DNA from: an uncultured Eubacteriales bacterium
GTDB taxonomy: Bacteria; Bacillota; Clostridia; Oscillospirales; Oscillospiraceae
DNA length: 64,000 bases
NCBI GenBank assembly: GCA_900544295.1
Contig: UQUO01000009.1
Coordinates: 15,596 to 79,595, forward strand
Reading direction: 5' to 3'
Shown here: positions 1 to 64,000 of the stretch, one piece after another
Layout: every line of letters starts with the position of its first letter
Position numbering within the stretch: position 1 is the first letter of the stretch
The notes under the pieces: generated by a model
Told to the model about the DNA's origin: nothing
Seen by the model: the letters and a program-made list of their open reading frames with translations, nothing else
Databases searched by the model: none
Program-made: the position numbers and the translations under genes

Positions 1-695
1 ACTACGCCCGCGCCGAGGGCGGCGCGCTCTACATGGGCCGGCCGGAGAACGACCAGAGCTATATGCTCTGCCGCATCCTGCCCGATCAGCTCCGCCGCCT
101 GCTCCTGCCCCTCGGCGGCATGGCCAAAACCGAGACCCGAGAGCTTGCAGCCTCGCTCGGCCTGCCCGCCGCTCAGAAGCCGGACAGTATGGAGCTCTGC
201 TTCGTTCCCGACGGCGACTATGCCGCCTGGCTGGAGCAGCGCGGGGACGCGCCCGGGCCGGGGGATATCATCTATAACGGCGCAGCCGTCGCAAGGCACG
301 GCGGCATCCACCGCTTCACCCTCGGCCAGCGCCGGGGCCTGGGCTACGCCGCGGGAAAGCGAGTATACGTCTCGGAGATACGCCCCGGTTCGGGAGAGGT
401 CGTGCTCGCAGACGGAGACGGGCTCTTTTCCGATGAGGTCGCCGTCCGGGACATGCGCTGGCTCGTCCCGGAGCCTGAGGCGCCCTTCGACTGTCAGGTG
501 CGCGTCCGCCACTCGCGGACACTTGCGCCCGCGCGAGCCTACCCCGAGGCCGGCGGCCGGCTCCGCCTCGTTCCCGAAAGCCCCCTGCGCGCGCCCACGC
601 CCGGCCAGGCCGCGGCGCTGTACCTGGACGGCAGGGTGCTCGGCGGCGGCTTCGTCTCCGCCGCAAGGCCTCATGATACAAAGGATACAAAATAG
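1..695 (+). CDS. mnmA: tRNA-specific 2-thiouridylase MnmA, C-terminal part (cut by window edge)
   Basis: C-terminal ~230 residues of MnmA, the cytoplasmic enzyme that activates U34 of tRNA-Glu, -Gln and -Lys with ATP and inserts sulfur. The frame is open to the left edge (first full codon at base 3), so the PP-loop and first catalytic cysteine lie outside. Visible family marks are NDQSYMLCRI, PLGGMAKTETRELAASLGL, and SMELCFVPDGDY, whose Cys corresponds to the persulfide-carrying second catalytic cysteine. RFTLGQRRGLGYAAGK follows, then the C-terminal barrel domain. The family is about 360 residues long, so roughly 60% is present. The stop at 693-695 is followed by an AT-rich gap, so it appears to be a transcription unit separate from the GntR operon. 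Identification is firm. Confidence 0.95.
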   Translation, partial: YARAEGGALYMGRPENDQSYMLCRILPDQLRRLLLPLGGMAKTETRELAASLGLPAAQKPDSMELCFVPDGDYAAWLEQRGDAPGPGDIIYNGAAVARHGGIHRFTLGQRRGLGYAAGKRVYVSEIRPGSGEVVLADGDGLFSDEVAVRDMRWLVPEPEAPFDCQVRVRHSRTLAPARAYPEAGGRLRLVPESPLRAPTPGQAAALYLDGRVLGGGFVSAARPHDTKDTK

Positions 696-757
696 ATACA
701 ATTATAATTTACAAAGTGTTCCGAATAAGTTATCCTATAACTGTATTATTTTATCTG

Positions 758-772
758 ATACACGGGCTGTAT
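758..772. promoter_or_regulatory. Candidate operator of the GntR/ABC operon
   Basis: An inverted repeat, ATACA-CGGGC-TGTAT, lies 17 bases before the GntR start codon in an AT-rich leader (696-788) that also contains TATAAC-like promoter elements. YtrA-type GntR regulators usually repress their own operon from such sites. The site is inferred from position and symmetry only. Confidence 0.3.
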
Positions 773-788
773 TGGGGCGGATGGAAAG

Positions 789-1166
789 ATGCTGATAAAC
801 ATCAATTTCAGAGATTCGCGGCCTATCTACGAGCAGGTCAAGACCGCGCTTAGGAAGCTCATCGTCTCGGGCGCGATGTCCCCGGACGAGAAGCTGCCCT
901 CGGTGCGCGAGCTTGCGGCGCAGCTGGTCATAAACCCAAACACCATCCAGCGCGCATACCGGGAGCTGGAGGCGGAGGGCTACATCATATCCATCCCCGG
1001 CAAGGGCAGCTATGCGAACATACGCTCCCAGGTGGACGAGGGCCGGAAGAAGGAGCTGCTGGCCTCTCTGGATGAAATCGTGACTGAGCTGCTGTTCCTC
1101 GGCGTCACGGCGGACGAGCTCGACGGGCGCATAAGGCAGAAGGAGGCGGCGCGGGATGAGAGCTGA
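789..1166 (+). CDS. GntR-family transcriptional regulator, YtrA subfamily
   Basis: A 125-residue DNA-binding regulator. Residues ~10-75 are the GntR winged helix: SRPIYEQVKTALRKLIVSG, then DEKLPSVRELAAQLVINPNT and IQRAYRELEAEGYIISIPGKGS. The short C-terminal tail (~50 residues) without a large effector domain is typical of the YtrA subfamily, which represses neighbouring ABC transporter genes. The start ATG follows GGATGGAAAG. The 3' end overlaps the next gene by 11 bases, so the two are probably translationally coupled. It likely represses the 789-3883 operon, perhaps released by cell-envelope stress or an antibiotic; the signal cannot be read from the sequence. Confidence 0.9.
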   Translation: MLININFRDSRPIYEQVKTALRKLIVSGAMSPDEKLPSVRELAAQLVINPNTIQRAYRELEAEGYIISIPGKGSYANIRSQVDEGRKKELLASLDEIVTELLFLGVTADELDGRIRQKEAARDES

Positions 1167-2052
1167 ATTCAGGCAAGTGAGCAAAAGCTACAACGGCCAC
1201 CGCGCGCTCGACGGGCTGACGATGGACGCCCCCGCCGGCGAGGTCTACGGCCTTGTGGGGCCGAACGGCGCAGGCAAGACGACGGCCATGAAGTGCCTGG
1301 CCGGGGTTCTGAAACCGGAATCTGGCGAAGTGCTGGCCGACGGCGAGCCCGTCTTTGAAAACCCCGCCGTCAAGGGGCGCATTTTCTGCATCCCGGACGA
1401 GGTCTTCCATTTCCCCCAGGCCTCCATACTGGACATGATGCGTTTTTACCGGGGCGTTTATCCCGGCTTCGATGAGAGGCGCTTTGAACAGCTGCGCGAG
1501 GTCTTCCGCCTCGACCTGAAGCAGCCCATGCGCCGTTTTTCGCGCGGCATGCTCAAGCAGGCGGCCTTTTGGCTGGCAATCTCCATACGGCCGGAGCTGC
1601 TCATCCTGGATGAGCCGGTGGACGGGCTCGACCCCGTCATGCGCCGCCAGGTCTGGGCGCTCATCATGCAGGACGTCGCCGAATACGGCACGACGGTGCT
1701 CATCTCCTCCCACAACCTGCGGGAGCTGGAGGACGTCTGCGACAGGGTCGGCATCATTGACCGGGGCAAAATGCTCCTCGAGCGCGTGCTCTCCGATATG
1801 CAGGAGAACATGACGAAGCTGCAGCTCGTCCTCCCCGAGGGCGCAGTCCTGCCCGAGGAGCTGGATATAATCCACTCCACAGGCCCGGGCAGGCTCAGAA
1901 CGCTCATCATCCGCGGCCGGGCCTCGGATGTCACAGCGCGGCTGGAAGGGCTCTCCCCCCTATTCATGGAGGCCGTGCCGCTGACGCTGGAGGAGATCTT
2001 CATATATGAACTCGGAGGTGAGGGCCATGAAGTCCGGGACATTATACTTTAA
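1156..2052 (+). CDS. ABC transporter ATP-binding protein
   Basis: A 298-residue ATPase subunit on the cytoplasmic face of the membrane. Walker A is GPNGAGKTTAMK (residues ~36-47). The signature motif is degenerate (FSRGMLKQAAF, residues ~128-138, in place of LSGGQ). Walker B with the catalytic Glu is ELLILDEPVDGLDP, and the H-loop is ISSHNLRELEDV. A C-terminal extension of ~80 residues resembles drug/lantibiotic-type exporter ATPases. The start ATG has AAGGAGG upstream, inside the end of the GntR gene. It overlaps the permease gene by 26 bases. With the adjacent permease it forms an exporter or a lipid/peptide resistance pump whose substrate is unknown. Confidence 0.92.
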   Translation: MRAEFRQVSKSYNGHRALDGLTMDAPAGEVYGLVGPNGAGKTTAMKCLAGVLKPESGEVLADGEPVFENPAVKGRIFCIPDEVFHFPQASILDMMRFYRGVYPGFDERRFEQLREVFRLDLKQPMRRFSRGMLKQAAFWLAISIRPELLILDEPVDGLDPVMRRQVWALIMQDVAEYGTTVLISSHNLRELEDVCDRVGIIDRGKMLLERVLSDMQENMTKLQLVLPEGAVLPEELDIIHSTGPGRLRTLIIRGRASDVTARLEGLSPLFMEAVPLTLEEIFIYELGGEGHEVRDIIL

Positions 2053-3883
2053 CTGGCCGCTCTTCCGCAAGACCGTGCTGCGCTTCTGGCCCATCTGGGC
2101 CATCTATGCCGTCGCCCTTCTGGCGCAGGGGCCTTTCCGGCTGGCCGGATGGCTGCGCGGGGCTCAGGGCGCCGTAGAGGCCGCGCGCTTTGCGCAGCAG
2201 GTACCCGCCTTTGCGGCGACGGAGCTGGCCGTCTTCTTCGTACCGGCCTCCTGCGCGGCGGCGGGCATGGCGGTGTACAGCCACCTCTATTTCGCGCGCT
2301 CCGCCGCGGCCTACGGCGCGCTGCCCATAAAGCGCGGGGCCATCTTCAACTCCGTCACTCTGGCCGGGCTGCTGCCCATCCTGGCTTTGAACATCCTGGC
2401 GGGCCTGGCCTGCCTTTTGGCGGGCGCCGGCCAGTTCAGGGCCGTCCTCCCCGCAGCGGCGGGCATGGCGGCCTCGCTCTGCCTGGTGAGCCTGTGCTAT
2501 TTCGGCATCGCCGCCCTCTGCGCACAGCTGACGGGCAGCATCATCGCCCTGCCTATCCTGTTTTTCTCCGTCTGCGTCGCCAGCGCGCTGCTGGATGAGC
2601 TCATCATAGCCGCGCTCAGCGACTTTGCCTACGGCTACGCCGGGAACACCGGCGGCGTACTCTGCCTTTTCTCTCCCATCATGGGCATAAGCCGCTATCT
2701 GCGCACGGAGGGCGTGGGCAGCGTGCTTCAGGACGGCGTATACAGGGTCGCGGGCTACCGTCTGAGCGGTTGGGGCTATCTGCTGGGCTATGCGGCGGCG
2801 GGACTCTTGCTGCTCTGGCCCGCCCAGGCGCTCTACAGGCGCCGCAGGCTGGAGTCGGCGGGCGAGGTCGTGGCCGTGAACGTGCTGCGTCCCGTGTTCC
2901 GCTACATCCTCGCCGCGGGCGGCGCGCTGGTGCTGGCCTGCTTCCTCTCCTGGGGCCTCAACCTGCGGCTCGACCGCATGGGCGCTCTCGGCGCGGCCGT
3001 CTTCGCGGCGCTCATGCTGCTGGGCGGCTTCATTGGCTGGTCCGCGGCGGAGATGCTCATGCGCAAGAGCTTCCGTGTCTTCAAAATGGGCCGGGCCTGG
3101 CTGGGCCTCGGCGTCCTCTGGGCGCTGCTGACCTGCCTGCTCTTTGTGGTGGAGCTCGACGCCACTGGCTTTGAAAGGCGCGTGCCAGCGGCCGACGAGG
3201 TACGCTCCGTCGGCGTGAGCACCTACACTAGCGGCGGCCAGATGGTCCTGCGCGAGCCGGAGAATGTCGAGCTCGCCCTTGAGCTGCACCAGAGGCTCGT
3301 GGACGAAAAGGAGCTCTACGAAGCCGCGCAAATGGCGGGCCTCCCCCTCCCCGACACCTGGGAGACAGTGAACTTCACCTACACGCTGGCCGACGGCAGC
3401 CGCCTGCTCCGCCGCTACAAGGCCGCCGCTGCGGTGTCCGCGGAGGACATAGAGCTGCTCGAAACCATCGCCAACCTGCCCGAGGGCCTGCTCAGCCGCA
3501 AGCTCCCGGATGTGGAGCCCAGCGTGCGGAACATCGCCTACGCCAGCATCAGCTGGGCCGTCCCGGACGGGGACGTGACAAGTGTGGAGAGCCTGGAGCT
3601 CACAGCCGAGGAGGCACTGGAGCTCTACCGCGAGTGCATCCTGCCCGACATGCGCGAGGCGAAGATAGGCCTTATCTGGTTCACGGGCGGCGAGGTCAGC
3701 GAGGCCTACGACTGCCGCATCTCCCTGGAGCTCAGCCATTTCTCTCCCACGGAGGGCGAGGTCTACGAAACCTTCTACACCTACGCCACAGTGTACTCCG
3801 AGCGGACGAACGCCTGGCTGCTCGAACACGGCGCCGGGCTCCACACCCCCGAGGAGCTGGGGAACGAATATCTCATCAGCTGA
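2027..3883 (+). CDS. ABC transporter permease with C-terminal extracytoplasmic domain
   Basis: A 618-residue membrane protein, partner of the preceding ATPase. I start it at the ATG at 2027 because GGAGGTGA (2013-2020) lies at the right distance; an in-frame ATG at 2006 has no ribosome site. Residues ~15-370 hold many hydrophobic segments (for example LALNILAGLACLLAGAG and GALVLACFLSWGLNL). The last ~240 residues are hydrophilic and acidic with no membrane segment, beginning after LLTCLLFVVELDATG, and are probably exposed outside the cell. This resembles large permeases regulated by YtrA-type repressors. The exact family is not recognised. A terminator follows the gene. Confidence 0.8.
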   Translation: MKSGTLYFNWPLFRKTVLRFWPIWAIYAVALLAQGPFRLAGWLRGAQGAVEAARFAQQVPAFAATELAVFFVPASCAAAGMAVYSHLYFARSAAAYGALPIKRGAIFNSVTLAGLLPILALNILAGLACLLAGAGQFRAVLPAAAGMAASLCLVSLCYFGIAALCAQLTGSIIALPILFFSVCVASALLDELIIAALSDFAYGYAGNTGGVLCLFSPIMGISRYLRTEGVGSVLQDGVYRVAGYRLSGWGYLLGYAAAGLLLLWPAQALYRRRRLESAGEVVAVNVLRPVFRYILAAGGALVLACFLSWGLNLRLDRMGALGAAVFAALMLLGGFIGWSAAEMLMRKSFRVFKMGRAWLGLGVLWALLTCLLFVVELDATGFERRVPAADEVRSVGVSTYTSGGQMVLREPENVELALELHQRLVDEKELYEAAQMAGLPLPDTWETVNFTYTLADGSRLLRRYKAAAAVSAEDIELLETIANLPEGLLSRKLPDVEPSVRNIAYASISWAVPDGDVTSVESLELTAEEALELYRECILPDMREAKIGLIWFTGGEVSEAYDCRISLELSHFSPTEGEVYETFYTYATVYSERTNAWLLEHGAGLHTPEELGNEYLIS

Positions 3884-3900
3884 ATACCTTTATCTATTAA

Positions 3901-3930
3901 AAGGAGCGCCGCTTTCCCGGCGCTCCTTTC
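3901..3930 (+). terminator. Rho-independent terminator after the GntR/ABC operon
   Basis: GGAGCGCCG - CTTTC - CGGCGCTCC hairpin followed by TTTCG, 18 bases after the permease stop codon. Confidence 0.8.
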
Positions 3931-4045
3931 GCGTTCACAAATACCTTTCGGAAACTTCAAATTTTTTTCGATGTTTGTTCATAACCATGTCACAACTGGC
4001 CGTTAATATAACGCACGTAAACAAAATTCATGGAGGCAATGAGCC

Positions 4046-5494
4046 ATGTACCCATATGATGAGAACAACAACAGCACCAACACCCCCGAGACCGGCAGCG
4101 AGCGTCCCGCGGAAGACGGCAGCTACCGCATCGTGAAACCCGACGCCGAGCGTGAGGCCTGCTATCGCGACGCAAGCTACACCCCCCAGGGCGAGGCCTC
4201 TTTCGACGGATACTACGTCCCCGGCGGGCGCGGCCCCAAACCGCCCGAGCCGGAAAAGAAGCCCCACAAGCGCGGCATAGGCGCCGCGGGCGTCATCGCC
4301 CTCTGCCTCGTCTGCGCGCTGCTGGGCGGAGTCTCCGGCGGCCTCATCGCCAACGCCAACCGGCCCGACGAGGCCGTCGTCAGCGACGAGCCTTCCACCG
4401 AGCCTCTGACCCAGACCAGTCCCGCCGCCTCCGGCTCCACCGCCGCAGCCTCTACCAGCGAGATGAGCGCGCGCGACATCTATTATAACCTCGCCTGCGA
4501 GCAGGTGGTCGGCATCCAGTCCGACATCACCACCGCCAACATCTTCGGCATGACCGCCTCCGCCTCCGTCTCGGGCTCCGGCTTCGTCATCAGCGAGGAC
4601 GGCTACATCCTCACCAACTACCACGTCATCGAGGACGCCTACTCCGGCGGTTATGAGATCAAGGTCATGTTCTACAACGGCGACAGCTACACCGCCGAGG
4701 TCAAGGGCTTTGACCGCAACAACGACATCGCGGTCCTGAAGATAGAGGCCGAGGGCCTGAATGCCGCGGAGCTCGGCACCAGCGACAGCCTCTTTGTGGG
4801 CGACACGGTCTACGCCGTGGGCAACCCCCTGGGCGAGCTGAACTACTCCATGACCAGCGGCATGGTCTCCGCCACCGACAGGCTCATCACCACCGAGGAA
4901 GGCACCATGACCATGTTCCAGTTCGACGCGGCCGTGAACCAGGGCAACTCCGGCGGCCCCGTGTACAACGTCTATGGCCAGGTGGTCGGCGTCGTCACCG
5001 CCAAGTCCAGAGAGGACGGCACCGAGGGCCTTGGCTTCGCCATCCCGATAGACGACGCCGTCAGGATCGCCAACGACGTCATCTCCGGCGAGCGCAGCCT
5101 CGACGCCGAGACCGGCGACGCCTACCTCGGCATCACCCCCGCCGACGTGGACAGCATGGCCGCCCAGTACTACGGCTTCCCCGAGGGCGCCTACGTCCGC
5201 ACCGTCACCGAGGGCAGCGCGGCCGAGAAGGCCGGCATCAAGGTCGGCGACATCATCACCCAGCTGGACGGCTACGACATCGGCAGCAGCGACGAGCTCA
5301 GGCAGGAGCTGCTCTTCCACAGCGCGGGAGAGACGGTGGACATCGTGGTCTGGCGCTCCGGCGAGTACCTGACCCTCTCCATCACCTTCGACCAGAAGCC
5401 CGCCGACAGCAGCACCGACTCCGGCAGTCAGACCACCCAGCAGCCCGTGAATCCCTCCGGCGGCTGGCAGGACGGCAGCTTCTACTTTGGCTGA
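4046..5494 (+). CDS. Membrane-anchored HtrA/DegP-type serine protease with PDZ domain
   Basis: A 482-residue S1C protease for envelope protein quality control. A hydrophilic cytoplasmic tail (~75 residues) precedes one membrane segment (GVIALCLVCALLGGVSGGLI, about residues 80-100), then a Ser/Thr/Ala-rich linker. The catalytic triad is visible: His193 in LTNYHVIEDA, Asp227 in NNDIAVLKI and Ser302 in QGNSGGPVYN. A PDZ domain follows from about residue 365 (YLGITPADVDS ... GIKVGDIITQLDGYDI). The tail is Ser/Thr/Gln-rich. Length and layout match Firmicutes HtrA/YyxA proteins. The start ATG follows GGAGGCAATGAGCC. It stands alone between terminators, with an AT-rich 160-base leader. Confidence 0.93.
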   Translation: MYPYDENNNSTNTPETGSERPAEDGSYRIVKPDAEREACYRDASYTPQGEASFDGYYVPGGRGPKPPEPEKKPHKRGIGAAGVIALCLVCALLGGVSGGLIANANRPDEAVVSDEPSTEPLTQTSPAASGSTAAASTSEMSARDIYYNLACEQVVGIQSDITTANIFGMTASASVSGSGFVISEDGYILTNYHVIEDAYSGGYEIKVMFYNGDSYTAEVKGFDRNNDIAVLKIEAEGLNAAELGTSDSLFVGDTVYAVGNPLGELNYSMTSGMVSATDRLITTEEGTMTMFQFDAAVNQGNSGGPVYNVYGQVVGVVTAKSREDGTEGLGFAIPIDDAVRIANDVISGERSLDAETGDAYLGITPADVDSMAAQYYGFPEGAYVRTVTEGSAAEKAGIKVGDIITQLDGYDIGSSDELRQELLFHSAGETVDIVVWRSGEYLTLSITFDQKPADSSTDSGSQTTQQPVNPSGGWQDGSFYFG

Positions 5495-5588
5495 GGCCCA
5501 TGACCTCCCTTGCGGAGTTTAAATAAAAAGCCCACATCTGAACCATATTCAATCTTCATTTTCACTCCTCTCTCTTTTTTGACAGGGA

Positions 5589-5613
5589 GCGCCCGGCGAA
5601 AGACGCCGGGCGC
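5589..5613. terminator. Terminator hairpin downstream of htrA
   Basis: Perfect 10-bp stem GCGCCCGGCG / CGCCGGGCGC with loop AAAGA, followed by TTTCCTT. The 299-base gap 5495-5793 holds only this and the next hairpin and no gene that I can support. Confidence 0.75.
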
Positions 5614-5741
5614 TTTCCTTATGTCCGGATTGCGGAGGACAGCCCGCCTCCCCCTGCCCTAGCCCGCTCCGCGCCCGGCCGGCCGGGGCCTGACCCGCCG
5701 CCGGAGCACAGCCCGTGAGCAAGAGCGCGGGCAATGAGAAA

Positions 5742-5771
5742 AGCACCCGCCGTACGGCGGGTGCTTTTTTG
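5742..5771. terminator. Bidirectional terminator between htrA and the NSS symporter
   Basis: An 11-bp stem (AGCACCCGCCG / CGGCGGGTGCT) with a 2-base loop. T-runs follow on the plus strand and A-rich sequence lies on the other side, so it can end the minus-strand symporter transcript as well as stray plus-strand transcription. Confidence 0.8.
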
Positions 5772-5793
5772 TGTATAAGGTTTGCGCTTTTTC

Positions 5794-7272
5794 TTACAGG
5801 AAGAAGTCCATGATCTGGCCGATGAGAACGATGACCATGCCGATGGGGGTGACGAACTTGAAGCAGAAGTTGAAGAAGCCGTAGCCCCAGAACTTGTGGC
5901 CGCTGGCCTCGCACTCCGGCACGATCAGGTCTTTCGTCTTCCACTTCCAGCCTATGAGCAAGGCCATCACCAGCGCGCCTAGCGGCATCAGTATGCCCTC
6001 GGAGATAACGTCGAAGAAGTCAAGCCAGCTGTCGATGAACATCGGGATCTCGCCCGCCATCAGCTGGTCGATGGTCATGCCGAAGAAGGTATACGGAGCG
6101 GGAACCGCACCTGCTACACCGGTCACGCCGCCGCCTATGGCGTCGAGCGCGACGGGCAGGCCGACGATGAGAGAGAGGACGGCCGAAACGCACATGATCT
6201 TGGTGCGGTTGGAGGTCTTGCCCTTCTCGCGGTTGGCGTCGATGCGCCAGGTGACGATGGCCTCGAACAGGGAGATGGACGAGGTGACCGCCGCGATGAA
6301 CACGAGGAAGTAGAAGATGAAGCCGACGAAGCTGCCGAAGCTGCCCATGCTCAGGAAGACGTTCTGCATGGTGTTGAACAGCAGGCCGGGACCCTGGCTG
6401 TACTCCATGCCGAAGGCCGCGCAGGCGGGGAGTATCGCGCAGGCAGCCATGACGGCTATCAGAGTATCGCAGGCCGGGATTATGAGCGCGTTCTTCTGCA
6501 GGTTCTCCTTCTTATCCAGGTAGGAGCCGTAGGAGATTATGGCGCCCATGCCAAGCGACAGTGAGAAGAACATCTGTCCTGCCGCTGTCTTTAGGACATT
6601 TAAGAAGCCGGAGAAGGTGGAGATGGGCTTTAAGTTCGGGGTGAGCATGAAAGCGTAGCCCTCGCCCGCGCCCGGCTGGAACGCAACGTAGATGATGACG
6701 AACAGGAGCATGAAGAACAGCGCGGGCATTGCCACCGTGCAGAACTTCTCGATGCCGCCCTGTATGCCGCCCATGACGATAACGACGTTGCAGACTATGA
6801 ACAGCACGTGGAAGAAGACCATGCCGCTGTAGTCGTGGAGTATGTATCCGAAGAAGTTGCCGCTCTGTCCGGCGAAGCCGTCCACATCGAGTATCTGCAG
6901 TATGAAGCCGAACATGTAGCGCATGACGAGTCCGCCGAGGACGTTGTAGAACGCCAGCAGACAGAACGCCGCAAGTATGCCCAGCAGGCCTATCCACTTG
7001 TACTTCTTGCCGAGCTTCGCATAAGCGCCGACGGCGCCGAGGCCGGTCTTGCGGCCGATGGACAACTCGCCGAGCATGACGACCACGCCGACGAAGATGA
7101 CCAGGAGCAGGTAGATAACCAGGAACGCGAAGCCGCCGTTACTACCCATTTTGTACGGGAAGCCCCAAATGTTGCCCAGGCCGACCGCCGAGCCGACGGC
7201 CGCCATCAGGAAACCAAAGTTGGAGCCCCATGAACCACGATCGTGTTCCATGTGCTGAGAATGTTCAGACAT
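5794..7272 (-). CDS. Sodium:neurotransmitter symporter (NSS/SNF) family transporter
   Basis: A 492-residue inner-membrane sodium-coupled amino-acid transporter of the LeuT fold. The N-terminus carries the family signature SNFGFLMAAVGSAVGLGNIWG followed by FPYKMGSNGGFAFLVIYL (the unwound TM1 and sodium site). Eleven to twelve hydrophobic segments follow, with FSLSLGMGAIISYGSY in the TM6 region and a final hydrophobic segment close to the C-terminus. Bacterial homologues carry tryptophan, tyrosine, leucine or related amino acids; which one applies here cannot be told from sequence. GGGAGG lies 8 bases before the ATG. It is transcribed alone, divergently from the phosphoribosyltransferase gene. 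Confidence 0.93.
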   Translation of the reverse strand: MSEHSQHMEHDRGSWGSNFGFLMAAVGSAVGLGNIWGFPYKMGSNGGFAFLVIYLLLVIFVGVVVMLGELSIGRKTGLGAVGAYAKLGKKYKWIGLLGILAAFCLLAFYNVLGGLVMRYMFGFILQILDVDGFAGQSGNFFGYILHDYSGMVFFHVLFIVCNVVIVMGGIQGGIEKFCTVAMPALFFMLLFVIIYVAFQPGAGEGYAFMLTPNLKPISTFSGFLNVLKTAAGQMFFSLSLGMGAIISYGSYLDKKENLQKNALIIPACDTLIAVMAACAILPACAAFGMEYSQGPGLLFNTMQNVFLSMGSFGSFVGFIFYFLVFIAAVTSSISLFEAIVTWRIDANREKGKTSNRTKIMCVSAVLSLIVGLPVALDAIGGGVTGVAGAVPAPYTFFGMTIDQLMAGEIPMFIDSWLDFFDVISEGILMPLGALVMALLIGWKWKTKDLIVPECEASGHKFWGYGFFNFCFKFVTPIGMVIVLIGQIMDFFL

Positions 7273-7571
7273 TGATTTTCCCTCCCAAAGTTTTAAATTA
7301 GCCGGCGTGATATCCGCGCGCCGGCTCTCCCAATCCGCGGAGACGTATCCCTGCGCCTCCGTGTTTATAATTTACACCAAAAAAGCGCCGTTTACAAGTC
7401 CTTAATTCGCCTATCAAATTTCTTTATTCAATTTACTCATATTATCGCCATTATTTTCTTTTTTTCTGTCAAATTTTTGTGCATTTTGACTATGTGCCGA
7501 GTTTTTATCAATTTTTGCTGCTTTAGCCTGCAAAATCATTGAATCATGCGGCTTTAGAAAGCATTTAGCCC

Positions 7572-7599
7572 TTGATTTTGCCGGGTATTCCTGTATAAT
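7572..7599 (+). promoter_or_regulatory. Promoter of the phosphoribosyltransferase gene
   Basis: TTGATT - 16 bases - TATAAT, 69 bases before the start codon at 7668. The surrounding 395-base gap (7273-7667) is strikingly AT-rich for this genome and separates two divergent genes. I see no credible coding sequence in it. Confidence 0.65.
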
Positions 7600-7667
7600 T
7601 AGTGTGTTTATAAAAAGGATATGCCGCTTCGCGGCCTGAGAACACACTTTCTTTGGGAGGAATACAA

Positions 7668-8222
7668 ATGACTTACGAGATGGACATCGCCGGCCTTAAG
7701 CGAGAGCTGCCGCTCTGCCGCGTTACGGACGAGCTGTACATAGGCGCCTTCGTCATGTTCGGGGATGTCGAGCTCACGGTCCACTGCGCGGCGGAGCTTT
7801 TGAAGCGCGCGCCGGAGTACGATTACCTCATCGCCCCCGAAGCCAAGGCCATTCCCCTGCTTTATGAGATGGCGCGCCAGTCGGGCGCGGAGAAGTATTT
7901 CCTGGCCCGCAAGGGCGCGAAGGCCTATATGACGGGCGTTTTTGAGGTCGAGGTGCGCTCCATCACGACGATGCACATACAGAAGCTGGTCATCGACACG
8001 GCGGACGCGGAGATGATAAAGGGCAAGAAGGTCCTCATCGTGGACGACGTCATCTCCACGGGAGAGAGCCTGCACGCGATGGAGGAGCTCGTGAAGCGCG
8101 CGGGCGGCATAATTGCAGGCAAGATGGCGGTCCTCGCGGAGGGCGACGCCAAGGACAGGGACGACATCATCACCCTGGCCCCTCTGCCGCTTTTCAATGC
8201 CGACGGCAGTGTAAAGGAATAA
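7668..8222 (+). CDS. Phosphoribosyltransferase family protein (adenine/xanthine PRT-like)
   Basis: A 184-residue cytoplasmic type I phosphoribosyltransferase. The PRPP-binding loop KVLIVDDVISTGESLHAM (residues ~124-141) is intact, with the two acidic residues and the TG pair. YDYLIAPEAKAIPLLYEMAR resembles the N-terminal hood region of apt-like enzymes, which join a purine base to PRPP in salvage. The chosen ATG at 7668 follows TTTGGGAGGA; the in-frame TTG at 7653 lies inside that ribosome site and is rejected. It is monocistronic with its own promoter and terminator. Adenine phosphoribosyltransferase is the likeliest role, but a different purine base or a regulatory PRT is possible. Confidence 0.8.
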   Translation: MTYEMDIAGLKRELPLCRVTDELYIGAFVMFGDVELTVHCAAELLKRAPEYDYLIAPEAKAIPLLYEMARQSGAEKYFLARKGAKAYMTGVFEVEVRSITTMHIQKLVIDTADAEMIKGKKVLIVDDVISTGESLHAMEELVKRAGGIIAGKMAVLAEGDAKDRDDIITLAPLPLFNADGSVKE

Positions 8223-8230
8223 TAAAGATG

Positions 8231-8254
8231 CCACCCGGCTCCGGAGCCGGGTGG
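8231..8254. terminator. Palindromic terminator shared by the PRT gene and tadA
   Basis: Perfect 24-bp palindrome whose halves are CCACCCGGCTCC and its complement. It lies between the convergent 3' ends of the phosphoribosyltransferase gene (stop 8222) and tadA (stop 8259). Confidence 0.7.
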
Positions 8255-8258
8255 CGAT

Positions 8259-8705
8259 TTATCTGAGGTGCCTGAAAAACTCCGAGAGCACGGCGGCACA
8301 TTCCTCGCGCAGCACGCCCCCGTAAACCCTGGGCCTGTGGCCGTAGTTTTCCTCGAAGAGGTTTATGACGCTGCCGACGGAGCCGGAGCGCGCCTCGCGC
8401 GCGCCGTAGACGACGGTGGAGAGCCTGGCGTTTATTATGGCCCCGGCGCACATGGGACAGGGCTCCAGAGTGACGGCCAGGCCGCAGCCGGAGAGGTTCC
8501 AGCTGCCGCGGGCGGCGCAGGCGGCGCGTATGGCCTCAGTCTCGGCGTGGGCGCAGGCGTCGGGCAGCTCCTCGCAGCGGTTCCGGCCCCGGCCTATTAT
8601 CTCGCCCGCCTCGTCAAAGACGACGCAGCCGACGGGCACCTCGCCCATTTCCGCCGCCTCGCGGGCAAGCTCGAGCGCGGCGCGCATATACTTTTCCAAG
8701 TCCAA
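8259..8705 (-). CDS. tadA: tRNA-specific adenosine deaminase TadA
   Basis: A 148-residue zinc deaminase that converts A34 to inosine in the anticodon of tRNA-Arg(ACG). The zinc and proton-shuttle motif HAETEAIRAA (His and catalytic Glu) and the second zinc motif PCPMCAGAI (two Cys) are present and correctly spaced. ARSGSVGSVINLFEENYGHRPRVYGGVL matches the TadA C-terminal region. Translation appears to start at a TTG at 8703-8705 preceded by GGTGGTGA. The gene is divergent from mntP with only 24 bases between the starts, so their promoters probably overlap. Identification is firm. Confidence 0.94.
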   Translation of the reverse strand: MDLEKYMRAALELAREAAEMGEVPVGCVVFDEAGEIIGRGRNRCEELPDACAHAETEAIRAACAARGSWNLSGCGLAVTLEPCPMCAGAIINARLSTVVYGAREARSGSVGSVINLFEENYGHRPRVYGGVLREECAAVLSEFFRHLR

Positions 8706-8729
8706 AATATCACCACCCGGAGTGTGCTT

Positions 8730-9284
8730 ATGCTTTCTATTTTACTCATAGGCGTCGGCCTGTCAATGGACGCCTTTGCCGTTTCGGTGACGAGCGGCCT
8801 GACGGTGAAGGGCTTCGGCCCGAAGCACGCGGCCCTGCTGGGCATATATTTCGGCGTCTTTCAGTTTCTGATGCCGCTCATCGGCTGCCTGCTGGGCAGC
8901 ACGGTGAGCTCCTTCGTGAGCGGCTACGCGCCATACATCAGCTTTTTCCTGCTGGCCTTTGTGGGCATAAAGATGCTGGTGGAGGCGATAAGGGGCGGGG
9001 AGGCCGCGGTATGTACGCAGCTGCGGCATACGCAGCTGCTCATGATGGCGATAGCGACGAGCCTGGACGCGCTGGCGGTGGGCGTATCCTTTGCCTTCAT
9101 GCCGGAGGTGTCGCTGCTTCCGTCCTGCCTGCTCATAGGCTGCACCACCTTTGTGCTCTGCTTTGCGGGCGGCATGGTCGGCGGGAAGATACCGGGCATA
9201 TCATGTAAGACCGCCGGCATCGCCGGCGGCGTGGTGCTCTGCGCCATAGGGATAAAGCTCCTCATCGAGGGGCTGGCGGGCTGA
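8730..9284 (+). CDS. mntP: Manganese efflux pump MntP
   Basis: A 184-residue, six-segment membrane protein that exports Mn(II). The duplicated family motif is visible as GVGLSMDAFAVSVTSG near the N-terminus and ATSLDALAVGVSFAF in the second half. In these motifs the intramembrane aspartates (SMDAF, SLDAL) are essential in the family. The in-frame ATG at 8730 is used; an upstream in-frame extension back to 8268 is antisense to tadA and is not part of the gene. It lies 14 bases before the PAP2 gene and probably shares its transcript. No yybP-ykoY manganese riboswitch is visible, since the start abuts tadA. Confidence 0.92.
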   Translation: MLSILLIGVGLSMDAFAVSVTSGLTVKGFGPKHAALLGIYFGVFQFLMPLIGCLLGSTVSSFVSGYAPYISFFLLAFVGIKMLVEAIRGGEAAVCTQLRHTQLLMMAIATSLDALAVGVSFAFMPEVSLLPSCLLIGCTTFVLCFAGGMVGGKIPGISCKTAGIAGGVVLCAIGIKLLIEGLAG

Positions 9285-9298
9285 GTTTGGAGGTTTTC

Positions 9299-10222
9299 AT
9301 GAGTTTTCTCTATCTGCTTGAGGGCATACGCTGCCCCTTTCTCGACCGGCTCTTCAGCCTCATAACCGAGCTGGGCGGCGAGACCCTGTACATGGCGGTG
9401 GCCATAGCCGTCTACTGGTGCGTGAGCAAGGGCCTGGGCTACTACATACTGACGACGGGCTTTGTCGGCACCATTGCGAACCAGTTTTTGAAGCTCTGCT
9501 TCCGCATACCTCGGCCCTGGGTGCTCGACCCGGACTTCAGCATCGTGGAATCCGCCCGGGCCGGCGCGACGGGTTACTCCTTCCCCAGCGGGCACACGCA
9601 GAACGCCTTTTCCTCCTTCGGCTGTCTCGGCATGTGGACGAAAGGCGGCTGGCGGGCGCTGTGCTTTGCCATTGTCGTTCTCATCGGCTTTTCGCGGATG
9701 TATCTGGGCGTACACACGCCGCTGGACGTGGGCGTGGCCTTTGTGCTGGGGCTTGTGCTGATGCTGGCGCTGTATCCGGTGTTCCGGGACATTGAGGCGC
9801 ACCCGGGGCGGATGTACGGCATCATAGGCGGAATGATAGCGCTGACGCTGGCGTATCTGTGCTACGTGGAGCTCTGGCCCTTCCCGTCGGACATAGATGC
9901 GGCGAACCTGGCCTCCGGCACAGAGAACGGCTACAAGCTGCTGGGCGCCTCGGCGGCGCTGCTGCTGTCCTACTGGCTGGACCGGCGGTACATCCGCTTC
10001 GATACGCGCGCGCCTCTGTGGGGCCAGGTTTTGAAGCTGGTGCTGGGCCTGGCGATAGTGGTAGGCATCCGCGTCGTGCTGAAGGCCCCGCTCTACGCTC
10101 TTCTCGGCGAAGGCGGCGTGGCGGACGCCGCGCGGTATTTCCTCGTCGTCCTCTTCGCCGCCGCCATCTGGCCCATGACCTTCCGCTTCTTCTCGAAAGC
10201 AGCCCGCGCGCAGCGCGTTTAA
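9299..10222 (+). CDS. PAP2-family membrane phosphatase
   Basis: A 307-residue integral membrane phosphatase acting on lipid phosphates such as undecaprenyl pyrophosphate or phosphatidic acid. All three catalytic blocks are present: K64 in KLCFRIPRP, the PSGH block at residues 96-99 (YSFPSGHTQNAF), and SRMYLGVHTPLD with Arg133, nucleophile His139 and Asp143. Further hydrophobic segments fill the C-terminal half. TTTGGAGG sits just before the ATG at 9299; the upstream in-frame ATG at 9287 lies across that site and is rejected. It is probably co-transcribed with mntP. The large hairpin at 10221-10268 starts inside its stop codon. Confidence 0.88.
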   Translation: MSFLYLLEGIRCPFLDRLFSLITELGGETLYMAVAIAVYWCVSKGLGYYILTTGFVGTIANQFLKLCFRIPRPWVLDPDFSIVESARAGATGYSFPSGHTQNAFSSFGCLGMWTKGGWRALCFAIVVLIGFSRMYLGVHTPLDVGVAFVLGLVLMLALYPVFRDIEAHPGRMYGIIGGMIALTLAYLCYVELWPFPSDIDAANLASGTENGYKLLGASAALLLSYWLDRRYIRFDTRAPLWGQVLKLVLGLAIVVGIRVVLKAPLYALLGEGGVADAARYFLVVLFAAAIWPMTFRFFSKAARAQRV

Positions 10223-10268
10223 AGTTTTTTGCCCCGCTTTTTTGTAAAAAAGCGGGGCAAAAAACTTT
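10221..10268. terminator. Long perfect inverted repeat (terminator / dispersed repeat copy A)
   Basis: A 23-bp arm (AAAGTTTTTTGCCCCGC plus six T) pairs perfectly with its complement across a 2-base GT loop. It separates the convergent PAP2 and putP genes, and T-runs on both strands suit a bidirectional terminator. The same left arm recurs at 28906-28928. Confidence 0.8.
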
Positions 10269-10282
10269 TAAGCGTTTTATCC

Positions 10283-11734
10283 TTAGTCTTTCATGGCTAC
10301 GGCGGTGTCGTAGAGGGCTTCTACCTCCTTGCTCGGGGACTTGCCCGCGGAGGTGGCTATGACTGCGGCGAGCAGACCCGCAAAGAAGCCCGGGATTATC
10401 TCGTACACGCCCGTACCCTTCAGGAAGACCAGCCACAGGACGTCCACCAGCGCGCCGACCACGATGCCCGCCACCGCGCCGCCGAAGGTGAAGCGCCGCC
10501 AGAACAGCGACAGCAGAATGACCGGGCCAAAGGCCGCGCCGAACACGCCCCAGGCGTTCTCCACAAGGCCCATTATCGTGCCGCTGTTCGGGTTCGCCGC
10601 AATGAGCAGAGCGATGACCGAAATGATGACCACCACTATGCGCCCCGCCCAGAGCATCTCCTTGTCACTCGCGTTCTTGCGGAACACCGGCTTATACACG
10701 TCGCTGGCAAAAGCCGAGGCCGAGGCCAGCAGCTGGGAGTCGCAGGTGCTCATCGCCGCCGCCAGTATGGCCGACAGCAGCAGACCGCTCACCAGCGCCG
10801 GGAAGATCGTGCGCACCATCGTGATGAACACCACCGACGAGTCCTCGATCTCGCCCAGGAACATCCGCCCGATAAGGCCCGAGCCCACCGAGAAGATGAG
10901 GATGATGAAGGTCCAGCTGATGCCTATAACGCTCGACTTGCGCAGGTCCTTGTTGGAGCGTATGGACATGAACCTTATTATAATGTGCGGCATGCCGAAG
11001 TAGCCCAGGCCCCAGCCGAGGCCGGAAACAATGTCGCTCCAGCTTGTGAAGGCGTCCCAGTACCCCTCTACCGCCGGGGCCGCCCCGGCAACCGCGCCGC
11101 CGTTTTTCACCAGCGCCAGGGCAAAGATGGGCGCAATGAGCAGCGCCGCCAGCATCAGCAGGCCCTGGAAAAAGTCCGTCCAGCACACCGCGTTGAAGCC
11201 GCCCAGGAAGGTGTAGGCGATGATGATGAACGCAGCTATGTACATCGCCACCGTAGCGTCTATGCCTATGACCGTGCTGAACAGCGTGCCGCAGGCCTTG
11301 ATGCTTGAGGCAGCATATATCGTGTAGGCCACGAGGAAGATGACCGCGCAGATTATCTGCAAAAACTTGCTCTTCGACAGGAAGCGGTTCGTCAGGTACT
11401 GCGGTATCGTGATCGAGTCCTTCGCCGCTATCGAGAACTTCCTCAGCCTCGGCGCTTCAAATATCCACGAGAGCGCGTAGCCTATCGCAAGACCCACCGC
11501 GATCCATATCTGCCCCATGCCCAGCGCGTACACCGACGCCGGCAGGCCCATGAGCACCCAGGCGCTCATGTCCGAGGCGCCCGCCGAGAGCGCAGACACC
11601 CACGGCCCCATCTGACGGCCGCCCAGGAAGTAGTCCTTCTCGTCGTTGCCCTTGCTCTTGACAAAAAAGTAGATGCCTATGCCTACCATGAACACAAAGT
11701 AGATGACAAACACTATAAGCTCGGTCAAATTCAT
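10283..11734 (-). CDS. putP: Sodium/proline symporter of the SSS family (PutP-like)
   Basis: A 483-residue, ~13-segment membrane symporter. Typical PutP features are DEKDYFLGGRQMGPWVSALS, GASDMSAWVLMGLP, and FIIIAYTFLGGFNAVCWTDFFQG (sodium and substrate path). ILAAAMSTCDSQLLASASAF is the TM8 sodium site. The ATG at 11732-11734 is preferred because GGGG lies upstream of it; an in-frame ATG 18 bases further upstream has no ribosome site. The gene is divergent from the LysR regulator, which may control it. Proline is the usual substrate, but pantothenate- or other solute-specific relatives exist, so the substrate is inferred. Confidence 0.85.
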   Translation of the reverse strand: MNLTELIVFVIYFVFMVGIGIYFFVKSKGNDEKDYFLGGRQMGPWVSALSAGASDMSAWVLMGLPASVYALGMGQIWIAVGLAIGYALSWIFEAPRLRKFSIAAKDSITIPQYLTNRFLSKSKFLQIICAVIFLVAYTIYAASSIKACGTLFSTVIGIDATVAMYIAAFIIIAYTFLGGFNAVCWTDFFQGLLMLAALLIAPIFALALVKNGGAVAGAAPAVEGYWDAFTSWSDIVSGLGWGLGYFGMPHIIIRFMSIRSNKDLRKSSVIGISWTFIILIFSVGSGLIGRMFLGEIEDSSVVFITMVRTIFPALVSGLLLSAILAAAMSTCDSQLLASASAFASDVYKPVFRKNASDKEMLWAGRIVVVIISVIALLIAANPNSGTIMGLVENAWGVFGAAFGPVILLSLFWRRFTFGGAVAGIVVGALVDVLWLVFLKGTGVYEIIPGFFAGLLAAVIATSAGKSPSKEVEALYDTAVAMKD

Positions 11735-11928
11735 TCCGTCTACCCCACACATGAAAAATTTTTATACATTCCATTACCTTTACAAATGGATGCTTTTGAA
11801 TTATAATCTTAGCCGCGGCAAATGGCAAGAGGCGGGCCCCCGTTTTTGGGGCTCCGGAGAGCTTTTTTGCGGGCTTGCATCAAATTTATTGATTTGCTTC
11901 ATCTTTGCATGAAAGGAATTCATGTAAT

Positions 11929-12828
11929 ATGCCAGTGAACAAATATGAGGCCTTTTTGAAGGCGGCGGAGCTGGGGAGTCTGACGCGCGCGGCGGCGGAG
12001 CTGGGGGTGACGCAGTCTGCGGTCTCGCACATGATAGGGGCGCTGGAGGAGGAGCTGGGCTTCTCCTTATTAAAAAGGGGCCGCGGCGGGGCGCGGGCGA
12101 CGGCGGAGGGCGAGCGCGTGCTGCCCGCCATCCGCGGCATGCTGAACTCACGCGAGCAGCTGGAGCAGACGGCGGCCGCCATCCGCGGCCTAGACTGCGG
12201 CACGGTGAGGATAGGCACCTTCACCAGCGTCGCCGTCCACTGGCTGCCGGGGATGATAAAGCGTTTCCAGTCCGAGTATCCGAAGGTGGAGCTGAAGCTC
12301 ATGAACGGTGACTACCACGACGTGGAGCAGTGGCTGTCAGAGGGGAGCGTGGATCTGGGCTTCATCGCGCTGCCGACGCGGCTGAAGGGGCGGATCACGG
12401 CGCTGCTGGAGGACAGGCTGCTGGCCGTCGTACCGGTGGACCACCGGCTGGCCTCCCTGCCGCGCTTCCCTATAAAGGAAGTCGAAAACGAGCCCTTCAT
12501 AAGCCTCCTGGAGACGAGCGACCACGACGCGCGCCGAGCGCTTGAAGCCGCGGGCGTAAAACCCAATATACGGTATACGACAAAGGACGACTACGCAATA
12601 ATTGCGATGGTCGAGCAGGGTCTGGGCGTGAGCATCATGCCGGAGCTGCTGCTCTCGGGCCGCAGCGACAACGTGCGTATCATGGAGCTGACCCCGCCCG
12701 CGAGCCGGACCATCGGGCTCTGTCTCCCGGACGCGGACAGGGCCGGTCCCGCCACGCTCCGCTTCGCCGACTGCGTCTCCGACTGGGTCCGCGAGCACTA
12801 TTCCCGGTTACAGAACACCTTGTCGTGA
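11929..12828 (+). CDS. LysR-family transcriptional regulator
   Basis: A 299-residue regulator. The N-terminal winged helix is MPVNKYEAFLKAAELGSLTR followed by AAAELGVTQSAVSHMIGALE and EELGFSLLKRGRGGARATAEG. The C-terminal two thirds is a periplasmic-binding-fold effector domain (VRIGTFTSVAVHWLPGMIK ... GLGVSIMPELLL). The ATG at 11929 is chosen; GAAAGGAATT lies about 13 bases upstream, a slightly long spacing. It stands between a divergent putP and the downstream TAXI-TRAP genes, so either could be its target. The effector is unknown. Confidence 0.92.
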   Translation: MPVNKYEAFLKAAELGSLTRAAAELGVTQSAVSHMIGALEEELGFSLLKRGRGGARATAEGERVLPAIRGMLNSREQLEQTAAAIRGLDCGTVRIGTFTSVAVHWLPGMIKRFQSEYPKVELKLMNGDYHDVEQWLSEGSVDLGFIALPTRLKGRITALLEDRLLAVVPVDHRLASLPRFPIKEVENEPFISLLETSDHDARRALEAAGVKPNIRYTTKDDYAIIAMVEQGLGVSIMPELLLSGRSDNVRIMELTPPASRTIGLCLPDADRAGPATLRFADCVSDWVREHYSRLQNTLS

Positions 12829-12881
12829 ATTAGCGTATGAAATATTTTGCAATCTCTGACCCAATAAATTCATTTTAAGGC

Positions 12882-12910
12882 TTGAAATGTGCCGGGCTAT
12901 AGCGTATACT
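12882..12910 (+). promoter_or_regulatory. Promoter of the TAXI-TRAP operon
   Basis: TTGAAA - 17 bases - TATACT, 64 bases before the solute-binding protein start codon and after the LysR gene. Confidence 0.7.
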
Positions 12911-12973
12911 TAGTTTGTCTTGAAATTTGGCACTTTGCAAAATGCAATTTATTTGTCAAAGGGAGGAACACAA

Positions 12974-13996
12974 ATGAAAAAGAGAATAGCTGCGCTGGTA
13001 CTGTGCCTGGCACTGGTATTTGCGCTCGCCGCCTGCGGAGAGGCCGCCCCCGCGACCGAGAGTGCAGCCCCGACGGAGAGCGCCGCGCCCGTCGCCCCGG
13101 CGGACGTGCCCGACCTGGAGGTCTCCGCCAACCTCGACTTCGGCACCGGCAGCTCCACCGGCACCTACTACGGCTTCGGCGGCGCCTTCGGCACCTACAT
13201 CTCCAACAACACCGGAGTGACCATCACCGCCGTCACCACCGCCGGCTCTCAGGCCAACATCGAGATGGTCGACGCGGGCGAGTATGACCTCGGCTTCGTG
13301 CAGTCCGACGTCATGAGCTACGCCTACAGCGGCACCAACCTCTTCACCGAGCCCGTGACCGGCTTCACCACCCTCGCGGCCCTCTACATGGAGCAGGTGC
13401 AGATCGTCACCCTCGACCCCGAGATAAAGACCGTCGGCGACCTGGCCGGCAAGACCGTCTCCATCGGCGCCGTCGGCTCCGGCGTGTACTTCAACGCCAT
13501 CGACGTGCTCGGCGCCTATGACCTCACCGAGGACGACATCAGCCCCGTCTACCAGAACTTCGACGACAGCGTCGAGAGCCTGCAGGACGGCCGCATCGAC
13601 GCCGCCTTCATCGTCGCCGGCGCCCCCACCACCAGCATCGTGCAGCTGGCCACCACCCAGGACGTCCACCTCGTCAGCCTCGACCAGGAGCACATCGACA
13701 AGCTCATCGAGGTCAGCCCCTACTACAGCGCCTACACCATCGGCGCCGACGTCTACGGCACCGCTGAGGACTGCACCACCGTCGCCATCAGCGCCGTGCT
13801 GATCGGCCGCGCGGACCTCGACCCCGACGTGGCCTACACCATCGTCTACACGCTCTTCCAGAACGCGGACAAGATCAGCCACGCCAAGGCTGCCGAGCTG
13901 AGCCGTGAGTTCGGCGCCTCCGTCACGGACGTCCCCTACAACGAGGGCGCCGCCCGCTACTTCGAGGAGCAGGGCTTCACCGTTCCGACGGCCTGA
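12974..13996 (+). CDS. TAXI-family TRAP transporter solute-binding lipoprotein
   Basis: A 340-residue extracytoplasmic receptor. A lipoprotein signal peptide ends in LALAAC with the lipidated residue Cys21, followed by an Ala/Pro/Glu-rich linker. The mature part has the TAXI signature region LDFGTGSSTGTYYGFGGAFG with ITAVTTAGSQANIEMV and EYDLGFVQSDVMSYAY. Translation starts at the ATG at 12974 after AAAGGGAGGA; an in-frame TTG at 12920 is upstream of any ribosome site. It feeds the fused permease encoded 74 bases downstream. TAXI receptors are associated with glutamate, 2-oxoglutarate or related acids, but the ligand here is unknown. Confidence 0.92.
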   Translation: MKKRIAALVLCLALVFALAACGEAAPATESAAPTESAAPVAPADVPDLEVSANLDFGTGSSTGTYYGFGGAFGTYISNNTGVTITAVTTAGSQANIEMVDAGEYDLGFVQSDVMSYAYSGTNLFTEPVTGFTTLAALYMEQVQIVTLDPEIKTVGDLAGKTVSIGAVGSGVYFNAIDVLGAYDLTEDDISPVYQNFDDSVESLQDGRIDAAFIVAGAPTTSIVQLATTQDVHLVSLDQEHIDKLIEVSPYYSAYTIGADVYGTAEDCTTVAISAVLIGRADLDPDVAYTIVYTLFQNADKISHAKAAELSREFGASVTDVPYNEGAARYFEEQGFTVPTA

Positions 13997-14070
13997 GCTC
14001 GCACTTTTGAACTCGCGTCAGTACGCGGCGCCCAGCCAGGGCGCCGCGGCTTTCGCAAGGGAGGTATACA

Positions 14071-16125
14071 ATGTCTGAGAAGAAAAAGAAAACAGACGGC
14101 CTGTTCGACAGCCGGATAGTCGACTCCGACGTCAGCGAGCAGCCGCACTACGAGCATCCGCACGTCAAAGGCTTTGACGGGGCGTCCTTCGAGCCGGAGG
14201 AGGACCAGTCCGCCGACGTGGGCACGATGGAGGACGTCGAGGCCATCATGCGCAAGTACGACCGCGAGTCGAACACGCGCATCTGGCAGGGCACTCCCAA
14301 GCTCATCGTCGATATCCTCATGGCGCTCTTCTCGGCCTACTGCATCTACTCCACGCTTACCACCAGGGCCGCCATCGAGATACGCCTCACCGCCTTCATG
14401 GGCTGCATCATGATCCTCGGCTTCCTGACCTACCCGGCCAGCAAGAAGCACGTCAAGGTCAACTCCCTGCCGTGGTACGACATCGTGCTCATGATCCTGG
14501 GCGCGGCGGCGTTCTTCTACTACAGCTTCTCCTACAACGACCTGAGCCGCGTGCTCACGAGCCCCATCCGCATGACGATGACCTACAACATCATCGGCAT
14601 AGTCGGTGTGCTCGTGCTCGCGGAGCTCTGCCGCCGCTGCGTGGGCCTGCCCATACTCTTCGTGGCGGGCGCGCTGCTCATATACACCTTTGCGAGCGGC
14701 CAGAGCCTCAACGCCGTCATCCACAGCCTCTTCTACTCCACGCAGGGCATCCTCTCCACGCCTGTCAACGTCTGCGCCAAGTTCATCGTGGTGTTCATAA
14801 TCTTCGGCGCCTTCCTTGAGCGCACGGGCATAGCGAACTTCTTCATAGACCTGGCCAACTCCGTGGCGGGCTCCGCCTCCGGCGGCCCGGCCAAGGTCGC
14901 GGTCGTGGCAAGCGCGCTGGAGGGCATGGTGTCCGGCAGCTCGGTCGCCAACACCGTCGGCTCCGGCTCCATCACGATACCCCTGATGAAAAAGACCGGC
15001 TACCGCGCCGAATTCGCCGGCGCAGTCGAGGCCGCAGCCTCCACCGGCGGCCAGATCATGCCGCCCATCATGGGCGCCGCCGCCTTCCTGATGACCGAGT
15101 ACGTCAACGAGCCCTACGGCCAGATCGCCGTGCGCGCCATACTGCCCGCGGTGCTCTACTTCCTCGGCATCTTCATCGCGGTCCACCTCGAGGCCAAGAA
15201 GTTCGGCCTGCGCGGCATCCCCCGCAGCGAGCTGCCGAAGTTCTCCCAGCTCATCCGCAAGATATATCTTCTTGCCCCGCTGGTGATACTCATCTACCTC
15301 GTCACCTCAAACTCGAACACCATCCAGGTCAGCGCCTCCATCGCCATCATCGTGGCGGTAGTGGCCAGCCTGTTCGACAAGGACAACCGCATAACGCCCA
15401 AGCGCTTTTTCGAGGCGCTGGCGGCCGGCGCCAGGGGCACCATCACGGTCGCCGTGGCCTGCGGCATCGCGGGCGTCATCGCCGGCTGTATCACGGTCAC
15501 CGGCCTGGGCAGCAAGCTGATAAGCGGCGTCATCGCCCTCTCCGGCGGCAACGTGATGATCGGCCTGGTGCTGACGATGATCTGCTGCATCATTCTCGGC
15601 ATGGGCGTGCCGACCACGGCCAACTACTGCATCATGGCGACGACCTGCGCCCCCATACTCCAGGAGCTGGGCGTGGACCTCATCGCGGCGCACTTCTTTG
15701 TGTTCTACTTCGGCATCGTGGCGGACATCACGCCGCCGGTCGCGCTCGCGGCCTACGCCGGCAGCGCCATCGCCAAGAGCAACCCGATGAAGACGGGCGT
15801 GCAGGCCACGAAGCTGGCCATAGGCGCGTTCATAGTGCCGTACGTGTTCGCGCTGAACCCGTCGATGCTGTTCATAAACGCGAGCGTGGGCGACATAGTG
15901 CTCATCTGCGCCACGGCGGTGCTGGGCATGTTCGGCGTAGCTGCGGCGATGAACGGCTATCTGTTCAAGAAGATCCAGTGGTATATGCGCATCGCCTTCA
16001 TGGTGAGCGGCCTGTTGCTGCTGGTCCCCGGCCTGGTGACGGACATCGCCGGCCTGGTGCTGCTCGCAGCCCTCACGGCCTACCAGTACTTCAGCGCCCG
16101 CGGCAGCATAGCCCGCGCGGCCTGA
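14071..16125 (+). CDS. TRAP transporter permease, 4TM/12TM fusion
   Basis: A 684-residue membrane protein fusing the small (DctQ-like) and large (DctM-like) TRAP subunits, as is usual with TAXI receptors. An ~70-residue hydrophilic N-terminus precedes the membrane part. Large-subunit landmarks are ANSVAGSASGGPAKVAVVAS, ALEGMVSGSSVANTVGSGS and TIPLMKKTGYRAEFAGAVEA. GQIMPPIMGAAAFLM and ILGMGVPTTANYCIM follow, then FGIVADITPPVALAAYAG. Transport is driven by a sodium or proton gradient. GGGAGGTATACA lies before the ATG. The operon ends at the hairpin 16137-16169. Confidence 0.93.
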   Translation: MSEKKKKTDGLFDSRIVDSDVSEQPHYEHPHVKGFDGASFEPEEDQSADVGTMEDVEAIMRKYDRESNTRIWQGTPKLIVDILMALFSAYCIYSTLTTRAAIEIRLTAFMGCIMILGFLTYPASKKHVKVNSLPWYDIVLMILGAAAFFYYSFSYNDLSRVLTSPIRMTMTYNIIGIVGVLVLAELCRRCVGLPILFVAGALLIYTFASGQSLNAVIHSLFYSTQGILSTPVNVCAKFIVVFIIFGAFLERTGIANFFIDLANSVAGSASGGPAKVAVVASALEGMVSGSSVANTVGSGSITIPLMKKTGYRAEFAGAVEAAASTGGQIMPPIMGAAAFLMTEYVNEPYGQIAVRAILPAVLYFLGIFIAVHLEAKKFGLRGIPRSELPKFSQLIRKIYLLAPLVILIYLVTSNSNTIQVSASIAIIVAVVASLFDKDNRITPKRFFEALAAGARGTITVAVACGIAGVIAGCITVTGLGSKLISGVIALSGGNVMIGLVLTMICCIILGMGVPTTANYCIMATTCAPILQELGVDLIAAHFFVFYFGIVADITPPVALAAYAGSAIAKSNPMKTGVQATKLAIGAFIVPYVFALNPSMLFINASVGDIVLICATAVLGMFGVAAAMNGYLFKKIQWYMRIAFMVSGLLLLVPGLVTDIAGLVLLAALTAYQYFSARGSIARAA

Positions 16126-16136
16126 GCGAAAACAGC

Positions 16137-16169
16137 AAAAACTCCCCGCCCGAGGGCGGGGAGTTTTTT
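16137..16169. terminator. Bidirectional terminator between the TRAP operon and ispE
   Basis: ACTCCCCGCCC / GGGCGGGGAGT stem with a 2-base loop, A-run before and T-run after, between convergent genes. Confidence 0.85.
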
Positions 16170-17026
16170 CATGCCGTGCGCGTGAGGAACACCTCGCGGC
16201 AGAGCTCACGTGCCGCCGCGGCGGCGGCCGAGGCGCGCTCCTCATCCGCAAAGAGCCCGTAGACCGCGGAGCCCGAGCCGCTCATGACGGCGCCGAGCGC
16301 GCCGTTTTCCAGCAGCAGGCGCTTTATCTCGCCCACGGCCTGGGCGCAGCGGCGGTCCAGGGCGTCCTCGAAGACGTTGTACATCCTCCTCGCGACGCCC
16401 GCAAGGTCCCCCGCGCGCAGGGCGGCGACAAGACCGTCCGTATCCGGGCGGCAGCGGGTGCGCAGGGCGTCCAGCCGGGTGAAGAGCTCCGGCGTGGAGC
16501 AGGTGAAGTGCGGCATGCAGATGACGGCGGGGGTCTCCGGCAGGGGCGGCAGGGCTTCGAGGACCTCTCCGCGGCCCCCGGCCAGCGCCGTGCCGCCCAG
16601 GAGGCAGAAGGGCACGTCCGAGCCCGCGCGCAGCGCCGCGGCAAAGAGCGCATCCTCCCCCAGCGGGGCGCCCGTCAGATCATTCAGCGTACGGATGACC
16701 GCCGCGGCGTCCGAGGAGCCGCCGCCCAGGCCCGCACAGACAGGTATCTGCTTGGTTATACGTATATAGGCCCCGGAATCCAGCCCTGCGGCCTCGAAGA
16801 AGGCCTTTGCCGCCTTGACAGCTATGTTTCTCTCGTCCGTGGGGATGTAGCTCCGGTTCGTCTCCGCGCGGAAGAAGCCCGGCTCCCGCAGCTCCACGTA
16901 TACCTCGTCCGCGAGCTGCGCGGCCTGCATGACCATTTTGAGCTCGTGAAAGCCGTCCGTGCGCCTGCCCAGCACGTCGAGCGAGAGGTTCAGCTTCGCC
17001 CTCGCGGGCACCGTGAGGCCGCTCAC
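16169..17026 (-). CDS. ispE: 4-diphosphocytidyl-2-C-methyl-D-erythritol kinase IspE
   Basis: A 285-residue GHMP kinase of the MEP isoprenoid pathway that phosphorylates CDP-ME at the 2-hydroxyl with ATP. The N-terminus VPARAKLNLSLDVLGRRTDG carries the substrate-site Lys/Asn, followed by FHELKMVMQ. The GHMP glycine-rich loop is QIPVCAGLGGGSSDAAAV, and the C-terminal motif is GAVMSGSGSAVYGLF. Length matches the family. The GTG start (17024-17026) overlaps the stop of the upstream gene as GTGA and has no clear ribosome site of its own, so it is probably translated by coupling. Confidence 0.94.
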   Translation of the reverse strand: MSGLTVPARAKLNLSLDVLGRRTDGFHELKMVMQAAQLADEVYVELREPGFFRAETNRSYIPTDERNIAVKAAKAFFEAAGLDSGAYIRITKQIPVCAGLGGGSSDAAAVIRTLNDLTGAPLGEDALFAAALRAGSDVPFCLLGGTALAGGRGEVLEALPPLPETPAVICMPHFTCSTPELFTRLDALRTRCRPDTDGLVAALRAGDLAGVARRMYNVFEDALDRRCAQAVGEIKRLLLENGALGAVMSGSGSAVYGLFADEERASAAAAAARELCREVFLTRTA

Positions 17027-18258
17027 AGGCAGAAGAGGCGCGGCATGAGCTCGACTCCGCTTTCAAGGAAGGGGCCGGACTCGCCGTTCTTCTCCGTGTA
17101 GCCGAGGCCAGAGGCGGGGCCCATCTCACGGCTGTCGTATATCATGTATGGTACCGGCGTGCCGCCATGGGCGCCGTTTGCCATGAAGGTGCGGTGGTCC
17201 GAGAGGATGAGCAGCCGGAAGTCCTCCCCCCGCTCGCGCAGGGCGGCGCACAGGGGCTTCGCCACGCGCTCGGAGAGGCACTCGACGCTGTAGATCTTGT
17301 GCTCCAGGTCGTGATTGTGCGTGGCCTCGTCCGGGCCTTCGAGGTGGATGGCGGCGAAGTCGTGCTCCGCGAGGACGTCCAAGGCCGCGGCGGTCTTGGC
17401 CTCGTAGTCGGTGTCCCACTCGCCTGTGGCGGTGGGGACGCTCACGGGCTCAAGGCCCACGAGGCGGGCAATGCCGTGGCAGAGCGGCACGGCCGAGATG
17501 ACGCCGCCGTCCGCTCCGAAGCGCGCCGGGAAGTTCGGCAGGGCCGCGCCCTTGCCCTCGGCCCAGAACCAGATGCAGTTGGCGGGCAGCTTGCCCTCAG
17601 CCTCGCGCTTTTTGTTGATGGGGTGGCCCGGCAGGAGCTCGGCGGCCTTGCGCATGAGGCCGAGCAGTACCTCCGCGTTGGCGCAGCCGGAAGGCAGCAG
17701 GGGGCCTATCTTCTCGTTCAGGTGGTCGTGCGGCGGGGCGAGGACTATGCCGGCGATGTCCGCCCGCTCCTGTACGGCCAGGTGCCGGAAGCTGGAGCCG
17801 GGGCGCACCGTGAGCTGCGCGCGCTCCGCCAGGGCCGCGAAATCCGGCTGGGCGAAGAGCCAGGTCACGAGCTCGTCCGACTCTTCCCCCTCGATGGAGC
17901 CGGCGCTGTGCGAAATCATGATGCGCTCCTCAAAGGGCGCGCCCTCCGGCCCGCCGAGGTTCACCATGTTGCAGCGGTAGGCCGCGCCTCCCTCGGGCAT
18001 GACGCCGCCCGAGGCCGCGAGCTCCAGCGGAGCGCGCCCGGAAAAATACTTGCGCGGGTCGCAGCCGAAAATGCCCATGATGGCCGTGTCGCTCCCGGGG
18101 GGGAAGCCCTCGGGTATGGTCTGGCAGAGACCGAGCTCACCGCGCTCGCAGAGAGAATCGAAAAAAGACTTCCGGCAGGCCTCAAGGGGCGTTTTGCCGC
18201 CCAGTTCCGCAAGGGGGTCGTCGGCCATGCCGTCGCCTATTATGAGGACGTATTTCAT
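17023..18258 (-). CDS. Phosphoglycerate mutase-like phosphomutase (ApgM / proposed homoserine kinase family)
   Basis: A 411-residue metal-dependent alkaline-phosphatase-superfamily enzyme. The N-terminus MKYVLIIGDGMADDPLAEL holds the first metal-binding Asp. PPGSDTAIMGIFGCDPRKYF carries the catalytic Ser, and LILSDHRT and GAHGGTPVPYMIYD hold the metal-binding Asp/His pairs near the C-terminus. The family is annotated either as archaeal-type 2,3-bisphosphoglycerate-independent phosphoglycerate mutase or, for a bacterial subgroup, as a proposed homoserine kinase. The MKYVLIIGDGMAD start and length fit both. AGGAGG precedes the ATG. It is first in a two-gene operon with ispE, whose GTG overlaps its stop. 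Confidence 0.85.
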   Translation of the reverse strand: MKYVLIIGDGMADDPLAELGGKTPLEACRKSFFDSLCERGELGLCQTIPEGFPPGSDTAIMGIFGCDPRKYFSGRAPLELAASGGVMPEGGAAYRCNMVNLGGPEGAPFEERIMISHSAGSIEGEESDELVTWLFAQPDFAALAERAQLTVRPGSSFRHLAVQERADIAGIVLAPPHDHLNEKIGPLLPSGCANAEVLLGLMRKAAELLPGHPINKKREAEGKLPANCIWFWAEGKGAALPNFPARFGADGGVISAVPLCHGIARLVGLEPVSVPTATGEWDTDYEAKTAAALDVLAEHDFAAIHLEGPDEATHNHDLEHKIYSVECLSERVAKPLCAALRERGEDFRLLILSDHRTFMANGAHGGTPVPYMIYDSREMGPASGLGYTEKNGESGPFLESGVELMPRLFCL

Positions 18259-18444
18259 ATTCTGCCTCCTGTTTCACACTAATTTGAGGGTAGTATATCG
18301 CAAATCACCCCTGAATGGAAGAGGGAGTTCTCTCCCCGCAGGCAAAGTGTTAAAACTTTAATCTTCCCATATGAGTATTTTTGTGGTATGATTTAATGAG
18401 GTAAGTGTGAATCAGCCGCGTCAACGTCGGAGGAGGTCAGCAGT

Positions 18445-18861
18445 TTGAATTCCATAAAGCAGCTTCAGGCCCAGGAGGAGGTCCGCGCCCGGCGCGAGGA
18501 GGAGGCCCGCCGCCTCAGACTTGAGCAGGAGACGGCCGCGGATATGGCCGTCCTGCGCGCTATCCTGGACGCCGAGCGCAGCGCATGTGAGATAGAAAGT
18601 GCAGCCGAGCGGCACCGTGCCGGGCTCGACGGGCGCATCCGGGCAGCAAAGGACGAGCTGCTCTCCCGCGTGAGGGCCGAGACGCGCGAAGCCATGGCGC
18701 AGGACGCCGAGGCAGAGCGCCTGCGCGCCGAGGGCGAGATAGAAAAGGACAGGGCCGAGGCCGCCGCGCGCCGCGAGGCGCTCCGGGCGCGGTACGAGAG
18801 CTCCCGCGAGGGCTACGTGCAGCAGGTCTTCGACATAGTCACGGGTAAGCGGGATGAATAA
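18445..18861 (+). CDS. V-type ATPase peripheral-stalk subunit H (G/H-like coiled coil)
   Basis: A 138-residue hydrophilic protein, almost wholly a Glu/Arg/Ala-rich coiled coil (residues ~8-125), opening the V-ATPase operon. Composition, length and position match the small peripheral-stalk subunit that pairs with subunit E in bacterial and archaeal V/A-ATPases. Translation starts at TTG 18445, seven bases after a strong GGAGGAGGT. It overlaps the subunit C gene by 8 bases. Sequence motifs are weak in this family, so the call rests on coiled-coil character and operon context. Confidence 0.8.
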   Translation: MNSIKQLQAQEEVRARREEEARRLRLEQETAADMAVLRAILDAERSACEIESAAERHRAGLDGRIRAAKDELLSRVRAETREAMAQDAEAERLRAEGEIEKDRAEAAARREALRARYESSREGYVQQVFDIVTGKRDE

Positions 18862-19888
18862 CAGCGGACGCCGCGCGATGGACATCGCGCTCGCCACCGA
18901 GGCGCGCGCCATGTATGCGAACCTGCTCTCGGACGAGGACAAGGAAAAGCTCGCCGCCCTGCACAGCACGGACGAGCTGGTGGCCTTCCTGGGCAGGAGC
19001 CCGGCCTGGCGGCCCGTGTCCCTGGCCCTGCCCGCCGTCGGGGCGACGGACAGGCAGTTTTCCGAGGCGCTCAGCCGCTGCCTCTATGAGGATTACGAGC
19101 GGCTGTACCGCTTTGCGAACGACGCCGCAAAGGAATTCCTCCTCTTCATGTCCTATGAGGTGGAGCTCCGGGCCATACTCGCCGCGCTGCGGCGGCTCTC
19201 GGACAAGTCCATCGCGGAGGAGATACGCCTGCCCAGCCAGGCCGCGCGCCTGATGCGGGGCGTGGACATAGAGCGGCTCAAAACCGCCAAGACCTTCCCC
19301 GAGCTCACCGAGGCCGTCCGCGGGAGCATGTATTTCCCCGTGCTGAGCGCCATGGAGCTCGACCCCAAGACCGGTATGCCGGATGTCTCCGCCGCGGCGC
19401 TGCAGCTGTCCGCGCACTTCTACCACGCGCTGGACCGGCACCTGAAACAGGGCTACCGAGGTCCGGCCAGGCGGGAGCTTGCAAGGACCGTCAGCTTCCG
19501 CACGGACATGCTTAACATCTCCTTCCTCCTGCGCCTGCGCCGCTTCGGCACGCCGACGGACGAGGCCATGCGTCTGCTGCTGCCGCTGCACGGCGCCCTT
19601 GGCCCCGACGCTGAACGCCGCATCCTCCAGGCCGGCTCGGATGAGGAGGCCATGGCCGAGATACGCGCTTCGCGCGTCGGGCGCTGGCTCTCGGGCGTGG
19701 AGGGCGGCTCGCCTGAGCAGCTCATGCGCGCCGCGGAGACCGCCTTCTACCGCAAGGTCATGCACGGCACGCCGAATCTCTGCGTCGTGGACGCCTTCCT
19801 GACCCTCAAGGAAAACGAGGCGGACATGCTCCGCCGCGCCTTCATAGCGCTGCAATACGGGCTTAGCCCCGCAAACTATATCCTTTAA
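18854..19888 (+). CDS. V-type ATPase subunit C (AC39-like)
   Basis: A 344-residue central-stalk connector that links the rotor ring to the D/F axle in V/A-ATPases. It is a largely helical, soluble protein. The pattern of scattered aromatic and acidic residues (CLYEDYERLYRFANDAAKEF, LLFMSYEVELRAILAALRRL, ALQYGLSPANYIL at the end) matches bacterial subunit C, and the length is usual for the family. It starts inside the end of the H gene and is followed 27 bases later by the subunit I gene. Position between H and I supports the assignment. Confidence 0.88.
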   Translation: MNNSGRRAMDIALATEARAMYANLLSDEDKEKLAALHSTDELVAFLGRSPAWRPVSLALPAVGATDRQFSEALSRCLYEDYERLYRFANDAAKEFLLFMSYEVELRAILAALRRLSDKSIAEEIRLPSQAARLMRGVDIERLKTAKTFPELTEAVRGSMYFPVLSAMELDPKTGMPDVSAAALQLSAHFYHALDRHLKQGYRGPARRELARTVSFRTDMLNISFLLRLRRFGTPTDEAMRLLLPLHGALGPDAERRILQAGSDEEAMAEIRASRVGRWLSGVEGGSPEQLMRAAETAFYRKVMHGTPNLCVVDAFLTLKENEADMLRRAFIALQYGLSPANYIL

Positions 19889-19915
19889 AATCCACTTCCC
19901 AAGGGGGGCTGATGC

Positions 19916-21844
19916 TTGGCAACAGAAAAGATGCTAAGGGCCGTCGTTTCCGGCCCTGCCGACAGGCTGGACGAGGCCATACGCGGTCTCGTGCTCGGCA
20001 TGGAGTTCCACCCCATGCCCGCCTCCGAGGTGTTCGGACGGGGCGAGCTTGTCACGCCCACGGGGGAGGACCCCTACCGCCCGGCGCTCAGCTCCGTCCT
20101 CGCGCTGCTGACGAAGCTGGGCATAAAACCCGCCTTCGGCGAGTTCGAGGGCCGGGGCTACGACCTCGAAGGCTGCGAGAAATACATCTCCGCCGCCTCC
20201 GGCGAGGCAGCGCGCGTCATAACTCATCGGAACGCCGAGTTAAGCCTCGCCACGGACAACGAGGAGCTCATAGGCCGGCTCGAACCCCTGTCGCTGCTCA
20301 CCGTCGATCTGGAGGAGCTGCTGGCCGTGAAGCACCTGAAGCTCCGCTTCGGCACCATAGAGGAGGAGCTCTGGGACGAGGTCCGCGCCGAGGCCGAGAA
20401 CGAACGCGGGGCCTTCCTCTTCCGCTCCGGCTTCAGCGAGGGGCGGGTCTGCTGCATCCTGCTGACCCTGCCTGGCGCGGCGCTGAGGGAGGAGGACCGG
20501 CTGCGCGACTTCGGCTTCCAGCCCGAGAACGCACCCAATGCCGCCGGCCTCACCGGCATCCCCGCCGAGCGCATCGTCCAGCTGCGTCAGGAGGCCGAGG
20601 ACGCGCGCCGTCAGGCCGCCCAGCTTACCGCCGAGCTCGACGCGCTGCGCGAGAGGGAACGGGCGGACCTGCTCAGCTGCTACTCCTGGCTGCGTTTCAT
20701 GAGCGAGGCGCACGACCTGCGCCGCTTTGCCGCCGTGAGCGGGGAGGATTTCTACCTCTGCGGCTGGCTGCCCGAGGGCAGGCTTGAGGCCTTCAAGGCC
20801 GCCGCCGACGGGCTCGGCTGCGCCTGCAGCCTCGACAAGCCCGGCCATGCGGACATCGGCCACGTGCCGGTCAAGTTCAGCCAGGGCTTCTTCTCCCGCA
20901 TCTTTGCGCCCTTCGTGCAGATGTACGGCGCCCCCGCCTATGGGGAGAGCGACCCGCGCGTCTTCATGTTCATCACCTACTGCCTGCTCTTCGGGCTCAT
21001 GTTCGGGGATGTGGGCCAGGGCGCGGTGCTCGTGCTCTTCGGCCTTTTCCTGCTGAAGAAAAAGGGCATGTGGCTCGGGCGCATACTGGCCGCCGTGGGC
21101 TGTTCGGCCGTGGTGTTCGGCTTCGTCTACGGCAGCGTCTTCGGAAACGAACACCTGCTGCCCGGCTTCAAGGTGCTGGAGGGCGACGGGGTCGTGACCA
21201 TCCTGCTCTTCACGGCCGGCGTCGGCGTCGTGCTCATCCTCATCAGCGGCGTGCTGAATATAATCACCGGTTTCCGGCAGAAGGATTACCGCAAGGCCCT
21301 CTTTTCCGCAAACGGCGTCACCGGCGTCCTGTTCCTCGCGGGCATCGTGGGCTGCGCCGCCTCGGACGCGCTTTTTGCCACGGGCCTGCTCTCCACGGGC
21401 GCCGTCTGGTTCGTCTTCGCGCTGCTGCTGCTCTCCATCTGGTTCGGGGAGCCGCTCATCAGCATGATGGGTCTCGCCCCCGCCGAGCACGGGCACAAGA
21501 CCTCCGTCGGGATGATGATACTCGAAGGCTTTTTCGAGCTCTTCGAGGCCTTCCTGAGCTGGCTGTCGAACTGCCTGAGCTTCCTGCGAGTCGGCACTTA
21601 TGCCATCTGCCACGCCATAATGATGCTCATAGTCTATGCCCTGTCCGAGACGAGCGGGGGCTACTCCATCTTCGGCCTCGTCATCGGCAACATCATCGTC
21701 ATGGGCATAGAGGCCGCGCTCGTCTGCATCCAGGCGCTGAGGCTGGAGTTTTACGAGCTGTTCGGCCGCTTCTACACCGGCCGGGGCGAGGCCTTCGCCC
21801 CCGCGCACATAGACTACTCCTCCCCCGCCCAGCGCGCCGCCTGA
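19916..21844 (+). CDS. V-type ATPase subunit I (a subunit)
   Basis: A 642-residue stator subunit. Residues ~1-345 are soluble with a coiled-coil section (EAEDARRQAAQLTAELDALR) that binds the peripheral stalks. Residues ~350-630 hold about seven membrane segments forming the ion half-channels, starting at FMFITYCLLFGLMFGDVGQG. The essential transmembrane Arg is seen in LSNCLSFLRVGTYAICHAIM. The start is TTG 19916 with GGGGGG eight bases upstream; this gives MATEKML, typical of the family. It is followed by the proteolipid gene 42 bases on. Confidence 0.92.
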   Translation: MATEKMLRAVVSGPADRLDEAIRGLVLGMEFHPMPASEVFGRGELVTPTGEDPYRPALSSVLALLTKLGIKPAFGEFEGRGYDLEGCEKYISAASGEAARVITHRNAELSLATDNEELIGRLEPLSLLTVDLEELLAVKHLKLRFGTIEEELWDEVRAEAENERGAFLFRSGFSEGRVCCILLTLPGAALREEDRLRDFGFQPENAPNAAGLTGIPAERIVQLRQEAEDARRQAAQLTAELDALRERERADLLSCYSWLRFMSEAHDLRRFAAVSGEDFYLCGWLPEGRLEAFKAAADGLGCACSLDKPGHADIGHVPVKFSQGFFSRIFAPFVQMYGAPAYGESDPRVFMFITYCLLFGLMFGDVGQGAVLVLFGLFLLKKKGMWLGRILAAVGCSAVVFGFVYGSVFGNEHLLPGFKVLEGDGVVTILLFTAGVGVVLILISGVLNIITGFRQKDYRKALFSANGVTGVLFLAGIVGCAASDALFATGLLSTGAVWFVFALLLLSIWFGEPLISMMGLAPAEHGHKTSVGMMILEGFFELFEAFLSWLSNCLSFLRVGTYAICHAIMMLIVYALSETSGGYSIFGLVIGNIIVMGIEAALVCIQALRLEFYELFGRFYTGRGEAFAPAHIDYSSPAQRAA

Positions 21845-21886
21845 CACCGCCTTATAAACACATCAGATAAATCGGAGGTTCCTACT

Positions 21887-22330
21887 ATGCTTATCAAGCT
21901 CATCAGCCCCCTCGTCGCCGTCCTCGTGTTCATAGTTCTGCCCCTCTGGCTCATCGCCCGCCGCGCCAAGGCCGGCAAGAGCGTGAAAAAGCCGCTCATC
22001 GCCAACCTCTGCGGCTTCTTCCTCGTCATGTTCGCCACCGCCGTGGTCTTCCTCGGCCAGGGCGTAGCCGCGGCCAACGACGCGGCCGAGGCCGCCGCCG
22101 TCGCGGGCAGCACCGACTGGACCAAGGCCATAGGCTATCTCGCCGCCGCCCTCGCCGTCGGCATCTCCGGCATCGCCTCGGGCATCGCCGTCTCGAACTC
22201 CGCCTGCGCCGCCATCGGCGCCCTGACCGAGAACGAGGGCAGCTTCGGCAAATCCATAGTCTTCGTCGGCATGGCCGAGGGCATCGCCATCTACGGCCTG
22301 CTCATCGCCATCGTCATCCTCCTGTTCTGA
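21887..22330 (+). CDS. V-type ATPase proteolipid subunit K (c-ring)
   Basis: A 147-residue membrane protein forming the rotor ring. Two N-terminal hydrophobic segments (LISPLVAVLVFIVLPLWLI; LIANLCGFFLVMFATAVVFL) precede the conserved proteolipid hairpin AALAVGISGIASGIAVSNSA / GMAEGIAIYGLLIAIVILLF. The ion-carrying carboxylate is Glu131. The Gln and the Ser/Thr next to the Glu that help bind sodium in known Na+-type rings are not seen, so proton binding is inferred. The ATG follows GGAGGTTCCTACT. The stop TGATG overlaps the start of subunit F by one base. Confidence 0.92.
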   Translation: MLIKLISPLVAVLVFIVLPLWLIARRAKAGKSVKKPLIANLCGFFLVMFATAVVFLGQGVAAANDAAEAAAVAGSTDWTKAIGYLAAALAVGISGIASGIAVSNSACAAIGALTENEGSFGKSIVFVGMAEGIAIYGLLIAIVILLF

Positions 22331-22638
22331 TGCGCTGCTTCTGCATCACGGACGACCCCGACGTGCTGACCGGCATGCGTCTGGCCGGCATAGAGGGCCT
22401 GCACGCTTCCACAAAAAAGGACGTGGACGCCGCCGTGAGCCGGGTCTGCGCGGACAGCGGCATCGCCATCCTCATCATCACGGAGGGCTGCTACGCGCTC
22501 AGCCGGGAGCGGCTGGATGAGCTGAAGCTCTCTGCCGGCAGGCCGCTCGTGAACGTCATCGCGGACAGCCGCGGCTCCGTGCGCGCCAGGGACTACATCA
22601 CCCGCCTCATAAACGAGGCGATAGGCATCAAGATCTAG
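22330..22638 (+). CDS. V-type ATPase subunit F
   Basis: A 102-residue soluble protein of the central axle that, with subunit D, turns inside the A3B3 head. The Rossmann-like pattern is MRCFCITDDPDVLTGMRLAG, then SGIAILIITEGCYAL and RPLVNVIADSRGS. Length is typical. The ATG overlaps the stop of subunit K by one base, so the two are translationally coupled. The subunit E gene follows 11 bases later with GGAGGG before its start. Confidence 0.9.
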   Translation: MRCFCITDDPDVLTGMRLAGIEGLHASTKKDVDAAVSRVCADSGIAILIITEGCYALSRERLDELKLSAGRPLVNVIADSRGSVRARDYITRLINEAIGIKI

Positions 22639-22649
22639 GAGGGCGGCAT

Positions 22650-23264
22650 ATGCAAGAGGAAAAAAGCAAACTCAAGGCCTTCACCTCCGCCGTGACCGCC
22701 GCCGCCCAGGAGCGCGCGGCAAAGATAAACGCGGAAACCGAGCAGCTGGAGCGCGAGGCCATGGAGGCCTACTCCGCGGATCTGGCCGCGGCCGCCGCCA
22801 AGCGCCGGGCCTCCGCCCTGGCCGACGCCAAGGTGCGTGAAAACAAGCGCATCGTGGCTGAGGGCCTCGCCGCGAAGCGCAGCCTGCTCCAGTTCCGCGA
22901 GGACTGCGCGGACGACGTCTTTGCCGAGGTGCGCCGCCGCGTGCTGGAGCTGCCGGAGCAGCCCGAGTACGGCAATACGCTGAAAGAGCAGCTCTGGCGC
23001 GCGCTGGACGCTGTTCCCGGCGCCCGGAGCGCGCGCGTCCTGCTCCGGCGCGAGGATATGCGCTTTGCCCAGAGCCTGAACGCCGCCTCCCCCGGGGTGC
23101 GGCTCAGCTTTGAGGAGGGGGGCTTCTCCCTCGGCGGGCTCGTGTTCGAGTGCGCGGAGAAAGGCCGGAAGATAGATCTCTCCTTTGACGCGGCGCTTGA
23201 AGACCTTGAGGGCCGCTTCTCGGAGATAACCGGCTTCAGTCTGGAGGGCGCAGATGGGCAATAA
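22650..23264 (+). CDS. V-type ATPase subunit E
   Basis: A 204-residue peripheral-stalk subunit. The N-terminal ~90 residues form a Lys/Glu/Ala coiled coil (AAQERAAKINAETEQLEREA, KVRENKRIVAEGLAAKRSLL), the part that pairs with subunit H. The C-terminal half is globular (GGFSLGGLVFECAEKGRKID, LSFDAALEDLEGRF) and binds the head. Start ATG after AGGAGGGCGGCAT. It overlaps the subunit A gene by 11 bases. Confidence 0.9.
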   Translation: MQEEKSKLKAFTSAVTAAAQERAAKINAETEQLEREAMEAYSADLAAAAAKRRASALADAKVRENKRIVAEGLAAKRSLLQFREDCADDVFAEVRRRVLELPEQPEYGNTLKEQLWRALDAVPGARSARVLLRREDMRFAQSLNAASPGVRLSFEEGGFSLGGLVFECAEKGRKIDLSFDAALEDLEGRFSEITGFSLEGADGQ

Positions 23265-25020
23265 AACGGAGTATTACATCCACGGGGTAAACGGCCCCGT
23301 CATCAAGGTCCGCGGGGGGCGCAGCCTGCCGCGCATGAGCCTTGTCTACGTGGGCGAGCAGAGGCTCTTCGGCGAGGTCGTCTCCTCCGCCGGGGAGGAG
23401 AGCATCGTCCAGATCTACGAGGACTCCGGCGGCCTCACGGCCGGGGAGCCCGTCTTCCCGACGAACGAGCCCATGTCCGTCCGCCTCGGCCCCGGCATGA
23501 TAGGCGGCATCTTCGACGGCATAGGCCGTCCGCTCCAGGCCATAGAGGCCATGGCTGGCAGCTTCATCACGAAGGGCATCAACATCGAGAGTCTGGACGA
23601 GAAGAAGTTCTGGGAGGTCGAGGTCCTCATAAAGGAGGGCGATGAGCTCCGACCGGGGCAGTTCTTCGCCAAATGCCGCGAGAGCGAGATGACAGAGCAC
23701 CGCTCCATGGTCCCCCCCGGCGTCTCGGGCAGGGCCGTGGAGGTGAAGCCCTCGGGCAGCTACACGGTGACGGAACCCATAGCCTACGTGGAGGACGCGC
23801 GCGGCGAGCGCACGCCGCTGTGCCTTTCCCAGAAGTGGCCCGTGCGCGAGCCGAGGCCCTTTGCCGACAGGCGGCCCATAGACAGGCCCCTCGTCACGGG
23901 CCAGAGGGTCATAGACACGCTCTTCCCCGTGGGCAAGGGCGGCTGCGCGGCCATACCCGGCCCCTTCGGCGCGGGCAAGACCGTCGTACAGCACCAGCTC
24001 GCCAAGTGGTCGGACGCGGACATCATCGTCTACCTCGGCTGCGGCGAGCGCGGCAATGAGATGACCCAGGTGCTAGACGAGTTCCGGGAGCTCAAGGATC
24101 CCCGCTCGGGCCGTCCGCTCATGGAGCGCACCATCCTCGTCGCGAACACCTCGAACATGCCCGTCGCGGCCCGCGAGGCCTCCATCTACACGGGCATGAC
24201 CATAGCCGAATACTACCGCGACATGGGCTACCACGTCGCGCTCATGGCGGACTCCACCTCCCGCTGGGCCGAGGCCCTGCGCGAGATCTCCGGCCGCCTC
24301 GAAGAGATGCCTGCGGAGGAGAGCTTCCCCGCCTACCTGCCCAGCCGCCTGGCCGGCTTCTACGAGCGAGCAGGCTTTGTGGATACGCTCTCCGGCACGG
24401 AGGGCAGCGTGACCGTCATAGGCGCCGTGTCGCCCCAGGGCGGCGACTTTTCCGAGCCCGTCACCCAGAATACCCAGCGCTTCGTCCGCTGCTTCTGGGC
24501 GCTCGACCGCTCCCTCGCCTACGCGCGCCACTTCCCCTCTATAAACTGGAACAACTCCTACACCGAGTATTTCAACGACCTCATACCCTGGTACAGCGAG
24601 AACTTCGGCGAGGATTTCACCGAGCTGCGCGTGCGCATCATGGCCCTGCTCAACGAGGAGAGCTCCCTCATGGAGATAGTCAAGCTCATAGGCGCGGACA
24701 TCCTGCCCGACGATCAGAAGCTCATCATCGAGACGGCGAAGGTCATCCGCGAGGGCTTCCTGCAGCAGAACGCCTTCCACGCGACGGACACCTACATGAA
24801 GCCGGCGGACCAGATGTCCATGCTGCGCGTCATCCTCCGGCTCTACGACGGGGCGAAGGACCTCGTCGCGCAGAACATACCTCTGCGGCAGCTGGTGGAC
24901 ACAGGCGTTTTCACCGCGCTGGAGCGCATGAAGTTCGAGCTGGGCGGCGGCAAGCCGGCAGCCGAGTTCATGGAGCTTGTGGACAACGCCGTGGCCTCCG
25001 TGCGCCGCGCAAACGCATAG
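23254..25020 (+). CDS. V-type ATPase catalytic subunit A
   Basis: A 588-residue catalytic nucleotide-binding subunit of the A3B3 head. The P-loop is GPFGAGKT at residues ~236-243. The A-type homology insert (about residues 120-190: [20 protein letters not shown]) separates it from the B subunit. [19 protein letters not shown] carries the catalytic Glu, and [20 protein letters not shown] and [20 protein letters not shown] are diagnostic. It is complete, with a normal length. It starts inside the subunit E gene, and subunit B follows after 11 bases with GGGGGTGG before its ATG. Confidence 0.97.
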
Positions 25021-25031
25021 GGGGTGGCTGA

Positions 25032-26426
25032 ATGCGCATAGAATACACAGGTCTTTCCGAGATAAAGGGCTCCCTCGTCGCGCTCGACGGCGTGAAGGGC
25101 GCGGCCTATGACGAGCTGGCCGAGGTCATCCTCCCCGACGGCAGCCGCCGCCGCGGCAGGGTCATCCTCATAGACGGCGAGCGCGTCGTCATCGAGGCCT
25201 TTGAGGGCACGAGCGGCATAGACATGCAGAGCGCCTGCACGAGATTCATGGGCAAACCCATGACCATCGCCCTCTCCGGCGAGATACTCGGCCGCGTCTT
25301 CGACGGCACGGGCCGGCCCATAGACGGCCTCAGCGAGGTCTACGCCGCGGAGCGCCGGGACATAAACGGCGCTGCCATAAACCCCGTCTCCCGCGAGTAT
25401 CCCCGGAGCTTCATCCTCACGGGCATCAGCTCCATAGACGCGACCTGCACCCTCATAAGGGGACAGAAGCTGCCCATCTTCTCCGGCGCGGGCATGAGCC
25501 ACAACGAGCTGGCCGCCCAGATAGTCCGCCAGGCCCGCGTCATCGCCACGGAGGGCGACGACGCGAGGTTCGTCACCGTCTTCTGCGCCATGGGCATCAA
25601 GAACGACACGGCCGACTTCTTCCGCCGCGACTTTGCCGAGTCCGGCGCCCTGGGCAGGACGGTCATATTCCTCAACATGGCCTCCGACCCCATCATAGAG
25701 CGCGTGCTGACGCCCCGCTGCGCCATGACGGCGGCGGAGTACCTGGCCTTCGAGCTGGGCTACCACGTCCTCGTCGTCATGACCGACATGACCTTCTACT
25801 GCGAGGCCCTGCGCGAGTTCTCCAGCTCCAAGGGCGAGATACCCTCCCGCAAGGGCTTCCCGAGCTACATGTACTCAGACCTCGCCTCCATCTATGAGCG
25901 CGCGGGGCTCATCAGGGGAAAGCCGGGCAGCGTCACCCTGGTGCCCATCCTCACCATGCCGGGCGACGATATCTCGCACCCCATCCCCGACCTCACGGGC
26001 TATATCACCGAGGGTCAGATAGTCCTCTCGCGCGAGCTGGCACAAAAGGGCATCTACCCGCCTGTGAGCATCCTGCCTTCCCTCTCCCGACTCATGAAGG
26101 ACGGCACGGGCGAGGGCTTCACGCGGGCCGACCACCCGGACCTCTCGAACCAGCTCTTCGCCTCTTACTCCGAGGTCGCGAGCGCGCGCAGCCTCGCCAC
26201 CGTCATAGGTGAGGATGAGCTTTCGGAGACCGACAAGCTGAGCCTCAAATTCGGCGCGGAGCTGGAGCGGCGCTTCATAACCCAGGGCATGTATGAGGAC
26301 CGGAGCATCCAGGCCACGCTGGACCTGGGCTGGGAGCTGCTGTCCATCCTGCCGCGCGACGCGCTCTCCAGGGTCTCCGACAAGACGCTTGACGAGCACT
26401 ACGTCCAGCTGCCGCACAAGCTCTGA
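25032..26426 (+). CDS. V-type ATPase regulatory subunit B
   Basis: A 464-residue non-catalytic subunit of the A3B3 head. Family stretches are [20 protein letters not shown]-equivalent [20 protein letters not shown] and [60 protein letters not shown] and [20 protein letters not shown] follow, then [16 protein letters not shown]. The position matching the P-loop reads [10 protein letters not shown], lacking the Lys-Thr, as expected for B. Start ATG at 25032. Subunit D follows after 34 bases. Confidence 0.97.
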
Positions 26427-26460
26427 GCGGCGCGGACATTCCTGAAGGGGAGGTGAGAGC

Positions 26461-27087
26461 TTGGCTCAGACAGCGCCCACCAAGGGCAACCTCAACGCCG
26501 CGAAGCGCTCCCGCGCGCTGGCCGACAACGGCTACGAGCTCATGGACCGCAAGCGGAACATCCTCATACGCGAAATAATGGAGCTCATGGACGAGGCGGA
26601 GGACCTGCAGGAGCGCATAGACTCCACCTTCTCCGAGGCCTACGCCTCCATGCGCCTGGCCGAGATCTCCATGGGCGGCTCCGCCCAGAGCGGCGCGAAC
26701 GCCGTTCCGATAGACGACAGCTTCTCCATCCGCTTCCGCAGCGTCATGGGCGTGGAGCTGCCCGTCGTCAGCGCCGAGCCGGAGGAGCCCTCCGGCCCGC
26801 CCTACGGCCTCGCCTTCACGAGCTCGGACCTTGACGACGCCTATTTCAAATTTGCGGAGGTCAAGGAGCTGATACGCGAGCTGGCCGAGACGGAAAACTG
26901 CATCTACCGCCTGGCCTATGCCATCAAGAAGGCCCAGAAACGGGCCAACGCCCTGCAGAACATCGTCATACCCGGTCTCGATTCCGAGATCGCCCGCATC
27001 TCCGACGCGCTGGAGGAAAAGGAGCGCGAGGAGTTCGTGCGGCTCAAGGTCGTCAAGGCGCGGGAGCCGGAAGACGATGCACGATAA
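26461..27087 (+). CDS. V-type ATPase subunit D (central axle)
   Basis: A 208-residue coiled-coil axle protein that transmits rotation from the head to the proteolipid ring. The antiparallel helices run at residues ~8-60 (GNLNAAKRSRALADNGYELM, DRKRNILIREIMELMDEAED) and ~125-190 (YRLAYAIKKAQKRANALQNI, VIPGLDSEIARISDALEEKE), a match to the family's conserved C-terminal helix. The TTG start at 26461 follows GGGGAGGTGAGAGC. It is the last ATPase gene; the lipoprotein gene follows 20 bases later and is probably on the same transcript. Confidence 0.93.
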   Translation: MAQTAPTKGNLNAAKRSRALADNGYELMDRKRNILIREIMELMDEAEDLQERIDSTFSEAYASMRLAEISMGGSAQSGANAVPIDDSFSIRFRSVMGVELPVVSAEPEEPSGPPYGLAFTSSDLDDAYFKFAEVKELIRELAETENCIYRLAYAIKKAQKRANALQNIVIPGLDSEIARISDALEEKEREEFVRLKVVKAREPEDDAR

Positions 27088-27107
27088 TACACGGGGAGGA
27101 TGACAAG

Positions 27108-27914
27108 ATGAAAAAGCTGCTATCCCTTGCGCTCTGCCTTGCCCTGCTCTGCGGCCTTGCCGCCTGCGGCGCGGCCGACCCCTCCGACGTCGCGGCCTCG
27201 CTCGCCAAGGCGCAGGAGACCGCGGCCGGCCTCAAGAGCGCCAAAGTAGACATGTCAATGGACATGAGCTACACCATCGTCACCGGTGACGACCGCATGG
27301 ACGTCACTACGAACATGGACATGAGCACCGAGACCGTGGCGGAGCCCCTGACCGCCTATGCCACCATGAACCTCGACATCATGGGCATAGATATGGACAT
27401 CTACTACTACATCCGCCAGGAGGGCGACGGCTACGCTGCCTACGTGAGCGCCGACGGCGCGGAGTGGACCCGGCAGGACCTGCCCGAGGACCAGATCGCG
27501 CAGTATAACGCCGTGGAGAGCGTGGAGTTCTATCTCAGCGTGGCCGACAGCTTCGCCTACACGGGCGAGGAGGAGCGCGACGGCGTCAAGCTCTACCGCT
27601 ACGACGGCGAGCTGAGCGGCGACCAGCTCGGCCGGGCCGTGGAGCTCTCCGGCATGGACGAGATGCTGTCCAGCTACGGCGCAGGCGCGGACACGGTGTT
27701 CCAGGGCAGCATGCCCATGAGCATCTGGCTGGACGCCGAGACCTTTGCGCCCGTGCGCTATGAGTTCGACATGAGCCAGATAGTCGGCGGCTTCATGCAG
27801 GGCGTGTTCGAGTCGGAGGGCGCGGGGCTGGAGAACAGCTCCGTCTCAGTGAGCCTCGATCTCTCGGAGTTCGACGCCATAGACAGCATAGAGGCCCCGG
27901 CGGGCATAGAATAA
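27108..27914 (+). CDS. Secreted lipoprotein, DUF6612-like
   Basis: A 268-residue lipoprotein. The signal peptide ends in CGLAAC with lipidated Cys20. The mature part (AKAQETAAGLKSAKVDMSMD, then repeated short Met/Thr/Asp strands, and QGSMPMSIWLDAETFAPVRY) resembles the beta-rich DUF6612/LppX-like fold of Firmicutes lipoproteins, which may bind lipids or other hydrophobic ligands. It sits 20 bases downstream of the V-ATPase subunit D gene with GGGGAGGATGACAAG before its ATG, so it looks co-transcribed. No link with the ATPase is known to me. It ends at a terminator. Confidence 0.75.
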   Translation: MKKLLSLALCLALLCGLAACGAADPSDVAASLAKAQETAAGLKSAKVDMSMDMSYTIVTGDDRMDVTTNMDMSTETVAEPLTAYATMNLDIMGIDMDIYYYIRQEGDGYAAYVSADGAEWTRQDLPEDQIAQYNAVESVEFYLSVADSFAYTGEEERDGVKLYRYDGELSGDQLGRAVELSGMDEMLSSYGAGADTVFQGSMPMSIWLDAETFAPVRYEFDMSQIVGGFMQGVFESEGAGLENSSVSVSLDLSEFDAIDSIEAPAGIE

Positions 27915-27925
27915 AGGCCCGGCAA

Positions 27926-27959
27926 AAAGGCTGCTGTCCTTCGGGCAGCAGCCTTTTTT
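27926..27959 (+). terminator. Terminator of the V-ATPase/lipoprotein operon
   Basis: AAGGCTGCTGTCC - TTCG - GGCAGCAGCCTT hairpin with a stable TTCG tetraloop and a following T-run. Confidence 0.88.
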
Positions 27960-27992
27960 CATCCCGGGCGCGGAAGGGAAAGGGGAAAGGAT

Positions 27993-28895
27993 ATGGCAAG
28001 ACGCAGGCAGGGCGGCAAAAAGCGCGGCAGCCTCGTGGGGACGCTGGTCTTCGCCCTGGCGCTGCTGCTCATGTGGCTGGGCTCCGAGCTGGGGCTGGTG
28101 AGCTGGGGCGGCGGCGGGCCGGGCGCGGAGCTCGTGACGACCCCGCCGCCGGAGGACGCGCTCTTCGCCGCCTTCATAGACGTGGGCCAGGGCGACAGCG
28201 CCTTCGTCTCCTGCGGGGGCGAGACGCTGCTCATAGACGCCGGCATCAGCTCTGCGGGCGGCGCTGTGGCGGATTACCTGCGCTCCAGGGGCGTGGACCG
28301 GCTCGATTACGTCGTCTGCACCCACGCGCATGAGGACCACTGCGGCGGTCTGGACGACATCATAGAGGGTTTTGAGATCGGCACGCTCTTTGCTCCCTAT
28401 ACGGAGTTTGACTCCTCCGGCGCCTTCACGCGCTTTGAGGACACGGCGGCGGAGCGCGGCCTGTACATAACGGTCCCGCCCCTGGGGAGCGTCTTCACCC
28501 TGGGCGGGGCGGAATTCCAGTTCGTCGGCCCCGTCTCCGACTGGGGGGACGATTTGAACGACTCCAGCCTTGTTCTGCGGGTGGAGTACGGCGGCAGCGC
28601 CATACTCTTCACGGGCGACATCTCCTCAGGCGCGCTGGCCGACTGCGCCGCGCTGGGGGGCTTCGACCTCAGCTGCGACGTACTTAAGCTCGGCCACCAC
28701 GGCAGCTCCAGCTCGACGGACGAGGAGATCCTGCGTCTTACGCGCCCCAGCCTTGCCATCGCCAGCTGCGGCGCGGACAACAGCTACGGCCACCCTCACG
28801 AGGAGGTCGTGGAGCTTTTGGAGGCCGAGGGCATCACCCTCCTGCGCACCGACGAGCGCGGCACCATCGAGCTCACCCTCCCCTCCGCCGCATAG
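27993..28895 (+). CDS. ComEC/Rec2-like metallo-beta-lactamase-fold hydrolase, membrane-anchored
   Basis: A 300-residue protein with one N-terminal membrane anchor (GTLVFALALLLMWLGSELGL, about residues 10-30) and an extracytoplasmic MBL domain. Metal ligands appear in AFIDVGQGDSAFVSCGGETL, LLIDAGISS, CTHAHEDHCGGLDDI, ILFTGDISSGAL and KLGHHGSSSSTDEEIL. These are the landmarks of the hydrolase domain fused to the ComEC DNA channel, but here there is no channel domain. Stand-alone proteins of this type are common in Firmicutes and may act on extracellular nucleic acid or as nucleases; the substrate is not known. It follows the V-ATPase terminator and precedes the hairpin-rich gap. Confidence 0.85.
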   Translation: MARRRQGGKKRGSLVGTLVFALALLLMWLGSELGLVSWGGGGPGAELVTTPPPEDALFAAFIDVGQGDSAFVSCGGETLLIDAGISSAGGAVADYLRSRGVDRLDYVVCTHAHEDHCGGLDDIIEGFEIGTLFAPYTEFDSSGAFTRFEDTAAERGLYITVPPLGSVFTLGGAEFQFVGPVSDWGDDLNDSSLVLRVEYGGSAILFTGDISSGALADCAALGGFDLSCDVLKLGHHGSSSSTDEEILRLTRPSLAIASCGADNSYGHPHEEVVELLEAEGITLLRTDERGTIELTLPSAA

Positions 28896-28905
28896 CCAAA
28901 GCGTA

Positions 28906-28940
28906 AAAGTTTTTTGCCCCGCTTTTTTACAAAAAAGCGG
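28906..28940. repeat. Dispersed inverted repeat, copy B (imperfect)
   Basis: The left arm (AAAGTTTTTTGCCCCGC plus six T) is identical to the repeat at 10221-10243, but the right arm diverges after AAAAAAGCGG and continues into GGGGTCCAGGGGCGGAGCCC. It follows the MBL gene stop by 10 bases and may act as its terminator. Confidence 0.6.
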
Positions 28941-29134
28941 GCGGGGTCCAGGGGCGGAGCCCTGGCCGCGCGCCGCCGCGCGCGGAACTTTCTCTTGTGC
29001 TAATGAAGCGCAGGAGGGGGTCAAAGGGGGGACCCTCGCCGGGGGTCCCCCCTTTTGCGCCCGGCGGGGCCGGGCGCAATAAAAATCCCCCAAAAAATCG
29101 CTGCATCGTGCATGGGATTCCCCCAAAAATCGTG
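28941..29134. repeat. Hairpin-dense intergenic region with a direct repeat
   Basis: This is the rest of the 275-base gap between the MBL and sigma genes. It contains CCAGGG/CCCTGG and CGCGCG-rich stems, and a GGGGGGACCC/GGGTCCCCCC hairpin with a T-run (29026-29056). A GCGCCCGG/CCGGGCGC stem (29058-29078) follows, then a near-identical 16-base direct repeat at 29085-29100 and 29117-29132 (AT[C/T]CCCCCAAAA...TCG). No gene is visible. Confidence 0.55.
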
Positions 29135-29170
29135 TATTATAGAGTAGAGTAAGGAAAGGGGGTGCGCGGC

Positions 29171-29701
29171 ATGGGCGAGAGCGAGATAATAGAACTCATT
29201 AGGGCCCGGGACGAGCGCGGGGCCGAGGAGCTGCTGCGGCATTTCGGCGCGCTGCTGCGCTACGTCATAGCCCCCCTCCTGCCCGACGAGCGCGACCGGG
29301 AGGACTGCCTCTCGGAGGTGCTCATGCGTATCTGGGACGGCATCGGCGGCTTTGATCCCGCCCGCGGCTCGTGGCGCGCCTACATAACTGCCGCGGCGCG
29401 CAACGCGGCGCTCAACCGCGCGCGGGCAGCGCGCGCAGCCGAGGCCCTACCGGACGGCCCCGCCGCCCAGCCCGGCCCTGAGGAGGCCGTCATCGCCGCA
29501 GAGGAGATAGACGAGCTGCGCCGCGCCATAGCCGCCCTCCCGCCCGGCGAACGTGCGCTCATATACCGCAAGTATTACTATCGCCAACCCACGGCGCAGA
29601 TAGCCTCGGAGCTGGGCCTCAGCCCCCGGGCCGTGGAGGGGCGGCTCTACCGCATCAAGAAGCGCCTCGGCGCCGCGCTGGGAGGTGAGCGGAATGGATG
29701 A
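29171..29701 (+). CDS. RNA polymerase sigma factor, ECF-like sigma-70 family
   Basis: A 176-residue alternative sigma factor. Region 2 spans residues ~5-85 (LRYVIAPLLPDERDREDCLS, EVLMRIWDGIGGFDPARGSW, RAYITAAARNAALNRARAAR). Region 4 spans ~115-170 (ELRRAIAALPPGERALIYRK, YYYRQPTAQIASELGLSPRA, VEGRLYRIKKRLG). The ATG at 29171 fits the GGAAAGGGGG site; an in-frame GTG nine bases upstream is less likely. It overlaps the next gene by 8 bases, and that gene, a membrane protein, is its presumed partner or anti-sigma factor. The repeat-rich leader upstream may hold its own promoter. Confidence 0.9.
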   Translation: MGESEIIELIRARDERGAEELLRHFGALLRYVIAPLLPDERDREDCLSEVLMRIWDGIGGFDPARGSWRAYITAAARNAALNRARAARAAEALPDGPAAQPGPEEAVIAAEEIDELRRAIAALPPGERALIYRKYYYRQPTAQIASELGLSPRAVEGRLYRIKKRLGAALGGERNG

Positions 29702-31094
29702 AAAACGCCTGGACTCTCTGCTTGACGAGGCCGTCGGCGCCGCCCCGCCCGAGGATGTGGTGCGTGCCGTCAGCCCCTGGCGCAAGGCCATGGTGCAGGT
29801 GCTCTGGGGCCTCGGCCTCACGGCCATCACCTTCAACTTCCTGGGCCTCAACTATATCCTGCCCAGCCTGGGCTGCGCGCTCATGCTGCTGGGCTTCCGC
29901 ACGCTGAGGGGTGCGAACTGCCACTTCCGCCTTGCCTATCATGCCGCCGCGCTGCGCTGCGCCATGCAGGCCTTAGCCCTCGGCCTCGGCGCCACGGCCA
30001 TACGCTCGGAGGAACTGAACGCGGCGCTGACCGTCCTCTCGGCCATTGCCGTCTTCGGCGTCACGCTGGGCTTCTGGCAGGGTCTTATCGCTGCGAAGGC
30101 CGCAGTGGGGCTGGAGCCGCGCGCCCCGGCGGCGGGCCTGCTCATGCTCTGGTACGCCGCCATCTACGTCCTGGCCCTCGCGGCCATGCTCCTGGGCGGC
30201 AGTATCAGTCTGCTGGGCGTTCTCATGGTCGCCGCCTTCATCGGCATCGTCGTCTCGCTCTCGAAGCTCTCGCGGCAGCTGGACGAGGTGGGCTACGCCA
30301 TAGAGGCCGCGCCGGTGCGCCTGACGGACGGGCAGCTGTGCGCGCTGCTCGCGCTCATCGCGGCTGCGCTCATGGCCCTGGGCCTGCTGTGCTTCGGGCA
30401 TTACCACATGGACTGGGAAGAGCAGCCCGCGCGCGGGGAGGAAGCCGCCGCCATCGCAGAAAAGCTCCTCGGCCTGGGCATGCCCGAATATGTCCTCGCG
30501 GACCTGGCGGACGAGGACCTGCTCCTCTGCGCCGAGGCCGAAGCGGTGGACGCGCACGTCGATGAGTTCAGCCTGGACGACGGCTCCGCGCTGCGCAGCA
30601 CAGGCGTAGCGGTCCGCATGCCCGAGGAGGAGAGCTGGTACGAGCACTGGCTGCTCATCCAGCACTTCGACTGGCAGGGCGAGGCCAGCTTCCCCGGCAC
30701 GGAGAGCATAGTGCTCTGGGCCGCAAACCGCATTTCAAACTGGTGGATAGACCTCAAAAACCCGCCCCACCTGCGCCTGCTCTATACCGAGGACGGCGAG
30801 AGCCGTGTCTCCTCCCCCGCCGTGTGCGAGCCGGGCGACGACGGCTACACCTTCAGCTTCGGCTTTTCCTTCCCGCGCGGGGCGGAGGGCGCGCGCGGCT
30901 ATGTCTGCTACAGCATAGAGGCCGCCTCGTCCGTCATGACCATCGTGGACAGCGGGATAAACTACCGCCACCAGGAGAGCCTGCTGCAATACCCCGTCCG
31001 CACCGCACTGGAGGGCGGGCGCGCCTTCTGGCTGGGACAGGACGCGCTGCAGTTCTTCTCCGCGGAGGACGGCGGAGTGGATTTCACAAGCTGA
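29694..31094 (+). CDS. Large membrane protein encoded with the sigma factor (putative anti-sigma factor)
   Basis: A 466-residue protein of unrecognised family. A ~30-residue N-terminal segment (MDEKRLDSLLDEAVGAAPPE) resembles the short cytoplasmic start of membrane anti-sigma factors. It is followed by about six to seven hydrophobic segments (residues ~30-245), then a C-terminal soluble domain of ~220 residues rich in Glu, Asp and Trp. The ATG at 29694 follows GGAGGTGAGCGGA and overlaps the sigma gene's end, implying coupled translation. Genes in this arrangement usually hold the sigma factor inactive until a surface signal arrives. Function is inferred from context only. Confidence 0.65.
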   Translation: MDEKRLDSLLDEAVGAAPPEDVVRAVSPWRKAMVQVLWGLGLTAITFNFLGLNYILPSLGCALMLLGFRTLRGANCHFRLAYHAAALRCAMQALALGLGATAIRSEELNAALTVLSAIAVFGVTLGFWQGLIAAKAAVGLEPRAPAAGLLMLWYAAIYVLALAAMLLGGSISLLGVLMVAAFIGIVVSLSKLSRQLDEVGYAIEAAPVRLTDGQLCALLALIAAALMALGLLCFGHYHMDWEEQPARGEEAAAIAEKLLGLGMPEYVLADLADEDLLLCAEAEAVDAHVDEFSLDDGSALRSTGVAVRMPEEESWYEHWLLIQHFDWQGEASFPGTESIVLWAANRISNWWIDLKNPPHLRLLYTEDGESRVSSPAVCEPGDDGYTFSFGFSFPRGAEGARGYVCYSIEAASSVMTIVDSGINYRHQESLLQYPVRTALEGGRAFWLGQDALQFFSAEDGGVDFTS

Positions 31095-31098
31095 AAAA

Positions 31099-31127
31099 AG
31101 CCGCCGCCCCGGCATGGGGCGGCGGCT
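31099..31127. terminator. Bidirectional terminator between the sigma operon and the nitroreductase gene
   Basis: AGCCGCCGCCCC / GGGGCGGCGGCT 12-bp stem with a 5-base loop. An A6 run at its left end gives a T-run for the minus-strand gene. Confidence 0.8.
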
Positions 31128-31131
31128 GCGC

Positions 31132-31656
31132 TTATTTTATTATGCGGTAGTAGCCCTCTTTCCTCGCTATGGGCTGCGGCTCCGGGCCGTCGGCGTAGCC
31201 GAGGATACAGTTGCCGACGCCGACCCAGTCACCCTCGACGCCCCACTTCTCCAGCAGGGCCCTGCCCTCGGGCATCTCAAAAACCTCCCGCGCGCGGTTT
31301 ATCCAGCAGGAGCCGAGGCCGATCGCGTGCGCCGCATTGAGCATATTCCCCATGACCAGCGAGGCGTCCTGCACGCCGTTGGGGTTGCCTGCCTCGGCGA
31401 AGACGACTACGACCGTCGGCGCCCCGAAGAAGGGGTCGAAGTCAGCTTTTCCCCAGACGGCGGCGTTCAGGCGGCTCATGAGCGCAATGTCCTGCGCGTT
31501 CTGCACGGCGACGATGAGCGGCGACTGCGCGCCGCGCGCCGTGGGCGCGTAGGTCCCGGCCCCGAGCACGGCCTGGAGCTCGGAATCCGATATCTGCTCT
31601 TTTTTGTACTTCCTGACGCTGCGGCGGGTCAGGAGGTTTATCATGGCTTCGTTCAT
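31132..31656 (-). CDS. Nitroreductase-family flavoprotein
   Basis: A 174-residue FMN-dependent oxidoreductase fold. The N-terminal motif is MINLLTRRSVRKYKKEQISD (FMN-binding Arg pair) with GTYAPTARGAQSPLIVAVQN. DASLVMGNMLNAAHAIGLGS with CWINRAREVF and GNCILGYADGPEP are typical of the small NfsA/NfnB-like group that reduces nitro compounds or quinones with NAD(P)H. I start at the ATG at 31656, which follows GGAGGTGCCGT; the open frame extends 21 codons further but without a ribosome site. It is convergent with the sigma operon and divergent from the S24-like gene. Confidence 0.88.
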   Translation of the reverse strand: MNEAMINLLTRRSVRKYKKEQISDSELQAVLGAGTYAPTARGAQSPLIVAVQNAQDIALMSRLNAAVWGKADFDPFFGAPTVVVVFAEAGNPNGVQDASLVMGNMLNAAHAIGLGSCWINRAREVFEMPEGRALLEKWGVEGDWVGVGNCILGYADGPEPQPIARKEGYYRIIK

Positions 31657-31726
31657 ACGGCACCTCCGCTTTTTAGTTTTTCCCGCCTCCATTTTACACC
31701 CGCGGCGGCGGATTTGCAACGCGGCG

Positions 31727-31756
31727 TTGACAGCCGGGCTCGGGGATGATACGCTG
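31727..31756 (+). promoter_or_regulatory. Candidate promoter of the S24-like gene
   Basis: TTGACA (31727-31732) - 17 bases - TACGCT ends about 10 bases before the ATG at 31766, which would give a nearly leaderless mRNA. The match is good at -35 and moderate at -10. Confidence 0.4.
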
Positions 31757-31765
31757 TCCTGGGTG

Positions 31766-32113
31766 ATGAACTTGGAAAAGCTGTGGGAGGACTACCCCCT
31801 GCCCGAAGGTTCGGAGGCGGACTTTGCCCTGCGCGTGGAGGGTGACGAGCTGGAGCCCTATGTGAGGCCCGGCGGCATCGCGCTCATAAAGCGCGGCGCG
31901 GAGATACGCGACGGGGACGTGGGGCTTTTCTTCGCCGGCGGCGACATGGTGCTGCGGCAGTATTGCGAGGACTGGGCTGGGAATGTCTATCTCTTTGCGG
32001 TGAACCGCCGCCGGAGCGGGCTCGACATCCGCCTGCCCGCCGCCGGGGGCGCGCCGGTCTGCAGCTTCGGCCGCGTCCTGCTGGAGGATGAGGTGCCGCT
32101 GCCTGAGATATAG
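31766..32113 (+). CDS. Peptidase S24 / LexA-like domain protein without the catalytic serine
   Basis: A 115-residue protein (from the ATG at 31766; a GTG one codon earlier and a TTG at 31727 are alternatives). DFALRVEGDELEPYVRPGGI matches the LexA/signal-peptidase core, where the usual GDSM is replaced by GDEL, so the nucleophilic Ser is missing. DGDVGLFFAGGDMVLRQYCE matches the second motif, with Arg where the catalytic Lys normally lies. There is no helix-turn-helix domain. It may therefore be a non-cleaving domain protein or a remnant of a phage-type repressor. The gene lies 10 bases before the flavin-binding protein gene and is probably co-transcribed with it. Confidence 0.6.
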   Translation: MNLEKLWEDYPLPEGSEADFALRVEGDELEPYVRPGGIALIKRGAEIRDGDVGLFFAGGDMVLRQYCEDWAGNVYLFAVNRRRSGLDIRLPAAGGAPVCSFGRVLLEDEVPLPEI

Positions 32114-32123
32114 GAGGTATAGT

Positions 32124-32621
32124 ATGTTCAGAAACATGCGCCGGGGCCGCCAGGCCCTGCCCGAGGCCGAGAGCCTCGCAATACTCGCGCGCGGGAGCCA
32201 CGGCGTCCTGGCCGTGCTGGGCGACGAGGGCTGGCCATATGCCGTGCCGCTCAATTACCTCTGGCACGAGGGCTCGCTGTATTTCCACTGTGCCCGCGCC
32301 GGACACAAGTATGAGGCCGTGAAGGCCTGCCCGCGCGCGTCCTTCTGCGTCGTGGACAGCAGCGAGGTCGTACCGGAGGACTATTCGACGGACTACCGGA
32401 GCGTCATCGTCTTCGGCCGCGTCCGGGAACTCACGGAGAGCGCAGAAAAGCGCCGCGCAATAGAGCTCCTTGCGCAGAAATTCGCCCCCGATGACAGCGC
32501 CGAACACCGCGCCGCCGCCATAGACGGCTATTGGGACAGCCTGTGCGTCCTGGAGCTGCGCGCCGAGCACCTGAGCGGCAAGGAATCCGCCGCCCTAGCC
32601 GAAAAGCGCCGCGGCGAATAA
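32124..32621 (+). CDS. Pyridoxamine 5'-phosphate oxidase-family FMN-binding protein
   Basis: A 165-residue split-barrel flavoprotein. MRRGRQALPEAESLAILARG with GVLAVLGDEGWPYAVPLNYL and LYFHCARAGHKYEAVKACPR, then ASFCVVDS and YRSVIVFGRVREL, match the subgroup often annotated as nitroimidazole-resistance (Nim-like) or heme/flavin-binding proteins. It is not the vitamin B6 enzyme itself. The His in GHKYEAV lies in the region that binds cofactor in related proteins. The ATG follows AGGAGGTATAGT. A nitroreductase gene lies nearby on the other strand, so a shared role in nitro-compound tolerance is possible but unproven. Confidence 0.82.
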   Translation: MFRNMRRGRQALPEAESLAILARGSHGVLAVLGDEGWPYAVPLNYLWHEGSLYFHCARAGHKYEAVKACPRASFCVVDSSEVVPEDYSTDYRSVIVFGRVRELTESAEKRRAIELLAQKFAPDDSAEHRAAAIDGYWDSLCVLELRAEHLSGKESAALAEKRRGE

Positions 32622-32632
32622 GCCCGGACAGA

Positions 32633-32675
32633 GCCCCGGACCGTCGTAAACCGACGGCCCGGGGTTTTTCATGCT
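32633..32675 (+). terminator. Terminator after the PNPOx-family gene
   Basis: GCCCCGGACCGTCG pairs with CGACGGCCCGGGG (one bulge) around a short AAAC loop, followed by TTTTTC. Confidence 0.75.
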
Positions 32676-32708
32676 ATTTTCAACCTCAGCCGCCGGGCGC
32701 AAAGCCCT

Positions 32709-33113
32709 TCACCGCCCGGCCCCCTCGCAGCGGCGTCTGAGGTCGGCCACGAAGCGGGCCTGCTGTTTTTTGAGGTAGGCCTTCACGAAAGGCCGCATGA
32801 GCAGCCGCTTTGCCTCAACGCACTCCGTGAACTCGATCTCCGTCGCGCTGTCCCCGGCCGTAAAAACCCCGCTCCAGTGTCCCGTCATGTTGGCGTTTTC
32901 CATGTCGAACTCCCAGCGCCTGCACGTCTCCATGGCTGTGACCGTAAATGTTGTCGCAATGCCGCCCTTTGCGTACTCGACAAAGCGCCTCTCGTCCAGG
33001 ATCTCCGTGCCGCTCAAATCGCTGCGCCAGGAGTAGTCGTCCACCGCCGTGACCACTGCCCAAACTCTCTCGATGGGGCAGTCTATCTTCGCCCTTATGC
33101 TTGAAGTCGTCAT
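32709..33113 (-). CDS. SRPBCC (START/cyclase-like) family protein
   Basis: A 134-residue small hydrophobic-pocket protein. MTTSSIRAKIDCPIERVWAV followed by VTAVDDYSWRSDLSGTEILD is the characteristic first strand and helix of the polyketide-cyclase/ligand-binding SRPBCC fold. TFTVTAMETCRRWEFDMENA with TGHWSGVFTAGDSATEIEFT forms the later beta strands. The C-terminal helix ends in a Lys/Arg-rich tail. Ligand and role are unknown. GGGGGA lies before the ATG. It is transcribed alone on the minus strand downstream of tRNA-Pro. Confidence 0.82.
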   Translation of the reverse strand: MTTSSIRAKIDCPIERVWAVVTAVDDYSWRSDLSGTEILDERRFVEYAKGGIATTFTVTAMETCRRWEFDMENANMTGHWSGVFTAGDSATEIEFTECVEAKRLLMRPFVKAYLKKQQARFVADLRRRCEGAGR

Positions 33114-33139
33114 TTAGATTTCCCCCATCCTCGCGGCGC

Positions 33140-33165
33140 CAAGAGGCCGCTGGTTCAAATCGAGT
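33140..33165 (+). repeat. Inverted partial copy of the tRNA-Pro 3' half
   Basis: Bases 33140-33161 are identical over 22 nt to the anticodon-stem-to-T-arm part of the neighbouring tRNA-Pro. After one mismatch AGT also matches. The copy is in the opposite orientation (plus strand), about 50 bases away. Confidence 0.8.
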
Positions 33166-33197
33166 ATGAAAAAAGAGGAGCCTCAAGCTCCTCCTTT
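33166..33197 (-). terminator. Terminator of tRNA-Pro
   Basis: GAGGAGC / GCTCCTC stem with a CTCAA loop. On the minus strand it is followed by TTTTTT, immediately after the tRNA 3' end. Confidence 0.75.
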
Positions 33198-33200
33198 TCC

Positions 33201-33276
33201 TGGTCCGAGTGACTGGATTTGAACCAGCGGCCTCTTGAACCCCATTCAAGCGCGCTACCATCTGCGCCACACCCGG
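33201..33276 (-). tRNA. tRNA-Pro (anticodon GGG), CCA encoded
   Basis: The complete cloverleaf can be drawn. The acceptor CCGGGTG pairs with CACTCGG (one G-U), D stem GCGC/GCGC, anticodon stem CTTGA/TCAAG with loop ATGGGGT giving anticodon GGG (33241-33243 on the plus strand). The T stem is GCTGG/CCAGT around TTCAAAT, then A and CCA. It reads the Pro codons CCC and CCU. Confidence 0.95.
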
Positions 33277-33293
33277 GTGTCTTTAGCCTTGTT

Positions 33294-33322
33294 ATAATAG
33301 CACAGCGCGGCGGGGATTGCAA
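33294..33322 (-). promoter_or_regulatory. Promoter of tRNA-Pro
   Basis: On the minus strand TTGCAA - 17 bases - TATTAT, ending 17 bases before the tRNA 5' end. The -35 box lies in the loop of the hairpin at 33302-33346. Confidence 0.7.
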
Positions 33323-33346
33323 GCCTTTTTTTGCCCGCCGCGCTGT
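33302..33346. terminator. GC-rich hairpin at the 3' end of the PQQ-propeller gene
   Basis: ACAGCGCGGCGGG / CCCGCCGCGCTGT 13-bp stem with a 19-base loop. The T-run is on the plus strand. On the minus strand it would be the only candidate terminator for the PQQ gene, without a proper U-tail. Confidence 0.55.
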
Positions 33347-33353
33347 TTTTTTG

Positions 33354-35156
33354 TCAGGTCAGCTCGATGCCGTATATCGTCCCGCTGCGATGGCCCACTA
33401 CCAGCCAGTTGCCGTACACCGCCGGCGATGCCTCTATAAGGCCGCCCAGGTTCTCGGAGTCCAGCATTTCGCCCGTGCGGGCGTCCAGCAGATAGATATA
33501 GTGCCCCGTCGTGCAGTAGAGCACATACGCGTCGCCGTTCTGGTCGTACACCAGCGTTGGGGTGGACCAGCTGTACACCTGCGTCACAAACTCCCAGACC
33601 TGCTCCCCCGTCTCCTTGTCCAGAGCCACCAGCTTGCCGCCGCTGGCCGTAGGCGTGCGCGCTATGGGGACGTAGATGAGGTCTGAAACGTTCTCCTTGC
33701 CGACGGCAATGCTGCCCTGCGTGCCGCCGGAGAGCTCCGCCACGGAGTAGCACTCGTAGTCCGTCTGCCAGACTATCTCCCCCGTCACCGCGTCTATCTT
33801 CCACACCGGCACCGTCGCCGTGTTGTAGGAGCGCCAGCCGAGATGGAAGGAGGTGCTCGCGTAGATGTACGGGTGGCCGTCCTCGATCTCCAGCACCGGC
33901 GTGCAGTTCGTGTCGTCCAGGGTGTCCTGCACCCAGTCCACGGTCAGGGTGTCAAGGTCGAGGCAGATGAGATGGCCGCCGTTGTCGGGGCAGATGAGAT
34001 GGCCCTGCCAGATGACGGGCGAGGCCTCGAAGCCCAGCCAGTACTGCCCGGTGCTCGCGTAGCGGATGGACTTATAGCGCCACTTTGCCGCGCGCGTCGG
34101 ATTCACGGAGATGGTCCCCGCCTCCTCGTCGTACTGCGTGCCGAGGGTGATGATGTAGATGACGCCGCTCTCGCCGCAGTAGATGAGCTTATCCGTCTCC
34201 GCGTCAATGAGGGGCGCGGAGTCGTACATCGGCCAGCCGCGCAGGGCGAAACCGTCGGCCGCGCCGAACTCGTAGAGGATGGAGAAGTCTATGAGGCTCA
34301 CCACGAAGACGTGGGAGGTGCCGTTGTAGCTGTTGTAGCCGCTGCCGACGTAGAGCAGCGGATAGCCCCTCGGGTCCAGGGTGCCTGTGCCTTTGAAGGT
34401 AAAGCCGAGGTTCAGCGAGTCGCGCGTGGGCTTGCCGGTCTCAAGCTCAAGGAAATAGATGTAGCCGTCCATGGCGGGGTATACTACCTCCACGAGGGTT
34501 TCCGCCTGCTTGGCCCAGTCGTACATGTTCATGATCTGCCGCGTCTCCTTGGGCCACTCGACGATGAGGGGCTGGCCCGTCCAGCCGTTGCCGGACCAGA
34601 AGGCCCCGTCGGGCGCCGTGAGGGAGCCGGTCGTGGCAGTCCAGCTCTTGCCGAACTGCTTCTGCGTGATGTTAGCCGTGCCGTAGGCGGCGCTGTCGCG
34701 GAAGTTGTTGCCGCGGAAGGTTATGACGCCGGGCAGGGCGCTGTACTCCTCGGGGTATCCGAAGTAGATGCCCGTGTCGTCCTCATAGCCCTCGGTGACC
34801 ATTTCTCCGTCGAGCATGATGCCCGTCTCCTGCAGGTAGTTGCCGGAGGCGGTGCTGTCCACGCTGTGCGGCTCGAAGGGCTCCGGCTCGGGCGTGGAGA
34901 CGGGGGTCTCCTCGGGCGCTGGGCTCTCAGTCTCGCCGCCGGGCTCGGGCGTCTCATGCTCGTCCCCGCCGCCCACGGGGGCGGTCACGGTCGGCTCATC
35001 CGTGGGGCCGGGCTTGTCCGCGCGATTGAGCGCTATGTTCTTGCCCACCACGATGCAGAGCACCACGACGAGCAGCGCCGCGATGGAGTACTGCACGACG
35101 ATCTTCACATGGCCGGGGTTGTACCTCCGCCTGCCGCGAGTTTGTCTCGTTCCCAT
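33354..35156 (-). CDS. Membrane-anchored PQQ-like beta-propeller repeat protein
   Basis: A 600-residue protein. A basic N-terminus and one membrane segment (IVVQYSIAALLVVVLCIVVG, about residues 19-38) are followed by an acidic Pro/Thr/Glu-rich linker (~60 residues). The propeller then runs from about residue 160 to the end. Blades show the recurring pattern LIVG/LICLDLDTLTVDWVQDTL, PVWKIDAVTGEIVWQTDYEC, KLVALDKETGEQVWEFVTQV and YIYLLDARTGEMLDSENLGG. It is probably an extracytoplasmic scaffold or binding protein, not a quinone enzyme, because no dehydrogenase active-site residues are evident. ATG after GGTGGTGGGAAA. Function is unknown. Confidence 0.8.
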   Translation of the reverse strand: MGTRQTRGRRRYNPGHVKIVVQYSIAALLVVVLCIVVGKNIALNRADKPGPTDEPTVTAPVGGGDEHETPEPGGETESPAPEETPVSTPEPEPFEPHSVDSTASGNYLQETGIMLDGEMVTEGYEDDTGIYFGYPEEYSALPGVITFRGNNFRDSAAYGTANITQKQFGKSWTATTGSLTAPDGAFWSGNGWTGQPLIVEWPKETRQIMNMYDWAKQAETLVEVVYPAMDGYIYFLELETGKPTRDSLNLGFTFKGTGTLDPRGYPLLYVGSGYNSYNGTSHVFVVSLIDFSILYEFGAADGFALRGWPMYDSAPLIDAETDKLIYCGESGVIYIITLGTQYDEEAGTISVNPTRAAKWRYKSIRYASTGQYWLGFEASPVIWQGHLICPDNGGHLICLDLDTLTVDWVQDTLDDTNCTPVLEIEDGHPYIYASTSFHLGWRSYNTATVPVWKIDAVTGEIVWQTDYECYSVAELSGGTQGSIAVGKENVSDLIYVPIARTPTASGGKLVALDKETGEQVWEFVTQVYSWSTPTLVYDQNGDAYVLYCTTGHYIYLLDARTGEMLDSENLGGLIEASPAVYGNWLVVGHRSGTIYGIELT

Positions 35157-35210
35157 TTTCCCACCACCAGATAGTTTGTATATCAGAGTATGAGTTTCTG
35201 TTCCCGCGTA

Positions 35211-36071
35211 TTACTCCGTGAAGTGTACGTGGTTGTTTATGTGGTCCTGGCAGAAGCAGTGATAGCCCGCGCAGCGTGAGCAGTAGCGGAACTCAAGCTC
35301 CGGGTAATCCGCGTCCGTGCGGCCGCAGACGGCGCACTTGTGCATGTAGTTTTTCTGCTTTGCGTCCTTCTTCATGCGGTGCAGCTCCTGCTGGAAGTTC
35401 ACCGTTTTGCGCCGCGCAGCGCGGGGGCGGAACAGGCCGCCCAGCGTGCTGCCGAAAAAGAGCAGGTAGTTCAAAATGGCGATGACCGGCATGATGCCCA
35501 GCAGTTTCAGGGTTCCGGGCAGGCTGATGAGCCCGTCCAGGATGCTGTAGGCGAAATAGGCCGCATCCAGCCAGGCCAGCCACTTCATCTTGAGGGGGAT
35601 GAAGAAGAAAAGCAGCACCATGTTGTCCGGATAGAGAGTTGCAAAGGCGAAGAAAAGCGAGTAGTTGATGTATACCGTGGACAGCGGCACCGGCAGGCCC
35701 GCGGCGAAGTAGACGATGAAGCCATAGACGATGGTGAGCAGCATGCCGGAGAGGTAGAAGATGGTGAAACGCCCCGCGCCCCACTCCCGTTCCAGCACGG
35801 AGCCGACAAAATAATAGAAGTACAGGGAGATGAGCAGCCAGATGCCGCTGTTTGTAGGCACAAAAACGAAGGTCACGAGCCTCCAGATCTGCCCGTGCAG
35901 TATCGCTGTGGGGCTGAAGGACAGCAGGCCGAGGAGCTGCCCGCTGCGGTCCATCATACTCAGCAGCCAGACCGCCGCCGTGCCTATGACGATGATGAGC
36001 ATGAGGTTCCTCACGCCGAACCTGGGGTGCCGGTAGCAGAACATGTCGATTTTTTTCATAAGGCCGGGCAT
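35211..36071 (-). CDS. Rhomboid-like membrane protein with C-terminal zinc-ribbon-like tail
   Basis: A 286-residue protein with about six hydrophobic segments in the rhomboid order (LHGQIWRLVTFVFVPTNSGI, WLLISLYFYYFVGSVLEREW, GAGRFTIFYLSGMLLTIVYG, YINYSLFFAFATLYPD). Where active rhomboid proteases have GxSG before the FAxLFP-like stretch, this protein reads YINY, so the nucleophilic Ser appears to be absent. The cytoplasmic tail carries CAVCGRTD ... YCSRCAGYHCFCQDH, a cysteine/histidine set that could bind zinc. GGAGGTAGATAT precedes the ATG. It lies 54 bases upstream of the PQQ gene on the same strand and may be co-transcribed. Confidence 0.75.
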   Translation of the reverse strand: MPGLMKKIDMFCYRHPRFGVRNLMLIIVIGTAAVWLLSMMDRSGQLLGLLSFSPTAILHGQIWRLVTFVFVPTNSGIWLLISLYFYYFVGSVLEREWGAGRFTIFYLSGMLLTIVYGFIVYFAAGLPVPLSTVYINYSLFFAFATLYPDNMVLLFFFIPLKMKWLAWLDAAYFAYSILDGLISLPGTLKLLGIMPVIAILNYLLFFGSTLGGLFRPRAARRKTVNFQQELHRMKKDAKQKNYMHKCAVCGRTDADYPELEFRYCSRCAGYHCFCQDHINNHVHFTE

Positions 36072-36190
36072 ATATCTACCTCCATGGGATGATTGCCGAG
36101 CGGCATACCAATATATATTACCACACTTTGCTTCACAAATAAAGGGCGAAAAAAGTCGTATGGGAGCAGACGGCGGCAGAGCACAAAATG

Positions 36191-36219
36191 TTCCTTCCCG
36201 CGCGCCGCTGTGTTATAAT
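36191..36219 (+). promoter_or_regulatory. Promoter of the DUF2461 gene
   Basis: TTCCTT - 17 bases - TATAAT, with the -10 box 23 bases before the TTG start codon. The -35 box is weak. Confidence 0.5.
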
Positions 36220-36242
36220 ACCCCGGAGAGGAGGCGCATATC

Positions 36243-36920
36243 TTGCCTTTTACCGACGATACCCTGGAATTTCTGGTGCGCAACAGGCTGACGGATTCTC
36301 GGCCCTGGTTCCATGAGCACCGGGAGGAATACGAAAAGCTCGTCGTCGAGCCCATGGCCGAGCTCGTCACGGCGCTGACGTCGGCCATGCTGGAGATAGA
36401 CCCGGCCATAATGTGCATACCGAAGGTGGGAAAAAGCATCTCGCGCATCTGGCGTGACACGCGGCGCGGGCCGGAGCTGCCCATCTTCCGCGACGTCATG
36501 TGGCTCACCTTCCTGCGCGCCAAACAGCAGGAGCTGCCTGGTTTCTGGTTCGAGTTTTCGCCCCGGCTGCTGCGCTGGGGCTGCGGCTGGTACCAGACCC
36601 CGCCCGCGACGATGGCCGAGCTCAGACAGCTCATCCTTGAAAACTCCACCGCTTGGCGCAAGGCCCGCCGCGCCTTTGAGGCGCAGCGCTCCTTCGTGCT
36701 CGAACCCGAGCGCTACAAGCGCAGCAAATACCCGGAGAGCTCCGCCGCGGAGCGGGAGTGGCTCGACCTCAAGAGCGCCTGCCTGACGCATTGCGAGGAC
36801 GGACTGGAGCTGCTCTTTTCCCCGGCGCTGCCGGGCAGGCTCGCGGAGGACTACAAGAGCATAGCCCCGGTCTATGAGCTTTTCATGGAGGCCTCAGCCC
36901 GGGCGCACGCACAGAAATAG
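36243..36920 (+). CDS. DUF2461-family protein
   Basis: A 225-residue cytoplasmic protein of a widespread conserved family without known function. FTDDTLEFLVRNRLTDSRPW with FHEHREEYEKLVVEPMAELV opens the domain. The next conserved part is KSISRIWRDTRRGPELPIFR, and LRWGCGWYQTPPATMAELRQ follows. Length is normal for the family. The start is TTG 36243 with GAGGAGG upstream. It is monocistronic, between a promoter and a strong terminator. Confidence 0.88.
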   Translation: MPFTDDTLEFLVRNRLTDSRPWFHEHREEYEKLVVEPMAELVTALTSAMLEIDPAIMCIPKVGKSISRIWRDTRRGPELPIFRDVMWLTFLRAKQQELPGFWFEFSPRLLRWGCGWYQTPPATMAELRQLILENSTAWRKARRAFEAQRSFVLEPERYKRSKYPESSAAEREWLDLKSACLTHCEDGLELLFSPALPGRLAEDYKSIAPVYELFMEASARAHAQK

Positions 36921-36931
36921 GCGCCGGATAG

Positions 36932-36966
36932 AGGCCGGAGGGCTTTCCCTCCGGCCTTTCTTTTTT
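36932..36966 (+). terminator. Terminator of the DUF2461 gene
   Basis: AGGCCGGAGGG - CTTT - CCCTCCGGCCT hairpin followed by TTCTTTTTT. Confidence 0.9.
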
Positions 36967-36981
36967 CCGGGCAGGAAATGT

Positions 36982-37010
36982 TTGTGAGCGGACGGGCTAT
37001 CTGTTATAAT
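36982..37010 (+). promoter_or_regulatory. Promoter of the response regulator/kinase/sensor operon
   Basis: TTGTGA - 17 bases - TATAAT, 42 bases before the response regulator start codon. Confidence 0.7.
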
Positions 37011-37051
37011 GGTGAAAAAACACGAAGAGCGTGGGAAAGGACAGGGTCCAG

Positions 37052-38332
37052 ATGAGCGCGAAGCCGCTTTACACCGTCATAGTCGCGGACGACGAGGACG
37101 AGCTCCGGGAGGCCGTCTGCACCATGATACCCTGGCAGGAGTTGGGCTTCTGCCTTGTTGGAAACGCCAGCAACGGGCTGGACGCCCTCCAGCTGGTCGA
37201 AAAGCTGGAGCCGGATCTGCTGCTGACGGACATACGCATGCCCTTCATCTCGGGCATCGAGCTGGCCCGGCAGGTGCGCGAGGTGCGCCCGGCCACGAAC
37301 ATCGCCTTCCTGAGCGGGCATGACGACTTCGAGTACGCCAAGCAGGCCATACAGTATAACATCATCAGCTATATGCTCAAACCCCTGACGATGGAGGGCC
37401 TGGGCGCAGAGCTGCAGAACATCCGCAGGAAGATAGACGCGCAGTACGCCATGTTCCGCCGCGCGCCCCGGGCGGAGGGTCCGGATGTGCGTGCCGCCGT
37501 GCTCATGCCCCTCGTGCTGGACGACTTTGCCGAGTCCGAGGACCTGGCCCACGCGGAGGCCTACGCCCGCCAGTGCGGCCTGCTGCGCGACAGGAACGAC
37601 AGGCCCTTTTACACGGTAATGGTCTCCACCCTGCTGGATCAGGAGGGCGCGAACCGCACGGCCCCGGCCTTTGTCGCCTCGGTGGAAAGGCTCGCGTCGA
37701 AGTACCTGCGCTCCGTGAGCTTTTTCGCCTCCGGCAAGGTAATAAGCGTGCTGCTGGGCAATGCCTCGGACTTTGACGAGTACCTGCACATTCTCGCGGA
37801 CGAGCTGCCCCAGATGGCGGAGCGCGTGCTGGGCCGCCGCTGCCGCATAGGCGTCAGCCGCATGGTGCGCGGCCTGTCAGAGCTGCACGGGGCCTACCGC
37901 GAGGCTATGGAGGCCCTGCGCCAGGGCGACCGCTCGGAGGGCGGCGCGCAGTTTATAAGCGACCTCGCCCCGGCCGCCCGGGGCGGGAGCCTGCTGTGCC
38001 GCCGCGCCCTTGAGGCAATAGACCAGAACTACATGGACGCCGGGCTCTCCCTTGTCTCCATCAGCGGCATGCTCGACGTCAGCCCCAACCACCTGAGCGC
38101 CTGCATCAAGAAATACGCCGGCGAGACCTTCATAAACATCCTCATCCGCAAGCGCATGGAGGCCGCGCGGGAGCTGCTCGTCTCCACCCCGCTCCGGGTC
38201 CAGGAGGTCTCCCGCCGCTGCGGCTACACGGACCAGCACTATTTCAGCTACTGCTTCAAGAAATACAGCGGCGAGTCCCCCAACGCGCTCAGGCGCAGGC
38301 TGGAGGCGGAAAGGCCGGGTGAGGCCACTTGA
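37052..38332 (+). CDS. YesN-like response regulator with AraC-type DNA-binding domain
   Basis: A 426-residue transcription factor. The N-terminal receiver (residues ~5-125) has the acidic pocket DDEDE, phosphoacceptor Asp60 in DLLLTDIRMPF, and the Thr/Ser and Lys switch residues in AFLSGHDDFEYAKQAI and SYMLKPLTMEG. A middle region of ~190 residues links to an AraC-type double helix-turn-helix at the C-terminus (LSLVSISGMLDVSPNHLSAC; VQEVSRRCGYTDQHYFSYCF). The ATG at 37052 is chosen; an in-frame GTG seven codons upstream lacks a ribosome site. It overlaps the kinase gene by 4 bases. Its likely target is the mgl operon downstream. Confidence 0.92.
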   Translation: MSAKPLYTVIVADDEDELREAVCTMIPWQELGFCLVGNASNGLDALQLVEKLEPDLLLTDIRMPFISGIELARQVREVRPATNIAFLSGHDDFEYAKQAIQYNIISYMLKPLTMEGLGAELQNIRRKIDAQYAMFRRAPRAEGPDVRAAVLMPLVLDDFAESEDLAHAEAYARQCGLLRDRNDRPFYTVMVSTLLDQEGANRTAPAFVASVERLASKYLRSVSFFASGKVISVLLGNASDFDEYLHILADELPQMAERVLGRRCRIGVSRMVRGLSELHGAYREAMEALRQGDRSEGGAQFISDLAPAARGGSLLCRRALEAIDQNYMDAGLSLVSISGMLDVSPNHLSACIKKYAGETFINILIRKRMEAARELLVSTPLRVQEVSRRCGYTDQHYFSYCFKKYSGESPNALRRRLEAERPGEAT

Positions 38333-40047
38333 ACGCCAGGGCTCCGCGCACCGGGCTGCGCATAACCACCATCCTCGTCACCATGGTCGTCGGCACGGTG
38401 GCCATCATCCTGCTGTGCTGTATCCTGCTCTTTCTCGACCGCTACCGGAGCGCCATGGTCCAGAGCGCCCGCACGAGCAGCTCCCAGGCCGTCTCCCAGG
38501 TCTCGAACACCGTGGGCAGCTATCTCCGGGACATGGGCCAGGCCATGGAGCTCGTCGAGCAGTCCGTCTCCGAGAGCGGGGAAAGCCGGGACTGGCTGCT
38601 GGCCGCCTTCCTGAAATACCGCCCGGACGTCGTGGCCGTCACGAGCTACTCCGCCGGGGGCGAGCTGCTCGACTGCTGGTCCCCCGGCCGGGAGCCGAGG
38701 GAGAACATCTTCCAGAACCTCTCCTTCGACCTGAGCGCGGCCCGGGAGAGCGAGGGCGCCTACATGACGGCCCCGCACGTCGAGACCATCTTCGAGGGCT
38801 ACTATCCCTGGGTGGTCACCATGACCGCCCCGCTTGAGGGCGGGGGCGAGGCCGCATGGGTCTCCCTGGACATCAGCTTCTCCAGCATTTCTAGCTACCT
38901 CAAAAACGTCAGCATCGGCCAGCGCGGCTATTGCTTCCTCATGGACAGGGAGGGCAACATCGTCTACCACCCCCAGCAGCAGCTGCTCTACGCCGGGCTG
39001 AAGAGCGAGGACACGGAGGCTCTCGCCGCACTGGCGGACGGCGACTACGCGGACGACACCGTCATCTACTGCCTGGCGAGCGTCGAGGGCAGCGACTGGC
39101 GCGCCGTCGGCGTCAGCTACGTGGACGAGCTCGTGAACCGCAACGTGAACGACATGATACGCCTCTCCTGCCTGCTGGCCGTGGTCGTGCTGGGCGCGGC
39201 GCTGCTGACCAGCTGGCTGCTCTTCCGCTTCCTGGGCCGGCCGCTGCGCGGCCTCGCCTCGGCCATGGAGAGCTTCGAATCCGACGCGGACCACTTCGCC
39301 TACAAGCCCGTAGGCGGCACCCGGGAGGTGCAGGAGCTTTCGGACAGCTTCGAGCACATGGTGCTGCGCATACAGGAGCTCATGACCACCGTGCGTGAGG
39401 AGGAGATAAACCTCCGCAAGACCGAGCTGAAGGCGCTCCAGGCCCAGATAAACCCCCACTTCCTCTACAACACCCTGGACTCCATCGCCTGGATGTGCGA
39501 GCAGGGCCGCAACGCCGACGCCGTGCGCATGGTCCACGCCCTGGCGCGCCTGTTTCGCATCAGCATCAGCCGCGGCCACGAGCTTATACCCATCGCCAAG
39601 GAGATAGAGCACGCCGAGAGCTACCTCCAGATCCAGATGTACCGCTATAAAAACCAGTTCACCTACGACTTCGACGTGGACCCCGACTGCCTGGGCTACT
39701 ACTGCAACAAGATAACCCTCCAGCCCATCATCGAAAACTCCATCAACCACGGCCTGGACCTCATGGTGGACGAGGGGCGCATAGACGTGCTGGTGAGGCA
39801 GGACGGGGACGACATCGTCTTCTCCGTCCGGGACAACGGCGTGGGCATGAGCGGGGAACAGATCGAGGCCATCATGCAGCACGGCCCCACGGACCGCACA
39901 GGCATCGGCATCAAGAACGTCAACGACAGGCTCAAGATCTATTTCGGCAAAAGCTACGGCCTGCACATCACCAGCGAGCCGGACATCGGCACCTGCGTCG
40001 AGATACGCATGCCGAAGATAAAGGAGGGCGACCATGAGACGAAGTAG
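38329..40047 (+). CDS. YesM-like membrane sensor histidine kinase
   Basis: A 572-residue kinase. Two membrane segments (about residues 11-36 and 280-300) enclose an extracytoplasmic dCache-like sensor (~240 residues, with VAVTSYSAGGELLDCWSPGR and GQRGYCFLMDREGNIVYHPQ). A HAMP-type linker follows. The His_kinase motif LKALQAQINPHFLYNTLDSI carries His377. The ATP-binding boxes are LQPIIENSINHGL, VRDNGVGMS and GIGIKNVNDRLKIYFG. The TTG start (38329) overlaps the regulator stop as TTGA. It overlaps the sensor lipoprotein gene by 14 bases. Confidence 0.93.
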   Translation: MNARAPRTGLRITTILVTMVVGTVAIILLCCILLFLDRYRSAMVQSARTSSSQAVSQVSNTVGSYLRDMGQAMELVEQSVSESGESRDWLLAAFLKYRPDVVAVTSYSAGGELLDCWSPGREPRENIFQNLSFDLSAARESEGAYMTAPHVETIFEGYYPWVVTMTAPLEGGGEAAWVSLDISFSSISSYLKNVSIGQRGYCFLMDREGNIVYHPQQQLLYAGLKSEDTEALAALADGDYADDTVIYCLASVEGSDWRAVGVSYVDELVNRNVNDMIRLSCLLAVVVLGAALLTSWLLFRFLGRPLRGLASAMESFESDADHFAYKPVGGTREVQELSDSFEHMVLRIQELMTTVREEEINLRKTELKALQAQINPHFLYNTLDSIAWMCEQGRNADAVRMVHALARLFRISISRGHELIPIAKEIEHAESYLQIQMYRYKNQFTYDFDVDPDCLGYYCNKITLQPIIENSINHGLDLMVDEGRIDVLVRQDGDDIVFSVRDNGVGMSGEQIEAIMQHGPTDRTGIGIKNVNDRLKIYFGKSYGLHITSEPDIGTCVEIRMPKIKEGDHETK

Positions 40048-40999
40048 CCGCGCGCTCTGCTGCATCCTTTTCTGCGCCCTGCTCCTTTCCGGCTGCGGGA
40101 CGGGCGCCGAGCTCCGGCAGCATTCCGTGGCCCTTGTGGCAAAGTCCACACAGACGGAGTTCTGGCTGTCCGTCTTCGCCGGGGCCGAGGCAGCCGCAAC
40201 GGAGTATAACGTCGCCCTGAGCATAATAGGCCCGGATACGGAGGAGGATTACGAGACGCAGAACCGCATGGTCGCGGACGCCGTTGCCGCCGGGGCCGAG
40301 GCCATAGTCTTCTCCGCCATAGACTACGAGAACAACGCCTCCGCCATAGACGAGGCCGCGCGCGCCGGGGTGAAGATAGTCGCCATAGACAGCTCCGTCG
40401 CCTCGGACATGGTCAGCACCTACATAGGCACGGACAACTACGCCGCAGGTCAGATGGCCGCGCGCGCCGCTCTTGAGCGCGTGGAGGGCCCCCTTACCGT
40501 AGGCGTCGTCAATTACGACATAAGCAGCGCCAACGGCCAGGAGCGGGAGCACGGCGCGCTCGCCGTCCTGGAGGAGAGCGGCCGCGCCGAAATAGCCGCC
40601 GTCATCAACACCCTGGCCGAGGCCGGAAAGGCCCGGGAGGACACCACCGCCATGCTCGAAGAGCACCCGGACATAAACGTCCTGCTCGCCTTCAACGAGC
40701 CCACCAGCGTCGGCGCCGCCGAGGCCGTGAAGGAGCTGGGCCTGTCAGAGAGCGTCTTCCTTGTCGGCTTCGACTCCAACGTCGCCACCGTGGACGGGCT
40801 CCAGGACGGCTGCGTGGACGCCCTTGTGGTCCAGAACCCCTACGCCATGGGCTACCTCGGCGTCGAGAGCGCCTACAAACTGCTCACGGGCCAGGACTCC
40901 GGACTGGCAAAGACTGTGGATACATCCACCCAGGTGGTGGATAGGGAAAATATGTTTTCTATGGACAGCCAGAAGGCCCTGTTCGCCTTTGAACAGTAA
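40034..40999 (+). CDS. Sugar-binding-like lipoprotein, probable sensor of the kinase
   Basis: A 321-residue periplasmic-binding-fold (peripla_BP_4, RbsB-like) lipoprotein. The lipobox is LLLSGC with Cys21. SVALVAKSTQTEFWLSVFAG, AGAEAIVFSAIDYENNASAI, AIDSSVASDMVSTYIGTDNY and FLVGFDSNVATVDGLQDG are typical ribose/galactose-binding stretches. It is co-encoded and overlaps with the kinase gene, not with a permease. This is the layout of three-component systems such as XylFII-LytS-YesN, where the binding protein presents sugar to the kinase. Its ligand is probably galactose, given the downstream mgl genes, but that is inferred. Confidence 0.85.
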   Translation: MRRSSRALCCILFCALLLSGCGTGAELRQHSVALVAKSTQTEFWLSVFAGAEAAATEYNVALSIIGPDTEEDYETQNRMVADAVAAGAEAIVFSAIDYENNASAIDEAARAGVKIVAIDSSVASDMVSTYIGTDNYAAGQMAARAALERVEGPLTVGVVNYDISSANGQEREHGALAVLEESGRAEIAAVINTLAEAGKAREDTTAMLEEHPDINVLLAFNEPTSVGAAEAVKELGLSESVFLVGFDSNVATVDGLQDGCVDALVVQNPYAMGYLGVESAYKLLTGQDSGLAKTVDTSTQVVDRENMFSMDSQKALFAFEQ

Positions 41000-41095
41000 A
41001 TTTCTTGTGCTTGTTGCATAATTCTTCATGGCCAATTTTTAATATTTTATCAGGTTCAAATAAAATTTTCTACCTCCTTTCAGTGATATTTCACC

Positions 41096-41124
41096 TTGTT
41101 TTTCCAACCAAATTTTAATATGAT
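41096..41124 (+). promoter_or_regulatory. Promoter of the mgl operon
   Basis: TTGTTT - 17 bases - TATGAT, 67 bases before the mglB start codon in a 191-base AT-rich gap (41000-41190) that would also hold binding sites for the YesN-like regulator. Confidence 0.65.
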
Positions 41125-41190
41125 TTATATATGAGGGACAGGCGCGGCCAGGCCGCCCTGTTCAATTCGAAATGAAAAAGGAGAATTGCC

Positions 41191-42510
41191 ATGAAGAAAC
41201 TTCTTGCCCTGCTTCTCGCACTCGTCATGGTCTTCGCGCTTGCCGCCTGCGGCGGGACCGAAGGCACCCCCTCTGACGCGCCCGCCAGCGACGCTCCGGC
41301 CAGCGACGCTCCGGCCAGCGAGGCTCCCGCCGACAGCGGCGACGGCACCGTTGCCAACAAGGATAAGCCCCTGGTCTGGTTCAACCGCCAGCCCTCCAAC
41401 AGCACCACCGGCGAGCTCGACATGGCCGCTCTGACCTTCAACGACAACACCTACTACGTCGGCTTCGACGCGAACCAGGGCGCCGAGCTCCAGGGCACCA
41501 TGATCCTTGAGTACATCCAGAACAACATCGAGGGCCTCGACCGCAACGGCGACGGCATCATCGGCTACGTCCTGGCCATCGGCGACATCGGCCACAACGA
41601 CTCCATCGCCCGTACCCGCGGCGTGCGCAGCGCGCTCGGCACCGCCGTCGAGGTTGACGGCGTCATCGACAGCACCCCCGTCGGCACCAACATTGACGGC
41701 ACCTCCGCCTACGTCAAGGACGGCGAGCTCGAGATCAACGGCACCACCTACATCGTCCGTGAGCTGGCCTCTCAGGAGATGAAGAACTCCGCCGGCGCCA
41801 CCTGGGACGCCGCCACCGCCGGCAACGCCATCGGCACCTGGGCTTCCTCCTTCGGCGACCAGATCGACGTCGTCGCCTCCAACAACGACGGCATGGGCAT
41901 GTCCATGTTCCTCGCCTGGTCCAAGGCTGAGGGCGTGCCCACCTTCGGTTACGACGCCAACTCCGACGCCGTTGCCGCCATCGCCGAGGGCTACGGCGGC
42001 ACCATCAGCCAGCACGCCGACGTGCAGGCCTACCTGACCCTCCGCGTCCTGCGCAACGCCCTTGACGGCGTGGACATCGACACCGGTATCGGCACCGCCG
42101 ACGACGCTGGCAATGTCCTGAGCGACGAGGTCTTCTACTACGACGAGGCCTCCCGCAGCTACTACGCCCTGAACGTGGCCGTGACCGCTGAGAACTACGA
42201 GAGCTTCCTCGACTCCACCGTCACCTACGAGCCCGTTTCCAACCAGCTCGACGCGACTGCCCACCCGACCAAGAACGTCTGGCTGAACATCTACAACTCC
42301 GCCGACAACTTCCTGGGCTCCACCTACCAGCCGCTGCTCCAGAAGTACGACGACCTGCTGAACCTGAACGTTGAGTACATAGCCGGCGACGGCCAGACCG
42401 AGTCCAACATCACGAACCGTCTGGGCAACCCCGACATGTACGACGCCTTCGCCATCAACATGGTGAAGACCGACAACGCCGCCTCCTACACCGGCATCCT
42501 GAGCCAGTGA
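41191..42510 (+). CDS. mglB: Galactose/methyl-galactoside-binding lipoprotein MglB
   Basis: A 439-residue high-affinity receptor of the Mgl ABC importer. The signal peptide ends in LAAC (Cys20), followed by the repeated linker ASDAPASDAPASEAPADSG. The binding domain has YYVGFDANQGAELQGTMILE. An EF-hand-like calcium loop DRNGDGIIGYV matches the calcium site of the E. coli galactose-binding protein. VVASNNDGMGMSMFLAWSKA and VPTFGYDANSDAVAAI match the sugar-contact and hinge parts. It is longer than E. coli MglB (about 330) because of the linker and ~100 extra C-terminal residues. Start ATG after AAAAAGGAGAATTGCC. Confidence 0.92.
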   Translation: MKKLLALLLALVMVFALAACGGTEGTPSDAPASDAPASDAPASEAPADSGDGTVANKDKPLVWFNRQPSNSTTGELDMAALTFNDNTYYVGFDANQGAELQGTMILEYIQNNIEGLDRNGDGIIGYVLAIGDIGHNDSIARTRGVRSALGTAVEVDGVIDSTPVGTNIDGTSAYVKDGELEINGTTYIVRELASQEMKNSAGATWDAATAGNAIGTWASSFGDQIDVVASNNDGMGMSMFLAWSKAEGVPTFGYDANSDAVAAIAEGYGGTISQHADVQAYLTLRVLRNALDGVDIDTGIGTADDAGNVLSDEVFYYDEASRSYYALNVAVTAENYESFLDSTVTYEPVSNQLDATAHPTKNVWLNIYNSADNFLGSTYQPLLQKYDDLLNLNVEYIAGDGQTESNITNRLGNPDMYDAFAINMVKTDNAASYTGILSQ

Positions 42511-42546
42511 TCAGCGCGCAGTAAAACTCACAGTTAACTGAAACCT

Positions 42547-42583
42547 TTGCTATTGGGGGGATCACGCATCCCCCTGATAGCAA
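42547..42583 (+). promoter_or_regulatory. Intercistronic RNA hairpin between mglB and mglA
   Basis: TTGCTAT + GGGGG pairs with CCCCC + ATAGCAA around a short loop, in the 126-base gap after mglB. There is no T-run, so it probably stabilises the abundant mglB message or tunes mglA expression, and is not a strong terminator. Confidence 0.65.
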
Positions 42584-42636
42584 TTTGTGATGAAAACCGG
42601 CAGGAGCCGGAGAATTCTTAAACGGGAGTAACTAGA

Positions 42637-44145
42637 ATGGCAGATGCGAAAAACGACATCGTCCTGTCAATACGCGGTATGAGCAAGTCCTTCGGGCGCA
42701 ACCGGGTGCTTGACCATATCAACCTGGACGTGAAGCGCGGAACTGTCATGGGGCTGATGGGCGAGAACGGCGCCGGAAAATCCACGATGATGAAGTGTCT
42801 TTTCGGCACCTACCAGAAGGACGAGGGCAAGATCTTCTTAAACGGCAAGGAGATAAGCTTCTCCGGGCCTAAGGACGCACTGGAAAACGGTATCGCCATG
42901 GTGCACCAGGAGCTCAACCAGTGCCTGGAGCGGAACGTGACGGACAACCTCTTCCTCGGCCGGTATCCGACGAGTTCCGTCGGCGTGGTAGACGAGGGGA
43001 ACATGAAAAAGAAGGCCTCCGAGCTCTTCCGCAAGCTGGGCATGACCGTGAACCTCAGCCAGCCCATGCGGAACATGTCCGTTTCCCAGCGTCAGATGTG
43101 TGAGATAGCCAAGGCCATCTCCTACAACTCTCAGGTCATAGTCCTGGACGAGCCCACCTCCTCTCTGACTGTTCAGGAGGTAGACAAGCTCTTTGAGATG
43201 ATGCGGATGCTGCGCGACCAGGGCATTTCGCTCATTTACATCTCGCACAAGATGGACGAGATATTTGAGATTTGCGATGAGATCTCCGTGCTGCGGGACG
43301 GCAAGCTGGTCATGACGAAGCCCGCGGCGGAGACCAACATGGGCGAGCTCATCACCGCCATGGTCGGCCGCTCTCTCGAGAGCCGCTTCCCGCCCGTGGA
43401 CAACAAGCCGGGAGACACCATCCTCTCCGTGCAGCACCTCTCCACGAAGTACGCGCCGTATTTGCAGGACGTGAGCTTCGACGTCAGGGAGGGCGAGATC
43501 TTCGGCCTTTACGGTCTCGTCGGCGCGGGCAGGACCGAGCTTTTGGAGACGATCTTCGGCGTGCGCACGAGGGCTGCCGGGCGCGTGTACTTCAAAAATC
43601 GCCTCATGAACTTCTCGAACGCAAAGGAAGCCATCGAGCACGGCTTTGCTATGATAACCGAGGAGCGCAAGGCCAACGGCCTCTTCCTCAAATGCGACCT
43701 CACTTTCAACACCACCATCGCCAACCTCAGGCAGTACAAGTCCGGCCCGGCCCTCTCCACGCCCAAAATGGTGAAGGCCACGAACAAGGAGATAAAGACC
43801 ATGCGCACCAAGTGCATGGGTCCGGACGACATGATAACGAGCCTCTCCGGCGGCAACCAGCAGAAGGTCATATTCGGCAAGTGGCTCGAGCGCGAGCCGC
43901 AGGTCTTTATGATGGACGAGCCGACGCGCGGCATAGACGTCGGCGCGAAATACGAGATATACGAGCTCATCATCCGCATGGCCAAGCAGGGGAAGACGAT
44001 AATCGTCGTATCCTCGGAGATGCCCGAGATCCTCGGCATCACGAACCGCATAGGCGTCATGTCCAACGGACACCTTTCCGGCATCGTGAACACGAAGGAA
44101 ACGGACCAGGAGGAGCTCCTGAGACTCAGCGCAAAATACCTGTAA
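42637..44145 (+). CDS. mglA: Galactose ABC transporter ATP-binding protein MglA
   Basis: A 502-residue double-domain ATPase of the monosaccharide importer family. The first domain has Walker A GENGAGKSTMMK, signature MSVSQRQMCEIAKAI and Walker B VIVLDEPTSSLT. The second domain has the degenerate Walker A LVGAGRTELLETIF, signature LSGGNQQKVIFGKW and Walker B VFMMDEPTRGIDVGAKYEIY. This is the usual RbsA/MglA pattern. The ATG follows GGGAGTAACTAGA. It is followed 17 bases later by mglC. Confidence 0.95.
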   Translation: MADAKNDIVLSIRGMSKSFGRNRVLDHINLDVKRGTVMGLMGENGAGKSTMMKCLFGTYQKDEGKIFLNGKEISFSGPKDALENGIAMVHQELNQCLERNVTDNLFLGRYPTSSVGVVDEGNMKKKASELFRKLGMTVNLSQPMRNMSVSQRQMCEIAKAISYNSQVIVLDEPTSSLTVQEVDKLFEMMRMLRDQGISLIYISHKMDEIFEICDEISVLRDGKLVMTKPAAETNMGELITAMVGRSLESRFPPVDNKPGDTILSVQHLSTKYAPYLQDVSFDVREGEIFGLYGLVGAGRTELLETIFGVRTRAAGRVYFKNRLMNFSNAKEAIEHGFAMITEERKANGLFLKCDLTFNTTIANLRQYKSGPALSTPKMVKATNKEIKTMRTKCMGPDDMITSLSGGNQQKVIFGKWLEREPQVFMMDEPTRGIDVGAKYEIYELIIRMAKQGKTIIVVSSEMPEILGITNRIGVMSNGHLSGIVNTKETDQEELLRLSAKYL

Positions 44146-44162
44146 GGTAGGAGAAAACGTTT

Positions 44163-45815
44163 ATGGTTGCAGAAAACACAAAGATTCTGACCGCTGAGCA
44201 GGAAGCTCAGCTCCTTGCGCCGATAGACGAGCACGTCGGCGCCATACAGGAGAAGATAAACGCCCTGCGTCTGAACGGCACTGACAAGGTCCTGGACATA
44301 CAGAACAGCCTTGAGAACCTCAAGCGCGACCGCATCTATACCGCTGAAGAGAAGCAGAAGCGCGCGGCCGAGCTCAAGAAGGAGCTCGAAAAGGCCAAGG
44401 AGGTCGAGGCCAAGAACAAGGCCGAGGTCGCGAAGCTCATTGCCGAGGCCGAGAGCTACCTCAAGGCCAACTACGGCGCCTACTATCAGGCCGTCGTCGC
44501 CAGCTGCGCGGAGGAGAACGTCAGGGCCCAGGAGAGGTACAAGGAGGCCGTGGAGCAGCTGGAGCGCGAGCACCAGGAGACCGTGGCCAAGCTCTCCGAC
44601 CAGCAGGAGCTCAAGGACGAGAAGTACGTCCACAAGAACCGCCTCTTCGACGCGAAGATGTCCCTGCTCAAGGAGAAGCAGACCATCAAGGACAGGCGCC
44701 ACGCCGCCTTTGACCACAAGTACCATCTCATCGACCTGCTGCGCATGTCCAAGTTCACCGTCGGCGAGAGCATGTCCCAGAAGTGGGAGAACTACCGCTA
44801 CACCTTCAACCGCCGCGACTTCTTCCTGCGCAACGGCCTGTACATAGCGATAATCATCATCTTCATCGGCCTGTGCATAGCCACGCCCATAATAAAGGGC
44901 GTGCCGCTGCTCACCGTGAACAACATTCTGAACATCCTGTCCCAGGCCTCGCCGCGTATGTTCCTGGCTCTGGGCGTCGCGGGCCTCATACTGCTGGCCG
45001 GCACGGACCTGTCCATAGGCCGTATGGTAGGCATGGGCATGACGGCCGCGACCATCATCATGCACAACGGCCCCAACACCGGCTCCGTGTTCGGGAAGGT
45101 CTTCGACTTCACGGGCATGCCCATCCTGGGCCGCGTGTTCTTCGCGCTCATCGTCTGCATCGTGCTGTGCACCATCTTCACCACGATCGCCGGCTTCTTC
45201 ACCGCGAAGTTCAAGATGCACCCCTTCATCTCGACCATGGCCAACATGCTCGTCATCTTTGGCCTTGTCACCTACTCGACGAAGGGCGTCTCCTTCGGCG
45301 GTATCGACAGCACCATCCCCGCCATGATCATCCCAAAACTGGGCAAGTTCCCGACCATCATCCTCTGGGCGGCCGCGGCCGTCATCGTCGTGTGGTTCAT
45401 CTGGAACAAGACCACCTTCGGCAAGAACCTGTACGCGGTCGGCGGCAACCCCGAGGCGGCCTCCGTTTCGGGCATCTCGGTGTTCAAGGTCACTGTCGGC
45501 GCCTTCATCATGGCCGGCGTGCTCTACGGCTTCGGCTCCTGGCTTGAGTGCATCCGCATGATAGGCTCCGGCTCCGCGGCCTACGGCCAGGGCTGGGAGA
45601 TGGACGCCATCGCGGCCTGCGTCGTCGGCGGTATCTCGTTCACAGGCGGCATAGGCAAGATCTCCGGCGTCGTCGTCGGCGTCTTTATCTTCACCGCGCT
45701 GACCTACTCCCTGACCACGCTGGGCATCGATACTAACTTGCAGTTTGTGTTCTCCGGTATTATAATACTTGTCGCGGTCATGCTTGACTGCCTGAAGTAC
45801 GTCCAGAAGAAGTAA
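44163..45815 (+). CDS. mglC: Galactose ABC transporter permease MglC with long coiled-coil N-terminal extension
   Basis: A 550-residue permease. Residues ~225-545 are a normal BPD_transp_2 domain (GLYIAIIIIFIGLCIATPII; RMFLALGVAGLILLAGTDLS; IGRMVGMGMTAATIIM; GKNLYAVGGNPEAASVSGIS; CVVGGISFTGGIGKISGVVV). E. coli MglC is about 336 residues, so the first ~225 residues are extra. They are hydrophilic and Lys/Glu/Ala-rich, with heptad-like runs (EKQKRAAELKKELEKAKEVE; KEAVEQLEREHQETVAKLSD), ending in a basic stretch before the first membrane segment. They must lie on the cytoplasmic side and could bind the ATPase or another regulator. AGGAGA lies before the ATG. Confidence 0.9.
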   Translation: MVAENTKILTAEQEAQLLAPIDEHVGAIQEKINALRLNGTDKVLDIQNSLENLKRDRIYTAEEKQKRAAELKKELEKAKEVEAKNKAEVAKLIAEAESYLKANYGAYYQAVVASCAEENVRAQERYKEAVEQLEREHQETVAKLSDQQELKDEKYVHKNRLFDAKMSLLKEKQTIKDRRHAAFDHKYHLIDLLRMSKFTVGESMSQKWENYRYTFNRRDFFLRNGLYIAIIIIFIGLCIATPIIKGVPLLTVNNILNILSQASPRMFLALGVAGLILLAGTDLSIGRMVGMGMTAATIIMHNGPNTGSVFGKVFDFTGMPILGRVFFALIVCIVLCTIFTTIAGFFTAKFKMHPFISTMANMLVIFGLVTYSTKGVSFGGIDSTIPAMIIPKLGKFPTIILWAAAAVIVVWFIWNKTTFGKNLYAVGGNPEAASVSGISVFKVTVGAFIMAGVLYGFGSWLECIRMIGSGSAAYGQGWEMDAIAACVVGGISFTGGIGKISGVVVGVFIFTALTYSLTTLGIDTNLQFVFSGIIILVAVMLDCLKYVQKK

Positions 45816-45836
45816 GATCCCATTTAAACACGCAGT

Positions 45837-45885
45837 AAACCGCTGCAAAGCAGATGTGACCTGTCCGCCTTCTTTGCAGCGGTTT
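45837..45885 (+). terminator. Terminator/attenuator between mglC and galK
   Basis: AAACCGCTGCAAAG / CTTTGCAGCGGTTT 14-bp stem with a 21-base loop and TTTTA after it. Partial read-through could let galK be expressed with mgl. Confidence 0.75.
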
Positions 45886-45927
45886 TATCATGCCCCATAC
45901 CGGAACTGAAAAGAGGAGAGAATTACT

Positions 45928-47208
45928 ATGCAGAAATTGGGTGCCGTGCGCCGCGCCCTGGACGCCGGCGAGCTGGACATTGTATTGTCCCGGCTCAAAT
46001 ACGGCGGGAGCGGCAGGGACAAAGTTGCAAATGTGCTGGAGGGGTTTGCCCGCAGCTTCGGCGCGGACGAGGAGCGTCCCGTGGTGCTCTGCTCTGCGCC
46101 CGGACGTACCGAGATCTGCGGCAACCATACCGATCATCAGCGCGGCCGCGTGCTGGCCGGAGCCGTGGACCTGGACTTTCTGGCCTGCGCTTCGCCCAAC
46201 GGCACGGACAGGATAAGGTTCCAGTCCGAGGGCTGGCCGCTGGTGGAAATAAGCCTGGACGAGCTGCTCCCCAAGGCAGACGAGCGCGAGACCACGGCCG
46301 CCCTTGTGCGCGGCATGGCAGGGCTCGTAGCGGAGCGCGGCTATAAAGTTGCAGGGTTTGACGCCTATGCGGTCTCGGAGGTGCTGCCCGGCTCGGGCCT
46401 GTCCTCTTCGGCAGCCTGCGAGGTGCTTCTGGGCGTTATCGAAAACTGCCTGTTCTGCGGCGGTGAGCTTGACGCTGTTACCATAGCGCAGCTTGGCCAG
46501 CGGGCGGAGAACGTCTACTTCGGCAAGCCCAGCGGGCTGATGGACCAGATGGCCTCCTCCGTCGGCGGGGCCGTTGCCATAGACTTTGCCGATCCCCTGA
46601 AGCCCGAGGTTCGCAGCGTCTCCGTGGACCTGGAGGCCATGGGCTATGCCCTTTGCATAATAGACTCCGGCGCGAGCCACGCGGCGCTTACGGGTGAGTA
46701 CGCCTCCATACCCGAGGAGGTGGGCCAGATAGCGGCCCAGTTCGGCAAGCGTGTGCTCCGCGAGGTGGACGAGGCCGAGTTTATGCGCGCGCTGCCGGAG
46801 CTGCGCCGCGCGGCGGGCGACAGGGCCGTGCTGAGGGCCATGCACTTCTTCGCGGACGACCGGCGCTCCGCCGAGGAGGCGGACGCTCTGGAGCGCGGGG
46901 ATACGGAGGGCTTTCTGGCCCTGGTGCGCGAATCCGGGCGCTCCTCCTGGGAGCTGCTGCAGAACATCACGCCGACAGGCGCGGTGAAGGAGCAGGCCAT
47001 GGCCGTGGCCCTCGCCGTGGCGGAGCGCGCCCTGGGCGGCCGCGGCGCCTGCCGCGTCCACGGCGGCGGCTTCGCCGGCACCATACAGGCCTTCGTGCCC
47101 CTGGACATGAAAGAGAGCTTCCGCTCCGCCGTGGAGTCCGTCCTGGGCAAGGGCAGCTGCCACATCCTGTCCATCCGTCCGGCAGGCGGCGCAGTCCTGG
47201 TCGGCTGA
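45928..47208 (+). CDS. galK: Galactokinase GalK
   Basis: A 426-residue GHMP kinase that phosphorylates D-galactose at C1, the first step of the Leloir pathway. The galactokinase signature SAPGRTEICGNHTDHQRG is close to the N-terminus. The ATP-binding loop is VLPGSGLSSSAACEVLLG, and FGKPSGLMDQMASSVGGAVA holds the catalytic Asp region. GRGACRVHGGGFAGTIQAFV is the third motif. The protein is slightly longer than usual (about 390). GAGGAGAG precedes the ATG. It follows the sugar importer and completes a galactose uptake and entry module; galT and galE are not in this window. Confidence 0.93.
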   Translation: MQKLGAVRRALDAGELDIVLSRLKYGGSGRDKVANVLEGFARSFGADEERPVVLCSAPGRTEICGNHTDHQRGRVLAGAVDLDFLACASPNGTDRIRFQSEGWPLVEISLDELLPKADERETTAALVRGMAGLVAERGYKVAGFDAYAVSEVLPGSGLSSSAACEVLLGVIENCLFCGGELDAVTIAQLGQRAENVYFGKPSGLMDQMASSVGGAVAIDFADPLKPEVRSVSVDLEAMGYALCIIDSGASHAALTGEYASIPEEVGQIAAQFGKRVLREVDEAEFMRALPELRRAAGDRAVLRAMHFFADDRRSAEEADALERGDTEGFLALVRESGRSSWELLQNITPTGAVKEQAMAVALAVAERALGGRGACRVHGGGFAGTIQAFVPLDMKESFRSAVESVLGKGSCHILSIRPAGGAVLVG

Positions 47209-47215
47209 ACCAAGT

Positions 47216-47252
47216 AAAAAAGACGCCTGCGTGTGCAGGCGTCTTTTTTTAT
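47216..47252. terminator. Bidirectional terminator after galK
   Basis: AAAAAAGACGCCTGC - GTGT - GCAGGCGTCTTTTTT, between convergent galK and the phosphotransferase gene. Confidence 0.9.
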
Positions 47253-48136
47253 TCTGCCCGCCCCCGTATGAGCGCGAGGGCCTGCCGTCTGGCCAGGGGC
47301 AGGTATTTTTTGTAGTATTCGCTCTCCGTGTCGCCGTATTTGTGGCCGACGAACACCCATTCGCAGTATTCGTAGAACAAAAAGAGTTCGAGCGTCCGGC
47401 GCCAGTCCGCGTAAGCTATCCCCCGCTCACGCAGGAGCTTGTCATAGTAATGATCTATAGCGAAGTCCCTGTCCTCCCGCGTCATGTGGAACAGCGCGTC
47501 CTCCGCCTCCTCGCCGTGGGCGATGAGGCGGGCGAAAGACGAGGGGTAGGGCAGGATGCCGCCGTACTCCCAGTCTATCAGGACCGCCCTGTCGTCCGAG
47601 ACGATGACGTTGAAGGGCAGCAGGTCGTCATGGCAGAGCGCCCTCGGAACGGAGCTGTATGCCCGCATAAACAGCGCATAGGCCTCCTCCAGCAGCGGGT
47701 CTTTCAGGAATTGCCCGCGCCTTTCACGGTCGCGCAGGCTCTTGTCGAAGCTGTAGCCACAGGACGCAAGCTCCCGGCTCTCCCAGGTCCTCGCCTGAAG
47801 CGAGATGAGCGCGTCCAGGGCCAGCGTCAGTCTGGCGCGGTCGCAGCGGCGCAGGTCTTCCCCTTCCGCATATTCCATGAGGAGGTAGGTCCTCTCTCCG
47901 TCTGCGACAGTCTGATATACGGCAGGGACACAGCCCTCGTTTAAAACGCCGAGGATGTCCCGGTATATCTCCTCCTCAAAGCCCTTGGCCTGCTTGAGGA
48001 TGCAGGCGGCTCCGCCGGTGTCGATTTTCCAAACCTGGTATGGCTCGTCGTCCTCCTCGTGCCTCAGCTGTGTTATCGCCGCCCCTTCCGCTGCGGGCAC
48101 GGCGTCTATGCGCTTTAAAATGTCGTGCAGCTCCAT
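47249..48136 (-). CDS. Aminoglycoside phosphotransferase (APH)/choline-kinase-fold protein
   Basis: A 295-residue kinase-fold protein. The catalytic loop is ALCHDDLLPFNVIV (Asp and Asn of the HxDxxxxN motif), followed by VLIDWEYGGILPYPSS (metal-binding Asp). The N-lobe has YQVWKIDTGGAACILKQAKG with the ATP-binding Lys, and YLLMEYAEGEDLR. The C-terminal half has FFLYEYCEW-like aromatic stretches. The substrate could be choline, a sugar, homoserine or a drug. I start at the ATG at 48136 with GAGGTG upstream; the open frame continues upstream through tRNA-Leu, which cannot be coding. Resistance should not be assumed. Confidence 0.82.
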   Translation of the reverse strand: MELHDILKRIDAVPAAEGAAITQLRHEEDDEPYQVWKIDTGGAACILKQAKGFEEEIYRDILGVLNEGCVPAVYQTVADGERTYLLMEYAEGEDLRRCDRARLTLALDALISLQARTWESRELASCGYSFDKSLRDRERRGQFLKDPLLEEAYALFMRAYSSVPRALCHDDLLPFNVIVSDDRAVLIDWEYGGILPYPSSFARLIAHGEEAEDALFHMTREDRDFAIDHYYDKLLRERGIAYADWRRTLELFLFYEYCEWVFVGHKYGDTESEYYKKYLPLARRQALALIRGRAE

Positions 48137-48197
48137 TTGGCACCTCTGTTTCTCCGGCTCCAGGCGCATGAAGCCGCCGCAGATGTCATAACCGAAA

Positions 48198-48226
48198 CGC
48201 CGGAGCAGATCGTCTCTGCTCCGGCG
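48198..48226 (-). terminator. Terminator of tRNA-Leu
   Basis: CGCCGGAGCAGA / TCTGCTCCGGCG 12-bp stem with a 5-base loop, directly after the tRNA 3' end on the minus strand, followed by TTTCGG. Confidence 0.75.
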
Positions 48227-48310
48227 TGGTGCGGGCATGGGGACTTGAACCCCAACGCCAAAGGCACGAGAACCTAAATCTCGCATGTCTGCCAATTCCA
48301 TCATGCCCGC
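48227..48310 (-). tRNA. tRNA-Leu (anticodon TAG), CCA encoded
   Basis: Acceptor GCGGGCA pairs with TGCCCGC; A and CCA follow. The anticodon stem CGAGA/TCTCG encloses TTTAGGT, giving anticodon TAG. A long variable arm (GTGCCTTTGGCGT region) marks it as a class II tRNA. The T loop is TTCAAGT. It reads the Leu codon CUA and, by wobble, other CUN codons. Confidence 0.95.
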
Positions 48311-48319
48311 GTAAATGTT

Positions 48320-48349
48320 ATATTACTACGTTTTACCCCCCGCTGTCAA
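48320..48349 (-). promoter_or_regulatory. Promoter of tRNA-Leu
   Basis: On the minus strand TTGACA - 18 bases - TAATAT, ten bases before the tRNA 5' end. Confidence 0.7.
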
Positions 48350-48358
48350 CTTGGGCTA

Positions 48359-48387
48359 TTGACATCTTTCGCCGGGAATTGTATCAT
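48359..48387 (+). promoter_or_regulatory. Promoter of the DUF554/EamA operon
   Basis: TTGACA - 17 bases - TATCAT, 35 bases before the DUF554 start codon, back to back with the tRNA-Leu promoter. Confidence 0.78.
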
Positions 48388-48421
48388 TTCCATGCGATTT
48401 CGACGTCTGGGAGGCTTTTTC

Positions 48422-49123
48422 ATGCTCGGTGTGCTTGCCAATTCCGCGGGCGTGCTCTTCGGCGGGGCCGTAGGGCTGGCCTTCCGCGGCCGGATAAACC
48501 CAAAATACACCTCCGCGCTCATGGCCGCGCTTGCCCTTGTGAGCCTGGGGCTCGGCATAGTCTGCGTCGTCGGCGTTTCCGACACGCTCTGCCTCATCCT
48601 ATGCGTCTCCATCGGCACCCTGCTCGGCGAGCTGCTGCGCATAGACGACAGGGTCGAGGCCCTCGGCGCTCTGGCTGAGAAGCGCCTCGCTGGCGGCGAC
48701 GGCGGCTTTGCCCAGGCCTTCGTCTCCTGCTCCATCCTCTACTGCGTCGGCAGCATGACCGTCATGGGCAGCGTCGAGGCCGGCATAAACGGCGACAATT
48801 CCATCCTCTACGCCAAGGCCGTGCTCGACTTCGTGGCCTCCCTCGCCTTCGGCGCGGGGCTGGGCGCGGGAGTCATGGCCTCCTCCGTCTGCGTTCTCAT
48901 CACCGAGGGCGGGCTGACGCTGCTGGCCTCGGCCCTCTCCCCCTACCTCACGGAGCGGGTCGTGGGCGAGATGTCCGCCGTCGGCGGCGTGCTGCTGCTG
49001 GGCCTGTCAATAAACCTGCTCGGGCTAAGGCAGGAGCGCATGCGCGTGGCCAACATGCTGCCGGCTGTCTTCCTGCCCATCGCCTACGTCCCCCTCTACG
49101 ACCTCATAAGCGAGCTGATATGA
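48422..49123 (+). CDS. DUF554-family membrane protein
   Basis: A 233-residue protein with about seven hydrophobic segments, from the YdfK-like DUF554 family of unknown transport or channel function. Family marks are GVLANSAGVLFGGAVGLAFR, LLCVSIGTLLGELLRIDDRV-like ILCVSIGTLLGELLRIDDRV, and FVSCSILYCVGSMTVMGSVE. GINGDNSILYAKAVLDFVAS follows. The ATG at 48422 follows GGGAGGCTTTTTC; the in-frame upstream TTG coincides with the -35 box and is not used. Its stop overlaps the EamA gene start as ATGA, so the two are translated together. Confidence 0.87.
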   Translation: MLGVLANSAGVLFGGAVGLAFRGRINPKYTSALMAALALVSLGLGIVCVVGVSDTLCLILCVSIGTLLGELLRIDDRVEALGALAEKRLAGGDGGFAQAFVSCSILYCVGSMTVMGSVEAGINGDNSILYAKAVLDFVASLAFGAGLGAGVMASSVCVLITEGGLTLLASALSPYLTERVVGEMSAVGGVLLLGLSINLLGLRQERMRVANMLPAVFLPIAYVPLYDLISELI

Positions 49124-50016
49124 TGAACAAGAGCAAGAACACATATACCCTCTCCATCCTGGCTGCGGGCTGCCTCTGGGGCTTCATGGGCCTGTTTCGC
49201 CGCTATATGGGCGAGGCGGGCTTCAGCTCCTCCGGCGTCATCGTCCTGCGCTGCGGCGTCGCGGCGCTCTGCTTCGCTCTGACGCTGCTTTTGACGGGGC
49301 CTTCCCAGTTTCGCGTGCGGCTGCGGGACGCCTGGTGCTTTTTCGGCAGCGGCGTCGTGAGCCTGCTGTTTTTCACCTTCTGCTACTTCCAGGCCATGAA
49401 CTACATGAGCCTCTCCGCTGCGGCCATCCTGCTCTACACCGCCCCGGCCATCGTGACCCTGCTCTCCGCCCTGCTCTTCAAGGAACGGCTGACGGGCCTG
49501 AAGCTCCTCGCCGTGCTGCTGGCCTTTCTCGGCTGCGCCCTGGTCTCCGGCCTTGGCGCTGGGGATATGGCCCTTTCGACGGCGGGCATACTCTACGGCC
49601 TCGGCGCGGGCTTCGGCTACGCCATGTACAGCATCTTCGCCCGCTACGCCCTGGAGCGCGGCTATTCCAGCAACACGATAAACTTCTATTCCTGCCTGCT
49701 GGCCGCCCTGGGCGCGGCGCTCATCTGGGGCGTGGACGGCGTCTTCGAGACGGCGGCGGCCTCCGGCGGGAACCTGGCCCTCGCCATCGGCGCGGGCGTC
49801 GTCACCTGCTACCTGCCATATCTGCTCTATACCCACGGCCTCACGGGCATGGAGACGGGCCGCGCCTCCATCATGGCCTCCGTCGAGCCTGTCGTGGCCA
49901 CCATCGTCGGCGCAGCCGTGTTCCACGAGCGTATGGGCCTTCTGTCATACTGCGGCGTCGTGCTCGTGCTCTCAGCCGTAGTGCTGCTGAACGCCGGACC
50001 CAAGCGCCGGGTTTGA
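49120..50016 (+). CDS. EamA-family (DMT superfamily) permease
   Basis: A 298-residue membrane transporter made of two five-segment EamA repeats, ten hydrophobic segments in all. The first repeat begins YTLSILAAGCLWGFMGLFRR and the second GILYGLGAGFGYAMYSIFAR. EPVVATIVGAAVFHERMGLL and AIVTLLSALLFKERLTGLKL are the typical ends of each repeat. Such proteins export amino acids, nucleobases or other metabolites; the substrate is unknown. It is coupled to the DUF554 gene by a 4-base overlap. Confidence 0.9.
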   Translation: MMNKSKNTYTLSILAAGCLWGFMGLFRRYMGEAGFSSSGVIVLRCGVAALCFALTLLLTGPSQFRVRLRDAWCFFGSGVVSLLFFTFCYFQAMNYMSLSAAAILLYTAPAIVTLLSALLFKERLTGLKLLAVLLAFLGCALVSGLGAGDMALSTAGILYGLGAGFGYAMYSIFARYALERGYSSNTINFYSCLLAALGAALIWGVDGVFETAAASGGNLALAIGAGVVTCYLPYLLYTHGLTGMETGRASIMASVEPVVATIVGAAVFHERMGLLSYCGVVLVLSAVVLLNAGPKRRV

Positions 50017-50041
50017 TTTGTTCACATTTATGTGGTATCAT
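50013..50041 (+). promoter_or_regulatory. Promoter of the GH25 lipoprotein gene
   Basis: TTGATT - 17 bases - TATCAT, 35 bases before the start codon at 50077. The -35 box overlaps the stop codon of the EamA gene. Confidence 0.65.
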
Positions 50042-50076
50042 GTGTCGAATCCCGTCGGATACGAAAGGACGAGACA

Positions 50077-51000
50077 ATGAAAAGACTTACCGCGATACTG
50101 CTGCTCATATCCCTGGCCCTGGGCCTTGCCGCCTGCGGCGGCGAGCCGGAGCCCACGCCCGACCCGCATGAGGGCATGATATACGTGAACACCGGCGCAG
50201 GAGAGGAGTGGGTGGACGAGGCCGAGGGCGTGCCCGTCTCCCAGCTGTCCGAGTCGGATTTTGAGACAGGCGGGGACGGCATCCCCGTCTACACCGGCGA
50301 CGTCTACGAGACGCGCCTCGGCATCGACGTCTCCTTCTACCAGGGCGACATCGACTGGCAGGCCGTCGCGGACGCGGGCATAGAGTTTGCCATGATACGC
50401 TGCGGCTACCGCGGCTCCTCCGAGGGCGAGCTCTTCGTGGACGAGAAGTTCGAGCAGAACATGCAGGGCGCCATAGACGCCGGGCTCGACGTGGGCGTCT
50501 ACTTCTTCTCCCAGTCCATGGGCGCCATAGAGGCCGCCGAGGAGGCCCTCTTCGTCCTCGACCTTATCAAGGACTACGACATCTCCATGCCCGTCGCCTT
50601 CGACTGGGAGCCGCTTGAGGACTCCCGCGCCGAGGACATAAACGACGAGGAGCTCACCGCCTCCGCCCTTGTCTTCTGCGAGATGATAAAGGACGCGGGC
50701 TACACCCCCTGCGTCTACTTCTACCGCTACATCGCCTACCACGATTACGACCTGAGCCGTCTGGCAGACTTCCTCTTCTGGATCGGCGCCCCCGGCTCTG
50801 CCCCGGATTTCTACTACGAGGCCGCGATCTGGCAGTTTTCCTTTACGAGCCGCATAGACGGCATAGACGCCGACGTGGACATGAACCTCCAGTTCTACGC
50901 CCCGGGTGCCGACCCCTCCTTCCCCGGCCCCGAGCCCAGCCCTGTGGAGACGGAAGAGCCCGCCGAGAGCCCGGAGCCCGCTGAAGAAACGGACGGCTGA
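50077..51000 (+). CDS. Surface lipoprotein with GH25 (Lyc-type muramidase-like) domain
   Basis: A 307-residue lipoprotein. The signal peptide ends GLAAC (Cys20), then an acidic linker. The GH25 barrel starts at about residue 82 with LGIDVSFYQGDIDWQAVADA, where Asp is the conserved first catalytic-site residue. GIEFAMIRCGYRG follows, and the DxE pair is in MPVAFDWEPLEDS. YEAAIWQFSFTSRIDGIDAD with VDMNLQ closes the domain. GH25 enzymes cut peptidoglycan between MurNAc and GlcNAc. The tail is Pro/Glu-rich. ATG after AAAGGACGAGACA. Role: remodelling of its own wall or attack on neighbours; not decidable. Confidence 0.88.
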   Translation: MKRLTAILLLISLALGLAACGGEPEPTPDPHEGMIYVNTGAGEEWVDEAEGVPVSQLSESDFETGGDGIPVYTGDVYETRLGIDVSFYQGDIDWQAVADAGIEFAMIRCGYRGSSEGELFVDEKFEQNMQGAIDAGLDVGVYFFSQSMGAIEAAEEALFVLDLIKDYDISMPVAFDWEPLEDSRAEDINDEELTASALVFCEMIKDAGYTPCVYFYRYIAYHDYDLSRLADFLFWIGAPGSAPDFYYEAAIWQFSFTSRIDGIDADVDMNLQFYAPGADPSFPGPEPSPVETEEPAESPEPAEETDG

Positions 51001-51026
51001 TTTTTCCCGGGAGCGTAAAGTTTTCC

Positions 51027-51055
51027 TTGACAGCCGCCCCGCGCGCGTGTATAAT
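51027..51055 (+). promoter_or_regulatory. Consensus promoter of the SAM-riboswitch operon
   Basis: TTGACA - 17 bases - TATAAT, a perfect match to the housekeeping consensus, ending 21 bases before the riboswitch aptamer. Confidence 0.9.
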
Positions 51056-51075
51056 ATTTGCTGACAACTGAAAAG

Positions 51076-51169
51076 CCTTATCAAGAGTGGCGGAGGGACC
51101 GGCCCTGTGAAGCCCGGCAACCTGCTTATGCAAGGTGCCAAATCCGGCGGTGTAAATCGGAAGATGAGG
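51076..51169 (+). promoter_or_regulatory. SAM-I riboswitch (S-box)
   Basis: The S-box core is clear. The P1 strands CCTTATC (51076-51082) and GATGAGG (51163-51169) pair, and CAAGAGTGGCGGAGGGA is the conserved P1/P2 junction. GCCCGGCAACC and AAGGTGCCAAATCC follow, the parts that build the SAM pocket and the P2 kink-turn/pseudoknot. A terminator follows, so SAM is expected to switch transcription off before the nucleotidyltransferase gene and metK. Confidence 0.93.
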
Positions 51170-51186
51170 ATGAACGCTCAGAATTC

Positions 51187-51215
51187 AAGCCCGCCGGGAA
51201 TCGGCGGGCTTTTTT
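51187..51215 (+). terminator. Riboswitch-controlled terminator
   Basis: AAGCCCGCCG - GGAAT - CGGCGGGCTT hairpin with a T-run, between the SAM-I aptamer and the first gene. Confidence 0.88.
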
Positions 51216-51230
51216 GTCGGGAGGTGCGAT

Positions 51231-51836
51231 ATGCTGAACATTGAAAGCTGGCTGCCGCTCTGGAGCCGCGCCGTGCTGGAGCGCTTCGGGGGGCGTGTGC
51301 TCTTCCTGGGCCTGCAGGGCAGCCGCGCCCGCGGCGAAGCGCGGGAAGACAGCGATATAGACACCGTCCTCGTCCTGGACCGGCTTGAAGCCTCCGACCT
51401 CGCCGCCCTGCGGGAGGCCCTCGCCCCCCTGCCGGAGCGGGGAAAGCTCTGCGGCTTCGTCTCCGGGCGGGCGGAGCTGCTGGCCTGGGAGCCGGGGGAG
51501 CTGTTTCAGTTTTACCACGACACGCGCCCCGTCCTGGGCAGCCTCGATTTCCTGCTGCCGCTCCTGAACCGCGAGGCCGCGCTCAGCAGCGTCCGCACCG
51601 GGGCCGGGGCCGTCTATCACGGCTGCGCCCACTATCTGCTCCACGGCGGAGCGCCTGAGGAGCTGGAGGCGCTGCAAAAGGCCGCCTTCTTCACCCTGCG
51701 CGCCCTGTGTTGGCTTGATACCGGCATTTTTCCCGCCTCCCGCGCCGCCCTGCCCGAAGCCGGCCGCGCCCTGCTCGCCGCCGGGCCGGAGGAGCTCTTC
51801 GCCTGGGCCGGTGAGACGCTCAAAAACGTATTCTAA
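51231..51836 (+). CDS. Nucleotidyltransferase-domain protein under SAM-riboswitch control
   Basis: A 201-residue protein. The polymerase-beta-type signature [20 protein letters not shown] (residues ~28-47) carries the GS loop and the two metal-binding Asp of DxD. The third carboxylate may be the Asp/Glu in [17 protein letters not shown], less certain. The C-terminal half is helical ([17 protein letters not shown]), as in minimal nucleotidyltransferases with an attached HEPN-like helix bundle. It sits between the SAM-I terminator and metK, 22 bases before metK, with GGGAGGTGCGAT before its ATG. Its substrate is unknown; it could modify a small molecule, an RNA or a protein linked with methionine metabolism. 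Confidence 0.75.
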
Positions 51837-51858
51837 TTTCAAAAAGGAGATATTCGCA

Positions 51859-53046
51859 ATGGCAAACTACCTGTTCACCTCCGAATCCGTCACCGAGGGC
51901 CATCCCGACAAAGTCTGCGACCAGATATCCGACGCGGTGCTGGACGCCATACTCGAAAAAGACCCCATGGGCCACGTCGCCTGCGAGTGCACCGCCACGA
52001 CCGGCATCATCTACATCATGGGTGAAATTTCCACCAGCTGCTACGTGGACATCCCGAAAATCGCGCGCGAGGTCGTCTGCGACATCGGCTATGACGACGC
52101 CTCCTGCGGCTTCAACGGCCACACCTGCGCCGTGCTCACCGCCATCGACGAGCAGTCCGGCGACATCGCCATGGGCGTCGATAAGTCCCTCGAGCTCAAG
52201 GAGGGCCAGGCGGGCGACAGCCTGGAGAACGGCGCCGGCGACCAGGGCATGATGTTCGGCTACGCCTGCGACGAGACGCCGGAGCTCATGCCCCTGCCCA
52301 TCTCCCTGGCGCAGAAGATGGCCCGCCGCCTCGCTGAGGTGCGCAAGAGCGGCCTGCTCAGCTATCTGCGCCCGGACGGCAAGACCCAGGTCACCATCGA
52401 GTACGACGGCGAGGGCCGCCCCCTGCGCGTGGACACCGTCGTCGTCTCCACCCAGCACGACGAGGCCGTCTCCCTGGAGCAGATCCGCGCCGACATGATA
52501 GAGCACGTCATCCTGCCCACCATCCCCGCCGAGCTGAACCGTGGGGACATCAAATATTATGTCAACCCGACCGGCCGCTTTGTGAAGGGCGGCCCCGCAG
52601 CTGACTCGGGCCTCACGGGCCGCAAGATAATCGTGGACACCTACGGCGGCAGCGCTCCCCACGGCGGCGGCTGCTTCTCGGGCAAGGACCCGACGAAGGT
52701 GGACCGCAGCGCGACCTACGCGGCCCGCTGGGTGGCGAAGAACATCGTGGCCGCGGGCCTGGCGCACCGCTGCCAGGTGCAGCTGGCCTATGCCATCGGC
52801 GTGGCGACGCCGGTGAGCGTGAACGTCACGACCTTCGGCACCGGGGCCGTGCCGGACCACGTGCTGGAGAAGGCCGTGGGCGAGGTCTTTGACCTGCGTC
52901 CCTCCGCTATCATCCGCGACCTCGGCCTGCGCAGGCCCATTTACCGCAAACTCGCCGCCTACGGCCACATGGGCCGCGAGGATCTGGGCGTAGCCTGGGA
53001 GAAGACTGACCGGGCCGCCGCCCTGCGCGCCGCCTGCGGGAAGTGA
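51859..53046 (+). CDS. metK: S-adenosylmethionine synthetase MetK
   Basis: A 395-residue enzyme making SAM from methionine and ATP. Signatures are [20 protein letters not shown] (ATP- and methionine-binding His/Asp), [33 protein letters not shown] with [20 protein letters not shown], and [20 protein letters not shown]. Complete, normal length. The ATG at 51859 follows AAAAAGGAGATATTCGCA; the open frame begins 48 codons earlier inside the nucleotidyltransferase gene but without a start site. Expression is governed by the SAM-I riboswitch upstream, giving feedback by its own product. Confidence 0.97.
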
Positions 53047-53064
53047 ACAGGAAGTAAACAGCGT

Positions 53065-53099
53065 AAACCGGCCCCCACGCCTGCGGGGGCCGGTTTTTT
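53065..53099 (+). terminator. Terminator of metK
   Basis: AAACCGGCCCCC / GGGGGCCGGTTT stem with an 8-base loop and a T-run. Confidence 0.88.
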
Positions 53100-53130
53100 A
53101 GGCTTTCACGGCGATTCTACCGACGTTCGG

Positions 53131-53159
53131 TTGCGAACACGCGCGCCGTGGGCTATGCT
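53131..53159 (+). promoter_or_regulatory. Promoter of the interrupted XRE regulator gene
   Basis: TTGCGA - 17 bases - TATGCT, 20 bases before the GTG start. A small inverted repeat TTCG-GTTG-CGAA overlaps the -35 box and could be the autoregulatory operator. Confidence 0.55.
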
Positions 53160-53178
53160 GTAGACGAGGTGAGAAGGC

Positions 53179-53325
53179 GTGTACGAACTCGACAAGAGAA
53201 AATTCGGCTCCTTCGTATCCAGCCTCCGAAAGGAAAAGGGCTGGACGCAGAAGGAGCTGGCGCAGAGGCTTTTTGTCTCCGACAAGGCGGTGAGCAAGTG
53301 GGAAACGGGCGTTTCACGCAGTTAA
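53179..53325 (+). pseudogene. XRE-family regulator, 5' fragment interrupted by the mobile element
   Basis: A GTG start at 53179 preceded by GAGGTGA gives 48 codons. The first 42 are the N-terminal helix-turn-helix of an XRE regulator: ELDKRKFGSFVSSLRKEKGW, TQKELAQRLFVSDKAVSKWE. After GAAAC (53302-53306) the frame runs into element DNA (GVSRS) and stops at 53325. The missing continuation, TGASIPDTALLIPLAEQLGV, is found at 63198 onward, so the reading frame was cut after the codon for Glu42. The fragment could still make a 48-residue truncated HTH peptide. Confidence 0.9.
53302..53319. other. Left attachment junction (attL) of the integrative element
   Basis: GAAACGGGCGTTTCACGC marks the left boundary. 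GAAAC is shared with the right junction (63195-63199). Host gene sequence lies to the left and element sequence, GGGCGTTTCAC, to the right. Confidence 0.8.
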
Positions 53326-53534
53326 AGACACGCAGCCCGCGCTTATGCAAACAAGAATATTAAGTCTCCTCATAACATACATTGGAGCTTAATTCTATGT
53401 TAACTGTTCATCGTTCGTTTTATATGCGAATCGGGAATCTGTGGGCGGCAATAAAGAGCCGTCCACAATCATTCTGTTCGTCATTTTCCTGAATCTTACT
53501 CTTGCCTTAGTTGGTGTATTATTATGCATCCAGC

Positions 53535-53563
53535 TTGACAAATGTGGATTATCCAAATATTAT
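53535..53563 (+). promoter_or_regulatory. Promoter of the pucR-type gene
   Basis: TTGACA - 17 bases - TATTAT, 35 bases before the start codon. The 272-base AT-rich stretch 53326-53597 between the element's left end and this gene holds no other feature that I can support. Confidence 0.8.
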
Positions 53564-53597
53564 ATTATCAAAGTCTTCCTGTAATGGAGGTGTATCT

Positions 53598-55193
53598 ATG
53601 GGAGTAACAGTGGAGGACTGCCTACGGCTCCCGGCGCTCAGGCAGGCGAAGCTGGCGGCGGGGGCAGGCGGGCTGAACAGGTCGGTCGCTTCCATAACAG
53701 TCCTAGAATATCCGCGCATAGATATGCTCTCCGACGCTCTTCTTGTAGGCAATGAGCTGGTCATTTCCGCGCTTGTGAGCATCAAGGACGACGTGGAGAT
53801 GCAGTGCCGTCTGCTGCAGCACCTGAGCGAAATGGGTGAGGCCGGTCTCATCCTGTATTACACCGGCGTTTTCGTCCAGGAAATTGACGACCGGCTCATT
53901 TCCACCGCCGACGGCCTCGATTTCCCGCTTATCCTCATGCCCCGAGGGCGCATGGACTTCCGCTACAGCGAGAGCATCACCGAGGTCATGGAGCTCGTCT
54001 TTGCCGACCAGAAGCGCGAGCGCTATTACACCGGCGAGATGGCCAAGCGCATTTCGCGCCTCTCGCCGCAGCTGCGCACGATGAACAGCGTGCTCAGGCT
54101 ACTGAGTGACCGCCTGCGCTGCACGCTGCTGCTCGCCGACCGCTCCTTTGCGCGCAAGGCCGCCGCGGCGTGGCCGCTCTCGAACGAGTGGGGCTACCGG
54201 CTGATTCTGGACACCCTGCGCGAGAACAAGCCCGCGGCATATTCCCCGCTCGTGATGGACTGCGAGGGACGCGGCGTGCGCGTCTGGGACTTCCCCGTGA
54301 CTGGCAAACGCAGCCAGGGGCTGCACCTTCTGGCGCTGGACGAAGAGGGCTCGCAGGAGGAGGACATGCTGCGCCAGGCGGCGGAGGTCGTGGAGCTCTT
54401 CCTGAACGTCTGGAACCGGGACGTCAACCTAGAGGGCACGGACGCGCTGGTGCACGCCATACTCAGCGACCAGCCGGAGGAGATGCGCCGCCTGGCCGGG
54501 CGCATGGGCATAGATATTGAGACCATCAACACGCTTTACGTCCTGCGGCTGAGGGCAGCGGACAACCCCGCGCTCCAGGATGCGGCGGAGCGGCTGAAGC
54601 GGTATTTGCAGGAGCACCACAAGCTGGTCGTGACCGATGTGTACAATCACGGCGTGGTGGCATTCTGCGACGACAAGCTCTTTGACGAGGCCGAGACGGA
54701 CGTGGCGGGCGACTTCGTCGGGAAGATGAAGGCGCGCGGCGTGAAGTGCGACTGCGCGGTGCTGGAGAGGATAGCCAACACCACCCAGGCCCGCGCGGGA
54801 TACATGTCCGTCGAGGAAAACATGAGCTATGCAGCGCGGCTCTGGCCGCATAAGCCGGTCTTTACCAGCGGCGAGCTGCAGTTCGCCGGGGAGTGCCGCG
54901 AGCTGCTGTCCAGGGGTGAGGACGCATACAGGCGTCCGCTGGGCTGCCTGGACGGTGTGCCGGGGCTCGCGGACGGGGAGAACCTTCTGAATATCCTCTG
55001 CACATATCTGCTGGACGCCGGCTCCAGTACGCAGCGCACAGGTGAGCTGCTTCACCTGCACCGCAACACTGTCAAGTATCATATAGGAAAGCTGCGCACT
55101 CTGCTGGCCGTGGATCTGGACACGATGCCGGAGGCCATGCAGGTGTACACCGCGGCCGCACTCTGGCGGCTGATGCACAGCGAGGACAAGTGA
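53598..55193 (+). CDS. PucR-family transcriptional regulator
   Basis: A 531-residue regulator. The N-terminal PucR domain (MGVTVEDCLRLPALRQAKLA, GLNRSVASITVLEYPRIDML) spans about 125 residues. A central GGDEF-like/CdaR region follows. The C-terminal HTH_30 DNA-binding domain is LLDAGSSTQRTGELLHLHRN with TVKYHIGKLRTLLAVDL. PucR proteins activate purine, allantoin or other nitrogen-source genes in response to a metabolite. ATG after TAATGGAGGTGTATCT; the open frame extends upstream over the promoter but has no ribosome site there. It stands upstream of the DUF917-permease-pepD genes, separated by a terminator, and is their probable activator. Confidence 0.9.
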   Translation: MGVTVEDCLRLPALRQAKLAAGAGGLNRSVASITVLEYPRIDMLSDALLVGNELVISALVSIKDDVEMQCRLLQHLSEMGEAGLILYYTGVFVQEIDDRLISTADGLDFPLILMPRGRMDFRYSESITEVMELVFADQKRERYYTGEMAKRISRLSPQLRTMNSVLRLLSDRLRCTLLLADRSFARKAAAAWPLSNEWGYRLILDTLRENKPAAYSPLVMDCEGRGVRVWDFPVTGKRSQGLHLLALDEEGSQEEDMLRQAAEVVELFLNVWNRDVNLEGTDALVHAILSDQPEEMRRLAGRMGIDIETINTLYVLRLRAADNPALQDAAERLKRYLQEHHKLVVTDVYNHGVVAFCDDKLFDEAETDVAGDFVGKMKARGVKCDCAVLERIANTTQARAGYMSVEENMSYAARLWPHKPVFTSGELQFAGECRELLSRGEDAYRRPLGCLDGVPGLADGENLLNILCTYLLDAGSSTQRTGELLHLHRNTVKYHIGKLRTLLAVDLDTMPEAMQVYTAAALWRLMHSEDK

Positions 55194-55208
55194 ACAGGTC
55201 ACCTTTGT

Positions 55209-55237
55209 CCCGGCGAACAACGTTCGTCGGGATTTTT
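55209..55237 (+). terminator. Terminator of the pucR-type gene
   Basis: CCCGGCGAAC - AAC - GTTCGTCGGG hairpin followed by ATTTTTTC. Confidence 0.85.
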
Positions 55238-55253
55238 TCGTTCCGCCGGCCGA

Positions 55254-55280
55254 TTAACGGCGGGCGCGCCTCCATGTATA
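55254..55280 (+). promoter_or_regulatory. Promoter of the DUF917-permease-pepD operon
   Basis: TTAACG followed, about 16-17 bases later, by TATAAT, roughly 63 bases before the DUF917 start codon. The weak -35 box suits an activator-dependent promoter. Confidence 0.55.
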
Positions 55281-55342
55281 ATTTAAACAGTTAAAGGTAA
55301 GTGCAAGCCCGATGTCCAAAAATTATACAGGAGGTAAGAAAC

Positions 55343-56449
55343 ATGTCAAGGATCCTCAACGAAGAACAGCTTATCGACGTCATATGGGGAGCTACCCTCA
55401 TGGGCGGAGGCGGCGGCGGAGCCATGGTGGGCGGCACCGACCTGCTCAACACCTATAAGAAGCTGCACCCGGAAAAGCCCGTCGAGCTCACGCTCATAGA
55501 GAGCGGCGAGATGGCGCCGGACGCCTACGCGGCAGTCACCGCCGGCATGGGCGCGCCGACCGTGCTCAAGAGCGTGGACTTCTCGCAGTACGCCGTCAAC
55601 GCCTTCAACACGCTCAAGGAGATGGCCGCGGAGATGGACCCGCCGCGCAAGCTGGAGTACTGCATCCCGGTCGAGCTGGGCGGCTTCAACACCTTCTGCC
55701 CCATGCTCATCTCCCTGCTCGAGGGCATCCCCTTCGTCGACTGCGACGGCGCCGGCCGCGCCGTGCCCGCCCTCGACACGCTGCTGCTGCACGTGAACGG
55801 TCTCGACACCTCGCCGCTTGCAATGGCCGACGGCAAGGACAACAAGGTCATGATAAAGCTCAAGGACCCCAAGGACGCGCCCATGGGAGAGGAGATAGGC
55901 CGCTGGATCTGCACCGCCTTCGGGCAGATTGCGGGCCTCTCCGGCTGGATGGTCACGAAGTCCGAGATTGAGGGCAGCCTGCCCTGCGGCACGGTCTCGC
56001 TCTGCGAAAAGATAGGCCGCGAGCTGCGCAAGTGCGCCGCCGAGGGCGGCGACGTCTTCGGCAACCTCGCCGCGGCGGGAGTGGACTGCAAGTTCCTCGC
56101 CAAGGGCAAGGTCGCCAAGTGCGAGAACCTCCAGCAGAAGGGCTTCGACTACGGCAAGGTATATGTGAGCGCGGACGACGGCGAGTGGATAATCTACTTC
56201 CAGAACGAGAACCTGCTCATCACCCACGACGGCAAGCCCGTCATGACCGTGCCGGACATCACCTGCTACTACGACGCCGCCACAGGTATGCCCCTCACCA
56301 ACGCGGACATCTACGAGGGCATGGAGATAGTGCTCGGCGCCATCAAGGCTCCCGACGCCTGGTGGAAGAACCCGAACATGTTCGAGATTTGGAAGCCCTT
56401 CCTCGAGAACGTCGGCTATGAGGGCGGCAACATCCCCTTCAGCAAATAA
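55343..56449 (+). CDS. DUF917-family protein (S-methyl-thiohydantoin desulfurase-like)
   Basis: A 368-residue cytoplasmic protein. The N-terminal glycine-rich motif DVIWGATLMGGGGGGAMVGG is the hallmark of DUF917, now named after S-methyl-thiohydantoin desulfurase (N- and C-terminal domains). VELGGFNTFCPMLISLLEGI, PFVDCDGAGRAVPALDT and TVPDITCYYDAATGMPLTNA are further conserved parts. Relatives often lie beside hydantoinase/oxoprolinase genes; here it lies beside an NCS1 permease, a family that includes hydantoin carriers. AGGAGGTAAGAAAC precedes the ATG. Enzymatic role is inferred from the family only. Confidence 0.82.
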   Translation: MSRILNEEQLIDVIWGATLMGGGGGGAMVGGTDLLNTYKKLHPEKPVELTLIESGEMAPDAYAAVTAGMGAPTVLKSVDFSQYAVNAFNTLKEMAAEMDPPRKLEYCIPVELGGFNTFCPMLISLLEGIPFVDCDGAGRAVPALDTLLLHVNGLDTSPLAMADGKDNKVMIKLKDPKDAPMGEEIGRWICTAFGQIAGLSGWMVTKSEIEGSLPCGTVSLCEKIGRELRKCAAEGGDVFGNLAAAGVDCKFLAKGKVAKCENLQQKGFDYGKVYVSADDGEWIIYFQNENLLITHDGKPVMTVPDITCYYDAATGMPLTNADIYEGMEIVLGAIKAPDAWWKNPNMFEIWKPFLENVGYEGGNIPFSK

Positions 56450-56544
56450 TCACACTCCTTGGACATGGCCGGGGCGCTCCCGGCCATGTCCGAATAAAGC
56501 GAAAGGAAGCGCATCAAGGGTAAGAAAAAAGAAAGGGAGATAGT

Positions 56545-57885
56545 ATGGAAGAGAACAGGAACGTTCAGACCGAAACCACAAGCGGCGACAAGGGTATGTC
56601 CCAGATCCTGCCGCACGAGAAGCGCAGCTGGTGGAGCGTCGCCTTCATCTGGATTGGCACGATGATATGCATCCCGATGCTTATGGTCGGCGGCATGTTC
56701 GGCGGCGCGCTGACGCTCGGCAACACCTTTATAGTCACGGTCATAGGCTTCGCCATCTGCTGCTTCCTGATGGTCATGGGCGGCATCATAGGCTCCGATC
56801 TGGGCCTGAACGCGACGATGACCTCGACCCGCGCCTTCGGCATGACGGGCGCGAACTTTTCAATGGCGCTGGTGGTGTTCATTGCCGAGGCCGGCTGGTT
56901 TGCCGTGCAGACCGCCACCTGCGCCCTCGCGGCCAACACGCTCATGGAGCTCTTCGGAGTCACCGTGCCCTTCTGGCTCTCCTGCGTGATATGGGGCACG
57001 ATAATGTTCATAACCGCCGTCTACGGCGTCAAGTGGATGGCATGGCTCAACTACATAGCCGTGCCTCTGCTCGTCATACTCTGCGCCTACGGCGCGATAC
57101 ACACGATAAGCGGCGTCGGCTGGGGATATATCTCAAGCGCCGTCACCGAAAACGCCATGTCCATCCCCGCGTCCATCTCGACGGTCATCGGCCTCTTCGC
57201 CCTGGGCGCGACCTGCAACAGCGACTATACGCGCTACTGCCGCACAAGGGGCGACGTCGTCAAGGGTACGCTGCTCGGCGTCCTGCCTGCGGCGGTGCTT
57301 ATGATAATGGTCGGCGCAATCATGGCCATAGGCACCGGCAACTACGACGTCACAAGCATGTTCGCCGGCCTCGGCCTGCCCTTCGTCGCCATGCTGGTGC
57401 TGATTCTCGCCACCTGGACGACGAACACCGGCAACGCCTATATGTCCGGCCTCGCGGCCTGCAAGATGTTCTCCGTTAAGGACAAATACCGCCCTCAGGT
57501 GACCATGGCCGTCGGCGTCCTGGGCGTGATACTCGCCATCATGGGCCTCGCCGACGCGCTCAACACCTATATCACCATCCTCGGCGCGGTCGTGCCGCCC
57601 ATCATGGGCATAGTCATCTGTGACTACTGGGTGTTCTGCAAGGGAAAGAAGGAGAACTGGGCCCCTCGCCGCGGCGTGAACTGGGCCGGCATAATCGCCT
57701 GGGTGCTCGGCGGCGGCATAGCCATACTCGAGACCATACCCGTGATTACCATCTTCAGCCCCGCGCTGGACGGCGTCATAATCTCCTTCGTCTCCTACCT
57801 CATATTCTACAAGCTGCTTGAGAAGACCTCCCTCGTCGGTCAGGGCGACATGACGATAGAGGAGGCCACCGCGGCGGCCAGGTAA
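56545..57885 (+). CDS. NCS1-family permease (cytosine/hydantoin/allantoin type, CodB-like)
   Basis: A 446-residue, 12-segment sodium- or proton-coupled carrier of nucleobases and related ring compounds. NCS1 landmarks are RSWWSVAFIWIGTMICIPML, GMTGANFSMALVVFIAEAGW (TM3 substrate site), VIGLFALGATCNSDYTRYCR and LATWTTNTGNAYMSGLAACK. VVPPIMGIVICDYWVFCKGK is near the end. It is closer to the CodB group than to purine permeases by its overall layout. GGGAGATAGT precedes the ATG. It lies between the DUF917 and pepD genes; pepD follows after 12 bases. Substrate unknown. Confidence 0.88.
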   Translation: MEENRNVQTETTSGDKGMSQILPHEKRSWWSVAFIWIGTMICIPMLMVGGMFGGALTLGNTFIVTVIGFAICCFLMVMGGIIGSDLGLNATMTSTRAFGMTGANFSMALVVFIAEAGWFAVQTATCALAANTLMELFGVTVPFWLSCVIWGTIMFITAVYGVKWMAWLNYIAVPLLVILCAYGAIHTISGVGWGYISSAVTENAMSIPASISTVIGLFALGATCNSDYTRYCRTRGDVVKGTLLGVLPAAVLMIMVGAIMAIGTGNYDVTSMFAGLGLPFVAMLVLILATWTTNTGNAYMSGLAACKMFSVKDKYRPQVTMAVGVLGVILAIMGLADALNTYITILGAVVPPIMGIVICDYWVFCKGKKENWAPRRGVNWAGIIAWVLGGGIAILETIPVITIFSPALDGVIISFVSYLIFYKLLEKTSLVGQGDMTIEEATAAAR

Positions 57886-57897
57886 GGAGGTCAGCAT

Positions 57898-59349
57898 ATG
57901 TCTGAAATGAAGCTCTGCGAGGCAGTGCTGGGCGAATTCCTGCCCATGACGGAGATCCCGCGCCCCTCCCACCACGAGGAGAGGATAAGCAAATACCTGC
58001 TCGATTGGGCCGTCAGCCGCGGGCTGCACGCCGAGCGCGACGAGCTGGGCGAGGTCATAATCGACAAGCCCGCCTCGCCCGGCTGCGAAAACGTGCCGAG
58101 GCTCATAATGCAGGCGCACATGGACATGGTCTGCGTCGCCGCCGAGGGCGTCAAATTCGACCCGCTGACGGACGGCGTCAAGGCGGTCCGCGAGGGCGAT
58201 ACGCTCCGCGCCGAGGGCACCAGCCTGGGTGCGGACAACGGCATCGGCGTCGCCATGGCGCTGTGCATGCTCAAGGACCCCAATCTGAAGCACGGCCCGC
58301 TGCGCGCCGTCTTCACGGTGAACGAGGAGGACGGCATGGCCAGCATCGGCCTCGCGCCGGAGTACCTCGAGGGCGACTATCTGATAAACCTCGACTGGGA
58401 GACGCTCGGCTCGCTCTGCAACTCCTGCGCCGGAGGAGACTACTTCAACTTCTACCGTGACTGCGGCTGGGAGAGCACGCCGAAGCGCTCCGTGGCCATA
58501 GAGCTGAGCCTGTCCGGCTTCCTCGGCGGGCACTCGGGCGTGGGCATCCATCTCGGGCACGCGAACGCCCTGGTCAGCGCGGCGACGGCGCTGGAGTATC
58601 TGAGGCAAAACGGTGTGGAATTCCGCGTTGCATCGTTTTCGGGCGGACAGGCCAAAAACGCCATACCGGCCTCGGCCAACGCTGTTATCACCCTCACAGT
58701 TGCGGAGGCCCAAAAAGCGATGGATCAGCTTGAAGCATTCAAAGCGGAGTTCTATGGCGGCTATCGCGATGTGGAGCCATCCGGTGTGTTCACGTTTTCG
58801 CTCGGGAGCGCGCCGGAGCGGGTGATGGGCGAGGCAGCCGGGTACTCGCTCGTCGGACTGATGTCCAGCGTACCCAACGACGTGTTTACGATGAGCCCGT
58901 TTATTCCCGGCCTCGTGGAGAGCAGCGCCAATCTTGGCGTCATATCGCTTGACGGACGTGTGAGCTTCACTGTATTTGCGCGCAGCTCAAGCGCCTACCG
59001 GGCCATGCAGACGGGCATAATCTGCCGCTCGCTTGCCAGCGCATATGGGTTCGAGCTTGATAGTGACGGCCATGTGCCGGGCTGGGCTGTTAACCCCAAC
59101 AGCGTACTGACGAAAATAGCCTGTGAACAATACAAGCGGCTGACCGGCGAGGACATGGTTGTCGAACCGGTACACGCGGGCGTTGAGTGCGGGGCATTTG
59201 CGGAGAAGAACCCCAAGCTCGATATGATAGCTATCGGTCCCACACTTATGGACGTTCATACGCCGAACGAAACATGCAACCTCCCAAGTGTCGAAATAAC
59301 AATGGAGCTACTCAGGAACATTATTCAGGCCATAGCCGACAGGGAATAA
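57898..59349 (+). CDS. pepD: Aminoacyl-histidine dipeptidase PepD (M20C)
   Basis: A 483-residue cytoplasmic metallodipeptidase that hydrolyses Xaa-His dipeptides such as carnosine and others. Metal ligands are visible in LIMQAHMDMVCVA (His, Asp), GADNGIGVAMAL (bridging Asp), FTVNEEDGMASIG (Glu pair) and LINLDWETLGS (Asp). AHAGVECGAF-like VHAGVECGAFAEKNPKLDMI holds the last His/Glu region. ATG after AAGGAGGTCAGCAT. Codon use and GC content fall from about base 58680 to the end, unlike the first half, which suggests a mosaic origin. It is the last gene of the cargo operon. Confidence 0.92.
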   Translation: MSEMKLCEAVLGEFLPMTEIPRPSHHEERISKYLLDWAVSRGLHAERDELGEVIIDKPASPGCENVPRLIMQAHMDMVCVAAEGVKFDPLTDGVKAVREGDTLRAEGTSLGADNGIGVAMALCMLKDPNLKHGPLRAVFTVNEEDGMASIGLAPEYLEGDYLINLDWETLGSLCNSCAGGDYFNFYRDCGWESTPKRSVAIELSLSGFLGGHSGVGIHLGHANALVSAATALEYLRQNGVEFRVASFSGGQAKNAIPASANAVITLTVAEAQKAMDQLEAFKAEFYGGYRDVEPSGVFTFSLGSAPERVMGEAAGYSLVGLMSSVPNDVFTMSPFIPGLVESSANLGVISLDGRVSFTVFARSSSAYRAMQTGIICRSLASAYGFELDSDGHVPGWAVNPNSVLTKIACEQYKRLTGEDMVVEPVHAGVECGAFAEKNPKLDMIAIGPTLMDVHTPNETCNLPSVEITMELLRNIIQAIADRE

Positions 59350-59396
59350 AAGATCTCCCAACTCCTCCAAACCTGCCGGTTACTTAATTATCCCAC

Positions 59397-59432
59397 CACA
59401 AAGCACCGTTATCACTGCGGTGCTTTGTGTGT
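59397..59432 (+). terminator. Terminator of the cargo operon
   Basis: CACAAAGCACCG / CGGTGCTTTGTG 12-bp stem with a loop of about eight bases, 48 bases after the pepD stop. A second stem, GCTGCCCGGCAC-TCGA-GTGCTGGGCGGC (59500-59527), lies further on. The 220-base gap 59350-59569 holds no gene that I can support. Confidence 0.75.
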
Positions 59433-59569
59433 ATGTAAATGTTCTTCTTCATCGTAAACCATGTGGTATGGCCCACCCGGAGCTTCAGCGACGCAAAGAG
59501 CTGCCCGGCACTCGAGTGCTGGGCGGCTTTCGCACATACATGACCATGTATAGAAGTGCGCCCTTCGGA

Positions 59570-60128
59570 TTATTCAAACGTTAGCAGCACGGTCTTCGGC
59601 AGCTTTTCACCCGCGTGCGCTTTCAAGTAGCGGGCGGCTTTATTTGCAAAGCGGTGGGTTTTGGTCGTGTCCAGCTCCGCGAGGGCGGTTATTTGTGCCG
59701 GTTGCTGCGTCGAACCGAAACTCGCCCCAGTCGCCGTCGTTGTCGGCCTGGTAGCGGTAGGTGCCGGGAGCGATGCGCTCGATGCGGACGACGTGCAGCT
59801 CGCCGAGCTCGACCAGATTCAGTGTCAGCCTTTCCACTGCGCGGCGGTAGGCGCGCTCGGCGGTTCGCGGGCTGGACGACTCGAACTCAATCGCCAGGTC
59901 CTCAAAGCTCGCGCGCTCGCTGAGCGGCGCGACACGTCCGCAGGTCATGCAGATTGCGTTGCGCTTTTCCAGCAGCGTCTGCTCGCGGTAGCTCAGCTTT
60001 GCAAACGCCTCGCGCACCTTTTCGGCACGTATGCCGTCCCACAGCACGTCAACGTAATCCCAGCTATAGCTTGCCTCAACGTCATTTTCCAGCGGCGACG
60101 CGCTCAGCATGACCTGGGCAATCTTCAA
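59570..60128 (-). CDS. Sigma-70 region-4-like ORF, probably frameshifted near its 3' end
   Basis: The uninterrupted ORF is 59640-60128, 162 residues. VREAFAKLSYREQTLLEKRN, then AICMTCGRVAPLSERASFED and LAIEFESSSPRTAERAYRRA, resemble sigma region 4 with a small CxxC insert. The ORF ends in a low-quality tail (TNNRPRGAGHDQNPPLCK). In another minus-strand frame the DNA encodes a clean tail (ITALAELDTTKTHRFANKAA, RYLKAHAGEKLPKTVLLTFE) to a stop at 59570-59572. So the original protein probably ended there and was shifted around 59690-59710. The TTG start overlaps the upstream stop as TTGA. Confidence 0.6.
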
Positions 60129-60562
60129 AAACCTTCTCGCGGTTGCTTTAGAGCAGCCGCGCTTTTTATGAACTCCTCAACCGCCTCGCGCTGTTCAGCT
60201 CCGTACATGAGCGCGCCCATGCGCCGCGCGGCCTTGTACTCGTCGAGGTTTGAGAACGAGCCAGCCTCTTCCAGCATCCTTGCCCTAAGCAGCGCATTCA
60301 TAACGTCGTGGTGTGCAAAAGTCGAAAATTGAATACCTTTGCCCGCGTCGAAGTCCTTCCATCGCTCGAGCATCGCGGCGGCGCAGGAGAGCTTGTAGTC
60401 CATGAACGTCTCCGGGTCGAATGCACGCTTCCCGAGGAATCTGTGCACAATCTCGTTGAGTTTCGGCTCATAGCCATAGAGGAAACCCTCAAAGGTTTCG
60501 TCTCCATTCACCGACGGCGCGCCACTGCGGAAGGCGTTTTCTGCCTGTTTAAGCGTCAGCAT
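60125..60562 (-). CDS. Sigma-70 region-2-like ORF of the mobile element
   Basis: A 145-residue hydrophilic protein. YEPKLNEIVHRFLGKRAFDP with ETFMDYKLSCAAAMLERWKD and FDAGKGIQFSTFAHHDVMNA, LLRARM, resembles sigma region 2 (core-binding helices and the FDxxKGxxFsTYA-like block). It has no region 4; that lies in the next ORF, whose TTG overlaps this stop. Together the two look like one sigma factor split into two polypeptides. Its ATG lies inside the end of the DUF6076-like gene (14-base overlap). The pair may transcribe genes of the element. Confidence 0.65.
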   Translation of the reverse strand: MLTLKQAENAFRSGAPSVNGDETFEGFLYGYEPKLNEIVHRFLGKRAFDPETFMDYKLSCAAAMLERWKDFDAGKGIQFSTFAHHDVMNALLRARMLEEAGSFSNLDEYKAARRMGALMYGAEQREAVEEFIKSAAALKQPREGF

Positions 60563-61541
60563 TTTTCTCTGCCTCAGCCAATAACGCGCCCTGTGTCATC
60601 TCGGCCTCATATCTCCCGCGCGCGTAATTCGCGTCGGACAGCGCACGCTGCAGCTTGTCTTTCGCCAGCTTGCGCATTGCGTCAGCCGTAGCTTCGTCTA
60701 GTTTGCCACGCCTCTGGCTCTGCAAAATGGTGTTCAGGCGGCGGTTGTAGATTGCTTTCAGCGGATGGTCGGCGGCAAGCTCGCGCTGCCCTCGCCCGCG
60801 CATTGCGCCCACCTGACGGCACGTCCTGCCGCCGGGCGCAAAGCCGCCGCAATACTTTGTGTGCCGCGCGTCGAGCGTGAGGAACCAGCGCCCACAGACG
60901 GCGCACCGGCGCGGCGCGTGGCCTGCGGCAAGACCCTCAAAGAGGTCGGAGCGCAGCAGCCCGACAAACGACACATAGCTCATGCGCCGCACAAGTCTCG
61001 GCGGCTCTCCTACAGCAACATACTGAACCGTCGCATTGGCGAGGGACATCAGGCTGTCGTCAGATGCGTCGAAGTGCGCACCAAATGTGGCGGCGAGGCC
61101 GTCGGGCGTGCGTTCAACGCCGTCGTCATTTATGCTATCAGCCAGCGCCGCCATTGTGCGCTTGTATTCAGCGAGCGAGTACGCGAGCTGTGCGAGCACC
61201 GGAGCTATTTTGCTCAGCAGCGCTCCCTTGCGGAGGCCCGGCTCCTGTGCCGCAGCGAGTCCGTGCGTGAGCATCGCCATATTTAACGCGCGGACTTGTG
61301 TCAGCGCGTCGGGCGAAAAGGCGTCAGCGATGCTAGGAGTGTAGAAGTCGTAGTCCAGTTGCGAAAAAGGCTCCATGTGACTCATCGCATCAAGGATTTT
61401 CGCTGCCGCGCCTCGCGCTCTGTTCATCAACTCATCGGGAACGCTCATCATGGCGAGCGCGGAGATGAACTCGTTGAGTGCCTTGCACGGCTCAATAAGC
61501 GATGTAATGGCCTCATCAGTTAAGCGCGGGCTGTTTCGCAC
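60549..61541 (-). CDS. DUF6076-like zinc-binding protein of the mobile element
   Basis: About 330 residues, first gene of the minus-strand module. The only recognisable part is a C-terminal cysteine/histidine cluster, HAPRRCAVCGRWFLTLDARH with TKYCGGFAPGGRTCRQVGAM, resembling DUF6076 proteins found beside serine recombinases in Clostridia. The start is uncertain. The open frame reaches 61592, overlapping the divergent recombinase gene by 38 bases. I place the start at the GTG 61541 because conserved-looking sequence (RLTDEAITSLIEPCKALNEF) begins soon after. Function unknown. Confidence 0.65.
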   Translation of the reverse strand: MRNSPRLTDEAITSLIEPCKALNEFISALAMMSVPDELMNRARGAAAKILDAMSHMEPFSQLDYDFYTPSIADAFSPDALTQVRALNMAMLTHGLAAAQEPGLRKGALLSKIAPVLAQLAYSLAEYKRTMAALADSINDDGVERTPDGLAATFGAHFDASDDSLMSLANATVQYVAVGEPPRLVRRMSYVSFVGLLRSDLFEGLAAGHAPRRCAVCGRWFLTLDARHTKYCGGFAPGGRTCRQVGAMRGRGQRELAADHPLKAIYNRRLNTILQSQRRGKLDEATADAMRKLAKDKLQRALSDANYARGRYEAEMTQGALLAEAEKNADA

Positions 61542-61554
61542 AAAGGAGGTTAAT

Positions 61555-63168
61555 TTGAAACAGCTAAAAACATACAACACTGCACTGTACATGCGCCTGA
61601 GCCGCGACGATGAGAGTTACGGCGACAGCGTAAGCATCGAGACTCAGCGTACCATTCTTCGTAAATACGCCGCTGAAAACGGACTACGCGTCGTTGATGA
61701 GTACGTTGACGACGGCTGGAGCGGAACAAACTTCGAGCGTCCCTCGTTCAAACGCATGATGGCCGATGTGGACACTGGCAAGGTCAACTGCATCGTAACG
61801 AAAGACCTCAGCCGCTTTGGCAGGGAACACGTCATGATGGACTACTACCTTGAATTCGTGTTCCCGGAGAAGCAGATACGCTACATAGCCGTCACAGAAA
61901 ACGAGGACACCGAGCGCGGATTGAGCGACTTTGTACCGTTCAAAAACCTGTTCAACGAGTGGTTTGCCAAGGACACAAGCCGCAAGGTCAAGGCCGCGCT
62001 GCACTCCAAGTTTGCCAATGGTGAGCGCATCTTTGCCTACGCTCCGCTCGGTTACAAGCGCGACCCGGATAAGAAAAATGCCCTCGTCATTGACGAGGAA
62101 ACTAAGTGGATAGTGGAGAAGATTTTCATTCTAGCCGTTCACGGCGCGGGCGCAGCGCATATTACGCATATGCTCATAAAAGAACGTGTCCCGACTCCCG
62201 GCTGGCTAAATTACACCCGCTATGGTACTTTCGCCAATATCTACGCTGACGCGCCCGAGGAAAAGCGGTATGCCTGGACTATTGCGCAAGTGAAATCCAT
62301 CCTCAAAGACGAGACCTACATTGGCAACACGGTTCACAACAAGCAGACGAACATTTCGTACAAGAGCAAGAAGCGCATACGCAAACCGGAAGAGGACTGG
62401 GTTCGCGTCGAAAACACGCATGAGGCAATCATAGATAGGGACGTATTTTACCAGGTGCAACAGCAGATTGCCAACCGCCGCCGAAAAATGAAGGACGGCA
62501 CCAGGCAAATATTCGCCGGACTCGTCAAATGCGCGGACTGCGGCTGGTCAATGGCATATTCCTTGAAAGCTCAAAGCAAGACGCCATACGGCCTTTACCG
62601 TTGCAGTAAATATGGGCAAGGCACGGGTCAATGCACAGCGCACCACATCCGCTACGACGTACTCTACACCTACGTCCTCGCCCGCGTCCGCCACTGGGCA
62701 AAGCAGGCCGAGATTGACGAGGGTGCGCTGCTCCAGAAACTTCTCAAAACCGGTGATAAAGAGCGTTTGGCGGCGTCTAAGAAGCAAGCCGGCGAACTCG
62801 CAAAGGCCGAAAAGCGCAAAGCCGAGGTTGATAGGCTCTTTACCAGGATGTACGAGGACTGGGCCGCAGGGCGCATCACGGAGTACAACTTCAATATGCT
62901 CTCGCAGAAGTACCAAAGTGAGCAGCAGGAGCTTGAAACAAAGATTGAGGCGCTGAAAGCACAGCTCACCGCGCAGGAGCAGTCCACAGCGGACATCGAG
63001 AAGTGGGTCAAGCTAATACGTCAGTATACCAATCCGACCGAGCTGACCGCTGAACTGCTCAACACGCTGATTGAGAAAATCCTGATACACGAGGCCGTAA
63101 AGCAACCCGACGGCACACGGGAGCAGGAAGTAGAAATCTTCTACCGCTTCGTCGGCAAAATTGATTGA
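61555..63168 (+). CDS. Large serine recombinase (integrase/TnpX-like)
   Basis: A 537-residue site-specific recombinase. The catalytic domain has nucleophile Ser16 in ALYMRLSRDDESYGDSVSIE, then DDGWSGTNFERPSFKRMMAD and CIVTKDLSRFGREHVMM. The recombinase domain has ERIFAYAPLGYKRDPDKKNA and YAWTIAQVKSILKDETYIGN. A zinc ribbon is FAGLVKCADCGWSMAYSLKA / YRCSKYG...GQC, and a coiled coil (residues ~400-490) precedes a DUF4368-like end. TTG start after AAAGGAGGTTAAT. The gene ends 26 bp before the right junction, as is usual for enzymes that integrate and excise the element. No inactivating change is visible. Confidence 0.93.
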   Translation: MKQLKTYNTALYMRLSRDDESYGDSVSIETQRTILRKYAAENGLRVVDEYVDDGWSGTNFERPSFKRMMADVDTGKVNCIVTKDLSRFGREHVMMDYYLEFVFPEKQIRYIAVTENEDTERGLSDFVPFKNLFNEWFAKDTSRKVKAALHSKFANGERIFAYAPLGYKRDPDKKNALVIDEETKWIVEKIFILAVHGAGAAHITHMLIKERVPTPGWLNYTRYGTFANIYADAPEEKRYAWTIAQVKSILKDETYIGNTVHNKQTNISYKSKKRIRKPEEDWVRVENTHEAIIDRDVFYQVQQQIANRRRKMKDGTRQIFAGLVKCADCGWSMAYSLKAQSKTPYGLYRCSKYGQGTGQCTAHHIRYDVLYTYVLARVRHWAKQAEIDEGALLQKLLKTGDKERLAASKKQAGELAKAEKRKAEVDRLFTRMYEDWAAGRITEYNFNMLSQKYQSEQQELETKIEALKAQLTAQEQSTADIEKWVKLIRQYTNPTELTAELLNTLIEKILIHEAVKQPDGTREQEVEIFYRFVGKID

Positions 63169-63190
63169 ATACAAACCAGTATCTTTAAGT

Positions 63191-63208
63191 GTGTGAAACC
63201 GGCGCGAG
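63191..63208. other. Right attachment junction (attR) of the integrative element
   Basis: GTGTGAAACCGGCGCGAG. Element sequence (GTGT) lies left of the shared GAAAC (63195-63199) and host XRE sequence (CGGCGCGAG) to the right. Confidence 0.8.
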
Positions 63209-63818
63209 CATACCGGATACGGCGCTGCTCATCCCCCTTGCGGAGCAGCTGGGCGTCAGCGTGACGGAGCTGCTGCGCTGCGAGCGGCTGGGCAGCGGTA
63301 TTGACGCCGGGCAGGTGGAGGAGCTGGTCAAGGCCGCGATCAGCTACGGCGCGCAGAAGCCGGAGCGCGCCTGGCACAGCGGCGGGCGCTGGCCGGGCCT
63401 GTATGTGCTCTGCCTCCTGCTGGGCGGGGCCTGCCTCGTTTGGGGGCTGCTCTCTGAGCATATCGGCACGTTTTCACCGGTACTCTATCTGCTGAGCTGC
63501 ATTTTCGGCGCATATTTCGTGTTCTTTGCGCCGCTGCGGCTGCCGGACTACTATGACCAAAACCGGATAAGCTCCTTCAGTGACGGGCCCATTCGCCTGA
63601 ACCTGGCGGGCCTGGCCATAAACAACTCCAACTGGCCGTACATGGTCCGCGCCGCCAGGGCCTGGACCTGCGCTGCGATGGCCCTGCCGCCCCTGCTGGA
63701 GCAGCTTCTGTCGCGTCTGTCCCCGTCTCTCTGGCAGTCCGCGGAGCCTGTTTTCTTCGCCGTCACAGTATTGAGCCTGTTTGTCGCGATGTACGTCTCC
63801 GGTAAGCGACACGGTTGA
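63195..63818 (+). pseudogene. XRE-family regulator, 3' fragment
   Basis: About 207 residues without their own start signals. ETGASIPDTALLIPLAEQLG continues the helix-turn-helix of the fragment at 53179, followed by VSVTELLRCERL. The C-terminal part has about four hydrophobic segments (GLYVLCLLLGGACLVWGLLS; FSPVLYLLSCIFGAYFVFFA; TCAAMALPPLLEQL; FFAVTVLSLFVAMYVSG), the common layout of membrane-linked XRE regulators in Clostridia. Rejoined, the protein would be ~250 residues. Loss of its N-terminus by the insertion should abolish DNA binding unless the element excises. Confidence 0.9.
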
Positions 63819-63937
63819 CACGCGCCATGCCCGCCTCGTATCTCTGTAGGGGCGGGGTTCCAGGTTCGCCAGGACGTTGGGTTTCAGGAACTCGCCTGTA
63901 CGTTGCTGTTCTGTTTTACGTTGGTGCTGCCTATTCC

Positions 63938-63977
63938 ACCCCATTTCTTTGGTCTTGCCCAAAGAAACGGGGTGGAG
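63938..63977. repeat. Inverted repeat near the right edge
   Basis: CCACCCCATTTCTTTGG pairs with CCAAAGAAACGGGGTGG (17-bp arms, one wobble). Shortly after, CCCCAAAGAAAAACGCCTTTGGG forms another, shorter repeat. The 182-base stretch 63819-64000 contains this hairpin and no gene that I can support. Confidence 0.65.
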
Positions 63978-64000
63978 CCCCAAAGAAAAACGCCTTTGGG

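Follow-up and report, generated by a model that had tools for sequence, protein, structure and literature searches.

Why does an XRE-type regulator gene in this stretch of DNA (64,000 nucleotides, referred to below as the window) lie in two pieces, and what has come between them? The pieces, the presumed attachment sites, and the genes that they enclose are arranged as follows.

53179..53325, +, XRE gene 5′ half: 44 codons, then VSRS and TAA supplied by the element arm; partial HTH_3 match, E 7.9e-09
53278..53331, +, attL: host half ending GTGAGCAAGTGGGAAACG, core GG at 53308-53309, then element arm
53598..55193, +, PucR-family regulator (PF07905, PF13556)
55346..56449, +, DUF917 / S-methyl-thiohydantoin desulfurase-like (S-Me-THD) protein (PF06032, PF20906; PDB relative 2o3i, E 4e-27)
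56545..57885, +, NCS1 permease (PF02133; cytosine permease is the closest NCBIfam model, scoring below its cut-off)
57898..59349, +, PepD / beta-Ala-His dipeptidase family M20 peptidase (TIGR01893, above cut-off)
59640..60128, −, sigma-like protein, C-terminal part (single frame in relatives)
60125..60562, −, sigma-like protein, N-terminal part (weak Sigma70_r2, E 0.006, below cut-off)
60549..61592, −, DUF6076 protein (PF19553, E 1.7e-48; start codon uncertain)
61555..63168, +, large serine recombinase, 537 aa (domains Resolvase, Recombinase, Zn_ribbon_recom, DUF4368)
63179..63218, +, attR: element arm GTATCTTTAAGTGTGTGAAACC, core GG at 63201-63202, then host half
63201..63818, +, XRE gene 3′ half: last part of the HTH domain, then a C-terminal region containing hydrophobic stretches; reading frame intact

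Ends of the element in the split XRE gene

The left XRE fragment starts with GTG at 53179 and reads VYELDKRKFGSFVSSLRKEKGWTQKELAQRLFVSDKAVSKWETG, then VSRS and a TAA stop; the right fragment, (C)ETGASIPDTALLIPLAEQLGVSVTELL..., is open to 63818. A preliminary description of this locus held that the two, ≈9.9 kb apart, make up one XRE protein, and an in-frame joint indeed yields a 248-aa product with a single HTH_3 domain (PF01381, E 1.5e-13, residues 15-67) running across the junction. The ends first placed at 53302-63199 proved correct to within a few bases: both sides share a core GG, at 53308-53309 and 63201-63202, and the element measures 9,893 bp from one to the other. Its left arm is an inverted repeat of the right arm, with 18 of 22 matches, and AARTGGGARNNNGG occurs once when both strands of the 64-kb window are searched, at a position that is attL by sequence. 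The halves, the GG, and the arms support the earlier view of an integrative element with exact ends and a metabolic operon inside an XRE regulator gene.

The one large serine recombinase reported at the right end is borne out by the ORFs and domain matches. Its PDB relatives are TnpX (2mhc) and YokA (9dxh), with TnpX the best-scoring solved relative, over the catalytic domain. As in an IME, the element has its own integrase and precise att ends. Among the ORFs scanned between those ends, we recognized no relaxase and no phage structural or replication genes, in agreement with the earlier statement that conjugation and phage genes are missing.

Cargo of the element

The PucR, DUF917, NCS1 permease, and PepD genes form the regulated metabolic operon originally reported as cargo. 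For PucR, the ORF list gives a TTG start at 53511, and by eye the ATG at 53598 is preceded by a ribosome-binding-site-like GGAGG. We infer that a small nitrogenous compound is taken up by the NCS1 permease and converted by the DUF917 enzyme and PepD under PucR control, and the operon probably derives from the chromosome of a related Clostridia. Spread of the cargo by plasmids or viruses was rejected, as no DUF917 relative was found in plasmids or in viral contigs. The preliminary description knew of no such element with this cargo, but the cargo is not the unusual part: genome G238 (L204) has a PucR-NCS1-DUF917-PepD operon and G248 (L202) three of the four genes, as PucR-DUF917-PepD, with no such recombinase in the stretch read in either case (for G248, a contig of just 5 kb).

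The sigma-like reading frame is broken into two near a run of T in the window and is unbroken in four translated relatives (at least 313-330 aa; 396 aa in L122). DUF6076 and sigma-like proteins, earlier called known passengers of such elements, do occur near other serine recombinases as well. A literature search by the word DUF6076 found no mention. The idea that the two form a defense system was dropped, there being no PADLOC match.

Intact XRE genes and empty sites

With the joined XRE protein as query, 64 loci matched in genome contigs. Twenty-nine of them (L001-L028 and L031) match at near full length with 45-56% identity, and L030 matches residues 1-227. Two loci are cut at the same codon as the window gene: L029, which covers residues 41-247 and has a recombinase C terminus directly upstream, and L041, which covers residues 1-46. 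Unbroken homologues of the window gene are present in 8 of 24 chosen relatives. Precise ends, a common GG, arm symmetry, a split gene, and intact relatives can all be read from the DNA.

The preliminary description proposed searching related genomes for an intact XRE gene or empty site and for the same element elsewhere. Intact homologues and the empty sites of two sister elements were found, and the same kind of element is present in other XRE genes. Among 20 genomes from the genus of L132, 7 match its interrupted XRE gene without a break, at 75-86% identity; in G011 this empty site is collinear on both flanks (92% over 6.6 kb and 86% over 1.9 kb). The XRE gene of L129 is unbroken in 5 of 11 genomes (72-79% identity). 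The window's own insertion site yielded no empty copy in the 24 chosen relatives or in the metK region of G225, the nearest relative found (82% DNA identity over 3.0 kb spanning metK and its upstream neighbor). G225 lacks the window XRE gene both in the 20-kb stretch around metK and elsewhere in its genome at E <= 1e-25, and so the empty state is not seen for this locus. Synteny with G225 stops at metK, and inheritance of the element within a conserved metK neighborhood was rejected.

Recurrent insertion at one codon of XRE genes

The comparison of junctions covers 29 resolvable integrated cases: that of the window and those of 28 recombinases sharing 59-90% identity with the window recombinase, in some cases over part of the length only. 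From plasmid and phage records, the seven best (at least 58.6% identity) were included, one place each. Left out were L067 and L069 (uncut attP), L068 (contig end), L070 and L071 (no XRE half apparent, identity 48%), L072 and L073 (partial, or under the 44% cut), and L120/L137 (a broken recombinase without its 3′ end). One search gave 53 matches, of which the 51 with identity below 44% were also left out (28 are loci L076-L103, used in the control, and 23 have no loci).

The right junction leads into the second half of an XRE gene in 26 of these 29 cases, mostly in different XRE genes, or in 25 of 28 if the near-duplicates L065 and L066 are counted once. All 26 junctions fall at the W-E-x-G codons, with the crossover GG inside the Gly codon. 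Recombinases L114, L125, L126, and L127 are 100% identical (518-531 aa aligned) and lie in four different XRE genes, so that a single recombinase cluster has several targets; the window's own cluster, at 90%, occupies two, those of the window and L121. This L121, the closest sister element, belongs to another genome and has a recombinase 90% identical to that of the window and a left arm identical letter for letter over 33 bp. Host 20-mers are diverse, with 24 distinct among 25 right halves (L127 omitted).

Right halves proved too short for Pfam alone, which on 19 of XRE type gave HTH_3 at E <= 1 in 7 (best 6e-4, below cut-off) and no HTH_3 in 12, and we therefore used our own 24-column profile, built from the XRE genes among the loci matched by the joined protein. 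When read in the frame that the GG dictates, 25 of 29 right halves outscore all 12,428 null windows, with a training set that is rich in relatives of the window XRE gene and favors genes of its kind. L127, L131, and L232 fail, and L231 is too short for scoring; in L127, whose left half is XRE, the failure stems from a frame shifted by one. Left halves, recovered for 11 elements, carry TGGGAR in 10 and a 4-codon tail plus TAA in all 11, their XRE identity being partly built in because the search required an XRE-like motif. For L123, L130, and L134, ~76 kb of upstream sequence yielded no left end. In 10 elements the arms are inverted repeats, with 14-20 of 22 matches versus a shuffled mean of ~6.

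The three non-XRE junctions are those of L131 (G244), which lies outside an XRE gene, L231, on a Lactobacillus amylovorus plasmid, and L232, on an Enterococcus faecium plasmid, in what by eye is a permease-like reading frame. The L231 recombinase shares 99.6% identity with XRE-inserted ones over 486 aa. XRE specificity is a strong preference, not an absolute one. As a control, none of 29 more distant serine recombinases (31-48% identity) has an XRE half within 260 bp downstream; the same text pattern is positive in 23 of the 29 cases versus 1 of the 29 controls (L084, not XRE by eye). In this control set L087 (contig end) is uncounted, L071 (twin of L070) is left out, L035 is not a recombinase end, and L076, L079, and L083 have merely 89-181 bp of downstream sequence.

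Two viral contigs, L067 (160.7 kb) and L069 (152.6 kb), carry an uncut attP next to the recombinase; an exact pattern for the circular form of the window-type attP gave 0 matches in viral contigs. Sister elements have varied cargo, including aminoglycoside resistance in L125, L127, and L230, and several encode relaxases. Their empty sites, their recurrence in different XRE genes, and this variable cargo are likewise evident at the sequence level. L132, an element of Flavonifractor sp. AGMB03687 in which no resistance gene was recognized, has a cas1-cas2 pair, beside which a search for a CRISPR array found no direct repeats of at least 20 bases (L132:3500-9000).

Proposed mechanism and alternatives

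We consider it very probable that this is an integrative element with interchangeable cargo whose DUF4368 recombinase, of the TnpX/TndX-like group, joins its attP with an attB in XRE genes. The attP would consist of two inverted arms of ~22 bp around the core GG, and the attB would be the stretch coding A-V-S-K-W-E-x-G in the helix-turn-helix domain of XRE-type regulators, and the crossover dinucleotide would be the GG that opens the codon of the conserved Gly. Since Trp is encoded by a single codon, Glu by a pair, and Gly by GGN, the DNA for W-E-x-G hardly varies (TGG GAR NNN GG), and therefore one recombinase could use many XRE paralogues in many genomes; this codon degeneracy is the likely reason for XRE targeting. 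The integrase seems to recognize a gene family rather than a single gene. Insertion, presumably carried out by the recombinase itself, would split the regulator within its HTH domain, the arm providing an in-frame stop four codons on, and excision would restore the XRE gene. The space between the ends would hold exchangeable cargo, here the PucR operon and the DUF6076/sigma-like module.

A TndX-like recombinase of relaxed specificity might instead need only a short GGGAA..GG-like core that XRE genes carry by chance, with no address involved. The DUF4368 clade is described as multi-targeting (PMC10083194), and 3 of 29 sites are non-XRE, yet the other 26 share a gene family, an insertion codon, and the placement of the GG within the Gly codon. 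The 64-kb window holds five copies of TGGGARNNNGG, from which one extrapolates to well over a hundred per genome, most of them not in XRE genes, and the host half is conserved past the core, as about GCGGTnAGCAAGTGGGAG (11 left halves, one offset by a base). This explanation is unlikely. That there was no insertion, and that unrelated gene fragments or an assembly chimera were paired by chance, is scarcely credible: the two halves form one HTH_3 domain, the arms are homologous around a common core, and the 33-bp arm identity with L121 comes from another genome. We rejected it on the strength of the intact homologues, the recurrent junctions, and the joint domain.

That the window copy is a reduced, once mobilizable IME, which lost its relaxase and is now inherited as a genomic island with a metabolic operon, is a real possibility, if a little short of an even chance. 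Sister elements carry Mob_Pre (L122, L125, L132) or MobA_MobL (L124, L129) relaxases where the window element has none among its ORFs, its sigma-like gene is split into two frames, and GC is lower in the recombinase part (0.52-0.54) than in the host-like operon (0.60-0.66). However, the recombinase and both XRE halves are open and both arms are retained, and L121 sits in another XRE gene with no relaxase among its larger, listed ORFs, which suggests that this lineage moved without encoding a relaxase itself. A skin-type developmental or conditional switch, in which excision restores the XRE regulator, appears quite improbable. The XRE halves are in frame and stop-free and precise excision is feasible for a serine recombinase, but the range of XRE genes hit and the variable cargo look more like the spread of a mobile element than a fixed switch; viral contigs yielded no circular junction, and no directionality factor was recognized among the annotated genes.

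Relation to known elements and implications

IMEs integrated in an HTH-XRE regulator gene are described in Streptococcus suis (PMC7168690, 2019). By description, the window element shares with IME_HTH-XRE a serine integrase and insertion inside an XRE regulator gene, and the aminoglycoside-resistance cargo of the S. suis elements recurs in some sisters; unlike them, the window element lacks both a relaxase and a resistance gene. The S. suis account deals with a single integration specificity in a single species, and the sections consulted do not speak of phages, Oscillospiraceae, a crossover, the codon position, or many XRE paralogues. In a further study, Durrant et al. 2022 (PMC10083194), who cluster recombinases at 90% identity, describe a TndX-like clade of multi-targeting DUF4368 large serine recombinases. 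The window recombinase has the same domains (Resolvase, Recombinase, zinc ribbon, DUF4368), and near-identical recombinases in several different target genes are common to both groups, whereas the motifs in that clade are relaxed or AT-rich, some more complex; "XRE" and "helix-turn-helix" are absent from the paper's main text. IME_Rho_tet (PMC12904643, 2026), a gut Bacillota element with 21-bp terminal inverted repeats, resembles the window group in having one serine recombinase and one recurrent target family with many diverged copies. It differs in its MAFF2 target, tet cargo, and relaxase with MobC, the window element having no MAFF2 target, tet gene, or relaxase; "xre," "HTH," and "regulator" give 0 matches in the available text of that paper.

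TnpX of Tn4451 is the best-scoring solved relative of the window recombinase, for the catalytic domain, and proteins annotated as TndX (Tn5397) are among its plasmid matches, at only ~36% identity. These two transposons are not known to target XRE genes. Site-specific integrases are usually described as having one target gene or loose AT-rich sites, and homing endonucleases that cut conserved codons are comparable in principle to the XRE-motif targeting of this group. Our literature searches found no gene-family-wide addressing through conserved HTH codons. IMEs in an HTH-XRE gene and a multi-targeting DUF4368 clade are already known; the repeated use of a gene-family signature as the site, which the preliminary description did not notice, is the remarkable part, rather than the cargo.

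We suggest, tentatively and as an idea that may well prove wrong, that among the integrases of mobile elements and phages one clade has evolved a gene-family address by reading the codon-constrained signature of the XRE recognition helix, with the XRE family as a switchable docking array. If so, almost every Clostridia genome would offer many dispensable landing sites, and insertion would silence a host regulator, or one belonging to a rival mobile element, that excision can restore. XRE-motif targeting would explain how small gut elements whose cargo ranges over defense, resistance, metal transport, and metabolism come to insert in so many hosts. It would also give a testable rule for integrase specificity, a natural recombinase with a degenerate yet predictable attB, and a handle for delimiting such elements to the base in metagenomes.

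An XRE regulator gene split by the window element

The 5′ part of the XRE gene begins with a GTG at 53179 in the window and ends ...SDKAVSKWETG, and its 3′ part resumes 9.9 kb downstream as ETGASIPDTALL... and runs to 63818. Joining the halves yields a protein of 248 aa whose HTH_3 domain spans the joint; this protein matched 64 loci in the genome contigs, near full length in 29 of them (L001–L028 and L031); at L029 and L041, similar XRE genes in other genomes are interrupted at the identical codon. The preliminary description had taken the two fragments for one gene split by insertion, and both the HTH_3 domain across the joint and the near-full-length relatives bear this out. A homologue of 39–50% identity occurs in 9 of 24 relatives (22 picked by metK, plus G105 and G297), unbroken in eight and cut in G105.

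Genes of the window element
plus strand: PucR regulator
plus strand: DUF917/S-Me-THD protein
plus strand: NCS1 permease
plus strand: PepD-type dipeptidase
minus strand: DUF6076 gene
minus strand, 59640–60562: sigma-like gene, in two frames
serine recombinase (domains: Resolvase, Recombinase, zinc ribbon, DUF4368)

Among solved structures, the TnpX catalytic domain and YokA of SPbeta score best as relatives of the recombinase, and neither a relaxase nor phage genes were found among the element ORFs scanned. GC content is 0.63–0.68 in the left flank up to metK, 0.60–0.66 in the operon, and 0.52–0.54 in the recombinase. Positions 50032–53046, comprising metK and, by eye, a lysozyme-like gene and a nucleotidyltransferase-like ORF, are syntenic with G225:C16 (the nearest relative found) at 82% DNA identity, and the synteny ends at the metK end.

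Related recombinases probably target the XRE gene family

We drew recombinases from 33 genomes, 300 genomes of the family of Pseudoflavonifractor phocaeensis An507, viral contigs, and phage and plasmid records; 18 of the 300 family genomes hold relatives at E ≤ 1e-150. Right junctions, taken as the DNA directly after each recombinase gene, were first assigned by eye. Among 29 resolvable integrated cases, namely the window and recombinases 59–90% identical to its own, the recombinase gene is followed by an XRE second half in 26 (the window, L029, L065, L066, L074, L114, L121–L130, L132–L136, L230, and L233–L236, with L065 and L066 being near-duplicates). In these cases, the break falls at W-E-x-G, the GG common to the junctions forming the first bases of the Gly codon; the L127 junction carries a one-base frame shift. 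Similar XRE genes are hit in the window, L029, L129, and L235, and the same kind of XRE gene in L074 and L123. The recombinases of L114, L125, L126, and L127 are 100% identical, yet lie in four different XRE genes. In the Pusillibacter faecalis MM59 record, the genes annotated to either side are a "helix-turn-helix transcriptional regulator" and an "XRE family transcriptional regulator". The three non-XRE junctions are L131, L231 (Lactobacillus amylovorus plasmid NZ_CP104880.1), and L232 (Enterococcus faecium plasmid NZ_CP065930.1).

A profile for right halves, trained on XRE genes among the loci matching the joined window protein, placed 25 of the 29 right halves above all 12,428 null windows; L127 (frame), L131, and L232 failed, and L231 was too short. 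A plain text pattern for the XRE half fires in 23 of 29 cases and only at L084, not XRE by eye, among 29 distant serine recombinases (31–48% identity; L070, L072, and L076–L103 without L087), none of which is followed by an XRE second half in the next 260 bp. Short right halves alone matched HTH_3 in Pfam at E ≤ 1 in 7 of 19 cases, none above the curated cut-off, and all five genes joined across the gap, including the window's, pass as HTH_3. Across the 64 kb of the window, there is a single copy of the extended motif AARTGGGARNNNGG and there are five of the short motif TGGGARNNNGG. We conclude that the address of the serine-recombinase element is very probably a protein-family motif and its target a gene family. 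The earlier reading of the insertion as an integrative element is right and, without this address, incomplete.

IMEs of S. suis inserted in an HTH-XRE gene (PMC7168690; PMC10995628) and multi-targeting DUF4368 recombinases (PMC10083194) have been published, and IME_Rho_tet targets MAFF2 (PMC12904643). "XRE" is absent from the main texts of PMC5704250, PMC5357655, and PMC9092696, and gene-family-wide XRE targeting via conserved codons was not found in the titles and abstract starts of the open-access papers searched.

In the two Lactobacillales plasmids (L231 and L232), a close recombinase lies outside XRE genes, in one of them in a permease-like frame; these are perhaps pseudo-sites used in non-Clostridia hosts. 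Pusillibacter and Subdoligranulum replicons of 116–504 kb, listed as plasmids (L230, NZ_AP023421.1; L233; L234; L236), also carry such recombinases, with aadE alongside in two.

Element ends, uncut attP, and empty sites

Left ends were located for 11 elements by searching for a truncated XRE-like motif adjoining an arm with TTAA, a procedure that partly builds in the XRE identity of the left halves; L041 is known from its left end only. The ten elements with both ends read span about 5.7 to 20.4 kb. Their arms are inverted repeats (14–20 of 22 matches versus a shuffled mean of about 6), and in 11 of 11 the left arm extends the XRE frame by four codons and closes it with a TAA. The uncut attP directly follows the recombinase in two large viral contigs, L067 and L069.

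Empty sites were found in relatives of two sister-element hosts. The XRE gene cut by L132 in G008, where its two parts lie apart, matched unbroken across the joint in 7 of 20 genomes of the genus; for the gene cut by L129 in G105, 5 of 11 genomes gave a match spanning the joint. G011 is collinear with the L132 flanks (92% across 6.6 kb, 86% across 1.9 kb), the blocks overlapping by 8 bases at the site.

Unbroken targets
L132 target: G011, 86%; G027, G018, G016, G330, G329, and G333, 75–81%
L129 target: G337, G338, G312, G234, and G336, 72–79%

By eye, L067 and L069 (IMG/VR contigs of 160,718 and 152,621 bp) carry ribonucleotide-reductase-like, dUTPase-like, and very long tail-like genes, and a reverse-transcriptase-like ORF near the latter suggests a diversity-generating retroelement. 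Other records filed as viral (L065 and L066 from IMG/VR; L235, MT835878.1, "Bacteriophage sp.") resemble integrative-element ends inside XRE genes and are therefore perhaps not viruses.

Cargo of the sister elements

Sister-element cargo
L121: SLH surface protein
L122 (L218; G297:C9), 20.4 kb: type I restriction-modification system, DUF6076/sigma module, Mob_Pre
L124: MobA/MobL relaxase among other genes
L125: aminoglycoside nucleotidyltransferase and Mob_Pre relaxase
L126: MFS transporter
L127: another nucleotidyltransferase
L129: P-type ATPase and MobA/MobL relaxase
L132 (G008:C11), 5.7 kb: type II-like Cas1 and Cas2 (L132 5869–7073, plus strand), Mob_Pre relaxase, XRE regulator

The ORF list of L132 holds no cas9-sized ORF, and a search of the surrounding sequence found no repeats of at least 20 bases; its predicted Cas1–Cas2 is an adaptation pair carried alone on a mobilizable element. 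In L122, the restriction-modification specificity part seems, by eye, interrupted by an IS110-like transposase gene.

The operon and passenger genes of the window element

Given the general roles of the DUF917, NCS1, PucR, and PepD families, the operon most likely imports a compound resembling a hydantoin, thiohydantoin, or nucleobase, together with a linked dipeptide. The DUF917 protein matches NCBIfam thiohydantoin desulfurases far below cut-off.

DUF6076 occurs at E ≤ 1e-20 in 28 of 300 genomes. The sigma-like gene adjoins it in eight of nine fetched DUF6076 genomes (L206–L213), the G244 contig starting there, and a serine recombinase of 34–36% lies within the stretch in four of the nine (L205, L207, L208, and L211). 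L122 likewise has a sigma-like gene next to DUF6076 and a serine recombinase. The window's sigma-like gene lies in two overlapping frames with a break near a run of T, and is a single frame in translated relatives; the break may be genuine or may reflect slippage or a sequencing error.

A full counterpart of the operon, in the order PucR-NCS1-DUF917-PepD, is present in G238 (L204), and a three-gene counterpart, PucR-DUF917-PepD, on a 5-kb contig of G248 (L202); the window recombinase has no match in the stretches around either. Of the 300 family genomes, 2 hold DUF917 relatives at E ≤ 1e-70, and metagenomes contain a protein 99% identical to the window DUF917 (P0121, 283 member sequences).
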